From Morinoia aosen (lineage: Eukaryota > Arthropoda > Malacostraca > Amphipoda > Talitridae): a stretch of 64,000 nt of DNA. The stretch spans positions 20,732,293 through 20,796,292 of the forward strand of contig CM059575.1 in assembly GCA_030386875.1 (NCBI GenBank), written 5' to 3'. Positions 1 to 64,000 of the stretch are shown here, piece by piece; the stretch's first letter is position 1; every line of letters begins with the position of its first letter. Made by a program: the position numbers and the translations under genes. The notes beneath the pieces are model-generated. The model was not told the origin of the DNA, made no database searches, and saw only the letters and a program-made list of their open reading frames with translations.

Positions 1-2745
1 CCCCTCTGCGGAACAAATCAGGTGAGGATCCGGATAGGAACCGGAGAATTTACCTCTGGAGTCTTCACTTCTCTTTCCGGCCTTGCGTAAAGCCGGGGGT
101 TCAGAGTGATCTCGCTCATTTTTCTAATACGTTATGAAACTTTGACTCGTAGAAGGAAAGTAATCTTTAATTCATTCTAAGCCGAATACCTGCCTGCTTT
201 ACATAAATTTGCTTGCTCGTTTAAATTATGATTTTAGCTTTTTCTTGACTCAAGAAATAAATACTTTAAGATTCAATCACGATTTGTGGTTGTAAAAGCG
301 CATGATCTGCAAAAATATTTACGCACTTCAACACAAGTAAATTGGATTCCGACATAAAAGTTTTATTCCCAAAACGAAAATTAGTTGTATGATTTTCCAA
401 CATTTTAACTTCTCTTGTAGGGGAACACTTTCTTTAAAAATAGGACGGGTGGCGTAAGAAAATTTTTCAACACATCTGGACAGAAGATGAAGATAAAACT
501 AGAATCAAAAGCTTAAAAACGCATCTCTTCTATCAGTTGATTGGTGAAAAATTTTAGTAAATGAGGTTTTAGAATTAATAAATAAATAAGGTTTTAGCTT
601 CATATATTTAGAACCTAAACTCATAAAATGTTAAGTGATCAACGAATGTTGCCAAAAAATGCAGAACACGAGTATTTTGCAAAAAACTGTTTTCTTAAAG
701 ATAAACTGTTCCTTCAAAAAAAGTTATTCCTATACTACGGGTTGTACTTTCTGCTTTAAGCAAACTTGTTCTTAGCCTAATAAAAAACGTTATTTATGCA
801 CAATAACAGTGCTTCCTGCATACAAACCTAGTCGTCTGCTAAAAACAAATAATTTTTCTACTAAAACATTAACACTCTCCAGAAAAACGGTGTTTATTTA
901 CACCAAAATAATAGACTTTGTCATTGCATATTCGCGACCCACTCATGAATTTCTGAGTAAAATTCCTGCGTAATTTCTTAGCTGGCCGTGCTGACGCTGC
1001 ACTCTGCTGCCGCTCTCTGGTTTGGCTGCTCAGCAGCACATCACGTCACGAGTGGGGTTTGAAACTGACTGCTTCGTCTGAAAACCTTCTAAAATCTCTT
1101 TTTAATGAACACGAAATTGTTAGAGCCATTGGAAAGTTTAAAAGTTGTAGGTTATGAAAAAACATGTCCCAATGCTGATTTTTAGATGGTGTTCTTTTCT
1201 AACTCAGTACTCAGCTACTTTTCTTAGCCACGATTTTTCTTCGACCCAAAATGTCGATGTCGACTCTTAGTAAAAACTCTTGAGGTGAAGGCTTTCCTTC
1301 AGATTTTGTAAGATTTATTCTCCTGTTGTATTCATATTTAAACTGTTATCTAGTTTCACTACCCAAAAATATGTACATCAAATAAAAATTTACCAATAAA
1401 ACGACTCACCGAAGCACCGCCACTCCTGCAATTTGGTGGCAAAAGAGAAACATTTGTAGCGCATGCTAATCTCCGTTTGGGTTGAATTAGTTCTGCATTG
1501 TGTTAGTTAAAAATTTCCCCAAAAATAAAATTTTTCGGATCACAATACAATCACGGGTGATAATTGCAAAAACTGACGCTGAGCAGCGTTCTAAAATTCA
1601 CCTTTGGCAATTTATGGATACTTCAGCGTTTAATTTGTGAATTAGTTATCTTGGCGCCTAGAGTCATATCATTGTACACATCACTGAGATAATTTGTTTG
1701 TAGGGACAAATTTTACAATATTTACTTATCAAATTGATGCCATGTTCTACTATTTGATTCCTTTTCATAATGCTAAGCTAGACTTAAATTTTCATTCATT
1801 TGTTAAATTTAAAATGCATCTGAAAAAGCACTGTCTTAGAAGCCGCCATTGCAGTAACTCTGCACCTACCAAACCTGTTCCCAATTAGCAAAACAAAACG
1901 AACATTTTCCTTGACCTTCGTTTCAATTTGGCACAAAACTGACTCTCGACCTTCGCAATTGATCAGCTTTTATATTTTTAAAATGTGCAAAAAAAACTTG
2001 ACTTGATTCTATAACTTGCAACGAATTTCTCTAACAGAAAAATCATAATAAATTCTGACCACTGAAGCGTAATTTCAATTGGACAACCACAACGCGTGGC
2101 TCTATATATTACTTCAATAAATTCTATTTAAAAAACCACTTCAATAAATTAGCTGCTGCAAATTAAATTGATGCTTATCATTCAGTTCAAATGAAAGTCA
2201 CTATTAATATTCAGTATTTAAAGTGACACACATTAAATGGATTAGTTTTAGTATCGTTAGATTTTGATTAAGTCATAAAAATTGTGTGTGGCCATCGTTG
2301 GGTGATCCCCTTTATGAAATTCCCCTCGGTGCCTAAATTAAGGTACACCTAGCGGCAATTCACTTGTCCAAATATGTAACTGATCAAAAGGAGGCATATT
2401 TTGCAGAGCAAATGACTTAAGGTGAAGTTATCTATTTTTTTCCCGAACTTTAATTGATAAGACGCCAGTGAAAATTCACAATTTTGGAGCACCCAAAAAC
2501 AGCACAAACTTATTGGCTTTCAAATTGCGTGTCCTCTGCTCTAAGTGAGCACGTGGTTACTGGGCAAACATAATTAGATAGCTTAACTTACACTGGCCTT
2601 CACTTGCAGACCGCTCTGTCTGAACACAAACTTAGTTTAATTTTCATGCATTTCATTTTAGGCCTACTAGTATATAGTCTCTTCTTGTAACGTCACTTAA
2701 TTCTTTGCAGCATGTTCTATCTATGTCTTACTATAGTCTAAAATT
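1..2745. other. No gene recognised; AT-rich intergenic DNA
   Basis: I see no supported feature in this stretch. It is AT-rich with frequent stops in all frames, the longest open frame is about 64 codons and has no recognisable motif, and I found no tandem array or paired terminal inverted repeats. A short GC-richer patch lies near 985-1050. It could be intron or intergenic DNA; the sequence does not say which. Confidence 0.6.
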
Positions 2746-2914
2746 CAGTGGTTCCCAACCTTTTCTTCGCCCCACACCCCAACAAAATTTCATTTGAACC
2801 TCACACCACCTGAAATAAAATGCCAACATAGAGTCAATATCTTATTATTTACCTGGATTTTTCTCGCACCCTCTGGAATATCGTCTCGCAAGCATCCCAG
2901 GTTGGGAACCTCTG
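2746..2914. mobile_element. hAT-type MITE (non-autonomous), 169 bp
   Basis: The stretch begins CAGTGGTTCCCAACC (2746-2760) and ends with the inverse of CAGAGGTTCCCAACC (2900-2914), so 14 of 15 terminal bases match. CAG-type ends reading GGTTCYCAACC are the known signature of many non-autonomous hAT elements in animals. The interior is 139 bp without coding potential. hAT insertions make 8-bp target duplications; the flanks here (2738-2745 and 2915-2922) match at only about half of the positions, so the insertion is old or the duplication has decayed. Family assignment rests on the ends alone. Confidence 0.8.
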
Positions 2915-5281
2915 GTTAACTCGCAAATGAACTACAATTTACTGGATTAGAACAGTCTGGAAATCCTCTGATAGCCGACCTGCGTAACAGCAGACCCACT
3001 GGTACCTTCCTTGATCTGTATGTCCATCAACAGTTACTCCTGCTCTCGGTAGTTTCCATATAATACCTAACAACGAAGTCTTTTTAAAAAGACCGATATG
3101 ATAACCAACATTAAAAAAATATTTCAATCCCCCCGTAGGCCTTCCAAATGTTTAACTTTATCAACGTCCTTATGCTGATGGCTGTTTGTGCTCGTGTACA
3201 TGAAATTTTACAGAAATTTTTTTCATGATAAACATTATCATTTTATATGTAACAATATTTCTAAAGCTCAATCCGTGCGTCGAGTGTCTGTTTGTGAGGC
3301 CTATACATGTGCATAAGTATGACGCCCCCAGATCTGAGCTATATTCTAATACACAGAAAAAAAAAGCAGGCAAAGTCTCTCTCGCTAAAGAAAGGTGACG
3401 GAACGGGCGCAGTTTGCATCAGTCTCTGGCAGATCCTTGAGGTTTCTCCGTCTTTATTGGGTAACTTTGGAGTCTTGAGTGATATAGAAGAACAATCACT
3501 GACATGAAGCTTTTATTCCTTGGGAGTTGTCGTACGTTCCGACGAATTATCGGCCCATCTTCCCAGCGCAAAATGAATGCAGAAATCTACTTTTATTTCA
3601 CATCGATGTAACCGAGGCATTTTTCGCTCAGAAACACTTAGTGGAGCAGCGTTATGTAGAAAAGCGATCTGTGCTCTCTCCCAGTTCGTGATCTTCATTC
3701 TGATATCATAGGATCAATCGATTAAACTCACATTATTTCCGAGGGAATTTTTCTTTCCCGTTCGAAGCACTTTGCTGCTCGTGATGTTGAAGGTCCGTCT
3801 GTGGATGTTAGACTGAGTTACTTGTTCGAATTCTTCAACTTATTTTAAGATACGTTTGCGCCTCAAAGAGTAATCTCGCATAAAATTCTTACGATTTCTT
3901 ACACGAATACGTTTAATAAAGCACAATTATTAAAATTATTTAAATTTCCAAAACTAGAGAAATCGCCATAAAACTTATACCATGAACTCGTCATTATCAT
4001 TAACATTATCTTTCAACAGTTACCAACCGCAAAACTTCAGACGGCAACGACAGAACCGCATGAATTTTTTTTTATTTAATTGCCATAAAACATAGAGATC
4101 ATGTATTTTTACTTCAAATAATTCCGAAACAAATCATCCATCAATTATTTTTAAGATTAAATATGATTATGTTCAGTTTTACAGACTAGATTTTCATGTC
4201 AATATTGTGATTAAAATAGTAATCAAACTTTGTTCCTTCCTCATGAGAATATATTCGAGCCCACATCTTGTATCAGATGAACACAAACCACTGGAACGCA
4301 GCTTTATGCATAGATATTATATCAAACACTTACCAGAAAAGAATTCGGTTTTTAATCCATGAGAATTTAAAAATAGTATCATGGGCAACTGTCATTGTTT
4401 TAGCTCGGTCATTGTCTATATCATCCCTACAAACTACTCATGTAACGTGGAATACTTCTCTTAAAAACTGGCGTTCAATATAAAATTTGTATCGTATGTT
4501 TACCCACTAAAAAAACTTTCTATTTCGGAAGAGCACTAAACCTCGCAGTGAAAAAAAAACGAAAGAGTAAGAAAGTTAGAACGAAGTCAACTCGTGAGCG
4601 CCGAACGCACCGCAATCTCGTGTGCGGCCCCACCTTGAAATGGCATCGTTAAAGTGTCAGTGTTGAAGATTCCCCAGAAATGTTAAGTCTGAGAGAGACA
4701 CAAGCACGAGCGCCCAAGGTTCTTCTTCTCTTTCTCCTTCCCCCAAGCAGCCCCTGAGCTTGGCACAGGCATCCGGAAGATGGCGCTGCTGCACTTGTCA
4801 ACAAACTCGGTGCGGTTGGTTGCTCCTCCCTCAATGATGCAGTGCATCTTAATTAAGCCTGGCGTTAACATATTGACTCGGTATGCCAAGCACTCTGCTG
4901 ATTTACATCAGGATTTAATGCCCCAACGAGCTATATTTGTGCTATTACGAGGTAAGGGTATGTTGTCGCTCAAAGAGAGGGCTCTTCTCGGAGCCAAATC
5001 AACTCGCGGGTTCTTTATTTTTAATTTACCGCTTGTGTTGAAGGGAACAGCTGATGGAGGCATCTGGTGTTTGGTTAAACGAAGGGTTGATGAACTTGCA
5101 GAGAATTTAAAGAACTCGGTTTTTATCTCCTGACGCGCTGTTAATCTTTAAATTGTACGGTTATGGCATACTTCTACTTAGGAGTGTATCGCATAATGTA
5201 GGGCTAATTGCAATGAATGTACGGTCCGAGAGTAGTTAAGCTAGTAGCGTTCACTGGGACTGTTCTGATTATTTCCTTTTG
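2915..5281. other. Intergenic DNA with one unrecognised 117-codon open frame
   Basis: No repeat array or transposon end was found. An open frame on the + strand at 4780-5133 (117 codons) begins in a GC-richer patch (about 4590-4860) that includes AAGATGGCGCTGCTG around its first ATG. Its product matches no family I recognise, it has no signal peptide or motif, and an overlapping minus-strand frame exists, so I do not call it a gene. Everything else is short frames. Confidence 0.45.
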
Positions 5282-5345
5282 ACTCAATTACAGATCAAAG
5301 ATCTGTAATTGAGTGATTCAAATTACAGATCAAAGATATGTAATT
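5282..5345. repeat. Two tandem hairpins, the first a perfect 15-bp stem
   Basis: Positions 5282-5296 (ACTCAATTACAGATC) are the exact inverse complement of 5300-5314, separated by AAA, giving a 15-bp stem with a 3-nt loop. A second, shorter copy follows at 5321-5345: an 11-bp stem with one mismatch and the same AAA loop. The two units are tandem copies about 36 bp apart. This may be the core of a tiny foldback element or a structured RNA fragment; neither can be decided here. Confidence 0.85.
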
Positions 5346-7575
5346 GAGTGATACCTTTGTAAATGAAAAAGTTTATTCATGCGAACGAGAAATAAATATA
5401 TTCATATTAATTGACTGATATTTCGGCTACATTTACGTCGAAAGCGTTCACGTGATGGAGGTAAGTACACGTGAACATGGTTTTTAAGTTTGCCTAAAAT
5501 AATATGGCATACTGACGCAACATATGCAAGTATGTAAATCGAAAGCAGCTGGAATTACACTATAAATGTTCGCAATATATAATCGATTCTAAACTCAGCT
5601 ACTTAGTACCTGCTCTTTATGAAAGAATGCGTAGTTTTGACTTGAAAATTTAGAAGTATTGGAATTTGTGTAGTAGTGACGGCGGATTTATTCATTTTAC
5701 TTGTTTATTTGAACAGAGTGCTCGGCAGATTCAATCTATCAAACGGCCCAGTCTACTTCGAGACCCAACTCATTTCAAGTATCAATTGATCCGAATTCCA
5801 GTCCATGCTTAAAGGCCCAAGCCATCTGAGGTATTAATTTGTCTCAGTCCTAGTCCATCTAATGATCAAATTTAACAAAAGACTCCGTTTACTAAGCTCC
5901 GCTATATGCACTTGTGCACCTCCAGTTGAATATTCCACGGAATAGAAGATGAACACATATAAAGAAGGATGCGGAATTTTGACCCTAAAATTTCTTGGCC
6001 AGGAAAATTTGGGCTTCTTCAGCGGAAGCTTGATTCTGTGCGATTCTTGGTCCTGAACAAGGAATGTACGAAAAACTAGTGTCCCAGATTTTTAATATGT
6101 GATACAACTAGTGAATGAACCTCACTATCTGTAATCTGGTACACATTGCAAAGAATGAAAATAGAAAAAACCGTTAAGAGACAACTTTAAATGCCATGGG
6201 AAACAATTATTGAACTAAACAATTGAAAACAAAGTAAGTAAAAGCAAATTCAAAATTAATGTTTGGCACCAACATGGTCAGCTCAGCGTCACACGGATGC
6301 CTGACCTTCAAATGCAGAGATTACCCAGTATGGGGTCAGAACAATGCCTTCGTTGAGAGTCGCACTCTGGTTTTCATGTGACTCATGCTGTCTAAAGCGA
6401 ATATAAGCTAACGTACAACGTACGAAGATTTTGTGCGGCGGAGAGACGATGTTTCTTAAGGTTTAGTTGATGACACAGCTTGTGTGTTGTGCTGTTTCTT
6501 TTTTTCTTGTGGCTTCACTCAACAGCTACAGAACTTTACATGTTTCGCTTTTTCTTCGTTCTTGAAAGCTGCTTGCATGCTGGCCTAGTTTAATTTTCTT
6601 TGAGTTTGTCCTTTAAACCAATTTAAAATTCTTAATCTTTCTTCGAAATTCAAGCTGAAAACATTTTTTTCACAACTTTGTAAGTATTGCTGACTAGTTT
6701 TTTTACAAGAAATGCCAAGAGCTCACAATAAATTATACTTTGTTAATTTCTTCCTTTCGATTTCGAGTAGCGAAGTGCGGCGTTTTTGGCGATCTGTAGG
6801 CTGGAGAGTACAGCACATTATGGCGTCGCCCTCTAAACACGCACTAAGCAAAGCGAGCGATTATTCTAGGCAATCGTCCTATCAAAGCCCTACAAATTTG
6901 GGGCAATATATTACAGTGTAATGAACTGTGTCAACAGACTTAGGGAGATGCACGAGGAACACCCATTATTTTAACTGGTTTTAAAATGGTGCAGATAGTG
7001 GTTTGGTTTTGTGAGCTGACGTGTGGAATGATAATAAGAAGGTGCATTCGTTATCCGAACGTAAATCAGAGTGTTGAAAACAGAATTATTTGAAATAAAT
7101 TATTTAAATAGATAGTCGATGTAAGTGAGATTTGATAGAACAAAATAAATGGTGTCGTAGAGTTGATAAGGATCTTAGCCCCTGGAGTATTTATGTGCTA
7201 AATACTTAAAAGTGTGTGCTAAAATAATTAAAAGTGTGCTGAGTGTGTGCTAAATACTTCAAAAAAACAGACCTTAAAGATAATCGCAGGTAAATAAATA
7301 GGCTACTGTTTCTATGGCCATTGGAATTAATTAAGATAGGTAAGGCTAGATTTATTTCATTCTACCCAGACCATCTAAGTTCCTGAAGGATATTTTAGAT
7401 TATTATTATTTTTGTTCATACTCTAAATGTTTTGATTTTATACCTACACCTAATTGCAAATAATAAACGATATTTAACGTAATTCAGTCGGTCCTCGATT
7501 GATGTTACGTTACCATTTGTGAACCACAACTGGGAAAAATTAGCTCAGATGTTTCAACCAGTGGGATGCCTGATT
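5346..7575. other. Intergenic DNA; weak 52-bp duplication near 5.76-5.87 kb
   Basis: No gene or transposon end was recognised. Around 5765-5868 there are two degenerate tandem copies of about 52 bp, each ending in AGTCCAT followed by a CTTAAAGG or CTAATGATC-like tail. Near 7195-7260 the phrase GTGTGCTAAAT recurs with small changes. The rest is AT-rich with short frames only. Confidence 0.5.
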
Positions 7576-7777
7576 CAAGTCATGAATAACTGGATAATGA
7601 ATAACTGGGTGTAGTCAAGTCATGAATATTCAAGTCATGAATAACTGGGTTTAGTCAAGTCATGAATAACTGGATCATGAATAACTGGGTTTAGTCAAGT
7701 CATGAATATTCAAGTCATGAATAACTGGGTTTAGTCAAGTCATGAATAACTGGATCATGAATAACTGGGATTTAGTC
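7576..7777. repeat. Tandem repeat, about 40-bp units in an 80-bp alternation
   Basis: The phrase CATGAATAACTGG recurs throughout. Two unit types alternate: one has AACTGGATCATGAATAACTGG and the other has CATGAATATTCAAGTCATG, and both end in GGGTTTAGTCAAGT. The alternation gives a higher-order period near 80 bp, repeated about two and a half times with very few differences, so the array is young. Confidence 0.93.
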
Positions 7778-8180
7778 TCATCCGTGTAAGTTTAGATCCT
7801 AATGAGGTGATGTTGTACATTGGTATCGTTACTAATGGCTGGTTCAGGGAGGGGAAGTTCAGAGGAACGTTGGAAAGTAAGGGAGAAGTTAAGAGCAAAA
7901 TGTGAAAGAAAAACATGTGCACACTAAATGAATGCACATAAATTTAAAAAAATGCATGTACAGTAGCACACACGTGAACTAGATAATCTCATGTGAACGA
8001 AATAAATCTTTGTGAAATAAATATCACATGTAAACTAGACAAGGCCATTAAGGCTCGATAAATATTTGCAAGCTAGTTAAAAACGAGTACTCTAGATGAG
8101 CACGCGTGTAAAACGCACACATCCTGGTCTCCATTGCGCTGGAATTGGATGGAGAATTTCAAAGACACGCATAATGTAAA

Positions 8181-9262
8181 ATGTTTGTGTAGCCTAGCAC
8201 TGAAGGGAAATGATGTCTGTGTAGCCAAGCAATGAAGGGAAATGATGTTTTGTGTAGCTTAACAATGAAGGGAAATGATGTTTGTGTAGCCTAGAACTGA
8301 AGGGAAATGATGTCTGCGTAGCCTAGCAATGAAGGGAAATGATGTTTGTGTAGCCTAGCAATGAAGGGAAATGATGTTTGTGTAGCCTAGCAATGAAGGG
8401 AAATGATGTTTGTGTAGCCTAGCAATGAAGGGAAATGATGTTTGTGTAACCTAGCAATGAAGGAAAATGATGTTTGTGTAGCCTAGCAATGAAGAGAAAT
8501 GATGTTTGTGTAGCCTAGCAATGAAGGGAAATGATGTTTGTGAAGCCTAACAATGAAGGGAAATGATGTTTGTATAACCCAGCAATGAAGGGAAATGAAG
8601 ATATTTGTGTAACCTAGCAATGAAGGAAAGTGAAGATGTTTGTGTAACCTAGCAATGAAGGAAAGTGAAGATGTTTTTGTAACCTAGCAATGAAGGGAAG
8701 TGAAGATGTTTTTGTAACCTAGCAATGAAGGGAAGTGAAGATGTTTGTGTAACCTAGCAATGAAGGAAAGTGAAGATGTTTTTGTAACCTAGCAATGAAG
8801 GAAAGTGAAGATGTTTTTGTAACCTAGCAATGAAGGGAAGTGAAGATGTTTTTGTAACCTAGCAATGAAGGGAAGTGAAGATGTTTGTGTCACCTAGCAA
8901 TGAAGGGAAGTGAAGATGTTTTTGTAACCTAGCAATGAAGGGAAATGAAGATGTTTGTATAGCCTAGCAATGAAGGGAAGTGAAGATGTTTGTGTAACCT
9001 ATAGCAATGAAGGGAAGTGAAGATGTTTGTGTAACCTAGCAATGAAGGGAAGTGAAGATGTTTGTGTAACCTATAGCAATGAAGGGAAGTGAAGATGTTT
9101 GTGTAACCTAGCAATGAAGGGAAATGAAGATGTTTATGTAACCTAGCAATGAAGTGAAATGAAGATGTTTGTGTAACCTAGCAATGAAGGGAAATGAAGA
9201 TGTTTGTGTAACCTAGCAATGAAGGGAAATGAAGATGTTTGTGTAACCTAGCAATGAAGGGA
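8181..9262. repeat. Minisatellite, 32-bp units changing to 35-bp units
   Basis: About 1.08 kb of direct repeats sharing the core CCTAGCAATGAAGG. From 8181 to about 8580 the period is 32 bp, with GTGTAGCCTAGC and AAATGATG at the joint. From about 8590 onward the period is 35 bp because the joint reads GTGAAGATG (3 bp added) and the core changes to GTAACCTAGC. There are about 12 short and 20 long units. Two units near 9000 and 9070 share a 2-bp insertion (CCTATAGC). Open frames inside are repeat artefacts. Confidence 0.97.
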
Positions 9263-9576
9263 GACAGCTCGAGAACGGAACATGTGTACAGAAGTGGAGT
9301 GAGTGGAGTTGAATTTTTATGAAGACAAAGAATGACGCATATTTTTCAGACCGTTTAGTGTTGAGAATATAATTTAAACTGTTATGATGCTTGTAACGAA
9401 GAAGTTTCAGCATTATCGTACATTGTGCTCTACATTTTAAGAGAATTAAATAAACCGCATCCTGGAATTTATCGCAAACTCTCTGAAAATTAACAAATGT
9501 CAATTCAAACACGTAGCATCTAACCAAAGCTGAAATGGTTTTTGACAGTTTATTAGCAGTTCAGCTGAGTTGTTCA

Positions 9577-10610
9577 GCCCCTCAGGAGAATGCAGCTATT
9601 GTATCTGCGTGAATTTGATGCAACTATTGTATCTACGCGAATTTGATGCAGCTATTGTATCTACGCGAATTTGATGCAGCTATTGAATCTACGCGAATTT
9701 GATGCAGCTATTGTATCTACGCGAATTTGATGCAGCTATTGTATCTACGCGAATTTGATGCAGCTATTGTATCTACGCGAATTTGATGCAGCTATTGTAT
9801 CTACACGAATTTGATGCAACTATTGTATCTACGCGAATTTGATGCAGCTATTGTATCTACGTGAATTTGATGCAGCTATTGTATCTACGTGAATTTGATG
9901 CAACTATTGTATCTACGCGAATTTGATGCAGCTATTGTATCTACGCGAATTTGATGCAACTATTGTATCTACGCGAATTTGATGCAGCTATTGTATCTAC
10001 GCGAATTCGATGCAACTATTGTATCTACGCGAATTTGATGCAACTATTGTATCTACGCGAATTTGATGCAGCTATTGTATCTACGTGAATTTGATGCAGC
10101 TATTGTATCTACGTGAATTTGATGCAACTATTGTATCTACGCGAATTTGATGCAGCTATTGTATCTACGCGAATTTGATGCAACTATTGTATCTACGCGA
10201 ATTCGATGCAACTATTGTATCTACGCGAATTTGATGCAGCTATTGTATCTACGCGAATTTGATGCAGCTATTGTATCTACGCGAATTCGATGCAACTATT
10301 GTATCTACGCGAATTTGATGCAGCTATTGTATCTACGCGAATTTGACCTGTCAGGAAGAAAATGTGAGGTCCTGATCTAAAGATTTGGTGGGTCTTCTTT
10401 TGGCTAAGATGAAAATGGATTTTGGTGAAGGACAGTTTTTTCATGGTTCACTATTCACTATCTTGTCGGCAGCTATGACTTCCTTCTCCAAATTATATCT
10501 TGTTTCGTAATTTTTTCATAACTTGCAGTTTCTGTACGCAGGGGGTATCATGCATAGATTCCCAGCTCCCTAAACTTCATTCTGAATGGTGCCACAGTCT
10601 TTTATCTCTT
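9577..10610 (+). repeat. Dispersed repeat, copy A, containing an expanded 28-bp array
   Basis: Outside its internal array this copy aligns with three others in the window (48916-49231, 50411-50735 and 62521-62838 minus). Shared landmarks in order are TATTGTATCTA...GAATT, a GAAAATGTGAGGTCCTGA-like segment at 10361-10380, a CTTCCTTCT-like segment near 10480, and CATAGATTC...AATGGTGCC at 10553-10594. Without the array it would be about 300 bp. No coding capacity, terminal inverted repeats or clear pol III boxes were seen, so its class is unknown; SINE-like or MITE-like origins are both possible. Confidence 0.8.
9591..10346. repeat. 28-bp minisatellite, exactly 27 copies with no indels
   Basis: The array is 756 bp, which is 27 times 28. 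Each unit starts TGCAGCTATTGTATCTACG or TGCAACTATTGTATCTACG and ends GCGAATTTGA. Every unit start that I stepped through lands in register, so there is no insertion or deletion. Variants (AG or AA in GCAGC/GCAAC, GCG or GTG, ATTTGA or ATTCGA) show units 9-14 repeated as units 17-22, a block duplication offset by 8 units (224 bp). The array sits inside copy A of a dispersed repeat whose other copies carry this motif once. Confidence 0.98.
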
Positions 10611-10778
10611 TGGAGTACCTTTGTTATGGTTAGGAAAGCTTAAAATAACTTATTTAAAAATAATCCAATCTGATTTGTTCAGCACTTGAAACTATCTTTT
10701 TGCCGTCGAGCAACGAACGTGAAAAATAATTTTGATGTAATCCACATCTGTTGCGATCACTCCGCTACCACGAATATA

Positions 10779-10920
10779 CAGGGTGTTCTAAAAAAATGTT
10801 ATTACTGACCGATGCATGTATATATGATACCGGAACCATGTATCAGAATTAGACTTTTGTACGGTTCTGGTATCATGTATACATCTATCGGTCAGCGAAT
10901 ACATTTTTGTAGAGAGCCTG
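10779..10920. mobile_element. Mariner-type MITE, 142 bp, nearly all palindrome, TA flanks
   Basis: The left arm 10779-10837 starts CAGGGTGTTCTAAAAAAATG. The right arm 10863-10920, read in reverse, starts CAGGCTCTCTACAAAAATG and continues in step; the inner 32 bp (10806-10837 against 10863-10894) match at 28 positions. The loop is 25 bp. TA dinucleotides lie directly outside both ends (10777-10778 and 10921-10922), as expected for Tc1/mariner target duplication. There is no transposase inside. The open frames crossing it are chance. Confidence 0.85.
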
Positions 10921-10922
10921 TA

Positions 10923-11929
10923 TATAGGGATAACATCAACGCTACAGTGTGTAGAAGAATGTTTGCGAACGCATCGCTCTTTCATGCTTCGAAAGGATCA
11001 GCGATAATGACTTTTGCACGTAGAAGCATCGGAGCAAACTGTTCTGTGAATCCTTCAAAACAACGCCGAATGTCCTTCCTACGAAATCGCCAACACCGGG
11101 ACGCAAGAACGTGTCATTAATAACAGTTGTCGTGCGCACACGCACAATTTCCTCACGCTACGTCGCTTGGATTCTTCACTGAATTGATGCCAGACCCCTC
11201 GTCTCCTTGGTATATTTCTTTGCTATGAACTGTGACCATTTACGTAGAATTTTATTCATTTTATGAAGATTAAGCATATAATACATTTTTATAATCATTT
11301 AATATGGACCGCAGATTCTTTTATCACATAGTTCGCACATTTAAGCATTAGATTCATCTTTGTAATCATTTGATCAGGAATGCAGATACTTTTATCACTT
11401 AGTTGCACATTTTATACTTGTCATCCATAATGTGTATGTTCTGAAACATGAAAGTAAGACGGCTTAGACGGACGGAGCGTGAAGTCTACGCGGGATATCC
11501 CTTGCTCACTTCTCGTATCATGGATACTCAGCCACCTGATGACAGACGCATTGTCTCTGTGATACATATATCTATCCTTTGTAACTTCATCACTTTTAAT
11601 TTCATTCAATTTTTAATGACTGTGCGCAAAATTCATCTTCCCGATTATTTAATCAGGATTGTAGGTAATTCTATCAGTTAATTTAAATATTTGTGTCCTG
11701 CCATTCGTAACGTATTTGTTCTCAGTTATTGTAGGAACTTCATGGCTAGTAAGCTAATCCTCAGATGAGACACGGCCGTCATTGAGTAGATTTAACACAG
11801 TGTAATGCCTACGCTTGATATTACCAGTTGATGATTTCTATCATTGAAAACTTCAATAATATTCTGTGGTTAAAAGAAGCCAAAGTTCCCCTGTTAGGTA
11901 ATACTACGATGAATCCTATATACCAGTTA
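10923..11929. other. Intergenic DNA with three decayed copies of a ~75-bp unit
   Basis: Segments at about 11290-11365, 11360-11435 and 11645-11722 share the order ATTTAATCAGGAT-like, TTTTATCACTTAGTT-like and GTCATCC/GCCATTCG-like phrases, so they are old copies of one unit. A 150-bp stretch between the second and third (about 11445-11590) is unlike them and contains the small palindrome GTATCATGGATAC. No gene was recognised. Confidence 0.45.
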
Positions 11930-12250
11930 TTGAGAATTTCTCTACGAACACTTCACTCCCTCCGTGCGAGGCCTCAAGTCGATAGGCGCTAAATGGATGT
12001 TTCAGAAAGATAACGTCTCTAGCCAAACCTTGAAATGCATTTTAGTTTGCTGATCAACGAGAGAATTAGGGTTTTAGACTGGCCTTCGCAATCTCCCGAT
12101 CTAAATCCATTGGAAAATGTCTGGAAGCTGCAAAAAATTCTTGCTTGTAAAAAGAAATCATTTTATATGGCTGAACAGCAGCAGTTTATTTTGAAGAATG
12201 TGAATAAAATCTCTATCGATACGAGCCAGACGCTCATCTGATGCCATTAA
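11930..12250 (+). pseudogene. Tc1/mariner-like transposase fragment, C-terminal half
   Basis: Two frames together give the end of a Tc1-like transposase catalytic domain. One frame (about 11935-12030) reads a region ending GAKWMFQKDNVSSQT, where the Asp of QKDN corresponds to the second catalytic residue. After a frameshift near 12035 the next frame reads VLDWPSQSPDLNPLENVW, the family's hallmark with the third catalytic residue (Glu of LENVW), and then a tail resembling the usual C-terminus up to a stop at 12241. The N-terminal DNA-binding region was not found and no terminal repeats could be assigned. It is a dead relic. Confidence 0.85.
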
Positions 12251-12421
12251 AATCGATCGACTAGAACTCGATCCATGAACATCGACTGAGAGCAATTGTA
12301 CATAGCTACTTATGGCTAAATGACCATACATTGCTATAGAAGGAAGTAAAAAAATGTAATCGGTGTTCGCAAAACAAAAATTTCTTACTTTTTTATGAAA
12401 TTGTATTTTTCATTTGTGTGT

Positions 12422-12605
12422 AAATGTGATGTGTGTTTAGAATGCAAAAATTCCAAAACTCTTCATGATCTGTTTGTTTGATGTGTGTGTTTGATCTGTG
12501 TAAAAATGTGATGTGTGTTTAGAATGCAAAAATTCCTAAACTCTTCATGATCTGTGTGTTTGATCTATGTGAAAATTTAATCTGTGTTTACAATGCAGAA
12601 ATTTC
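12422..12605. repeat. Three degenerate copies of a ~70-80 bp unit
   Basis: The phrase AAATGTGATGTGTGTTTAG followed by AATGCAAAAATTCC occurs at 12422 and 12504, and a weaker version occurs at 12573. Each is followed by CTCTTCATGATCTGTGTG-like sequence. The spacings are 82 and 69 bp. This is a small, partly decayed tandem duplication with no other function evident. Confidence 0.85.
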
Positions 12606-12759
12606 TAAGCAGTTCAACTTACACATACCAATCTCAATCGGACGTGTAGTGTAACTATTAGTACCCAAGTCGTCGTGGCAGCGGAGCTCTGCCCGGACGG
12701 CGGATATGGGCTGAGCAGGTGCTGTTGTGAACCTGCGCCAGTCTTTTGGTTTGGTAGTT

Positions 12760-13094
12760 GGCACCTCTTTTGTAGGGAAACAAAGAGAATGACTAAAAAC
12801 TGGCACCTCGTTTTGTAGGGAAACAAAGAGAATGACTTAAAACTGGCACCTCATTTTTTAGGGGAACATAGAGAATGACTAAAACCTGGCACTTCTTTTG
12901 TAGGGAAACATAGAGAATGACTAAAACCTGGCACCTCGTTTGTAGGGAAACATAGAGAATGACTAAAACCTGGCACCTCTTTTGTAGGGAAACATAGAGA
13001 ATGACTAAAACCTGGTACCTCGTTTATAGGGAAACATATAGAATGACTAAAACCTGGCACCTCGTTTGTAGGGAAACATAGAGAATGACTAAAA
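12760..13094. repeat. 42-bp minisatellite, about 8 copies
   Basis: Units begin CCTGGCACCTCGTTTGTAGG and end GAGAATGACTAAAA. The period is 42 bp, with two early units near 12800 slightly longer (CTCGTTTTGTAGG). Because 42 is divisible by 3, a minus-strand frame stays open across it. The unit is not related by eye to the neighbouring arrays. Confidence 0.96.
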
Positions 13095-14055
13095 ACCAGC
13101 CACAGTATAAAACGAGGTACCCAAAAACATAGTTGAGTCATGTACAACTATTACGTCAGATACATTGACATTACGCCTGTTCATTATGTCGTTCGACTGC
13201 GTCGGTGTTGTTTCGAAACCAGTTCGAACATTTGTTATACAGTAATTCTCTCACTCCATCGAAAAGCTTTACCAGTGAGTTAATGTTCGTAACAAGGTAT
13301 GAATATCGAACAGTGAGTGCTTACTTTATTTTACTCCTCTATGTTTTTGTTTTATGAAATGAGTACTATTCTACCACCATGTAGAGTGAGTTTCGATGTT
13401 AACTGCACGATTTAGAATAGATGTTTGATCTCCGTGTCTTCTACTGCGCTGAATTTATACCTTTCTACAGTAGAGTTTCACATTTAAGAATCTATGAAAG
13501 TGTATTCTATGAAAGATAGCGCAACAATTGGGCCAACTGTACTGCCCCATGCCTATCTAATATTCCTTTTTCGCTCATAAGCTTTTAAATACGCGTAGCC
13601 GTGTACCCGCGTTTTTTTTTCAGTGAGTGAGTCCTTTTAGAATAATTTGTATCTATTTCCTATCGTGATGAAACAAATTAAAAAATTATGTAGCAGAAAA
13701 GGTAGATGATAGAGAGACTAATTCACTAAAACATACTGAAGAAGTTGATGCACACTGAAAATGATTTCGTTCATTCATTTGTAAGATGCTTGAATGAACT
13801 CTGAATGAACTATCAATACATCGAAATCGATATTCGTTTACTACAGGGAGAAAAATATCTTATTGAACTCATTACTTAGGAAAACGATGTAAGTCTCATC
13901 TTAAAAACGGAAAATCCGCTAAAAAGCTAAACGCAAATGCACACCTTGGGTCATTACACATAAACATCGAAACGACCACGCACTAAAGCCTTACAACCGT
14001 AAGCACGCACCATGCAAACGAGCTTCACACGACCAGCTCAGGGACTACTTTCGAA
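13095..14055. other. No feature recognised
   Basis: AT-rich sequence with short frames only. I found no transposon ends, arrays or structured elements. Confidence 0.55.
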
Positions 14056-14266
14056 GCACAACACTGCACAAGCACAACTCTAAACAATACTGTGCAAGCA
14101 CAACACTACACAATACTGTGCAAGCTCAGCACTGCACAAACACTGCATTGCACAAGCACAACACTGCACAAGCACAACTCTAAACAATACTGTGCAAGCA
14201 CAACACTAAACAATACTGTGCAAGCTCAACACTGCACAAACAGCATTGCACAAGCACAACACTGCA
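14056..14266. repeat. Two tandem copies of a ~100-bp unit made of shorter repeats
   Basis: Copies start at 14056 and 14156 with GCACAACACTGCACAAGCAC and have lengths of 101 and 99 bp. Within each copy the phrases CAATACTGTGCAAGC and CACTGCACAA recur, so the 100-bp unit is itself built from diverged 20-25 bp sub-repeats. A third copy breaks off after 14266. Confidence 0.9.
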
Positions 14267-14754
14267 GTGACCGCAGTGCACCACAGCACCGCATCACAGC
14301 ACGCACGTGTTAAGCTGTCGCTGTGCTTTGGAAGGCACACTGCGATTTGAAGGCGGCTTCGACGCTACTAATTTGGCTGCTATTCTCCTGGTGTTTATCA
14401 TAGAGCTCAGCCTGAGAGTGTGTTGTGAGAGGCATCTCTCGCACGCTCCTTAGTGCACAATTTTTTGTTGGACTTCGAGGCACTCGAGGTGGCGAATGTA
14501 GAAATGAGAGCACGAAAAGTGGTTTGATGAATGTAAATAGAACGTGAGCGTAGCGGTGATGTTGGGTGAACGTAAGTGAATTTAACGAGATGTTCAGCAA
14601 ATTGGGATGATCCTTGTGAAAATTCAAATAAGATGGCAGAAATTGTGCTGTTTGTTTGCCATGACCATGGCCTTTTTTTAGTTATTAGTTCGTGTTTTTC
14701 TGCTGGGAATGTTGAAATGAAAGAACTGGAGTATCTTTATTTAATTACAAATAT
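14267..14754. other. No feature recognised
   Basis: Overlapping open frames of about 105 codons (minus, 14310-14627) and 65 codons (plus, 14576-14773) are present, but neither resembles a known family or shows a start context or motif that I can defend. No repeat was seen. Confidence 0.45.
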
Positions 14755-15255
14755 CTCACTCGATGTCCCCTGATATCCTTTTAATATACCACTTGTATCC
14801 CCCAAGTGTTTTACCCTGATACCTTCTTTGATGTTCCCTTGTATTTCTAATGGTGTTCCCTCGCATATTTCCTTTTGATATACTCATAGTAACCTATTAG
14901 GTTTCATAAATTCTTAATAACCCATTAGGTTTTCCCTTGGTATCCCACTGTTTGTAATCCGTCTTGATGTCCCCCTTATTAATCTCCTGTCCGATATCCT
15001 CGCTGAAATCTTCCTTGGAATCACTTCTGAAAGACACCCTGATATTTTCCTTAATATCCTTCGTGATATTTTCTCTTACATTCATATAATCTCTTCATGC
15101 TATCTTCCTAATATCCTCCGGCTTTTCTCTGATATCCCCGCGGATTTCACTCCTGATATTCTCCCCAATATTGCCCTTAATATCTCCCTAATATTCTGCT
15201 CAAATCTCTCCAAGTAGCTTTAGCGATATTCTCTTGATATTTCCCAACATCCTTT
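14755..15255. repeat. Strongly decayed short tandem repeat, TGATATYCYCC-like
   Basis: Over 500 bp the phrases GATATCCT, GATATTCTC, GATATTTTC and GATGTCCC recur every 12-25 bp in one orientation, always followed by pyrimidines. The spacing is irregular and the units differ at many positions. This looks like an old minisatellite with a unit near 15-18 bp that has lost its regularity. Confidence 0.6.
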
Positions 15256-18200
15256 AATACTTGTACTTACTTGTTATTTTCGTCTACGGGAGACATCAAT
15301 CTAAATAAAGCAGGAAAAGTTCCTCAAACTCGCGTTAGCACACTTAGCTTGACAATAAACGCTATCTGGAACGAGTGTTTTGTAATACGAGTATACTACA
15401 TATAGCGTTCCAACGCCGTCAAAAATGATGACAGTTATTCAAGCTTCAGCTATAATTCATTCGTAAAAACTTTTTATACCAGGTGCTTAACTGCATATCC
15501 TTATCCTCCTTCCTTCCTCCAATACTTTCCATTTTTGGGTTGGATAAACTTCCCAATTAATTTGTAGAAATTTACTATCAGAAATTTATATTCACTATGC
15601 AGTGTTCAGGTGTCCAATTTACAGTGCACAATTTGGGATAAATTTTTGCAAGCTTTATGTTATTATATAATTTCACACGAAGTCCCTCTACACCCATCGT
15701 TGGGTGCCGAAAATAGGATGCAATAATTCCCTGAAAAGTAATGTAAACTCATGAGGTCATTACAGAGAAATTTGGATGTGATGGACCAAATCTTAACGCG
15801 CAAAATCCCATCATGAAAAAAAGACCATCTCTCCCAAACTGTTCAAAACCGGTAACCATTAAGCGAAATTTAAAATTCTTTTTGATGGCCGAACCTTACT
15901 GAGGATATATTAAGCTCCAGAAGGCCTGCTGTCCTCTCAGGCTCGTAAAACACAAGCATTACGACCGGATAATCGCAGAAAATATATCTCTAGTCCGGCG
16001 GACCGGATCCTATCGGAGTTCGATAAAGACGTGTTTTGAAACGTATGAATTTGATCCACGTCTGGCGTGACAAAATAATGGGCATAGGAAGTGATAATGA
16101 ATACCTCGGTGAAGTTTTCTTGCTGTAGTTGGGTAGAAAATGTCCATGGCAATGCACTTTTTTGACGGCAGCAGCAAAAAAAAGTGATTGCATATTTTAG
16201 AATAGAAATCATCTTTCAAATTTGATTATTTTCGACGTACCGGCTTTCTCCCGGTTCCACACCGTAAGTGGGTTTGACACCACTCCCAGTTAATACGATT
16301 TATGACATTGAGCCCGTCAATATACTGAAACAAGCTCGTAATATATTTCTTTACTGCCTCGAACATCCCGCTTGGCTCCGGACCAAGTCTCCTGTCAGCT
16401 CTGCCCAAAAATTCGGCAATTCTGAGACGACGATGCAGAAGAAGATCATCTCGTACCCTGACATGGTCCGAATGCTCGGTGCAGCATCGTTTTCTGATAT
16501 TCTGGATCGTTAGATGAGAGAAATGTCTCTTCTATTCTGCAGTGCGCCATCAAGGCTGATTTACGAAGGCAAAAATGGTTTTTGTTCAAACTTCGCCGAC
16601 GAGAAGCGCGCGCTTGGAGGGTGTGTGATTGTGGCCGTACATGTGTAGTTTGGTTCTATTTCTGTTTTTGTTTGTCATTTCGGGTTGGACCATAAGCTTT
16701 TTTTTATAGTTTGAATGTCAAATTTGTTTCATGAATAATGCACGTATACATGGGGTTGGAATTAGGTTCGCAATGGTGATGTCGGTGTCAATATATTATT
16801 AAACGTCTTAGCTGCAACGTTTGTTAATGATAATTTTTTCAACTACTTCCAACTTGCTGGATCCTCGCATAATTTACCTTAACATTGCAACTCCGGATTG
16901 AATTTTCACTTGAACTCAAATTTTCCAGTTTCTAAAATTAAAAATATCGTCATAAAATTGAATTTTACTATTTTTTCGTAACTTAAAGCGTTTTTCAAAT
17001 AATTTTATTCTTACCAACATGTGACTAAGATATGCCGTCATTCAAATGTAATCAAGCTTCAGCAATTACGAACGGTATTTGCTACTGTCAACAAACAATA
17101 ACTGCTACTAACTGTTATAGCTATGAAGTTATAGTTCATGAAACTAACCGAAATTTCACCATGAGGAAACCCTGTTTGCCTCCACGTGGTAACATCACAT
17201 TTCCTCACGAAACAACCCAAGGAAAACCGAGAAAATTCATTTCCTGGACAGCAGCTTAGATTCTCTAAAAAATGCTTCTACGAATTGTACGTAGCAGTAA
17301 ACCTTGGTTAAATTCATTAACTATTGATACCCATTAGGCAGTGATTAATGTATTTGTGTTGTCTTTTAGGTATTTTTGTCTAGAGCACCTTGTAATGGCT
17401 GACAAACCCACTGAATTACTGGTGATGTTTGTTGAGTGATTGTTAGTTAATTTACTGGCGTTTACCAACAGGTATCGGTAAGTTTATCTACTTCTATTGC
17501 TCTTCAGGTAAAGGTTAAATAATTTACTGGTGTTGTTTTTATCAAGTTATGGTTATTTAATTCACTGATGTTTGTCATCAGATATCGGTTAGTTAATCTT
17601 CTTCAATTACATGTTAAATTTTTTTAGTTGATTAACTGGTGTTAGGCAAGGGTAATTCATTCTTTAGCTTTGTCTACCAACACCTACCACTTTACTAACA
17701 TGGCTCAATTAAAATACCAACGCAGACAGAGGCTGGAAGCGGCACATATTCAGCGCCGATTAACAACCAATAAACATAGCAAGAAACTCGGCTCAAGCAC
17801 ACGAACAAACGCACTTCTGCATTCTTGCACGCACAGACGTGCCTTGTTCCACTCGGGCCGGTAAATAGAAAACATTCCTTCTTGTATGACTTGCGTGAGT
17901 CAGGGTGTGCGCCAGAACATATATTTGAGCTTCGTCATTCTATTTCCAGGAGAGGGCAAGAGATATGTATGTTCAGACGTCCCGGATATGAATTTAGTAA
18001 CTCTGCACGTTAGCGAAAAATGCGGTATTTAATTTTTTCAGCTTGTTTGTCATCTAATATCTCTTTGTAATTTCATTTTCGATTTTTTTTCATAAGTGAT
18101 CGTTCTCAACGATAGTTAATTGAGATGAATGGGATAGTTAATTGAGGTGAATGTGAGATGAATGGGTTCCCTTGTCGGTAATTTTACAGTCAACAATCTT

Positions 18201-18541
18201 GTTTGTTATCACTTATCAGTTACTTGTTTGTGATTTCATTGCCTATACTTTTATAAATATTTGATGGTACAAATTTACAAGAACGTAAGCCATTTACCTC
18301 TCTGCTCATGTGTCTACGGTTATTTATCCATTGTATAATCTGCAATATGAACATTCATCTATGCATAAAAACATAGTTAACAAATGAAACACAAACTACT
18401 GATAGACAAAATATGAGCAACAATTCTTCTTTATAACCAAAAGCGGTTGTGATGGCATCATATTTGCTGGTTTTCCTCAACATAGCAGCAACTTTACTTG
18501 TGCAAGGCAGCGGTACCTTGTAGGGTAACTCTGGCTGCAAC
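15256..18541. other. Intergenic DNA; decayed repeat at 17.40-17.67 kb
   Basis: No gene was recognised. At about 17400-17670 the phrases TTTACTGGTGTTTGTCA and GGTTAGTTAAT recur in degenerate form at irregular 60-90 bp spacing, suggesting an old duplication series. Overlapping frames of 60-90 codons at 15.94-16.51 kb on both strands have no recognisable motifs. The remainder is AT-rich with scattered short frames. Confidence 0.5.
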
Positions 18542-20128
18542 TGTGCGAGTTGTGTTTGTGCGAGTTGTGTTTGTGTGAGTTGTGTTTGTGTGAGTTGTGT
18601 TTATGTGAGTTGTGTTTGTGTGAGTTGTGTTTGTGTGAGTTGTGTTTGTGCGAGTTGTGTTTGTGTGAGTTGTGTTTGTGTGAGTTGTGTTTGTGTGAGT
18701 TGTGTTTGTGTGAGTTGTGTTTGTGAGAGTTGTGTTTGTGTGAGTTGTGTTTGTGCGAGTTGTGTTTGTGTGAGTTGTGTTTGTGCGAGTTGTGTTTGTG
18801 TGAGTTGTGTTTGTGAGAGTTGTGTTTGTGTGAGTTGTGTTTGTGCGAGTTGTGTTTGTGTGAGTTGTGTTTGTGTGAGTTGTGTTTGTGTGAGTTGTGT
18901 TTGTGTGAGTTGTGTTTGTGTGAGTTGTGTTTGTGCGAGTTGTGTTTGTGTGAGTTGTGTTTGTGTGAGTTGTGTTTGTGTGAGTTGTGTTTGTGTGAGT
19001 TGTATTTGTGTGAGTTGTGTTTGTGTGAGTTGTGTTTGTGTGAGTTGTGTTTGTGCGAGTTGTGTTTGTGTAAGTTGTGTTTGTGTGAGTTGTGTTTGTG
19101 CGAGTTGTGTTTGTGCGAGTTGTGTTTGTGTGAGTTATGTTTGTGCGAGTTGTGTTTGTGCGAGTTGTGTTTGTGTGAGTTGTGTTTGTGTGAGTTGTGT
19201 TTGTGTGAGTTGTGTTTGTGTGAGTTGTGTTTGTGTAAGTTGTGTTTGTGTGAGTTGTGTTTGTGCGAGTTGTGTTTGTGTGAGTTGTGTTTGTGTGAGT
19301 TGTGTTTGTGTGAGTTGTGTTTGTGTGAGTTGTGTTTGTGTAAGTTGTGTTTGTGCGAGTTGTGTTTGTGCGAGTTGTGTTTGTGTGAGTTATGTTTGTG
19401 CGAGTTATGTTGTGCGAGTTGTGTTTGTGTGAGTTGGGTTTGTGTGAGTTGTGTTTGTGTGAGTTGTGTTGTGTAAGTTGTGTTTGTGCGAGTTGTGTTT
19501 GTGTGAGTTGTGTTTATGTGAGTTGTCTTTGTGCGAGTTGTGTTAATGTGAGTTGTGTTTGTGCGAGTTGTGTTTGTGTGAGTTGTGTTTGAGCGAGTTG
19601 TGTTTGTGCGAGTTGTGTTAATGTGAGTTGTGTTTGTGTGAGTTGTGTTTGTGCGAGTTGTGTTTGTGCGAGTTGTGTTTGTGCGAGTTGTGTTTGTGTG
19701 AGTTGTGTTTGTGTGAGTTGTGTTTGTGTGAGTTGTGTTTGTGTAAGTTGTGTTTGTGTAAGTTGTGTTTGTGAGAGTTGTGTTTGTGCGAGTTGTGTTT
19801 GTGCGAGTTGTGTTTGTGTGAGTTGTGTTTGTGTGAGTTGTGTTTGTGTGAGTTGTGTTTGTGCGAGTTGTGTTTGTGTGAGTTGTGTTTGTGCGAGTTG
19901 TGTTTGTGTGAGGGTTGTTTTTTGTGAGTTGTGTCTGTGTGAGTTGTGTTTGTGTGAGTTGTGTTTGTGCGAGTTGTTTTTTTGTGAGTTGTGCTTGTGT
20001 AAGTTGTGTTTGTATAAATTGTTTTTGTGTAAGTTGTGTTTGTGTAAGTTGTGGTTGTGTAAGTTGTGTTTGTGTAAGTTGTGGTTGTGTAAGTTGTGTT
20101 TGTGTAAGTTGTATTTGTGTGGCATTTA
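18542..20128. repeat. 15-bp minisatellite, unit GAGTTGTGTTTGTGT, about 105 copies
   Basis: The unit GAGTTGTGTTTGTGT repeats for about 1.58 kb. Most variation is at two positions (TGTGAG, TGCGAG, TGTAAG, TGAGAG). Copies become more divergent from about 19910 on, where TTTTTTGTG and GGTTGTGTAAG variants appear and lead into the neighbouring array. The period is divisible by 3, so all three + frames and at least one minus frame remain open for hundreds of codons; these encode only low-complexity Cys/Val/Ser or His/Lys/Asn/Thr strings and are not genes. Confidence 0.98.
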
Positions 20129-21692
20129 TGCCAGTGGTATTTGTGCAAGTGGCGTTTGGGCAAGTGGCGTGTGTGTAAATGACATTTGGGCAAGAGGCGT
20201 TTGTGTAAATGACATTTGGGCAAGTGGCATTTGTGCAAGTGGCGTTTGGGCAAGTGGCGTTTGTGTAAATGACATTTGGGCGAGTGGCATTTGTGCAAGT
20301 GACGTTTGGGCAAGTGGCGTTTGTGTAAATGACATTTGGGCAAGTGGCATTTGTGCAAATAGCGTTTGTGCAAGTGACGTTTGTGTAAATGACATTTGGG
20401 CAAGTGGCGTTTGTGTAAATGACATTTGGGCAAGTGGCATTCGTGCAAGTGGCGTTTGGGCAAGTGGCGTTTGTGTAAATGACATTTGGGCAAGTGGCAT
20501 TCGTGCATGTGGCGTTTGGGCAAGTGGCGTTTGTGTAAATGACATTTGGGCAAGTGGCATTCGTGCAAGTGGCGTTTGGGCAAGTGGCGTTTGTGTAAAT
20601 GACATTTGGGTAAGTGGCATTCGTGCAAGTGGCGTTTGGGCAAGTGGCGTTTGTGTAAATGACATTTGGGCGAGTGGCATTTGTGCAAGTGGCGTTTGGG
20701 CAAGTGGCGTTTGTGTAAATGACATTTGGGCAAGTGGCGTTTGTGTAAATGACATTTGGGCAAGTGGCGTTTGTGTAAATGACATTTGGGCAAGTGGCAT
20801 TCGTGCAAGTGGCGTTTGGGCAAGTGGCGTTTGTGTAAATGACATTTGGGCGAGTGGCATTTGTGCAAGTGGCGTTTGGGCAAGTGGCGTTTGTGTAAAT
20901 GACATTTGGGCAAGTGGCATTCGTGCAAGTGGCGTTTGGGCAAGTGGCGTTTATGTAAATGACATTTGGGTAAGTGGCATTCGTGCAAGTGGCGTTTGGG
21001 CAAGTGGCGTTTGTGTAAATGACATTTGGGCGAGTGGCACTTGTGCAAGTGGCGTTTGGGCAAGTGGCGTTTGTGTAAATGACATTTGGGCAAGTGGTGT
21101 TTGTGCAAATAGCCCATGTGCAAGTGGCGTTTGTGTAAATGACATTTTGGCAAGTGGCGTTTGTGTAAATGACATTTGGGCAAGTGGCATTCGTGCAAGT
21201 GGCGTTTGGGCAAGTGACATTTGTGTAAATGATATTTGGGCAAGTGGCATTTGTGCAAGTGGCGTTTGGACAAGTGGCGTTTATGTACATGACATTTTGG
21301 CAAGTGGCGTTTGTGCAAATGGCGTTTGTGCAAGTGGCGTTTGGGCAAGTGGCGTTTGGGCAAGTGGCGTTTATGCAAATGGCGTTTGTGCAAGTGGCGT
21401 TTGTGTAAATGACATTAGGGCAAGTAGCGTTTGTGCAAGTGGCATTTGCGCAAATAGCGTTTGTGAAAATGGCGTTTGTGCAAGTGGCATTTGTGTAAAT
21501 GGCATTTGGGCAAGTGGCGTTTGTGCAAGTGGCGTTTGTGCAAGTGGCGTTTGTGCAAGTGGCGTTTGTGTAAATGACATTTGGGCGATTGGCGTTTGGG
21601 TAAATGACATTTGGGCGAGTGGCGTTTGGGTAAATGACATTTGGGCGAGTGGCGTTTGTTTAAATGGCATTTATGTGAGAGGTTCAGCGAAA
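20129..21692. repeat. 15-bp minisatellite with 60-bp higher-order unit
   Basis: The basic unit CAAGTGGCGTTTGTG (variants TAAATGACATTTGGG, CAAGTGGCATTCGTG) is organised for much of its length in groups of four, giving a 60-bp period between about 20160 and 21060. From about 21300 the order becomes irregular. The unit aligns with that of the preceding array at about 12 of 15 positions (AAGTGGCGTTTGTGT against GAGTTGTGTTTGTGT), so the two arrays share an origin. A minus-strand frame runs through both arrays for 937 codons but has no non-repeat content. Confidence 0.97.
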
Positions 21693-22847
21693 TAATTAGC
21701 ACTTGTTCATTTAAAGGGTAAAAAATTACTGCTTTCCTAACTTTCCGATTTTCTTGTTAGCTTCATAAAGAGCAAGGAATTTCCTCAGAGCAACGGGTAG
21801 CGAGCTGCATCGCGCGTTTCTGCAATGCGTGTCCTATTCTACGGCGGGGGCAGGAAGCGAGCGTTTAGCGTACTCTGCTCCGCTTCATCAAAATCACAAA
21901 TTAAGTGATTTCTAAATTAATCAGAATACAAGCGTTTCTCTTTGCATTTTCGTTTGAGTACTGGAGAAGTTCATGTGAAGCCTTACACAGCAGTTTGAGC
22001 TGCAGCGCAATTTGGAATTTGTACCGTTCATTTTTCAAGAAATTTCTTCATGGTATGGAAGTTGTTGAGGCTTTAACATTTGACCCCACGTGGGACTAAC
22101 TGCACAGAAATTTTTGAGTCGACTTCACGCATAATTCCAAAACTGAAACTTCCTTTTTTAGTCTTTTTCCTCGGTTTTTAAGAGGAACCAATGTTTTTCT
22201 GTCACAAACGTTTTTTTTTGCAAATCTCCATGCAGTTTCCGTTGATGTTGATTCGCCAAATCATCATTTTTGTTTTCGTTTTTCAAATTTTTTACGCTCA
22301 TGCTCTTCTGATCACTCCTTTATTGTTTACACTCTATGATATTGAGTTCATTGTGTTGATTTAAGTGCTTCTAATACACGGTTAGCGACATAATCAATTT
22401 CAGACAAAAGGAAAAACGCGACAGCCCGTGCAAACATTCCAGTTTAAAAAACAACCCACAATGTCGGTGCTCATTCACCCCTTACCTCAGGTCTGGGCTT
22501 AAAAACTCTTCTATTTAAGCTATAAATTAGCACCAGAAGTTCAATGAACTCCTTAAGATCAAAACACTTTCACGTCTTTCAGAGAATATTTTCGTGGTAA
22601 GCTCTCCACACAAGCAGTGGTCGTCGAAAATTGTGATCTAAGATAGGCTTCGAGTCATTCCACTTTTTTGTTTTGCTCCAATCTTATTTTAATGGATTGT
22701 CGGGAGGCAATCACAGACGCAATCTCACGCTTGGATGACCAATGATTGTCCTAGACGATGACATTCCAATCAGACGCACCTGACATTTCAAGATGGCGGC
22801 CTTGGTGAGCTCTGGTGACGTGACCTGCGTCTGGGTGGCTGGTCCCT
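21693..22847. other. No feature recognised
   Basis: Ordinary AT-rich sequence with a GC-richer patch near 21790-21870. No arrays, transposon termini or motif-bearing frames were seen. Confidence 0.55.
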
Positions 22848-23144
22848 GGGCCTGTGTCTGGGCACACACGTGTGTCTGGGCCTGCTGGCATGTCTGGGCC
22901 TGCAGACATGTCTAGGCCTGCAGACATGTCTAGGCCTGCAGACATGTCTATAAGCCTGCAGACATGTCTAGGCCTGCAGACATGTCTGGGCCTGCAGACA
23001 TGTCTAGGCCTGCAGACATTTCTAGGCCTGCAGGCATGTCTAGACCTATAGACATGCCTAGGCCTGCAGACATGTCTAGGCCTGCAGACATGTCAAGACC
23101 TATAGACATGTCTAGGCCTGCAGGCATGTCTAGGCCTACAGGCA
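22848..23144. repeat. 18-bp minisatellite, unit AGGCCTGCAGACATGTCT, about 16 copies
   Basis: The first units are variant (CTGGGCCTGTGTCTGGGC), and then the unit AGGCCTGCAGACATGTCT becomes regular to 23144 with substitutions such as AGACCTATAGACATG. One unit carries a 2-bp insertion (TATAAGCC near 22950). A second array of the same family lies at 25188-25480. Confidence 0.96.
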
Positions 23145-25038
23145 TGTGTCGCGATACGTGAAAAGGGTTCCTAATCACGCACGCAGGGGGAGTCTCAACC
23201 CCCAAACATGTTAAAGTATTATCCTTTATGCTTGCGTACACCTGCATACCAGACATGGAGAATAAAAGGATTGAAGATTTACATGAATTTATTTGGAAAC
23301 ACGTGGATTTCAATATGACACACATAGTATTTCAATGCAATGATTAAGCTCAGGGAAATGTTATAGCAACATGCGCATGGATTTAACGACATGGCAATCC
23401 CACACGACACAATGAGAAAACCACACCTTGGCTGTCTAGGCCGATGACTGCCATAAATCGTGCTTTGCGCACGCTCCGTGGCGGCATGACTGGGCCAACC
23501 TGAGCACCACATGAACGCACCAACATAAGCAACGTATAATGAGCCACACAAAGAACGAGAAATCTACTCTCCTTATTACAATGAACGCTAGCACATCAAT
23601 TTCCGGGTTACGACAAAAATAACTTTCCGCACTGTGCAAAAATCAGGAAACATAGTCGATGAATGGGCTAGCATGAATACGAAACATTTGGAAATAATGC
23701 AATATAAAATCAAGGAGCTTTGCTTACCACAAGGTGTTCAAATACAACATACCTCGCATCTTGCACAACGCAGAATTCGAACATGAGCCAATTTTCTGCA
23801 TGACACAAATTACATTTGATCGCTCTACGCTCGGAGCGCACTATCACACTTTGCAGCACTGTTCCAAAATACTCTATCTGACGACATTAAACTTTTCTGT
23901 GATGCGCGATCGCTGAATGTTCGGTGAAGAATCTTTCCAACTTCGCGGGCTTTTCAACAGAGAAAGTTCCATCGCTGCGGCGGAAATCTTCAGGCTCTAT
24001 TGGGAAGGTGTTACTGTTCTCCATTCTTCGCACATCTGAGTTTTGGCTGCGTTGAAAGGCTGGCTAACTGTATTTCTTTTCTTGCTTCCTTCCGCATTGT
24101 TGGTGAACGCGCACTCCAGATTTAAACTGCGGTTATTGTGAGCTTATGATAAGCGCAGAGATTCTCCATGGGTGTTTCACTTCACGCTGAATTGTTGATG
24201 TGCTCAGGCCGTAATTCTTCGAGCGAGTGCTCATTGCAGGGCAATACTTCGACGATACAGTTGCAGTCTCCCTGGGTGTTCGGAGAGATTATCCGCACAC
24301 ACTTCGAGCGGGTGTTTGTTGCACAATCTTGACGTTATTGAAGGTATTAAATGTCGGCTTCGATTTCTCGAGTGAAGTCAATCCTGACTTAACACTAGCC
24401 CGGGAAATGTCGGCCTATCGCCGAAATTTCCCGGTTTTTGCACTCCAAAGCCTGACGTGTATCGTTTCGCGTGGCTGAGACCAGAATCCTCCCAATTCTT
24501 GTCGTGAATTCTTTTTATCCGCGTCGCCTCATTCCTTCTCCAAAAATCCCGATCTTATTGGTTGGAGACTCGCTTACTTCGACATCTAGAAGCGGTATTG
24601 GCTGTTTCTTTGTGTCCGCGTTCCCCTCGTTGCTTTCATTGGCTAGTATCGTGGGCAGTTTCGAGTTTACTTCCTTCCCCCTTCACGACTGGTTGTTTTG
24701 ACCCGTAGCCACGCCTATTGGGAGCACTGTTCTCGACCGTGAATATCTTCACGGCCTGCGTATGCGTGTTGTGTGTGCGTGTTGTTGTGTGTTGGCCTGA
24801 GATTTGTGTTCGTGTCTCAGACTGTGTTTGTAGACGCCTGCGCCAGCCATATCGTCGAACCGCTGACACTTGAGCTCGACAGATTTATAGACCTACTCTT
24901 GTCGAAACCTGAGAACAACGCCGTTCTTGTAGAGTTCTGCGGTTACAACATCCTGTCCACTGTCCCTGGCTCAACAAGATATTGTATTTCCCCAAGTAAA
25001 GTATTTTGAAGTGAAGTCTTTCCTCAAATAAAGTATTT
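23145..25038. other. Intergenic DNA with a CpG-richer block at 23.9-24.9 kb
   Basis: No gene was recognised. From about 23900 to 24860 the sequence has visibly more CpG than its surroundings (CGCGGG, GCTGCGGCGG, TTCGAGCGAG, GACCCGTAGCCACG), and overlapping + frames of 76-83 codons lie at 24227-24478 and 24471-24701. The products are not recognisable. In arthropods such a block could be a promoter or first-exon region or a decayed retrotransposon; nothing here decides it. Confidence 0.4.
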
Positions 25039-25176
25039 CCCAAATTTTCATACTTCTTCGAATAAAGTATTTCCCAAATTTCCCCGAGTGAAGTATTTCC
25101 CCACAATCCCAAATTTTCATACTTCTTCGAATAAAGTATTTCCCAAATTTCCCCGAGTGAAGTATTTCCCCACAAT
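25039..25176. repeat. Perfect tandem duplication of 69 bp
   Basis: Copy 1 is 25039-25107 and copy 2 is 25108-25176, each starting CCCAAATTTTCATACTTC and ending TATTTCCCCACAAT. They appear identical. Within each copy the phrase GAATAAAGTATTTCCC or GTGAAGTATTTCCCC occurs twice, so the duplication is built on a shorter AAGTATTTCCC repeat that also precedes it from about 24995. Confidence 0.95.
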
Positions 25177-25187
25177 ATCCCCACACA

Positions 25188-25480
25188 TGTCTAGGCCTGC
25201 AGACATGTCTAGGCCTACAGACATGCCTAGACCTATAGACATGTCCTGGCTTATGTCTTTGCTTATAAGTATATCTAGGTCTACTTGTATGTATTGGTCT
25301 GTAGATATGTCTAGGCCTGTGTCCAGACCTACGGGTATGTCTCAACCTACATGGAAGCCTTGGCTAATATATATGTCTAGGTCTATGTCTTGGCTTATGG
25401 GTATGCCGTGGCTTACAGACATTTATAAGTCTAGAGGTAAGTCTTGCCTATGTCTAGGTCTACAGGTATATCTAGCTAAC
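25188..25480. repeat. Second, more diverged array of the 18-bp unit
   Basis: It starts ACATGTCTAGGCCTGCAG, which is identical in phrase to the array at 22848-23144, then diverges quickly (AGACCTATAGACATGTCC, TGGTCTGTAGATATGTCT). Spacing stays near 18 bp with some loss. It grades into the 53-bp array that follows. Confidence 0.88.
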
Positions 25481-25790
25481 AGTCATACCTAGGGCGACGG
25501 ACATATTTAGGGCTACAGGTATATCTAGCTAACAGTCATACTTAGGGCGACGGAAATATTTAGGGCTACAGGTATATCTAGCTAACAGTTATACTTAGGG
25601 CGACGGACATATTTAAGGCTACAGGTATATCTAGCTAACAGTCATACTTAGGGCGACGGACATATTTAGGGCTACAGGTATATCTAGCTAACAGTCATAC
25701 TTAGGGCGACGGACATATTTAGGGCTACAGGTATATCTAGCTAACAGTCATACTTAGGGCGACGGACATATTTAGGGCTACAGGTATATC
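25463..25790. repeat. 53-bp minisatellite, about 6 copies
   Basis: The period is 53 bp, and units contain ATCTAGCTAACAGTCATAC, TTAGGGCGACGGACATAT and TTAGGGCTACAGGTATAT. These three parts are 17-18 bp each and resemble diverged versions of the neighbouring 18-bp unit (TCTAGGCCTGCAGACATG), so the 53-bp unit appears to be a trimer of 18-bp units that lost one base. Copies are nearly identical to each other. Confidence 0.95.
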
Positions 25791-25857
25791 TTAGCCTATG
25801 TTCTAACCCATGTCAAGGTTTATGTTTAAATCTAAGTTTCAGATTATGCTTCAACTT

Positions 25858-25925
25858 ATGCTTAGGGGGATCTACTTACTACCCTGGACTCATGCTTAGG
25901 GGGATCTACTTACTACCCTGGACTC
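25858..25925. repeat. Identical 34-bp tandem duplication at a transposon end
   Basis: Two identical copies start ATGCTTAGGGGGATCTAC and end CCCTGGACTC. The segment covers the left terminus of the TTA-flanked palindromic element plus its TTA flank, so the terminus itself is present twice in tandem. Confidence 0.95.
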
Positions 25926-26937
25926 GACCTCTTCGTTCAAACTTCACTGTACACATTTCTATTGCACCGATGGGAACAAAAATTTACACGTGGAAGTAAA
26001 ATTTAATTGCCAACCCATTTGCATCTATAATTTTTTTTGATTTTCGCAAAAAAAAATAATTTATTTCGCGATTATTAGAAAAATATATTTAGTTGCGCAA
26101 AACCCTACTCACTCTATAATTTTCAACGTAGAAGCGTGATTTTGGTCTCATTTGACGCGGAAGAACGGTACCAAGACCTTAACGTAGGATTTTTTCGAAT
26201 TTCGGATTAGAAAAAATTTATGGTTACATATGTCAAAGAAGTGTATTAAAAAGACTAATTCAATATACTTTTTTAAATCTCAGATTACAGGATTCTATTG
26301 CAACTCGGTAAATGAAAATGAATACCGATATGTAAAATTAAATTCTAAACACATTTGATTTATGAAAAATTTCGAAATTCGCAATAGAAAAGCAGTAATT
26401 GTGCGAACATATATATATACATATATTTTCTGCGCAAAACCGCATCCCTTCTACAATTTTCAACGTATGTAGAAGCGTGATTTTGGTCTCATTCGATGCA
26501 GTTTGACAGTGGAAGCAGCGTAGCAAAGCAAAATTCTATTTAAATTCTAAATAAAATTTTTATTGGGAAAAAACTGAATTTTTTTTTCAAATGTTTGATA
26601 TGTCTACTTATAGCTTTTTTTCTAGGTCGAAAATAAAAAAAAATCCTTCGTTATGGTCTTGATACAGTCCTTCTGCGTCGAATGAGATCAAAATCACGCT
26701 TCTAGGTTGAAAATTATAGAGTGAGTAGGGTTTTGCGCAAGTATTTGTATTTTTCCAATAATTGCGAAATCAATTATTTTTTTTGCGAAAATCGAAAAAC
26801 TTTATAGATGCAAATGTGTTTGACATTCAATTTTACACACCTGTATGCATTTTTGTTCACCTAGTTGCGACAGAAATGGAAAAAATTACATTTGGGAAAT
26901 TTGGTAGTCAAAAGGTAGTCCACGGTTGTAGATCCCC
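25899..26937. mobile_element. Palindromic TIR element, 1039 bp, TTA target duplication (Harbinger-like?)
   Basis: The left end reads GGGGGATCTAC (25899) and the right end, reversed, reads GGGGATCTAC (26937). TTA lies directly outside both (25896-25898 and 26938-26940). The arms are about 300 bp long (to about 26215, and from about 26625) and match closely around CGCAAAACCCTACTCACTC and AGAAGCGTGATTTTG. A third copy of this segment lies inside at 26431-26500 in the orientation of the left arm. No transposase frame is present. A 3-bp TTA duplication is typical of PIF/Harbinger and Tourist-type elements; that assignment is inference from the target site only. Confidence 0.75.
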
Positions 26938-27013
26938 TTAGGCGTATGTTCCCATGTATCTATGTTTACAACTGCTGTATAGGTACAAATGTACGTGTAT
27001 GTATGTATACTTA

Positions 27014-28609
27014 CAGTGGGGCAAAATAATACAACTCGTTGATTAAATTGCTAGATTCCCCATTTCTGAATCACGTACAATTACGAAAATTAGAATATAT
27101 GTAAACAAGAGTAAAAAATGATTAATATTATATCTAAAAGCTTCAAATATTTAATAGAAGAAATATGTAGGAACATGTTTAGTAAATACATGAATAAAAG
27201 CTTACAACACATTTCAGGATATACATACATTAATACTTCGTTGCATAGCCGTTATTATTATTTATGGCCTCGGGACGTTTAGAGTAGTTCACTACCAGCC
27301 GTTCACAAATTTCGGGTATAATCTTATTCTATTCTTTAATGCAAATTCCTTCGAATTCAGTAATGTTATTGGGACCTCTCTTCTGAATCTTCAATTTCAA
27401 TTCCCCCCACAAATTTTCGATTGGATTCATGTCCTGGGATTGACTTGGTCATTCTAAAATGTTTATCTTCTTTGTCCTCAACCATTCTTTGGTTTCGTTT
27501 ACAGTATGCTTTGGATCGTTATTTTGTTGGAAGGTCCATCCACGTTTCAATTTTAACAAACGAGCTGAAGGTAGGAGTGGCTCTTCCAATATTCCACGAT
27601 ATTTCCTGCTGTTCATGGATCCTTCTATGATGTGAAGTTTACCTATTCCTGATGAGCTGAAACATCCCCACACCATGATTGCGCCACCTCCGCACCTAAC
27701 AGTGGGTATGGTGCACTTTGGTTTATACTCTTCGTTTTGATGCCTCCAAACATGGTATGTGCTGTTTCTCCCAAATAGTTCGATTTTGATTTCATCTGAC
27801 CACAGTATTGAGTTCCAAAACGCTGCTGGCTTGTTTAAGTTATCGTTTGCTTACTTTAGCCTGGCCTTGACGTGACGTTTCTGGAGAAGAGGTGTCCTAC
27901 GAGGGGTGCGGGGGCGAAGACTTTCACACCGAAGTGCCCTGCTGATGGTGCGTTTGCTGGCTTCGATCCCAGATACCTTGAGATCATCCTTCAATTCTTC
28001 GCGAGTAGTTTGAGGCCTCTGCACTACTGTTCGGACCCATTTTCAAACAACACGGTCGATAATCTTCCATGGACGGCCAATTCGAGGCATCCGAGAGTCG
28101 TTTTCCGCATTTCCACTTACGTATTATGGTTCCAACGGAGGCTATAGAACACACTGTTGTGCACATATGTTCCGATATCCCAAACCTTCATTGTGGAGCC
28201 CCACAATACGTTTGCGAAGGTCTTGGGAGATGTCCTTATTCTTACCTATGCTTACGACCTTTCAGAACGAGAGCTGCTGTACCAATGACGCGTTATTGAA
28301 GACAAATGTTGACAAAAGTTCCGTTACCAAATAGTAGAATGTATTAGAACAACCTGGAATAATCCTACAATAATATTTGTGTATAATATCGAGAAGAAAG
28401 TCGGGTATTGTAAACTTTTGTTTACGTATTTACTATACATGTCCCTATGTATTTTTTCTTTTAAATATTTAAGGGTTTTAGATAAATAATAAACCTTTTT
28501 ATACTATTGTTTATACATAACCAAATTTTCGTAATTGTACATGGTTTAGAAATATGCAATCTAGCAATTTAATCAACGCGTTATATTATTTTGCCCCCCC
28601 CCCCCACTA
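27014..28609 (-). mobile_element. Full-length Tc1-like transposon, 1596 bp, inactive
   Basis: Terminal inverted repeats of about 80 bp are at 27014-27093 (starting CAGTGGGGCAAAATAAT) and 28521-28609. TA lies outside both ends (27012-27013 and 28610-28611). Both repeats share GTTGATTAAATTGCTAGAT and ACAATTACGAAAATT. The right end has a run of 12 C where the left has 4 G, and its last base is A instead of the expected G. A single transposase pseudogene lies inside on the minus strand. It is flanked by a TTA-type element 74 bp away on one side and a 15-bp array about 90 bp away on the other. Confidence 0.95.
27230..28249 (-). pseudogene. Tc1-like transposase, full length but broken
   Basis: Read on the minus strand this is about 340 codons, the normal Tc1 transposase length. 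The order is: an N-terminal region GKNKDISQDLRKRIVGLHNE (start codon now ATA at 28249-28247), a second helix-turn-helix region containing TISRALRCESLRPRTPRRTP, then the catalytic domain with LWSDEIKIELFG (first Asp present), IMVWGCFSSSGIG, FQQNNDPKHT, PSQSQDMNPIENLW (Glu present) and a terminal ATKY. Breaks: a frameshift near 28150-28190 and in-frame stops at 28043-28045, 27851-27853, 27449-27451 (TGG to TGA in the usual EWPSQS) and 27339-27341. The second catalytic Asp, normally in QQDND, is Asn (codon at 27521-27523). Confidence 0.93.
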
Positions 28610-28702
28610 TATATATATACGCCTCAATCTGGACTTGCAGCTCGCCCAAATGCCTTTCATCTCATTGTGCTATTATGCGACTCTTAATGAGCCCCAGCTG
28701 CA

Positions 28703-31341
28703 GATGCGGAGTGTGGGGATGCGGAGTGAGGGGATGCGGAGTGTGGAGATGCGGAGTGTAGGGATGCGGAGTGTGGGGATGCGGAGTGTGGAGATGCGGA
28801 GTGTGGGGATGCGGAGTGTGGAGATGCGGAGTTTGGGAATGCGGAGTGTGGGGATGCGGAGTGTGGGGATGCGGAGGGTGGAGATGCGGAGTGTGGGGAT
28901 GCGGAGTGTGGGGATGCGGAGTGTGGGGATGCAGAGTTTGGGAATGCGGAGTGTGGGGATGCGGAGTGTGGGGATGCGGAGTGTGGGAATGCGGAGTGTG
29001 GGGATGCGGAGTGTGGGGATGCGGAGTGAGGGGATGCGGAGTGTGGAGATGCGGAGTGTAGGGATGCGGAGTGTGGGGATGCGGAGTGTGGAGATGCGGA
29101 GTGTGGGGATGCGGAGTGTGGAGATGCGGAGTTTGGGAATGCGGAGTGTGGGGATGCGGAGTGTGGAGATGCGGAGTGTGGGGATGCGGAGTGTGGGGAT
29201 GCGGAGTTTGGGGATGCGGAGTGTTAGGATGCGGAGGGTGGAGATGCGGAGTGTGGGGATGCGGAGTGTGGAGATGCGGAGTGTGGGGATGCGGAGTGTG
29301 GAGATGCGGAGTGTGGGGATGCGGAGTGTGGGGATGCGGAGGGTGGAGATGCGGAGTGTGGGGATGCGGAGTGTGGGGATGCGGAGTGTGGGGATGCAGA
29401 GTTTGGGAATGCGGAGTGTGGGGATGCGGAGTGTGGGGATGCGGAGTGTGGGAATGCGGAGTGTGGGGATGCGGAGGGTGGGGATGCGGAGTGTGGGGAT
29501 GCGGAGTTTAAGGATGCGGAGTGAGGGGATGCGGAGTTTAAGGATGCGGAGTGTGGGGATGCGGAGTGGGGGGATGCGGAGTGTGGGGATGCGGAGTGTG
29601 GGGATGCGGAGTGTGGGGATGCGGAGTGAGGGGATGCGGAGTGAGGGGATGCGGAGTTCAAGGATGCGGAGTGTGGGGATGCGGAGAGAGGGGATGTGGA
29701 GAGTGGGGATGCGGAGTGAGAGGATGCGGAGTTTAAGGATGCGGAGTGAGGGGATGCGGAGTTTAAGGATGCGGAGTGTGGGGATGCGGAGTTTAAGGAT
29801 GCGGAGTGTGGGGATGCGGAGTGTGGGGATGCGGAGTGTGGGGATGCGGAGTGTGGGGATGCGGAGTGTGGGAATGCGGAGTGTGGGGATGCGGAGTGTG
29901 GGGATGCGGAGTGTGGGGATGCGGAGTGTGGGGATGCGGAGTGTGGGGATGCGGAGTGTGGGGATGCGGAGTGTGGGGATGCGGAGTGTGGGGATGCGGA
30001 GTGTGGGGATGCGGAGTGAGGGGATGCGGAGTGTGGGGATGCGGAGTGTGGGGATGCGGAGTGTGGGGATGCGGAGTGAGGGGATGCGGAGTGTGGGGAT
30101 GCGGAGTGTGGGGATGCGGAGTGAGGGGATGCGGAGTGTGGGGATGTGGAGTGTGGGGATGCGGAGTGTGGGGATGCGGAGTGTGGTGATGCGGAGTGTG
30201 GGGATGCGGAGTGAGGGGATGCGGAGTGTGGGGATGCGGAGTGTGGGGATGCGGCGTGAGGGGATGTGGAGTGTGGGGATGCGGAGTGTGGGGATGCGGA
30301 GTGTGGGGATGCGGAGTGTGGGGATGCGGAGTGAGGGGATGCGGAGTGTGGGGATGCGGAGTGTGGGGATGCGGAGTGTGGGGATGCGGAGTGTGGGGAT
30401 GCGGAGTGTGGGGATGCGGAGTGTGGGGATGCGGAGTGAGGGGATGCGGAGTGTGGGGATGCGGAGTGTGGGGATGCGGAGTGTGGGGATGCGGAGTGAG
30501 GGGATGCGGAGTGTGGGGATGCGGAGTGTGGGGATGCGGAGTGAGGGGATGCGGAGTGTGGGGATGCGGAGTGTGGGGATGCGGAGTGTGGGGATGCGGA
30601 GTGAGGGGATGCGGAGTGTGGGGATGCGGAGTGTGGTGATGCGGAGTGTGGGGATGCGGAGTGAGGGGATGCGGAGTGTGGGGATGCGGAGTGTGGGGAT
30701 GCGGCGTGAGGGGATGTGGAGTGTGGGGATGCGGAGTGTGGAGATGCGGAGTGTGGGGATGCGGAGTGTGGGGATGCGGAGTGAGGGGATGCGGAGTGTG
30801 GGGATGCGGAGTGTGGGGATGCGGAGTGTGGGGATGCGGAGTGAGGGGATGCGGAGTGTGGGGATGCGGAGTGTGGGGATGCGGAGTGTGGGGATGCGGA
30901 GTGAGGGGATGCGGAGTGTGGGGATGCGGAGTGTGGGGATGCGGAGTGAGGGGATGCGGAGTGTGGGGATGCGGAGTGTGGGGATGCGGAGTGTGGGGAT
31001 GCGGAGTGAGGGGATGCGGAGTGTGGGGATGCGGAGTGTGGGGATGCGGAGTGTGGGGATGCGGAGTGTGGGGATGCGGAGTGTGGGGATGCGGAGTGAG
31101 GGGATGCGGAGTGTGGGGATGCGGAGTGTGGGGATGCGGAGTGTGGGGATGCGGAGTGTGGGGATGCGGAGTGAGGGGATGCGGAGTGTGGGGATGCGGA
31201 GTGAGGGGATGCGGAGTGTGAGGATGTGGAGAGTGGGGATGCGGAGTGTGGGGATGCGGAGTGAGGGGATGCGGAGTGTGGGGATGCGGAGTGTGGGGAT
31301 GCGGAGTGTGGGGATGCGGAGTGTGGGGATGCGGAGGGTGT
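28703..31341. repeat. 15-bp G-rich minisatellite, unit GATGCGGAGTGTGGG, about 176 copies
   Basis: 2.64 kb of the unit GATGCGGAGTGTGGG with limited variants (GTGAGGG, GTGTGGA, GTTTGGG, GTTTAAG, GGGTGGA). Block duplications are visible: the pattern at 28713-28760 recurs 300 bp later, and rare markers GTGGTGATG (30183 and 30633) and GCGGCGTGAGGGGATGTGG recur 450 bp apart. Open frames of about 900 codons run on both strands because 15 is divisible by 3. They encode only MRSVG-, PTLRI- or HTPHP-type strings and are not genes. One strand is strongly G-rich with a GGGG run in most units. Confidence 0.98.
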
Positions 31342-32129
31342 AACATTTTAAATATAGCAAAGCATCAACCTCCATTATAATATAACATCAAAGTCATTGT
31401 AGACGCAGATTTTTAACGTTCTAACGAAGCATTCATATGATCTTTCACACTCCGTAAACTTGCCAGTAACTCTAACTTCTCACACTTATCTGATTCTAAA
31501 ATATTCTTATTAAACTCGGGAGTTTTTCCAAGACCTTAAAAGCCTGATTTAATATTAGCGCTACATTTACTATCAAGTGACTTAAATCACGAAGAAATCT
31601 ACGGGGAGAAATAACCCGCACAACTCATTGCTCTAACAAAACTACTCCGTCAGTTTGTGGTAATATGAATTTCAAATAAAAACGCATCCATCCAATATTC
31701 GATACCCATTAGCATTAAGACTCTAAAACTTGCAGATTCTTCTGCTCACGACTTTATTTTATTTCGAAACTAACCTGAATCGCTACGAATACCAAACCAG
31801 ATAACCAGTTTACACTCGCTTTAGTTTCGCACGCAAAAGCGCGCGCTCGCCACAACTCAGCACAGCACCCCACGGACCGGCGACTTCATATCACTTCTCC
31901 CAGCAGCCCGGCATCACAAAAGCGTAAAACTTGGTTTTGATATTGCCGAGCGCGTAAGTTCCGCGGGTTCAAGTCGAGATTAGACTCGGTGTCAACCGTG
32001 TGCTGAGTTTCGTGAAATCCAATTTAAACTTGGCGCTGCAATTTGAATTCTGCGGTGGAGGGGCGAATTGTTGCTGTTGCCATACGGTCTTGTGGCCGTA
32101 TTTTGCACGGTCCAGTGGCCCGTATAATG
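31342..32129. other. No feature recognised
   Basis: No arrays or frames with motifs. A GC-richer patch with CpG lies at about 31830-31985. At 31943-31975 a GCCGAGCG...GGTTCAAGTC arrangement resembles pol III boxes but is spaced too closely to call a tRNA or SINE. Confidence 0.45.
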
Positions 32130-32370
32130 TATATTGCGCTCCCCGTATAATGCGCGGTGCAGACCCCGTATATACAATGCACGGTGAGCCCCCGTATATA
32201 CAATGCACGGTGAGCCCCCGTACATACAATGCACGGTGAGCCCCCGTATATACAATGCACGGTGCAGCCCCCGTATATACAATGCACGGTGTAGCCCCCG
32301 TATAATCAATGCACGGTGCAAATCCCGTATAACACATGGTGTAGTCCCGTATAACACAGTGTTATATAGG
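32130..32370. repeat. 26-bp minisatellite, about 9 copies
   Basis: Units contain CCCCCGTATATACAATGCAC and end GGTGAG or GGTGCAG. The period is exactly 26 bp in the core (32168, 32194, 32220), with shortened, diverged units at both edges (CCCGTATAATG, CCCGTATAACACA). Confidence 0.94.
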
Positions 32371-32498
32371 AAGCTCTTCACATTATTACAGTCTCTGAAT
32401 CCGATTTTCTAGGAATGTTTAAAAGACTTAATTGCATAGTTTAAGTCAGTCTCCAACGATGGTTTTGATACTTTCAATCACACTCGAAAAAATTGATC

Positions 32499-32606
32499 AT
32501 GATAAAATTACATCATATAAATACAATATGATATAGAGTTACTTAATATTAAATGATAAAATTACATCATATAAATACAATATGATAAACAGTTACTTAA
32601 TATTCA
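32499..32606. repeat. 54-bp tandem duplication
   Basis: Copies start at 32499 and 32553 with ATGATAAAATTACATCAT and end TTACTTAATATT. They differ at only a few positions (GATATAGAG against GATAAACAG), so the duplication is recent. Confidence 0.94.
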
Positions 32607-32705
32607 TGCTGTGTGCCAGATGAGCGTTGCACAGTGCACTGCAACATTATACATATGTGCAATCCATGTAAATGCAGTACAACTTTAAATATTAACATAC
32701 TACAC

Positions 32706-33180
32706 ACCAGCTCACAATACCACACACAGGTACGCATACCACACTCAGGTACGCATACCACACACAGGTACGCATACCACACACAGGTACGCATACCACA
32801 CACAGGTACGCATACCACACACAGGTGCGCATACCACACACAGGTACGCATACCACACACAGGTACGCATACCACACACAGGTGCGCATACCACACACAG
32901 GTACGCATACCTCACACAGGTACGCATACCACACACAGGTACGCATACCACACACATGGACGCATACCACACACAGGTACGCATACCACACACAGGTGCG
33001 CATACCACACACAGGTATGCATACCCCACACAAGTACGTACACCACATACCACGAGTACGTATACCACACCTAACAAGAAAAGCTGCACACAAGTACGCA
33101 TACCCCACTCAAGTAAAATACAACACATAAGTAGAATACCATAAACAAGTATGCATACCACACATAACTAAAATACCACA
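32706..33180. repeat. 19-bp minisatellite, unit GCATACCACACACAGGTAC, about 20 copies
   Basis: The unit GCATACCACACACAGGTAC is regular from about 32725 to 33020. It then degenerates (CATACCCCACACAAGTACG, CACCACATACCACGAG) toward 33180. The strand shown is C/A-rich. Frames of 100-150 codons inside are repeat artefacts. Confidence 0.95.
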
Positions 33181-33227
33181 CACAACTCCATACCCCACAC
33201 ACAAGTCCATAAACCACACAAGTACAC

Positions 33228-33835
33228 ACACCACACAACCAACACAGGCCGCAGCACCACACAACCAACACAGGCCCCAGCACCACACAACCAACACAGG
33301 CCCCAGCACCTCACAACCAACACAGGCCCCAGCACCACACAACCAACACAGGCCCCAGCGTCACACAACCAACACAGGCCCCAGCGCCACACAACCAACA
33401 TAGGCCCCAGCACCTCACAACCAACACAGGCCCCAGCACCACACAACCAACACAGGCCCCAGCACCACACAACCAACACAGGCCCCAGCACCTCACAACC
33501 AACACAGGCCCCAGCACCACACAAACAACACAGGCCCCAGCGTCACACAACCAACACAGGCCCCAGCGCCACACAACCAACACAGGCCCCAGCGCCACAC
33601 ATCCAACACAGGCCCCAGCGCCACACAACCAACACAGGCCCCAGCGCTACACAACCAACACAGGCCCCAGCGCCACACAACCAACACATGCCCCAGCGCC
33701 ACACAACCAACACAGGCCCCAGCGCCACACATCCAACACAGGCCCCAGCATCACACAACCAACACAGGCCCCAGCGCTACACAACCAACACAGGCCCCAG
33801 CGCCACACAACCAACACAGGCCCCAGCGCCACACA
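33228..33835. repeat. 26-bp minisatellite, about 23 copies
   Basis: Units are CACACAACCAACACAGGCCC plus CAGCAC, CAGCGC or CAGCGT. The period is 26 bp over about 600 bp. Sequences of variants repeat in blocks (for example the order CAGCAC, CAGCAC with CTCACAACC, CAGCAC, CAGCGT), indicating segmental duplication. It directly follows the 19-bp array, sharing CACAC-rich composition but a different unit. Confidence 0.96.
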
Positions 33836-34064
33836 GCCCCACCCCAGCCCCAGAAGGCACGTCTCCTGCCGAGGACGCAGTGGCGGCGGGGCAGGTCGCA
33901 CCAGCGCGCAGTTACTGGCAAGTTATGGCGCACGGTGCGCCCTAAATTATGAATAATATGGCAAGTGGCTCCTTATGGAAATTTGGGGGAAATTGTATGC
34001 AGATTTTATGGAGATGACGGCGGTGCTGGACGCATCTAGTACACGAGCAGCCGGGGCATGTTAG

Positions 34065-34370
34065 TACGTGTGGTACCCAGCTCAGATACGTGCGGTACCC
34101 ATTTCTCTAGCTCAGATACGTGCGGTACCCGCGTCTCCAGCTCAGATACGTGCGGTACCCGTGTCTCCAGCTCAGATACGTGAGGTACCCGTGTCTCCAG
34201 CTCAGGTACGTGAGGTACCCGTGTCTCCAGCTCAGGTACGTGAGGTACCCGTGTCTCCAGCTCAGATACGTGTGGTACCCGTGTCTCCAGGTCAGATACG
34301 TGGGGTAGCCGTGTCTCCAGCTCAGATACGAGCGGTACCCGTGTCTCCAGCTCAGGTACGTGCGGTGCGA
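34065..34370. repeat. 30-bp minisatellite, about 10 copies
   Basis: Units contain CTCAGATACGTGCGGTACCC and GTGTCTCCAG. The period is 30 bp with substitutions GATACG/GGTACG and GCGG/GAGG. Diverged copies continue to about 34510 (TCAGATACGTATAATATCC, CCAGATACGCATAACAC). Confidence 0.95.
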
Positions 34371-34514
34371 GTGTCTAAAATTCAGCTATGCGCATACACG
34401 TACGTTCTATATCAGATACGTATAATATCCGTGTTTGTATGTCAGTTAAGCGTAATAAAGGAGTCAGTACCCCAGATACGCATAACACACATATCTGCAG
34501 CTCAGATTTATGAA

Positions 34515-35554
34515 GCACACTCGTCTTAGTCCGTGTTTGCTTTGCATTTCTAGCAAATCAAATCATGTTGTGGTGCACTGTCTTGTGTGATGCGATAGCA
34601 TTTCTCTTTTGCGCTCTTTTGTGTAGTCATAATTTATGTGCATCTGGGGCCGAGGTTATTTGTGCAGTCCGGGGCAGTGAATTTTGTGCTGTTCTCAGTT
34701 CGTGCAAAGAATTTCGCGACGATTAATTCGTAGCAGCGAATTTTGTTTTGGTTGACAACTGAAAAGCGTAGAGGTTGTCTTATGAGACAGCGTGTTTTGC
34801 ACTCGTTCTCGGTGTGGTGAAGTTTTTTTTTCAGGTTGTCTGGTTGTGGCCAGTGAATTTTGTGCAGGTTCTCATCTTCATTCAGTTACATCGCATTGCT
34901 GGGTTTTGCTCATTCATATGTTGAGTCTGGCAACTCAATATGTGTACCGAGATCATTTAAGGTTAGCTCAATTGCACAGTTTCATCTTGGCTCCACCGTT
35001 AGTATCGACCTGATCCCCATTGATGGCATTACGATCAATATTTTCGGAACCACCATCCGTATTTGGCATAAAAACTATTCATATTAGGTGAGGTTACCAA
35101 TGAATATAATGAGGTCACCATATTATTTCTTGAATTATAGTTGGATATTTACAACTCTATTGGCATAATGACCATTAATATAAGGCGATATTAGCGATGA
35201 AAATACTGAAGTCATTATATATAATTTTTGAATTATAGGGAAGTATTTAGTTGAATGATGCTGGCCACGATTGATGTGTTATCAGAAGTTCCTGTCAAAT
35301 TGTCCCTGAATAGAATCATTTCCCAAGTTTCAAATGTGCAGTGAATTTATGTTACTTTTGATGCATAGCTTTTAATTACGCGAAGTCATTAACAAATGTC
35401 TAGCAAAATATGAATTAAAATTATGTTAGTGACAACCGTTAATGATTGAAATTCGTTAATGGTTGAAAATAGTCCACGTGATCTACTGAATAATGTGTAT
35501 CTGCAATTATTCTCAAATTAAACTCATGAAGAATAAACAGTAGGATTTATCTCA
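34515..35554. other. Intergenic DNA with an old ~97-bp duplication
   Basis: At about 35070-35265 two degenerate copies share ATTATTTCTTGAATTATAG / ATAATTTTTGAATTATAG and GGCATAATGACC/GGCATTACGATC-like phrases. No gene was recognised. Frames of about 75 codons at 34.8-35.1 kb have no motif. Confidence 0.45.
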
Positions 35555-35750
35555 CAGGATTTTTTGAGGAACTGGAAAAAATTCGGGAGTAAAAACGCGG
35601 GTCGAACAAATGTGCTTCTCACGGAATTTTCCGGAAACTGAAAATATTCCGGGGTTAAAACGCGGGTCAAACTGCTATGATTTTATCGGAATTTTCGTGG
35701 AACTGAAACAATTCAGGGATGAGTCAAAACTCGGGTCAAACTGAAGTGAA
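35555..35750. repeat. Three degenerate ~65-bp tandem copies
   Basis: Copies share GGAATTTTCCGGAAACTG-like sequence followed by AAACGCGGGTCAAAC, with the CGGGTC phrase near 35598, 35663 and 35732. The copies differ at many positions. Confidence 0.8.
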
Positions 35751-35757
35751 GTGCTGG

Positions 35758-35791
35758 GACTGAATGCGCCAGGATCCTGGCGCATTCAGTC
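35758..35791. repeat. 34-bp perfect palindrome with no spacer
   Basis: The 17-base half GACTGAATGCGCCAGGA is followed immediately by its exact inverse complement, so the whole segment equals its own reverse complement. The centre is GGATCC. It sits just after three degenerate 65-bp copies. Perfect spacerless palindromes of this size are uncommon because they are unstable in cells and in cloning; a library or assembly artefact must be considered. Confidence 0.97.
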
Positions 35792-37343
35792 AGAGTTATT
35801 CCATCATTTCTTATGAGGGCCTAATTTCCTAAAAATTCCCGTTGTCGCAGCGGCACAGCTGGCGAAGGAAGTTCTTTTGTTCACTTGCAACGCTACGTGT
35901 TGCTTCTCTTGGAAAATAATCAAACTTGAGTTATTTCCAAGAAAATTTTATTAATGTGCTCAAGTTTCAAGTAAAATGCTGGAAATATGTCCAAACCATA
36001 ACCATCATCAACAAAACTATAATCATAATAGAGTATAATACTAAAAAAACATACTATAGTACATTGTATACTCTAACAAATAATACGGTGCAGAATGAAA
36101 CGTTTCTTCCCTCCAAAATACGTCGCCGGAGATGAGGGCAACTCTCCCTCGTATGTTGTCAGGCTCATTGTCTGAATGAGACGTAACTCAAGATCGAGAA
36201 TTTGTGTGTACCCATGAAACATAAAGTATTAATGAAAGCTACTATTAACCGTTAATGTGTTTTGTATTTATCAATTTGATATTATATGTTTGCCCTGCGT
36301 GATCCATCATTATTTGATGATGAATCAAAGGTTAAGGTGATCATAATTTGGATTGTATTACTACCGCGGAGTCTCCGTGTGTGTTGACCTCCTGATTTTT
36401 AATATTTTCTCTCACGGTGCTGTGCAACTGCGCTACGAACGAGAGTTAAATTAAAACTTACCTGCGATATTTAGAGTCTGGCATTGCCTTCTCCGAGGCC
36501 CATAGGCAGCTCGTTACACTGGAAGTGAAGAGACCGCTGGTCTGATTCAGCATCTATAGTGTTTTGACAGAGCAGCAAGCAAGCAATTCCTCTGGTGATC
36601 TAAAAAGAAAGGGAGGAAACGAGTAGGTGAGGTGGAAGTGCAAACTCTCCTAGACAATGAGCTTGCACGCCACTTCCGGCATTTAACATAAGGCCTGAAA
36701 ATTATAGAATTTACCAACATAATACGATTGCATGAGGGAGCTATCAGCAAAAAAGTCAGTTGCGAAGATTCCTGAGTTGATTTTGCTGATGGTGCAACTT
36801 TGTGATTTCCCGATTCAGCCGACCACATTTTGCACATCCGAGTAGAAATTAATACAGATAAAAGTCCAAAGTTTGAGACGGACATGAAGAACACAAGCTA
36901 CGTGATGCTGATTATACGATTTCTAAATAATTGTTCTTACGTAAGTACAAAATTTCACTTCCATGGATTTCATGCTTCAAATACCTTGATTGATCTCCGG
37001 GGACATTTGACAACTTTCCGTCGTGCCAGGTGGGACTAAATCATCTTGTCTAAACTTCCCTAATTTTTTTGTCTTTCCCTGCAATGATTGTCATTAGATG
37101 AGATGCCATTCATAAGAATGGGTTTACCATCGCTAGTACTGTTTTTCGTATTCTTTGGAACACTATTCCTTTTCACCATTTAAGAATTAATTGAAAAAAG
37201 TTTTTAGGACTACCGAAAAATATCGCCCTTTTGTAGCTTTTCAACCCTCCGCATACTTGGTAACTTGAGCACTTGATCATCAATATCCTGACATACTCTA
37301 TCATCTACCCGTTTTGTATTTAAGAATGTTCTTTCATAAATAC
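35792..37343. other. No feature recognised
   Basis: AT-rich with short frames on both strands (the longest is 115 codons, minus, 36547-36894, with no recognisable motif). No arrays or transposon ends were seen. Confidence 0.5.
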
Positions 37344-37512
37344 AAAATAGCTTTCGATCTTTTGTCGTGCATGGTCGTGTTCGCCATCCGCCATATATAT
37401 ATGTATATATATAGTTGTCGCAAATGGTAAAAAATAGCTTTCGATCTTTTGTCGTGCATGGTCGTGTTTGCCATCCGCTATATATATATATAGTTGTCGA
37501 AAATTGTAAAGT
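37344..37512. repeat. Two tandem copies of ~86 bp with an AT microsatellite
   Basis: Copies start at 37344 and 37430 with AAAATAGCTTTCGATCTTTT and include GTCGTGCATGGTCGTGTT, a TATATATA run and AGTTGTCG. They differ mainly in the length of the TA run, so the duplication is recent. Confidence 0.92.
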
Positions 37513-37773
37513 GTTCAGTATGGTTGCCGTTGATAGCAAGCGTTCACGGTGGGTGTCGTACATGGTGCAATTTTCGGTATGGTTATTTTACATGAGAGAG
37601 GCATTTGAACAGATGTAAAATTCTTTTAAAGTAGTATCTAAAAAGGATTGAATAGTGAAAGTTTCCTGGTATGATATAATGATAGATGTATAATGACAAA
37701 TCACTAAGCACCGATTATTTCATATTTCTCTGAGTGAGAAATTAATGCATGATTCATGAATTATGTATATATA

Positions 37774-38970
37774 TGGAAAGAAGTTTTCGGACGTTTTCTG
37801 AAACACGTTTTAAGTATGTGTTTTTTGTCTGTGTTGAATATACAAAAAAATGAAAAAACTAATCTATATTTGCTCTAAAGTTGATATGAGATTTTAAGGA
37901 TATTTTTACATTAAAAGCCTCGCTACAAGCACTCTAAGATATTGAAGCAAAAAGTATTATCGAAAGATAAGACAGATCGCATTATCTTGCACACCATCCA
38001 AAAAAATTACCGCAAGAAAAAGTTCAAAGAATCTAAATGTCTCATTAAGCGCTGTAGTTTACACTGTACAAAACTGAAAAACAACTGAGACCCGGGAATA
38101 TCGCTCAAGATCTGGGACACTTTTAACATTTTATATTATTTAACCAAAAAATGTCACGCAAGGTCAAAACAAATCCTTCTGTAATAAGACTTGAATTCCT
38201 AAATGAGTTTTGTGCTGATGGAGCATGCACATGCCTGTGTGAGATCAACGAGTAATGAGCTTCAGCAACAAGAACTCTAATCTTCACGCTAGACTCGAAT
38301 ACAAAAGAAACGCAATTAAAGATCGAGATTGAAACTCGCAAGAGCAAATTTTTAGCACGATGATGATTTTCTAAAACAAATTTTGTGGTATGATCAGCGC
38401 AAGTTAGAACGTCATGGTCATAATGAGGTCACTCATGATTGGAGACAAGATTTGGAAAAGCCAACACTCCTAATAGCACGATGTGATACGTGGTGGCGTG
38501 AACATACCATTATGGGGCTGCTGTGCATGTAGTGGTGCAGGACGATTCGAAATAATAGAAGAAACTATGTATGTATAAGCTAAATATCGCGCGACTTCAG
38601 AAGATAATTTGCAAAAATCGACTGAGAAACTAGACCTTGGATCTGAAAGGTTATTCCAGCAGGACAGTAATCCTTGGCATACTTTCGAAAGTCCAGAAGG
38701 CAATTTCTGGAGGAAACTTGATAGTCGGATCCAAGCAAGACAGGCGACCGAGCTCAATGAATTGGAGGTGTTTGCCAAAGAAGATCTGGCTGCTATTCCG
38801 TTCAAATTTTGCCAGGATTTAGGAAGAACTAACAGGAACCGCCACAGAGCTGAAATTTGAAACTAAAATGCTGCAACTGAATAGTAAAAAGCGTTTTCAA
38901 CTGACGAAACATTTTCTTACCACTTATTAAACTTATTTGGTATAAATTCTATATGCGTCCAAAATGTTAC
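37774..38970 (+). mobile_element. Tc1-like transposon relic, about 1.2 kb
   Basis: A decayed transposase occupies the interior. The ends are weakly paired: AAGTTTTCGGACG near 37781 and, reversed, CATTTTGGACGCAT at the right near 38953-38966. The boundaries are therefore approximate and no target duplication could be assigned. It is in the opposite orientation to the Tc1-like element at 27.0 kb and its conserved motifs differ, so it belongs to another lineage. Confidence 0.65.
37975..38860 (+). pseudogene. Tc1-like transposase relic with internal deletion
   Basis: Recognisable pieces lie in order. SSKNLNVSLSAVVYTVQN then RSRSG near 38020-38100 resembles the N-terminal helix-turn-helix region with a stop inside. 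LWYDQRKLE at 38384 onward corresponds to the usual LWSDESK with the first catalytic Asp kept. EKLDLGSERLFQQDSNPWHT near 38620-38680 corresponds to the QQDNDPKHT block with the second Asp kept. Directly after it the sequence jumps to ESPEGNFWRKL, so about 25 residues including the WPSQSPDLNP block are deleted. The tail LNELEVFAKEDLAAIP fits the C-terminal region, with a stop at 38858-38860. Several frameshifts and stops separate the pieces. Confidence 0.82.
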
Positions 38971-41307
38971 ATTTTTGCTCCTCTGGTATGTTTGTGGGTG
39001 TTATGATAATTTTATGTTTCGTGCACGTTGCTTTCACAGTTATGTATCTTTACTTAAATAATTAAAATAAAGTGATTTCTGTCCAAGCAATTGTTTCCCA
39101 TCACCTTATAAATCATTCAGTAAGAGTTAGAATTATAAGCTACGTAATTGTGTAAAAACGATGATAAGAGAACCCCTGCGTTAGCGAAAGACAAACTACC
39201 ACTGGCGGATTAGCACAACAATACCCCGTGCCTGAATTTCTTGCATTCATCATTAATTTCATTCGTGTTATTTCGTTTTTATTACTTTCTAAGACCAAGT
39301 AGACGCACATCGTTGAAAGCTGCAGCTTTGAAAACACCCTGCCTGAATTTGTAGCATTTCAGTTAAAAGCATTTAGTTAAAAGCTGCAGTCGTATTCCGG
39401 ATTTCTCGTTTTCGCGGACAGTGCAAGCACGCTGTTTCAGAATCCGTGAAAAAGATCCGACCATGCCGAGACGCAACAATAGATCCTGGTTTAGACAATA
39501 TCCTCTGAAATCGAAATACAGTGGAGATCATCTCGGCAAAATAAACGGAGCCGCTGCAGGCTCTTCAAGAATTTGATAGCGAAGATCAAGGGGCGATTTG
39601 GCTCCCAGCGATGCAATTTTCGGAGCGTCTCCTGCCGTCACAAAATTGACTAGGACAAAATGGCGATTTAATGCCCCTACTACGGCCATTTATAGGACGT
39701 TTTGCTCTCGATACCTTGCAATTTCAACCGATAATATTGGCTCGACCCTTTTTTATCAATCAAAAGGGTGTGATTACATGTTCATGGCTCTCTATATTTG
39801 TGCAGCAAACAATGCCAGCTGTGCATTCTTCCTGAAGTTTCTGTGATTTTCGTTTGGCCCTATCGTTGTTGCCATCTAAAATGGCAACAGTTCGACCACC
39901 CATAAATACTGAGATATTATCATTGATCTTCCGTGCAGGGCGCGTTTAAGACAACGCATCTGAAATTATGGTGAGATTTTCATCTGTCTGCTATTTTGTG
40001 TAAAAGCTCCTGCGTCCAGCGCGCCAGTTTGCGAAGTTCGCAACCACGATGTTATCTGGCAAGTGCTCTCGACATCCCAATATCGTGGCCTCAAATTTAT
40101 TGATACATGAAGCCTTGATGAACCTTTATCTTTACGTGTGGATGTGGAGTTAGGAGTCCACGGTCCACTGTGCCAATTTATCGAACCTTCATTTGTTTTC
40201 GCAAAAATATTTCACGCATTTTACACCTGTCGCAAGGTTTGTTCAGTTTCAAGAAAAATTGAATCCCAGTTGTTTTTGCTGGTCAGGTAACTTTTTTATT
40301 ACTTCAGAACCTAAAGAGTTGAGGCAGCTGAGATAGTTAGAAAATTTTAATAAATCCTTGGTCTAATTTCAGACGCACCTGCATCACGCGTAATGACGCT
40401 TAAGCAATTATCATGAGACCTTCAGAATGATTGAGTTAAGACTGTACCTCAAAATGTTTTAATACCTTGGCTAAACGCGCATAATTTTTTAATTTTTTTC
40501 ACCAATGATAAAGTATTCGTGAGCGTGTCGATAACGTCTTCAGCTGAAGTATTCCGTTGACGGTTGATGAAATTAAGAGGTAAAGGCCTTCATTTCACAT
40601 CTACATGCGAAATGTTGGTTGCATCCCGAACAGCATTTAGGATTTTTCAAGGCACGAGGTGTCCAAAAATATGTGTTCCTCGACTGCCCAGCCCTCATGC
40701 ATTTTGTTTTGTTGTAGGTGTTTATTGATATAGAAACGATTTTAATGAGCTCAATCTAATAGAAGATCATGAAATTTAAAAAAATCAAGTATAATAAAAG
40801 GAAACTTATTCACACTTGAAACAAATGCAAAAATACACAGTTGCAGTCAGTCAAAGGGTGAGTGCATATATTTTTCAACACCCTGTAAATATACAGTACA
40901 TCCTATTTACATCTTGCCATAATACTGTACATTATCCACCTAAGGATCGTTAAGCAATTCGCTACACAAAAGATCATTGTTACCAATGATATTTTCTGCG
41001 TTCATCTTATCATTCCGCAAGAGAACCGTGCGGTAATTCACATTGAAAATAATGGTGATCACAAATTTTGCTTTCCGACGTTTTCACTAGGACTTATCCT
41101 AAAGGCAACCGTAAAATCCTGGATTATTGCATCGTGATTTACTGCTTCTAGCCGTGCGCTTGCGTGAGTCAGATCAGGTGTACACATTTTCGTGCTCTCA
41201 GCTCGCAACTTAAAATTAGTACCATGGAATTTATATAAATGTAAGAAGTGAGCATGGATCATAGATGTGTTGAATTTTTGTTAGCAGCTGTATCTAGCGC
41301 TTTGGAA
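38971..41307. other. Intergenic DNA; no gene recognised
   Basis: No arrays, and no frames above 82 codons. Two sequences resembling CAGGGTG-type transposon ends in reverse (CACCCTG at 39335-39341 and 40879-40885, the latter followed by TA) have no partner that I could find. The rest is plain AT-rich DNA. Confidence 0.5.
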
Positions 41308-42788
41308 CTGTTTGTGAATCTCTTGTGTGTGATGCTGACAGGCAGTTTGTGAACCTGGTGTGTGGGATGCAGACAGGCAGTTTGTGAACCTGTTGTGTGT
41401 GATGTAGACAGGCAGTTTGTGAACCTGTTGTGTGGGATGCAAAGAGGCAGCTTGTGAACCTGTTGTGTGGGATGCAGACAAGCAGTTTGTGAACCTGTTG
41501 TGTGGGATGCAGACAGGCAGCTTGTGGACCTGTTTTGTGGGATGCAGACAGGCAGTTTGTGAACCTGTTGTGTGGGATGCAGACAGGCAGTTTGTGAACT
41601 TGTTGTGTGGGATGCAGACAGGCAGTTTGTGAACCTGTTGTGTGGGATGCAGACAGGCAGTTTGTGAACCTGTTGTGTGGGATGCAGACAGGCAGTTTGT
41701 GAACCTGTTGTGTGGGATGCTGACAGGCAGTTTGTGAATCTCGTGTGTGTGATGCTGACAGGCAGTTTGTGAATCTGTTGTGTGGGATGCAAAGAGGCAG
41801 TTTGTGAACCTGTTGTGTGGGATGCAGACAGGCAGTTTGTGAACTTGTTGTGTGGGATGCAGACAGGCAGTTTGTGAACCTGTTGTGTGGGATGCAGACA
41901 GGCAGTTTGTGAACCTGTTGTGTGGGATGCAGACAGGCAGTTTGTGAACCTGTTGTGTTGGATGCTGACAGGCAGTTTGTGAACCTGTTGTGTTGGATGC
42001 TGACAGGCAGTTTGTGAATCTCGTGTGTGTGATGCTGACAGGCAGTTTGTGAACCTGTTGTGTGGGATGCAAAGAGGCAGTTTGTGAACCTGTTGTGTGG
42101 GATGCAGACAGGCAGTTTGTGAATCTGTTGTGTGGGATGCAAAGAGGCAGTTTGTGAATCTCGTGTGTGTGATGCTGACAGGCAGTTTGTGAATCTGTTG
42201 TGTGGGATGCAAAGAGGCAGTTTGTGAACCTGTTGTGTGGGATGCAGACAGGCAGTTTGTGAACCTGCTGTATGGGATGCAGACAGGCAGTTTGTGAACC
42301 TGCTGTATGGGATGCAGACAGGCAGTTTGTGAACCTGTTGTGTGTGATGCAGACAAGCAGTTTGTGAACCTGTTGTGTGGGATGCAGACAGGCAGTTTGT
42401 GAATCTCTTGTGTGTGATGCAGACAAGCAGTTTGTGAACCTGGTGTGTGGGATGCAAAGAGGCAGTTTGTGAACCTGGTGTGTAGGATGCAAAGAGGCAG
42501 TTTGTGAACCTGGTGTGTGGGATGCAAAGAGGCAGTTTGTGAACCTGTTGTGTGGGATGCAGACAAGCAGTTTGTGAACCTGTTGTGTGTGATGCAGACA
42601 AGCAGTTTGTGAACCTGGTGTGTGGGATGCAAAGAGGCAGTTTGTGAACCTGGTGTGTAGGATGCAAAGAGGCAGTTTGTGAACCTGGTGTGTGGGATGC
42701 AAAGAGGCAGTTTGTGAACCTGGTGTATGGGATGCAAACAGGCAGTTTGTGAATCTCTTGTGTATGATGCAGACAGGCAGTTTGTGAG
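41308..42788. repeat. 35-bp minisatellite, about 42 copies
   Basis: Units contain GGCAGTTTGTGAACCTGTTG then TGTGGGATGCAGACA. Variants occur in blocks: GCAAAGAGG or GCAGACAGG or GCTGACAGG at the joint, CTGGTGTG or CTGTTGTG, and CTCTTGTGTGTG or CTCGTGTGTG. Because 3 times 35 is 105, all three minus frames stay open for 470-500 codons. They read repeated HTTGSQTACLHP-type strings and are not genes. Confidence 0.98.
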
Positions 42789-44390
42789 CCAGTTGTCTTC
42801 AATTTAAACCGATAGGTTATAAAACAAATTGTGTTAAGGCATACTGACTATTCGTGAATTTATTGCATCTGATGCAAGCAGGTAAGGTAGTTTTTAAGCC
42901 AGTTATATTCGATTTTTGTACAAACAGGGAGGGGGGGTACAAACCGAACTGTTCAAAACAACCGAACTGTGTGTGAACCAACTTTGCTTCACGTGAAGGA
43001 GTAGTTCATGATACAGGTGATTTCCAACCTAAAAAAACGAAGTGTAAGCCAACTATTTCTCGAGCAATGTAATTAATCTAAAGCAATGCAAATACAAGCA
43101 ATAATCGAAAGCAATGCAAATACAAGCAATAATCGAAAGCAATGCAATTAATGTTTAATGAACTTTGCTTGAACTCATTCCAGCCACATAGTTAATGTGA
43201 ATTCACGGAAAAAAGCTAGTGAAATAGATTGCAAGCGCATTTGAGCTTCCGAATGAAATATAAAAATTTGCAGACCTCGTGAGCTGGAGAGCAGAGACAG
43301 GAATGATTTTTACGGAGAGATGAACGACCCAAAGGATCGCTCCGCCATTTTCATTTGATTCCAACTCCACTTCTGGCGCGGGGAAGGTCGTAATACATTC
43401 CGATTCCTTTTCGCTAATTGAGCCTCGCAGCGATATCTAAATCCTTCCCTCATTTATTTATTCATTTATGAAATTAGGACTGAAGATCTTTTATTTTGAG
43501 TCTTCTTTTAATTCATACTTTACTCGTTTCGATTCAGCAGAACCGTACACGTTTTGGTTTGAATATCACAATGACTGTAAACCGAATCGAAAAGCCTAAA
43601 ACAAACAGGTTTTCTTTGTTATTGCAAAGATTCTTTTGATTCATTCGATTAACCAATGTCTCTCAATGAGATTTAGTGCGATAACACCCAATAGCTAAAT
43701 ATTATAGCGCTTCATACAATGAATATTATATATATACAGAATATTATCTGTACCATTCATCTCTCGTATTAGATTTTCAACAGCTGTAAGCAATGAACTT
43801 CAGTATTATATCATTATTCTCACAAACTAAATCTGCAATGACTGGAAGCCTCAAACTTTATACCACTATTCTCTCTCTCATATTAGATCTTCAAGAACTA
43901 AATGCCACGAGTTTTAACTTTAGGTCTATCTTTTCTTATATTAGAGTCCATTGATAGCGCTCCTTGTTAACGACCCCGCGGTCATTCATCAGTTCTGCTC
44001 CGCTTGTCTTATGAATGTCTCATTTTTTATTTTGATAACACGCGCTGCGGTATTAAGCTTGCACTTAAATATTTAATTCATTTTTTCAATGCCTCATATT
44101 TAGCAGACAGCCCCATCTTTTGAGCCTTCTAGCAGACGCGTATTTATTATTTTTCCTGACCCAAGATAAAGTGTACAATCGTTTTAGTTTCGTCGTTCGA
44201 GTAAATCCGACTTTTCGAAATTTCTCTTCACGCAGAAGTTATAAGCTCTACAGTTCCTGGAGCTCCAGAGCGCATCTCGTTCAGAACTCCTCTAACTTCC
44301 TTTAGACTGGTGGTCTTCTGCAGGTCTCACCTCTACGGAATTTGTACAGATAAATTAGTTTTGTATTCTGATTTCTACCAGTGCCATGTC
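42789..44390. other. Intergenic DNA with a short 30-bp repeat
   Basis: At 43079-43148 a 30-bp unit (AAGCAATGCAAATACAAGC and AATAATCG) is repeated about two and a half times. A GC-richer patch lies near 43320-43440. No gene or transposon end was recognised. Confidence 0.55.
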
Positions 44391-44728
44391 GTTCAGTGCA
44401 GCACTCACTGACTTGCCTGAACCATAATGCTCAGTGCAGCACCCACTGACTTGCCTGAACCACAATGCTCAGCGCAGCACCCACTGACTTGCCTGAACCA
44501 CAATGCTCAGCGCAGCACCCACTGACTTGCCTAGCTGAACCACAATGCTCAGCGCAGCACCCACTGACTTGCCTGAACCACAATGCTCAGCGCAGCACCC
44601 ACTGACTTGCCTGAACCACAATGCTCAGCGCAGCACCAACTGACTTGCCTGAACCACAATGCTCAGCGCAGCACCCACTGACTTGCCTGAACCATAATGC
44701 TCAGCGCAGCACCCACTGACTTACCTGA
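44391..44728. repeat. 38-bp minisatellite, about 9 copies
   Basis: Units contain GCTCAGCGCAGCACCCACTG and ACTTGCCTGAACCACAAT. The copies are nearly identical. One near 44531 has a 4-bp insertion (CCTAGCTGAACC), and edge copies carry GTTCAGTGCAGCACTC or TTACCTGAAT. Confidence 0.96.
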
Positions 44729-45996
44729 ATATAACATAGTAATTTAACTTCGTGTGTTAGCATAGCAATGAAACATCGCAATTAAACAAGGTAATTTAAC
44801 TTTGTGGTTTTACATCGAAATTTAACACGATAACAGCATCAAGGAGCCGAATTTTTTAGCACTTCACGTCGTCGTACCGTTACTGTCGTCAGCGAACGTT
44901 CCATCGGCTTAGTAAACATAAGAACTCGAAAAAAGTCATCCAAGTCTGAGAATATTTCCAGGTAAAATCCAAGTAGAACAACGAAAACTGCCCGTCCATA
45001 ACTCACTTGAAGAAAACTCAAAACTCAAATATTTTAGCCAAAAATTATCAGCTCGTATCGAAGCCAAGTCGACAGGAAAACTTTCGCGGCGCGTTACACC
45101 GCTTCAACGCCGTAAATCCTTTTCAAACGTGGTCCGCAAGAAGCCCTGCTGCACCCAAGTCTTGTGCCCTGAAGGCCGCAGCCCAACACGGGCATCGCAC
45201 GCTGGACGCGCTCCTTATTTGGTGCGCTGAAATTTCTCTGTTCATTGAGGCTGGGGAAATGTTTGCTGTGTGTGCGTGTGTGTGTGCGGGCGTGTCCTGA
45301 CCAATGCACTGCGATACCGTCGCTGCCCTCGCACAATTGTGCCCTGCTCTCTTTAGAAAAGAAAAAAAACAGTTTATTTCCAATAGAGATGGTACAAAAG
45401 TACCATCATTGGTTTTTAAAATATCTTAAAATTAATACACTTAGATGATACACACACACACGAGTAATGAAAAACTCGTGTCACTAGTCGAAAATGATTT
45501 AGCTCTGTGTTGAGGACCCGTGTGTGGATTTCAGGCGTCCGCTGTGTTTGTATTATCTCAAAAAAAAATTATCTTAAATTCGTACAAATGTTATTTGCAA
45601 ATTTAGAACCAGAGTGAGGTTCTAAGGCGTTCAATGTGTTTATAATTATCTCGAAAGGTCTTTATCCCGGATTGAAACTAAGTTATTTGAGAGCTTGGAG
45701 CTTGGATTTCGGTTATTTTAGAAGTTTGATGCTAAATACAACTATATGTATATTTTTGGACACGTCTGTATCTAATAAACATAAGGGATATTTGTTTAGG
45801 TTCTGAATATCAGTTGTTGCATCTTAAAATAGCTCATTATTTAGAATAAGGCTCATATTATCGTTCAATAATGAAGTTTATTTCATATTGTTACTTTCAA
45901 AACTGGTACTGGACTTTCTGATAGTACTGTTAAATATGATGAGCCATTGAGTCAGTTTCATTTACTCACCGTTTTGTCCCTCTAACTTGAATTATT
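44729..45996. other. No gene recognised
   Basis: A GC-richer stretch with CpG lies at about 45060-45330, followed by a short TGTGTGCGTGTGTGTG run. Overlapping frames of 80-97 codons on both strands there have no motif I recognise. The remainder is AT-rich. Confidence 0.45.
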
Positions 45997-46583
45997 CAGG
46001 GTGTTTTTAAATATGTGACTCGAAAAAATCTTCAATAAATTTTAATACAATGTACGAATATTTTAAACAAAACGGTAGTAGAATCCTGCGATTTATATCG
46101 TTAATTTGAACTTATTTTTGAAGGTAACATTCTTGATTTGGCGTCCATTCGACTGCAAGCAATGTTGGGCGCGTGTTCGCATGCTTCTCATCGCAGCGCT
46201 GGTGATGGTGGGACCGATCGATCTTATTTCTGAGAAAATTGTTCACGCATAAGTAAATGATATTCTTTGACGGAGAACTTTGCAGGTTGTAATCTCTCTT
46301 GAAACTTCGCTGGGCTAGAACAGTGCTCTTCCATTAGAGAAGTATTCTGTCCTTATGAAAGCTAATTATTCCTTTATCCAGTTTGTCATCTTCGCGGCAG
46401 CTTCAAAGCAGGATGAATTTTACTGTGTCCTCTGATTCTTATTTTGACTGTTGTATCGTGGATACGTAGATATCAAATGAAAGATATAAATATCAGGATT
46501 CTACTGCCGTTTCGTTTCAAAAATCCGTTCATCGTATCAAAAGTTAGCGATTTTTTCGGGTCCAGTATTTAAAAAACACCCTG
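45997..46583. mobile_element. Unclassified TIR element, 587 bp, ~112-bp inverted repeats
   Basis: The left end starts CAGGGTGTTTTTAAATATG and the right end, reversed, starts CAGGGTGTTTTTTAAATAC. Matching continues for about 112 bp, including CGAAAAAATC near the ends and AGTAGAATCCTG with TTTATATC at the inner edge (left arm to about 46109, right arm from about 46473). The interior of about 360 bp has no coding capacity. Flanks are ATTATT on the left and TGCAAG on the right, so no target duplication is visible and the superfamily is open. CAGGGTG ends occur in several groups, including mariner-like elements. Confidence 0.8.
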
Positions 46584-46761
46584 TGCAAGACCAAAGGCAC
46601 ACAAACATGCTCTGGTGGTATGGGTACATCGTTCGTGAGTTCTACCTGTCTAACAGAACACGACGAAGAATTAATAAGTGTAAGAGTTCTGAGAAAATCG
46701 TGTAAGCTCAGGAATTGAGGCGTGTGGGGAGCGCCGAGCTGTGAGTAACTTGACCCAAATG

Positions 46762-47150
46762 TCTCGCCTGCCTTCCTCTGGGATCTTTCTTGCTCCCTCG
46801 CCCCCTCCTTCGATGTGTTGGATCTTCGCCTGCCTTCTTCTGGGATCTTTATTGCTCCCTCACCCCCTCCTTCGATGTGTTGGATCTTCGCCTGCCTTCT
46901 TCTGGGATCTTTCTTGCTCCCTCGTCCCCTCCTTCGATGTGTTGGATCTTCGCCTGCCTTCTTCTGGGATCTTTCTTGCTCCCCCGCCCTCTCCTTCGAT
47001 GTGTTGGATCTTCGCCTGCCTTCCTCAGGTATCTTTCTTCTCCATCGCCCCCTCCTTCGATGTGTTGGATCTTCGCCTGCCTTCCTCTGGGATCTTTCTT
47101 GCTCCCTCGCCCCCTCCTTCCATGCGTTGGATCTTCCTCATGCAGTCCCT
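46762..47150. repeat. 62-bp minisatellite, about 6 copies
   Basis: Units contain TTCGATGTGTTGGATCTTCG, CCTGCCTTCTTCTGGGATCT and TTCTTGCTCCCTCGCCCCCT. Unit starts at 46809, 46871, 46933, 46995, 47056 and 47118 give periods of 62, 62, 62, 61 and 62. The + strand is pyrimidine-rich. Confidence 0.96.
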
Positions 47151-48230
47151 TTCCAATAGGACATTTTTCTCATTCGCTTAGGATCTTTCATACGGCCATC
47201 CTCATAAGATCTCTCTTCCTCCCTTTTTAGAATTTTTATTCTCCCGCTTTTTAGATTTTTTTCCCTCTCCTTTTAGATTTTTCTTCTCGCATCTCTCAGT
47301 CTTTCTTTTTCCCTTTTTTGGTATCTATTCTTTGCCTCCATCAAGATATTTCTTTTCGCTTCTTTGGAATATTTCATCTCGGTTGATCTGGTTCTTTTTT
47401 TCTCTCTTTTCCTTTTTTCTTATCCTTCCTGTGGAAAAAAAACCTTCTTCTCCCTCCTCTAGGGTCTTCCTTCTCTCTCACTTGGGATCTTTATTTTACC
47501 TTCACTGGGGCATTTCTTTTTCCTCGTACGGAATCTTTCTTCTTCCTTCTGTGAGGTCTTTCTTCTCCATGGCTTGGGATCTATCTTTTCCTTCCCTTGA
47601 GGTCCCTCTTCTCTCTTCTTTAAGAATTTTTCTCTCTTCTCTGGTCCCCTTCATGTTCTCCTTGTGGGATTTTTCTCTTTCTCTCTTCTCTAAATATGTA
47701 ACATCACAGTTGTGTACTTAATTTCACAAATGAGAAGCCTTTTCAACGGCAACATACTAGTTTGAAGATAAAGGTTATCGTACGTGAATTTCGTACAGAT
47801 AAAAGTTGTAAAAAAATTTGAGTGCGTTGAAATTACTTTGGTCACAAAGACTGCGAGATGGTAGAAGTCCTTAAAATTGCTAACTTCATTTCATTTAAGT
47901 TTTTGTCCTATTTCTGAAATTTGCTGTTCAAAGATTGGAACCTGTGCTAAGTTTGTGTTTTACTCAGCAAACTTTTGTGTTTTTTGCTAGTTTCGTACTT
48001 CATACGAAGTTGACTTTTTATATGAAGATTGTGCTTGCTAAAAGTCAACTTTTGTGTCGGAGTAAAAGTTCAAAGTTAGCTTTAACAATTAACTTCTGTG
48101 ACTTTGGAATCACCTTGCTGGAGCTTAAGCTGCTGAATGACGACAGTGTTTTTGCATGTTGCTAGTGTTTCTGGCGTCAGAGTTTCTTGCTGTACGCGCA
48201 TTGTTTGGCAACCTGCGCTGTGATCATGGA
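47151..48230. other. Decayed pyrimidine-rich repeat, then plain DNA
   Basis: From 47150 to about 47700 the phrases GGGATCTTTCTT, GATTTTTCTTCTC and CTCCCTC recur irregularly. They look like decayed relatives of the 62-bp unit just upstream. After 47700 the sequence is ordinary AT-rich DNA without recognisable genes. Confidence 0.5.
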
Positions 48231-48352
48231 AAAATGTTTCTAGGAAAATGTTTCTTGAAAAATGTTTGTAGGAAAATGTTTCTTGAAAAATGTTTCTAGG
48301 AAAATTTTTCTTGAAAAATATTTTTAGGAAAATGTTTCTTGAAAAATGTTTC
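48231..48352. repeat. 28-bp tandem repeat, about 4 copies
   Basis: The unit contains TGTTTCTAGGAAAATGTTTC and TTGAAAAA, itself close to two 14-bp halves (AGGAAAATGTTTCT and TGAAAAATGTTTCT). The third copy has TTTTTC/ATATTTTT substitutions. Confidence 0.92.
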
Positions 48353-48915
48353 TAACCATTAGGTGCTCAAATTTTTGACACCTACTGTTGCTCAAGCCTT
48401 CTAATGCCCAAGTCTCAATAATACGTTTAAGTTCTTATCATATTGTTCGTTTAGTTCGCTACTGTTTACTTCACCTCTGCAGAACTCGGCTACAAATAGG
48501 CCTTCGAGACTTCTATACCTTTGTGCTCACTTTAGTTCTTTTAATTTTCAAGTGTATCCCTTCTAAGGTTTTTCTTCCCCTTCTGTCCAAACTTGCTATT
48601 TCTAAGAGCTGCGTCTCCTGTATCGAAACACATCATGGACTCCCTGTTTTCAAAAGTCCATTCTAAACGATCCCTCATCTTAATTTCGCCTGTGCTGTGG
48701 CTAGGGAGTCTCGAACTACCTACTGTATGAACAACAGTGTTACTAATAGCAAAATTTTAACGGAAATATTCCCTGTATGTTCAAATGCATATGCAGATAC
48801 TTAACTTATAATATTTTAATGCACGATTTGTGTCGTGCTAAATTACCCGAGTTAGAGATTATTATATCGATGCCATATTGCTAATCGCCTGGCAGTCGTG
48901 GTTCAGACTACATAT
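48353..48915. other. No feature recognised
   Basis: An open frame of 92 codons on the + strand (48388-48666) is rich in Leu/Ser/Cys but resembles no family that I can name. No arrays or transposon ends were seen. Confidence 0.45.
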
Positions 48916-49231
48916 CCCATCATGCGATGCAACTATTGTATCTATGGGAATTAGAGCTCCCATGGAGAATATCTGAGATCTTGAAATAACGTTTGGGTAG
49001 TCCTTTAATTTTTGTGTAAATAGGGTATATTTCATTTTTTGTTTTGTTACGGACCATCTTTTATTGGTCACTGCTGACCTGTTTTTCAACACCTAACACT
49101 TCCTTCTTCAACATTTATCGTGTTTCATAAAATTCATTTTAGACTTATTGTTTCTATGTACCTGGTGCATAGATTCTGCGTTCCCCCAGGTCCATACTAA
49201 ATGGTGCCTTCTTCCTTCCTCTCTTTTGAAT
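48916..49231 (+). repeat. Dispersed repeat, copy B
   Basis: It contains a single copy of the 28-bp motif (GATGCAACTATTGTATCTAT then GGGAATTA at 48927 onward), then landmarks shared with the other copies: TTTGTTACGGACCATCTTTT near 49045, CACTTCCTTCTTCAAC near 49095, and GTGCATAGATTC...CTAAATGGTGCC near 49165-49208. It is about 316 bp long, with no coding capacity. Class unknown. Confidence 0.8.
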
Positions 49232-49978
49232 GCCTCTGCTGCACTTACGTAGGCTTAAACTAACTCAGCGAATCGAATCTTATTTATTCAGACTGTATAT
49301 ATTGAATGATAAGCCCAGTTTGACGGCTGTTTAGGAAACAATTTTCACAAACATATTGGAAAATTTGGAGAATAATTTCACCTCACAATAACAGAAACTT
49401 AATTCAGAGGCTACCTTCTAAGACAAAAAGTTATCATCTGAGGCCTTTAAATCTTTTTCAATCGTTATACCTATCACCGCCAATCATTAGTAATTTTTTC
49501 GCTTTTTCTTTTTCATTTCATTCTACATGACGAAGTTCTTTTAAGCAGATGATTACGATGCCTCGCAAGTATTATTAAATTTGACGGATTTTGAATATGA
49601 ATATTTAACATGACATTTTTCAGTAATTATTCAGGACGGTGAATTACTCTGAGTTAAAATCCTAACAACTTCTTCTTTCAAATTTTTTTAGACATGTAAA
49701 ATTTGGCTCACTGTTATTAAAATCCCTTTATTAAAGTTTTAAACCACACTTGATGCAATGTATGACATACTGTATTTAAAACCAACACCGGCCTTTCAAT
49801 GCTAAAGAATTAAAATAATAAGTAATTTAAAATTGAAACGTCAAGAAGTTCCCTTCCACCTTATCTCGTATGCCGTTTAATTAGATTGTAGTGTGACGTA
49901 ATTTGAATTAAAGTATTTTAAAGAACACGAAATGTAAACTTTGACATACTGTATCTAAAAACACATTTATTAAAGTTT
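49232..49978. other. Intergenic DNA with a small duplicated phrase set
   Basis: TTTATTAAAG with GACATACTGTAT occurs at 49727-49775, and again at 49941-49975 in swapped order just beside the piggyBac-type MITE, indicating an old rearranged duplication. No gene was recognised. Confidence 0.5.
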
Positions 49979-49982
49979 TTAA

Positions 49983-50203
49983 CACTTTGACTGCAACGTG
50001 CGCCACCGGTGGTACACGGAGGTAATTTTCATAACGCTGCTGACCGACCAGTAGTCGCAACCTCAATTTTGCTAAATATCTAATCAAAGCTAAATGCAGG
50101 CACGATCCAGTTCAGGTTTGGTATTTTCAAAATAGTTTACTATAATTGGCTTAAAATTTAAGTTTGGTGTTGAACTTAATACTTAGTTGCCGCAGTCAAA
50201 GTG
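49983..50203. mobile_element. piggyBac-type MITE, 221 bp, with TTAA target duplication
   Basis: The left end is CACTTTGACTGCA and the right end, reversed, is CACTTTGACTGCG, so 12 terminal bases are identical. TTAA lies directly outside both ends (49979-49982 and 50204-50207), the fixed target of piggyBac elements. Close to the left end is the palindrome CCACCGGTGG (50003-50012), a feature known from several piggyBac-derived MITEs. The interior has no transposase. The perfect target duplication and ends suggest a fairly recent insertion. Confidence 0.9.
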
Positions 50204-50410
50204 TTAAATAACACGTTAGTGTTGCACCCAATTTAAATAACGTGTTAGTTAAGCCATGTGAATAAAATATGAATTATATAAACTTTCAAGTTATTAACAC
50301 GCGGTAAAAATTATCGAAACAATATTTTAATCATATAAATAATATTAGAATTGTGTAATCAAAATTTATTTCTAATGGTACTATTTGAATTTTAAAACAT
50401 GGCTCTCATT

Positions 50411-50735
50411 GAAATATAACTATTGAATTAAAGGGAATTAAGACTCTCAGGGGAAATATGTGAGGCCCCGAACTAAAAATAAGGAAGGCTTTCCCTTTCT
50501 CTAAAGTATAGAGGTTTTCTGTTTTGTGACGAGCCATCATTGTACGGTTCGCAGCTGTCGTTTTTTTCAGCTCTTATTAGTTGTTTCTTCATCTTTTATT
50601 CTGCTTCGTTACCTTCCTTCAACTTTTTTGTTTCTTTGGGCAGGTGTGGGGACGCACCATGTGCATAGATTCTCAGTTCACTGAATTCCTTCTAAATTGT
50701 GCCTTCATCCTTCCTCTTTTTAGAACTCTTTTATT
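50411..50735 (+). repeat. Dispersed repeat, copy C
   Basis: It is homologous to copies A, B and D through AACTATTG...GGGAATTAAGACTCTCAGG (one diverged copy of the 28-bp motif), GAAATATGTGAGGCCCCGAA, GTTTTCTGTTTTGTGACGAG, and a 3' part with GTGCATAGATTCTC and TGTGCCTTCATCCTTCCTC. It is about 325 bp and lies 1.2 kb from copy B in the same orientation. Confidence 0.78.
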
Positions 50736-51344
50736 GGGGTTGGGGAGTATATTCTAATTTATATTCTATCCTATTCTATTGAAATAGTATTCAAAATAAT
50801 GCTTGAATCATCTCAATAATATTTGATAGGATGCAGTAGAAGTCACTGAACTTATTCGTGTCCACAAGTACCTATATATACTCAAATGTGTCTTTGTCAT
50901 AGCCTTGAGAAACAATCTTCTTGTTGCATCACTTGGGATAAATAAATTGTTTAAATTGTTTAAATTTATGCTTCAGAATAATATCTAACGTGTGCATATT
51001 TCAAAAACCCAAGTAATATCTAGATAAGACTTGATATTATCCATGCGTGACCTCCCAAGCTAAACCGTTGAGTAGATGATTCGAGAAAACTTCCTCATTT
51101 CCTAGACCTTATATAGGGCTCCCACATTAGCCCCTTCCCTTTGGGACAACATCAACCTTCCCTATCCAATGAACATTGACCTTCCCCACCCAATGAACAT
51201 CTCTGAGTGTTTTCCAAGTACTTGAGCTAAGTAGAGTTCCTCAATTTGCGTGCGCCGAGTTGCGGGTGAGTGGCGCGACGGCTCCTTCTTATCAGGACTG
51301 AGGGGCTCACAAACGTGGCGCTTTGCGGCGCACTTCTTCCCTGG
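50736..51344. other. No feature recognised
   Basis: AT-rich with a small duplication of CCTTCCCYAYCCAATGAACAT near 51157-51200. No gene or transposon end was seen. Confidence 0.55.
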
Positions 51345-52555
51345 GGACAGCTCTGTGGTGGTGAGCTGGTGCAGTGAGATAGTGCAGTGAGCTTGTGCAG
51401 TGAGCTGGTGCAGTGAGCTGGTGCAGCGAGATAGTGCAGTGAGCTGGTGCAGTGAGCTGGTGCAGTGAGCTGGTGCAGTGAGCTGGTGCAGTGAGATAGT
51501 GCAGTGAGCTTGTGCAGTGAGCTGGTGCAGTGAGCTGGTGCAGCGAGATAGTGCAGTGAGCTGGTGCAGTGAGCTGGTGCAGTGAGCTGGTGCAGTGAGC
51601 TGGTGCAGTGAGATAGTGCAGTGAGCTTGTGCAGTGAGCTGGTGCAGTGAGCTGGTGCAGCGAGATAGTGCAGTGAGCTGGTGCAGTGAGCTGGTGCAGT
51701 GAGCTGGTGCAGTGAGCTGGTGCAGTGAGATAGTGCAGTGAGCTTGTGCAGTGAGCTGGTGCAGTGAGCTGGTGCAGCGAGATAGTGCAGTGAGCTGGTG
51801 CAGTGAGCTGGTGCAGTGAGCTGGTGCAGTGAGATAGTGCAGTGAGCTTGTGCAGTGAGCTGGTGCAGTGAGCTGGTGCAGAGAGATAGTGCAATGAGCT
51901 GGTGCAGTGAGCTGGTGCAGTGAGCTGGTGCAGTGAGATGGTGCAGTGAGCTGGTGCAGTGAGATAGTGCAGTGAACTGGTGCAGTGAACTGGCGCAGTG
52001 AGCTGGTGCAGTGAGCTGGTGCAGTGAGCTGGTGCAGTGAGATGGTGGTGAGATGGTGCAGTGAACTGGGGCAGTGAGCTGGTGCAGTGAGCTGGTGCAG
52101 TGAGCTGGTGCAGTGAGCTGGTGGTGAGCTGGTGCAGTGAGCTGGTGCAGTGAGCTGGTGCAGTGAGATAGTGCAGTGAGCTGGTGCAGTGAGCTGGTGC
52201 AGTGAGCTGATGCAGTGAGCTGGTGCAGTGAGCTGGTGCAGTGAGCCGGTGCAGTGAGCTGGTGCAGTGGGATAGTGCAGTGAGATAGTGCAGTGAGATA
52301 GTGCAGTGAGGTGGTGCAGTGAGATAGTGCAGTGAGATAGTGCAGTGAGCTGGTGTAGTGAGATAGTGCAGTGAGCTGGTGTAGTGAGATAGTGCAGTGA
52401 GATAGTGCAGTGAGATAGTGCAGTGAGCTGGTGTTGTGAGATAGTGCAGTGAGATAGTGCAGTGAGCTGGTGTTGTGAGATAGTGCAGTGAGATAGTGCA
52501 GTGAGATAATGCAGTGAGATGGTGCAGTGAGCTGGTGCAGTGAACTAGTGCTGTT
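51345..52555. repeat. 13-bp minisatellite, unit GTGCAGTGAGCTG, with 117-bp higher-order period
   Basis: About 93 copies of GTGCAGTGAGCTG with variants (GTGCAGTGAGATA, GTGCAGTGAGCTT, GTGCAGCGAGATA). The rare variant CAGCGAGATAG recurs at 51424, 51541, 51658 and 51775, exactly 117 bp (nine units) apart, and a related CAGAGAGATAG follows after 104 bp (eight units). Four higher-order units are thus nearly identical. Because 3 times 13 is 39, one minus frame stays open for 424 codons; it is not a gene. Confidence 0.98.
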
Positions 52556-52780
52556 AGACGGCCCAACCTCACATTTCGCAAGCCAGCGCTTTCATTTCTT
52601 TTCGAGAGCAGAAGTCAAACCCTGGAGGTGGCATCGCTGAGAAGTTCATACGAACCGTAGCTGTTATGAGCCCCACACGGAGCGGCGTAAAACTGAACGC
52701 GTCAAAATTACCTTGCGACTGCGTTAAGCTCGTTTGACAGACAATAAAGGACATGCGAGGCGTTCGACAGGACACCTGAA

Positions 52781-52865
52781 TCACTTATCACAGAATCAGA
52801 CACTTTAAGGTCACTTATCAGGGTATCGGAGACTTCAAAGACGATTATCAGAGAAGCAGGGTCTT
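52781..52865. repeat. 30-bp tandem repeat, about 3 degenerate copies
   Basis: Copies share TCACTTATCA plus a GAATCAGACACTTTAAGG-like tail. The second has GGGTATCGGAGACTTCAAAG and the third begins ACGATTATCAGAGAAGCAGG. The spacing is 30 bp. Confidence 0.85.
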
Positions 52866-53018
52866 AATACAGTCCAATATTCGGCCTTGTTTGCCCTGTA
52901 GAGAGGCTGTAGTGTTGTTTGAGCTTTGTGGCATCTTACTTACACAAAGAGCCGAGACGCGTTGTTTTAAATCAATATTGATCATAAGCAACCGCCAATA
53001 GCAGCTGATAAGGGTTAG

Positions 53019-53187
53019 GTGGCACACTTGTGAGCAGTTGTGGCACACTTGTGAGCAGTTGTGGCACACTTGAGAGCAGTTCTGGCACACTTGTGGCACA
53101 CTTGTGAGCAGTTGTGGCACACTTGTGAGCAGTTGTGGCACACTTGTGAGCAGTGGCACACTTGTGAGCAGTTGTGGCACACTTGAG
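53019..53187. repeat. 21-bp minisatellite, about 8 copies
   Basis: The unit is TGGCACACTTGTGAGCAGTT plus G, with one truncated copy near 53092 (TGGCACACTTG directly followed by another TGGCACACTTG) and one near 53153 lacking GTTG. The copies are otherwise almost identical. Confidence 0.95.
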
Positions 53188-53336
53188 TGACACAAGACCT
53201 TTGGATTGATTCATAGTTCGACTGATCGCCGAACAAACTGACCTATAGATAGGTTAGTCAAGAGATACAGTGATCTAAAGGTATATTAATGCACTAGCAA
53301 TTTATTAGACTTATCTATAAAAATTCTGCTGCCAAA

Positions 53337-54369
53337 CAGATATCAAACACTGTCATATCAAACACTGCCGTATCAAACACTTTCACATCAAACACTGCCA
53401 TATCAAACGCTGTCATATCAAACACTGCCATATCAAACACTGCCACATCGAACACTGCCATATCAAACACTGCCATATCAAATACTGCCATATCAAACAC
53501 TGCCATACCAAATACTGTCATATCAAACACTACCATATCAAACACTACCATATCAAACACTGTCATATCAAACGCTGTCATATCAAACACTGTCATATCA
53601 AACACTGCCATATCAAACACTGCCATATAAAAAACTGCCATATCAAACACTGCCATATCAAACACTACCATATTAAACACTGCCATATCAAACGCTGTCA
53701 TATCAAACACTGCCATATCAAACACTGCCATATCAAATACTGCCATATCAAACACTGCCATATCAAACACTGTCATATCAAACACTGCCATATCAAACAC
53801 TGCCATATCAAATACTGCCATATCAAACACTGCCATATCAAACACTGTCATATCAAACACTGCCATATCAAACACTGCCATATCAAACACTGCCATATCA
53901 AACACTACCATATTAAACACTGCCATATCAAACGCTGTCATATCAAACACTGCCATATCAAACACTGCCATATCAAACACTGCCATATCAAACACTGCCA
54001 TATCAAACACTGCCATATCAAACACTGCCATATCAAACACTGCCATATCAAACACTGTCATATCAAACACTGCCATATCAAACACTGCCATATCAAACAC
54101 TACCATATTAAACACTGCCATATCAAACGCTGTCATATCAAACACTGCCATATCAAACACTACCATATCAAACACTGCCATATCAAACACTACCATATTA
54201 AACACTGCCATATCAAACGCTGTCATATCAAACACTGCCATATCAAACACTGCCATATCAAATACTGCCATATCAAACACTGTCATATCAAACACTGCCA
54301 TATCAAACACTGCCATATCAAACACTGCCACATCAAACACTGCCATATCAAACACTGCCATATCGAACA
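53337..54369. repeat. 15-bp minisatellite, unit CATATCAAACACTGC, about 69 copies
   Basis: The unit is CATATCAAACACTGC with variants (GCTGT, ACTAC, AATACTGC, TTAAACACTGC). Groups of variants repeat, for example ACTACCATATTAAACACTGC followed by AACGCTGTC occurs at about 53664, 53904, 54099 and 54189, marking block duplications. A minus frame stays open for 351 codons with a repeated VFDMA string and is not a gene. Confidence 0.98.
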
Positions 54370-54399
54370 TTGGTTTCTCAAATGTGTTTCAATGGAAGC

Positions 54400-54560
54400 C
54401 AGGACGCTATGGTGGCAAGCCTTAGTCAGATCAGTTCAAATTTCATTCACTTCTTCCCACCGGGGAATTACGCCAAATTGTCACTTTTCCCAACGCGAAG
54501 AAACACTGGGCTTGCATCACGGGACTTCGAGCCCTCAGCCACTGCGCCACGGTGACCACC
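54400..54560 (-). mobile_element. Possible tRNA-derived SINE fragment
   Basis: Read on the minus strand it begins GGTCACCGTGGCGCAGTGG, which contains a good pol III A-box (TGGCGCAGTGG), and soon after GGCTCGAAGTCCC, a B-box-like sequence. The two boxes are only about 6 bp apart instead of the usual 30-40, so a deletion within the tRNA-like head is implied. The following 120 bp have no A-rich tail that I can define. It abuts the 15-bp array. The assignment is tentative. Confidence 0.35.
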
Positions 54561-56035
54561 AGAAGGACTCAACTCATTTGCGTGAAAATAGAGACCTCCC
54601 TTGGTTAATAGGATTAAGTTACTCGCATAATTTTTTCTTTTATAACATTATTCGCAAAATGATCATTTGCGACATATCGAATTCACGTCACAACGTGTGG
54701 GAATTTGATACTTTGTTTTGTGTTCACTGAATACTGGGTATTGAGTTCCGCCTTATATTCAATCTTACTAAAATCAGAACGGGGACGGTGACAGCCAGCC
54801 AGCCAGCCAGCTAACCATCTCAGTAACCAAGCAAGCAACAAAGTTCTCAGAGTGTAGAAGTGCATTTGTAGTTGGTTGTTTAGTTTTGCACTTTAGAACT
54901 GAGGGTCTCTCACTGACTCTTTTCTGTTCGTCTATGCGTCTGTCTTTTGCATCAATAGACGGTGGTGACAAATGGTTGTCAGTTGTGACATCGATTGTTG
55001 GGTTGGGTCTTCGGTTGTGACGTCGGTTTTGCCAGTTGGTTGTGAGAGTGGGTTGTGACAGTCGGTTGTGCCCGTCTGACACACACACGCACAAACACAC
55101 ACACACCCACATGTCACACACCAACACACTGGTGCATCACATACTGGCGACCAATATGCACGAAGATAATCAGGGCGGCGGACTGAATGCCTCTTTCTTA
55201 TTGAGATATAAAATAACCTGATATAAACAGATGACACCCTCTGCAACTTGCACGACATATCTTTAAAATAACAAATAATGTTCTCAGAAGGACTTGCAGA
55301 GATGAGTACGTAGACGTGAATTGTGGCCTTACATACGATACGTTGTAGTTCTTTTAATGAGGCAGTGAAGGTCTCTTAGAAATGCCTTGTGGTCTCGAAG
55401 GGATAATTGGTTGCTACATATAAATATTGTGAGTTCATTATGCTTGGTTTTTGATCATTGCGATGTGGCTTATTATTAATTAAAATAAATTATCTGAATA
55501 ATTGAATACGTTCAACTGAGGTGGGTATGCATGGATGCAAAAAATAGTTCTTAATGTATATACCTTGAAACCATCAAGCTACAGAAAATATAATTTTTAT
55601 CTACGGTTTTATCGATTTAAAAAAATTTAATTTTGCACTTGTGGGCTCATTTTGATGTGAATTGTTTTAGACTGTAGAATGGTTAATTTCAAATTATTTC
55701 TCTAAATAATTAAAGTTGGATGATGTGAAAATTATTCTAAAATGATGTTATTCCAAGTTGAGGAGGTACTCTTACAATGCAAAAAATCAGCAAAAAATAA
55801 TTCGTTTAATACCACGGGGAATTCTTTTGATGACGTAAAATCTCCCTTTCCGATTTTTCCTGCGAAGTAGTTCGAAAATATTTCTCGTTGACGTTACGAG
55901 GCAATTAATATTGGGATTTACCCTTCTACCAGCCAAATTTATTCACCTTTTGCATAATACATCCCGTAAGTTATACCTCATTTCCTAAGAGCAAGAACTT
56001 CTCTGATGCTGGAAATACGAAGGGGTGTAAATCCC
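54561..56035. other. Intergenic DNA with a CA-rich microsatellite at 55.08 kb
   Basis: At about 54960-55070 the phrase GGTTGTGA recurs irregularly, followed by an ACACACAC-rich run at 55079-55133 with GCACAAAC interruptions. A short CAGC run (CAGCCAGCCAGCCAG) lies near 54793. No gene was recognised; the rest is AT-rich. Confidence 0.5.
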
Positions 56036-56195
56036 ATCTGGGAATTTGAGGTCCCTCAAATCCAGAGTGGGAATTACGTCCACATTACGAAGGCGTTCCC
56101 TAATTTAAATCTTCAGGCCCCTCAAATTCCACCCGGGAATTCCGTTCAAATCATGAAGGCGCTCCCTAATTTGAAACTTCAGGTCCTTAAAATAG
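56036..56195. repeat. ~66-bp tandem repeat, about 2.3 copies
   Basis: Copies share CGTTCCCTAATTTAAATCTT or GCGCTCCCTAATTTGAAACT, then CAGGCCCCTCAAATTCCA, then GGGAATTACG or GGGAATTCCG. Differences are moderate. Confidence 0.88.
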
Positions 56196-57659
56196 GACAC
56201 AACGTCCAGAAATCCCGAGTCCAGGTATCCAAGATACGAGACTCCGAAGCAGCTAAAATGAGAAGTGGAAACGCCGCGAGTTTTTATTTTTGCTTTATTT
56301 TAGTTTTTCGAGTGGCGACCGAGCGCCGAGCTGCTCACGATAAAAAAGCGTAGAAAAGGAATGTAGACGGGGAAAAAAAGACCACCTGTTTTGCAGACCG
56401 AATTCGGAGGGCTGTGAGTAGGTAAAATGTGTTCAGGGTTTGAAACTTAGTGTATTGCCGCTGTATTTTAAAATGATTTAATCAAAAATTAAGTTCCACA
56501 GATGCAAGTGAAGTTTTGTGTGAAATTTATCCCAATTCATAAGCGAGTTTAAGTTCAGTTTGGACACTGAAATAGCTCTTCAAATTTTCGGAGGACTTCT
56601 GAGCAATAAGTTGCCTATTATTGTGATTATCAACTCGTGACACTGTTTGACCGATTGCAACTCCCATATTTTAGATATTTTAAGTAAGAAAACAAGGGGA
56701 AACAAGTCTTATTTATTATGAGGAAGAACGTTTTATGTAAAGTTAGATATAAACGAATGGAAGTACGTTTGATTTCACAGAAGAAATTGCAAAATAATAT
56801 GTGCTTGAAGTGGAGGCTGCTTATGGGATGAATAAATATTCCTCAAAATTTTTATCATACCTTCCTGCGTTGCCTTGAGGCCGACCTGCTTCAATTTTTG
56901 CTCCCAGAATAACATCTATTGAAAATTCTGAAGGCCAATTAAGTTCATTACAAGGAATATGTTTAATAGAGGAGGAACCCATTACAAAAATTGTGCCCTA
57001 ACTCACATCTACAGATCACATAGAGCAATGCGTTTGTCAATTTCAACACGACGTTATCCAACTGAGCGAGTCGATAACCTATCACGCGTTAAATAAAGCG
57101 TTTGTGCCCGACTACTTTTTAATCAAAACTGATTGTATTTCAAATCAGGATGACAGTCGAGAATGTTAACAGCCAGAGCGTGTTGTCTGCCAAACAACGC
57201 TGTTGTATTTCATGACGACAGCAAAGGTTGAGCCTATGTTTGTATCTCTCTCGTCCCTTTGGAAGCGGTCCCTGTGAGGGTAGACTGAGAAGGAGGATGC
57301 TCAGTTCTTCGGCTAACGTGCCTGTGGTATTCCATATAGTTTTTAACACAAGCAGGTAATATATCAAGAAAGGAAACGTTGTTCTTCTTGATATGAGTCT
57401 TAATGTATCAGTCAAAAACCAACACGTGCATGTGATATTTAAAAAAAATTATTATGCAAATAACTGATGGCGCATCAATTACCATTTGTAACATAGTGTA
57501 TGAGATACGTGGTACAATTATGTACCATGTGTGATGAATGAATACTCAATGGGCTTTAGTCACGAGGTGTCCGAAGAAGAGAGCGTTGAACATTTTCCAA
57601 CTTAGTAAATTTAGATGGTGCTTGAATAAACCGAAGTTCGTAGATTGAGTGTAGCCTTC
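56196..57659. other. No feature recognised
   Basis: AT-rich DNA with short frames only (the longest is 91 codons, minus, 57140-57415, without motif). No arrays or transposon ends were found. Confidence 0.5.
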
Positions 57660-57835
57660 GATCCTAGTTGGTGCTTCTGAATTGGGCTTCCTAGCTGGTG
57701 CGTCCTAGCTGGTGCGTTCTAGCTTGTCTGTACTAGCTGGTCCTTCCTAGTTAGTCCGTCCTAGCTGGTGCGTCCTAGGTAGATAGTGCTTCTTAACAGG
57801 TACTCCTTCGCTGGTGTTTCTTAGCAGATGCCCCG
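57660..57835. repeat. Degenerate ~14-bp tandem repeat, unit TCCTAGCTGGTGCG
   Basis: The unit TCCTAGCTGGTGCG and its variants (TTCTAGCTTGTCTG, TCCTAGTTAGTCCG, TTCTTAACAGGTACTCC) recur about 12 times with irregular spacing. The central copies are the most alike and the edges are decayed. Confidence 0.82.
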
Positions 57836-58700
57836 CGTATTTCCGAGGTGAAAAATCCTGCATATTATTTCGTGCGTTGAAGCATGAGGAAATTATAATA
57901 ATGGGAAGAAAGGAAAGAAAGTTGTTGTTCATAAATACACATTTTGAATATTACTCTAAATCTGAACAATTTTTTGAGCAGATTGATCCGCGCATAAATC
58001 CTCAACAATAACAGTATGACAGGTGATGATATATTAGCTCATCTGCACATATCTTGGATGCGATATTGATGTTTGAATTAAAAAAACTGCGCATAGGAAA
58101 GATAATGTCTAAGTTAAGATGGGATTTTGAAGAGCTCTGTAACATTCGCAAATTCGAGTGGAAAAAATTCCTTCTACGTGGAAGTTGTACATAATTGCAT
58201 TTTTTACATTATATATATGCAGTGGAGTTTTAAGTTCCCCAACTTCATTTTCATGCACCGTTGTTAGTTATATATTTTTCGATGGCATTTTCATAGCTGA
58301 TTTCATTAGTGACGACGTGTGAAAACACGAAACGTTTATTTTTTTATCTGAATTCTAACTCAACATATGTTTTCTCCTTTACTTCGTCCTCCTCTTCTCA
58401 TTGAGACCCGGAAGCTTCTGACCAACGTTATGAAAGGTACGTACTTAAATAATGGGAATCCACATATATATGAGCAATGCATCTTCTATTGATACACATT
58501 AGAAATATTTACTACTAGCGATATTTACTACCAGGGAGTCATATGTAGAGATATCTACTAAAAAAACCTAAAACCCTATTGCATGAAAAATGTAGGTTAG
58601 CAACGCGGACAACTGCGCGTTGTGTCGGGAAGTGGCATGCGCAGCTAATTATTATTTTCTCTCATTTCCTGAGTCGTTAACGTAGCGAGCGACCGTGACT
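57836..58700. other. No feature recognised
   Basis: AT-rich sequence, no arrays, no motif-bearing frames. Confidence 0.5.
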
Positions 58701-58967
58701 ATGTGTTGCACGACTCAGTTCACGACTGGGGTATTGCGTGTAAAATACTTGTGAATGGTGTTTGTTGAGAGCGGTTTGGTGAGGTGAGGTATGTGAGTGA
58801 GGGCTGGTATGCGAGGGAAGGTCGAGCGAGAGGTGGGCAGGCGTGGGTGGGCTGAGCGGCAGAGTGGGGTAGGTGGGGTGGTGGGATGGTGGAGGTGGGT
58901 ACTCGCTCCACCAGCCCAGGGTCGCGTTCTGGCGCCAACGCGAGCGACCCTCCCGCCTACCCCTGAC

Positions 58968-59091
58968 CTGGCGGTGCCAGCGTCGCATCGCAGAAATTCA
59001 TTTTTGAGAAAAATTTCCCCACGGGTTTTCCCGCTAACTCGACGCAAATCTTTTTCTTTTTTTCGGATATTCCCGCCATTTCGCCCGACAT
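58968..59091 (-). CDS. Possible first coding exon in a GC-rich patch (unrecognised)
   Basis: On the minus strand an ATG at 59091-59089 in the context CAAACATG opens a frame reading MSGEMAGISEKKKKICVELA and, continuing, GKPVGKFFSKMNFCDATLAP, then CCAG followed by GTCAGG (a possible splice donor at 58967). A second possible donor, GTAGGC, lies a few bases on. The surrounding 58.70-59.20 kb is GC- and CpG-rich, unlike its neighbours, as expected of a promoter region. I do not recognise the peptide and see no second exon, so this is only a candidate. Longer overlapping frames on both strands here are low-complexity Pro/Arg/His strings. Confidence 0.2.
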
Positions 59092-59301
59092 GTTTGAGAT
59101 CTATTAATGACCGCCACTTCTCTGCCTGACCGCGGCAAAGAACTTCGACGAAAAGATATGCTTCCACGGTATTCCCGATCGCCGACGGTGACTTAGCCAA
59201 CATTCAATTTTGAGTTTCGAAACTTTTGTAGCATATTCAACGATTGCAGAAGAAATTAACTCACTTTAGTCTATAAACCCGAAATACGAAATAAGTAAAT
59301 A

Positions 59302-59326
59302 GTTCAACCTTTATACAAGGTTGAAC
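59302..59326. repeat. Hairpin, perfect 10-bp stem with 5-nt loop
   Basis: GTTCAACCTT at 59302-59311 is the exact inverse complement of 59317-59326, with TATAC between. There is no T-run or neighbouring gene to make it a terminator or regulatory element. Confidence 0.8.
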
Positions 59327-59651
59327 AGTTCGCAAATCTTCAGTTTACCAACTCGCGTTCATCGAAGTATGAGCAGGAGCATTACCTTGCAGGAATTCGT
59401 GTAGCCTTCAGAAGTTTGCTCTCAAGTCTTGCTCTGTTCTTTCATCTCGCGATCGACTCATGCATGCTATTGGCATTTGGATGAGCGTGCTAGTGTTGAG
59501 TGTATTACAGTGAAATACTGATTACTCCGTCCTAATATGGGTGCTATATCCAGTGTAATAACAGTTAAATGTTCACAATCAGAGTGAACGAGCTCCGCTG
59601 TGTGACATTCTGCTTCTTTATTGATATAGCTTATTAAATCTTTGGCCATGG

Positions 59652-59930
59652 TTAACTTACAGGTACCTGTATTGCAGCCACTTTCTGACTAACTTGCAGG
59701 TACTGCAACCACTTTCTGGCTACCTTGCCGGTATTGGAACCACTTTCTGGCTAACTTGCAGGTATGGCAGGAACTTCATGACTAACTTGAAAGTATTACA
59801 GCTCATATTGCCTGCAACGTGCAAGTATTGCAGTTAATTTTTGAATTACTTGCAGGAATTGCAGTTACATTTTAGCTACCTTGCATATTTTCTGCTTGTA
59901 TTTGGCTAACTTGCAGGCATTTCTTTGACT
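59652..59930. repeat. Degenerate ~31-36 bp tandem repeat
   Basis: The phrase AACTTGCAGGTATTGCA and the phrase CCACTTTCTGGCTA recur, with CTTGCAGG-like starts near 59657, 59692, 59724 and 59755 and weaker ones to about 59925. Copies are diverged, with the first four most alike. Confidence 0.8.
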
Positions 59931-60530
59931 CTGAAACACCTGAAAGTCAAACTGTTCGCTGTGAAAACGTTCAAATTTAAGTATCGGCCGAGAAAATCCA
60001 AATTGATAACTAGTTGTCAATGAATACTTGATAAATTTTGGCTTCATGTTAATTATAAAATTATTGGCTAACTTGAAGGTCATTGAATAACAATTCAGTT
60101 GTACTTAAAAATTAGTTAATTGTTAACTACTTAGTGATTGAGCATATAGCGAATTACTAGTTAAGTATTCATTGGTGGGGTTGAGGATACTAGAGAATCG
60201 AATTACTAGCTAGTTACCTAACTACGACTAGTGCTTGTACCCAGTCTTATCGCCGCTACGCTGCCTCATCTATAGAAACTGCATTTGCTTCGCCATTTTG
60301 TAATTAGTGTCAACTATTGTGTGTTAAATAGTGACAATCATTTTGAGTTAAGCGAACCGTAAGTTCTAACAATTTATTGTCCAACCTCGCGTGTCACAAA
60401 TTGAACGACAACAATTTATTGTTTTATAAACGACGTTTTATTTCAATGTCTACTTGAAGCAGATAATGTTGTGTTTACTCGTATATTGATAAACTTATTC
60501 ATTCATATAAATAATTGGATATGAGCCAAT
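59931..60530. other. No feature recognised
   Basis: AT-rich, with a scatter of TAACTAGTTA-like phrases at 60105-60235 (ACTAGTTAAG, TTACTAGCTAG, CTACGACTAG) but no regular period. No gene was seen. Confidence 0.5.
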
Positions 60531-60681
60531 GTTGGAGGCATGAGTGGGGCATGTTCAAACAGTGGAGGCAAGAGTGGGGCATGTCCAGACAGTGGAGGCA
60601 AGAGTGGGGCATGTACAGACAGTGTAGGCAATAGTGGGGCATGTCCAGACAGTGGAGGCAAGAGTGGGGCATGTCCAGTCA
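60531..60681. repeat. 30-bp minisatellite, 5 copies
   Basis: The unit contains GGAGGCAAGAGTGGGGCATG and TCCAGACAGT. The five copies are nearly identical, with GCATGAGTG in the first and GTAGGCAATAG in the fourth. Confidence 0.95.
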
Positions 60682-60821
60682 CCAAGTCTGGTCCGTTAAC
60701 TAGCGTTTACGCGAGCTGTATGCAGAGGAATCGCAAAAAAAACTCTCAACTGACGAAAGATATAATACAAAGGTTTGATACTGGCATGCACTTATGAAGA
60801 CAGCCTGTAAATAAATATGAT

Positions 60822-61248
60822 TAGACGGTATTCACCACTGGATAAATTTGAACATGCCCACCACCGAATAAATTAGATGGCATTCACCACTGAAGAAGCT
60901 ATTTACCACAGAATTAATTAGAAGGCACTCACCACTGAATAAATTAAGAGGGATTCACCACTGAATAAATTAGAAGATATTCACAACTGAATAAATTAAA
61001 AGGCACTCACCACTGAATAAATTTGAAGGGATTCACCAATGAATAAATTAGGAGGGATTCACCACTGAATGAATTAGAAGGCACTCACCACTGAATAAAT
61101 TAGGAGGGATTCACTAATGAATAAATTAAAAGATATTCACCACTGAATAAATTAAAAGGCAACATCATAAGTTAGACGGTGTTCACCACTGATTAGATTA
61201 GATGGCACTCACCACTGTGTAAATTAGAAGTTTTTCATCACTGAATAA
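60822..61248. repeat. 26-bp minisatellite, about 15 copies
   Basis: The unit contains AAATTAGAAGGCACTCACCA and CTGAAT. The joint varies (GGGATTCACC, GATATTCAC, GGCACTCACC). Edges are more diverged, and one copy near 61155-61185 is disrupted by unrelated bases. Confidence 0.93.
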
Positions 61249-61640
61249 AATTTCTCCCCAAATTTCTTAGTCGTTAAAAGTTTGCCTCCGATCACAATCT
61301 GATCAACGCACAATTAACTTAAATTTCCCGTCCACCTGCTCATCGTGGATGACTTTCGTAATGCCCATGAGATATTTTATTTAGCTTATTCCAGTTTAAA
61401 TTTCAATGACTATTTATCGTTTAAATTTGTTATTTACCCTTTATTCTCATTGCATACATTGACCCAAATTTTCGTAACTATATGTTCAGTTTTTGACGAT
61501 GTTAAAGGAAAATCCAGATCATGTAATTTTTCATGTACATTGATTTTTTTCGTTATTGTATTCACGAAGGATTCACGTGAGTTGCGGACAATTTTACCGT
61601 TGAGTTTTTGCTTAGAATCTCTTCTGCGGAGCTATGTATA
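61249..61640. other. No feature recognised
   Basis: An open frame of 98 codons on the + strand (61345-61641) is Phe/Leu/Ser-rich without a recognisable motif. No repeat. Confidence 0.45.
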
Positions 61641-62150
61641 GCCAGCGTAAAGCTAGGAATTCCCATCTAAAAGCTAAATATATCCGGAGCAGAGCGAGAA
61701 ATACCCCGCGTGGGGCTAGGAATATTCGGAGTAGAAGCTGAAATACCAATCGAAAAGCTAGGAATTCCTACCTCGGAAACAGGAATACCCAATGCAGAGC
61801 TAAGAATACTCAACGCGCAGAGCTAGGAATACTCGATTCAGAGCTAGGAATACCCGTGCATTTTTCAATTTTTACATAAATTGAAAATTTAAATTATAAA
61901 AATTTAAAATTATAAATTTATAAGCCTTTGATTCCAGCTTTCAACTAAAAAACGTAGAGCTGGGAATACCCGACGCAGAGCTAGGAAAACCCAACACAGA
62001 ACTTGGAATACCCAACACAGAACTTGGAATACCCAACACAGAACTTGGAATACCCAACACAGAACTTGGAATACCCAACACAGAACTTGGAATACCCAAC
62101 ACAGAACTTGGAATACCCAGTGCAAAGCTAGAAATACCCAGTGCAGAGAC
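61641..62150. repeat. 21-bp minisatellite, decayed on the left, uniform on the right
   Basis: The unit is GGAATACCCAACACAGAACT plus T in the uniform part (about 61985-62120, six to seven near-identical copies). To the left, units read GCTAGGAATACCCGACGCAG or more diverged forms with irregular spacing back to 61641. The series is interrupted at about 61860-61925 by an AT-only stretch that contains a hairpin (TTTTCAATTT at 61862-61871 with its inverse at 61878-61887). Confidence 0.9.
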
Positions 62151-62520
62151 GAAGGCTCCACAGCTTGCGACAGGTCGGCAGCAGTCACGCCGCAAATCTC
62201 TTCCTCCTGCACTGTACGCGTCAGCTTCCAAACTATTGTCGAGTCTTCCTAATTGATTGACTGTAAGTTAAAGTTCAGCACGTGTTAAAGTAAGAAGAAG
62301 TTCACTCAGCATATTTTATGGAATACAAAAAAAAACATATTGTGTGAAATTCTTCTTGTTTTAATACGTGATGAACTTGAACTATTTCGTAATCAATACA
62401 AGAATGTTGAGTGAATTTATTCTTACTTTTACATGTGATTAAGTTGAACTTGTTAGTAAAATTGAAAAGTTGGAGAAGTGATTTTAAGTAAGTTCAAGCC
62501 TCCCTAACCACAACAGTGTT
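62151..62520. other. No feature recognised
   Basis: Plain AT-rich sequence. The phrase TTCTTACTTTTA/GTAAGAAGAAG occurs in both orientations near 62290 and 62420, without a clear element. Confidence 0.5.
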
Positions 62521-62838
62521 CCACAGAGAGGAAGCGAGGAGGCACCATTTAGTATGGAGTCATGGCAACCGGGCTGCACTGGGAGTGTTCTCACACTAAA
62601 TTGCCTGTGTATAGAAATGGCAAGGAAGTTCATAAAAAAGTTGATTCTTGAAGAAGGAAGTAATGCTTGCTGGAAAGCAGAAGTGCAGTGAACTGAAAAA
62701 AGATGGTCCTTAAGAAAACAGAAACCTATTCAATTTCAACAAATAGAAGGCCTACGTCATCTTCAGCTCAGGACTTCACATTTTCAACCTGAAAGCACGA
62801 ATTCCAATAGATACAAAATTAGTATCCTCCTGATGAGG
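62521..62838 (-). repeat. Dispersed repeat, copy D (minus strand)
   Basis: Read on the minus strand from 62838 it contains TTTTGTATCTATTGGAATTC (one copy of the 28-bp motif), TTGAAAATGTGAAGTCCTGA, GTTTTCTTAAGGACCATCTT, ACTTCCTTCTTCAAGAATC and, at the far end, CCATACTAAATGGTGCCTCC. These landmarks appear in the same order in copies A, B and C. About 30 bp near 62565-62600 are not shared and may be an insertion. Confidence 0.78.
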
Positions 62839-64000
62839 ACTTCTTAACTGATGTATTCCGCTCTTAATTTAAGTATTGGATGCTCATTTGCTGCTCCAGT
62901 GCATGCAGTGATCTGATCGTGTTCGCCATGCAGAACGCTGTCTTTCACGCAGCGGAAATTGCAATTAAATGTCAGAGTGAGCACAGTACGCGGTGAGGCC
63001 AACTGCACTCTGCGATGAATGAAGTTCTGGAGGGAGTAAAAGGATTAATTATAAAGTCTGCTTTTTTCCTCATATTTTAGAAGTCGTAACTTCTTTTCTT
63101 CCACCCTTCTTTTTTTCCTGATCCCTGTGGCCTCCTTAAACCTCTGTACTCCTTCACAATCCACTTCAACCCGCTCCGCCACGTACAATCTCTTTTAACC
63201 CCCTTCAACCCACATCTTCCTTAAATCCACTACTGGCTACACGATTTCAAGTTTGGTTGAGACTGATCGCTCTCTTCACAAAGGAAGGAATTCAACTTCC
63301 TTTCAAACTAGGAGCAAAAAAACATACCCACAAATAAGGGCGTTAACCTGTCAAAGCTTCAAGATTTAAAGATACAGCTCGTACACCCACAAATAATACC
63401 AAAGTTCACGTAGAATCAAACCGTGTATGAAGAGCGACCCACCCAGTTCTATCGGGAGTTGCGATCTGTTTTTTGAGTGGACGGACGATGATAAGGATCT
63501 GCATTGAAACGCTCGTGGAGTTAACAGGTCGCGGAGCACCACTCCCGGGGCACGGAAATCGTTAAAGGTTAACGGTTACCAGCGCTACACAGAACAGGTT
63601 TTGCTGATGGTAGAGACTGGGAGGCCAAATTGACCTTTTTCCTGGCGAAAATTTTCAAATTTATTCTTTTTCAAAATAGTTTTGACCATAAGAGAGCATC
63701 CCGCATCTGGCACCTCCATAAGGCTGCCAGATGCCGAATCATATTAATGACCAAATTTCATGAGAAAAGGCCAAATTTTTATAATTTTGGCCCTTAACTA
63801 TCTACTTAGGGCAGAAGAGCCTGAGCTCGGAGAGTATAATGAGGTGAGGTGTGGGAACTGTGATGCATTTTGACTGGTTGAGCATTCGCGATCATCGTGC
63901 TGTGTTTCTGCACCGCGTCTCAGGGATGTTCATTTAAAGCTTGTAAGGGCATGATGACATGCTCAACAGCTCAATCAAGTTAGTTCATGACTTGTTCAAA
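62839..64000. other. No gene recognised; one hairpin at 63.70 kb
   Basis: A pyrimidine-rich stretch lies at about 63060-63240. At 63703-63734 GCATCTGGCA is followed after 12 bases by its exact inverse complement, a 10-bp perfect stem. AGGCCAAATT-like phrases lie on both sides (63623 and 63758-63775), hinting at a small foldback element, but I could not define ends. Nothing else is supported up to the window edge. Confidence 0.5.

Follow-up and report, generated by a model that had tools for sequence, protein, structure and literature searches.

Minisatellites at the head of a dispersed SINE-like retroposon in the genome of Morinoia aosen

Here we describe a minisatellite of 27 units (array A) that sits within a single insertion of a SINE-like retroposon, in a 64-kb stretch of the Morinoia aosen genome (hereafter referred to as the window). 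One head motif is usual among the copies of the element that were sampled; the head is nevertheless repeated at many other places in the same genome, with unit boundaries that differ between places, and the array-bearing copies that were read are mostly old. We consider it probable that this element, about 361 bp long, inserts with one head, which later duplicates locally and grows into an array, array A being one such case.

TRF placed array A at positions 9590-10346 of the window (period 28, 27.0 copies, 95% matches), confirming the observation, made earlier in a sequence-only reading, of an array inside one copy of a dispersed element. A 20-base core with up to three mismatches matched the window 28 times, 27 times in array A and once in copy B (mean 0.00 over 100 shuffles). 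Each unit is at most two sites off the unit consensus, and no clear higher-order period was seen among the units of array A. The element that carries them, at 70.9% identity to the genome consensus, is far older than the 4.4% divergence of the units. The target-site duplication of copy A (flanking-repeat score 11, against a maximum of 9 in 60 random pairs) lies outside the array, and array A therefore sits inside one insertion of the element (Table 1).

Table 1. Positions, in window coordinates, of array A, its surroundings and the other three copies of the element.
Feature	Positions	Strand	Basis and remarks
Left target-site duplication of copy A, GAGTTGTTCAG	9567-9577	+	Adjoins element start; 10 of 11 bases identical to right duplication
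Copy A of the SINE-like element, array included	9578-10671	+	Consensus 1-38 aligns from 9578; consensus 12-362 aligns to 10317-10671 (70.9%, E 8e-45)
Left box, CCCCTCAGGAGA	9578-9589	+	Matches consensus 1-12; direct reading and alignment
Minisatellite (array A), 27 units of 28 bp	9590-10346	+	Unit close to consensus 12-40; average difference between unit pairs 4.4%
Right box, CCTGTCAGGAAGA, imperfect direct repeat of left box	10347-10359	+	Direct reading; consensus equivalent 40-54
Body and tail of copy A, ending in AATCCAATCT	10347-10671	+	Body search and consensus alignment
Right target-site duplication of copy A, GATTTGTTCAG	10672-10682	+	Adjoins element end; pairs with 9567-9577
Copy B, one motif (about 48926-48955)	48911-49283	+	Core match and consensus alignment
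Copy C, one worn motif	50402-50777	+	Alignment
Copy D, one worn motif	62480-62838	-	Alignment

The window had been read as holding four copies of a repeat of about 320 bp, three of them with a single motif. All four align to the consensus (A 70.9%, B 78.3%, C 69.8% and D 73.4% identity; E 8e-45, 2e-78, 5e-41 and 1e-55), but the element is longer, at about 361 bp. Copies B, C and D do have one motif each, although it is worn in C and D, and the proposed core GGGAATT is found in B and in the consensus, whereas A reads CGCGAATT. The common flanks hold: the flank of A aligns to B, C and D, and the alignments are far above chance (E 5e-41 or better against the consensus). By contrast, the proposal that these copies form a before-and-after pair falls, because they are old paralogues (B and C 67% identical, B and A 64%) and so give no such pair at one locus. 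TTCAGACT stands on both sides of copy B; its 8 bases are within the null range. Two other features lie near copy A: a separate 35-bp array of 32 units (8173-9262), about 300 bp upstream, and a stretch of about 150 bp (10774-10925) that matches its own reverse complement at 77% and resembles a small inverted-repeat transposon.

The genome (1.99 Gb, 29 contigs) was searched with the body of copy A only (10347-10700), which gave 1708 first-look candidates; 40 were scored and all matched, A included. In a consensus built from 20 other copies and A, conservation is sharp from position 1 (CCCCTCAGGGG) to about position 361 (CTAATAATCTAATCTAATCT) and low outside. The element is thus short, dispersed and of high copy number, and in the 50 kb beside the 20 chosen copies another 10 pieces, each 60 bp or longer, were present. 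Of 31 copies in which both ends are present, 13 are flanked by exact direct repeats of 10 bases or more, compared with 0.4% of mispaired flanks; duplicate loci (L017, L021, L022, L056, L062 and L072) and copies lacking an end were omitted, array-bearing copies were measured against their own arrays, and one of the 13 duplications, at L061, resembles an array-unit match. The duplications vary in length within the family (10 of 11 bases agree in copy A), and in single-head copies they directly adjoin position 1. Tails are (AATCT)n or (AAT)n, as judged by eye among 30 aligned rows, though not in every row. Five of the 20 copies read have no recognisable head motif and some alignments begin inside the head, as expected from 5' truncation. 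ARAGORN found no tRNA in the consensus, three loci with good copies had no Rfam match at E≤1, and there was no match to the phage collection. Despite its SINE features we therefore call the element a SINE-like retroposon, since a polymerase III head was not found. Elsewhere among the contigs, C27 holds many cox1-like frames at 55-72 Mb, mostly without in-frame TGA, as in bacteria; on C28, two cox1 that contain TGA codons lie 18.36 kb from each other; and the cox1 of C29 can be read without a break under genetic code table 5 and seems arthropod.

Among the 39 copies found with the body of A (A excluded), 32 have one head motif, 7 have none that is recognisable and none has two adjacent motifs. 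Motifs were counted over 20 and 19 rows; L012 and L017 have common flanks, as do L020, L021 and L022, so that the 39 rows represent about 36 insertions. The 39 copies are a sample, taken from the 40 scored of 1708 candidates, and lean to younger copies; within this sample, a single motif is the usual state and only a minority of copies have arrays. When the 20 longer loci were scanned with TRF, one array was found, of 2.5 units (L018), and no second adjacent head was counted in the 18 listed copies of at least 90% identity. The sequence-only reading would have been in difficulty had most copies already carried arrays. In this sample they do not (motif counting gives 0 of 39 and TRF 1 of 20), and now that the alignment, consensus and genome search have been made, with the flanks of A aligning and one motif usual among the sampled copies, its reading of internal-motif amplification is supported.

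Beyond that reading, the head of about 40 bp proved to be repeated at many other places. Arrays were searched for with the units of A as queries and then with other arrays as queries. Counting A, the head is repeated at 21 of the places read (A, L018, L049, L050, L057-L061, L063-L067, two at L074, L075, L076, L081/L082, L083/L084 and L085/L086; L062, a duplicate of L061, stands outside the count), and is only doubled at four (L064, L065, L067 and L076). In 20 of the 21 the unit scores above 200 shuffles when compared with the head; the exception is L067, the doubling of which rests on two motifs 39 bp apart. No body is attached at L057, and only a short piece of it at L085/L086. TRF periods range from 26 to 41 bp and copy numbers from 2 to 73. 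About ten unit boundaries occur, with units spanning consensus positions 12-38, 10-35, 14-40, 2-34, 1-39, 1-39 plus TT, 1-38, 1-36, 16-39, 13-40 plus 7, 16-41 and 2-25. Because these boundaries differ, the repeated heads did not arise by the dispersal of a single array; those of the 39-bp class may share an origin or have undergone exchange.

Not every place fetched held repeated heads. Three of the eight fetched after the search with the units of A (L051, L052 and L053) were rejected as unrelated 24-bp arrays, with unit scores against the head no better than shuffles and no body at the array. With unit scores of 24 at L054 (shuffle maximum 24) and 22 at L055/L056 (shuffle maximum 20), these places are borderline and stand outside the 21. 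After the search with other arrays (L057-L076), 14 of 20 places had at least two heads and six (L068-L073) did not. The flanking-repeat score exceeded the null maximum of 9 in 2 of 18 places (A, 11; L066, 10); the other 16, copy B included, scored 8 or less, so that this test is uninformative for most array loci. At L074 (582-3851) two neighbouring element copies have an array each, of 35/39-bp and 27-bp units, and the arrays of L074 and L060 contain higher-order units of 74 and 78 bp made of two alternating monomers. On contig C25, head-array matches spread over 53.5897-53.5949 Mb and 1.9587-1.9651 Mb, 5-6 kb each; the edges of both stretches were read, and both right edges run straight into the element body, the length of the middles coming from matches only. 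Matches to the 39-bp head array cluster near both ends of this 55.1-Mb contig (1.96-5.25 and 53.46-53.87 Mb), occupying roughly twelve places across the two strands among the matches listed.

In the origin that we propose for the arrays, new copies would usually insert with one head, and in some of them the head would later be duplicated by a local event, for which we infer slipped mispairing or unequal exchange. Further slippage or exchange would extend the duplicate from a few to perhaps more than 100 units, similar within a locus, and array A would have grown in this way from a unit close to consensus 12-40. Bodies with arrays match the consensus at 67-85% identity and those of single copies at 68-96%, the latter sample leaning young because of the search; the lower identity of the array copies suggests that arrays take time to form. 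L064 is a young exception, with 90.9% identity over consensus 1-207 and two heads. Human arrays derived from transposable elements (TEs) are described in PMC3389668 as coming more from younger elements, the opposite of the lean in this genome.

The layout of the head may bear on the first duplication. In its first 54 bp or so, a near-palindromic core, GATACAA-CTA-TTGTATC, is framed by two boxes that are imperfect direct repeats of each other, 39-41 bp apart (CCCCTC--AGGGGGA at 1-13 and GCGCTCCCAGGGGGA at 40-54); in copy A the boxes stand at 9578-9589 and 10347-10359. Three potential hairpins are present in the head consensus, which folds as single-stranded DNA better than most shuffles (z -2.1, equalled by 7 of 200 shuffles; z -3.9 for the 39-bp dimer), compared with z values of -1.1, -1.1 and +0.8 for three body segments; the units of A itself fold no better than shuffles (z -0.25). 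The two boxes and the folding head fit the published view in which short direct repeats act as seeds of minisatellites (Haber and Louis 1998, as described in PMC6947457 and PMC3389668), and boxes and hairpins may perhaps help the first duplication. The 39-bp period fits the box spacing, but the unit of A holds neither box, so that its period is not explained by box-to-box slippage in its simplest form, and A and five other arrays, having internal units, need another breakpoint than the boxes. A stronger version, which we put forward tentatively and with more doubt than belief, is that the head is a built-in minisatellite nursery, its box-hairpin-box layout yielding arrays repeatedly, often via a step tied to the first base, with products that have grown as large as satellites towards the two ends of C25. 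A graded series of separate births from the same sequence, running from a single unit to perhaps more than 100, would then be present in one genome.

The first duplication could instead have occurred during retroposition, if reverse transcriptase at the 5' end of the RNA jumped back to about position 36-39 and later exchange lengthened the product, which we judge rather unlikely. Amplification after insertion, as the sequence-only reading had it, fits arrays with internal units such as A, but units that start at the first base also allow duplication during retroposition. A template jump at the 5' end would account for such units, which begin at consensus 1 or 2 in 14 rows (L018, L057-L061, L063-L066, the first array of L074, L081/82, L083/84 and L085/86) with a right end that varies (25, 34, 36, 38 or 39). 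Some of them carry extra letters at the join (C, TT, GT or GTT), no unit among the arrays read contains sequence from beyond the element, and the young copy at L064 is already two-headed. However, a jump of this kind does not give the internal units starting at 10-16 (A, L049, L050, the second array of L074, L075 and L076), later indels in a single 39-bp type could account for the 36-41 variants, and the 18 listed copies of at least 90% identity lack a second adjacent head by motif count.

It is distinctly unlikely, in our view, that the head has no special property, the element being struck at random in a minisatellite-rich genome and head arrays simply being those that were searched for. Array density is high: counting arrays of 60 bp or longer with a period of 9 or above, 37 make up 17.5 of the 64 kb of the window, and 11 make up 1.7 of 50 kb elsewhere (loci L009-L028). 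As arrays are common in the genome, part of the record of the head may be background, and the array-blind sample held only one head array. The same tandem-query design (five units) was applied to three body segments and to head 1-39. Body 60-98 gave 40 rows, none longer than 49 bp; body 250-288 gave 48 rows and three places with long matches, one of them array-like over 1.3 kb at 72-74% identity, so that array-like matches exist in the body as well; and body 300-338 gave 41 rows, the longest 77 bp, with one place where two single matches lie 140 bp apart. These segments thus had long matches at 0, 3 and 1 places, whereas head 1-39 yielded 221 matches, many in one C25 cluster; those listed (about 150) are of five-unit length (191-198 bp) and lie on C25, C16, C17 and C9, most of them on C25. 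A tandem query of head 13-40 gave 41 rows and eight places with matches longer than 60 bp, two of which, on C12, are perhaps duplicates. In TRF on 96 element pieces, most from loci that had been fetched for head arrays, arrays of at least 2.5 units overlap heads only, and three overlaps with the body are of 2.0-2.1 units. The head is thus favoured for array birth; because only the best candidates were scored and C25 dominates the matches, we do not call it a proven hotspot.

That a source element already carrying multi-head arrays spread them, with single-motif copies as contractions, is very improbable. Similarity among the 39-bp arrays on C25, on C16 and at L059 is 91.7-96.4%, compared with only 81.5-83.5% for the bodies of L082, L084 and L059, an excess (L081-L086 and L059) for which exchange between loci or a shared late expansion are candidates; at L063, however, the array is 84-87% like those three, no more than its body (82-86%). 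Most young copies are one-headed, target-site duplications in single copies lie directly against position 1, and the differing unit boundaries also speak against spread from a source. So does the scatter of the 17 array-bearing bodies in a tree of 56, in which the array state changes 13 times, compared with a mean of 14.9 after shuffling (a count as low was reached in 77 of 500 shuffles); its well-supported branches force only two changes.

Nested self-insertion has been proposed as a source of dimers for other transposons. Insertion of the element into its own head is highly improbable as the origin of the first tandem dimer, and is rejected as a general cause: one copy (L073, 2121-2468) does lie in the head of an older copy, with a duplication (TGTATCTACGTAC) and older-copy sequence (60-329) downstream, but L058, L064 and L065 have no older same-strand remainder downstream, L067 has only a partial same-strand piece (158-320) some 590 bp downstream, and the target-site duplication of A brackets one element only.

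The origin of the first duplication of a minisatellite is still argued. In the genome described here, arrays stand at many places with readable boundaries beside abundant unexpanded copies, and initiation rates and junctions would be measurable once the genome of a relative is at hand. Array A is a TE-derived minisatellite, lying inside one TE copy, with a unit from that TE and with most other sampled copies unexpanded. In one known system the tandem repeats are reportedly part of the element itself, whereas one unit is usual in the element here. That system (Dias et al. 2015, as cited in PMC6947457) is alike in having an array inside a dispersed element that reaches satellite size. Ms6-hm, too, is a minisatellite that lies within one copy of a dispersed repeat, but that repeat is an LTR rather than SINE-like and the unit is another one. 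The (GGCAGA)n family (a 1998 report tabulated in PMC6947457) is likewise a tandem family expanded from SINE copies; the unit here is 26-41 bp, and the arrays are known from one genome. In humans, 7,276 TE-derived arrays, 23% of minisatellites and satellites, are reported (Ahmed and Liang 2012, PMC3389668), and the same account gives postulated mechanisms as covering only 6% of TE-derived tandem repeats. Minisatellites from Alu, B1 and MaLR elements are tabulated in PMC6947457. The Alu minisatellites, as described (Jurka and Gentles 2006, as cited; PMC3389668), are similar in that arrays derive from part of a SINE whose short direct repeats have been proposed as the seed; the element here differs in its lack of a tRNA or Rfam match, in the position of the array at the 5' head and in its roughly ten boundaries. 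Minisatellite birth inside SINEs has thus already been published for Alu and B1, and the arrays described here are another, often-repeated example of a known process, the value of which lies in how often a single short sequence has, apparently separately, given birth to arrays within one genome.
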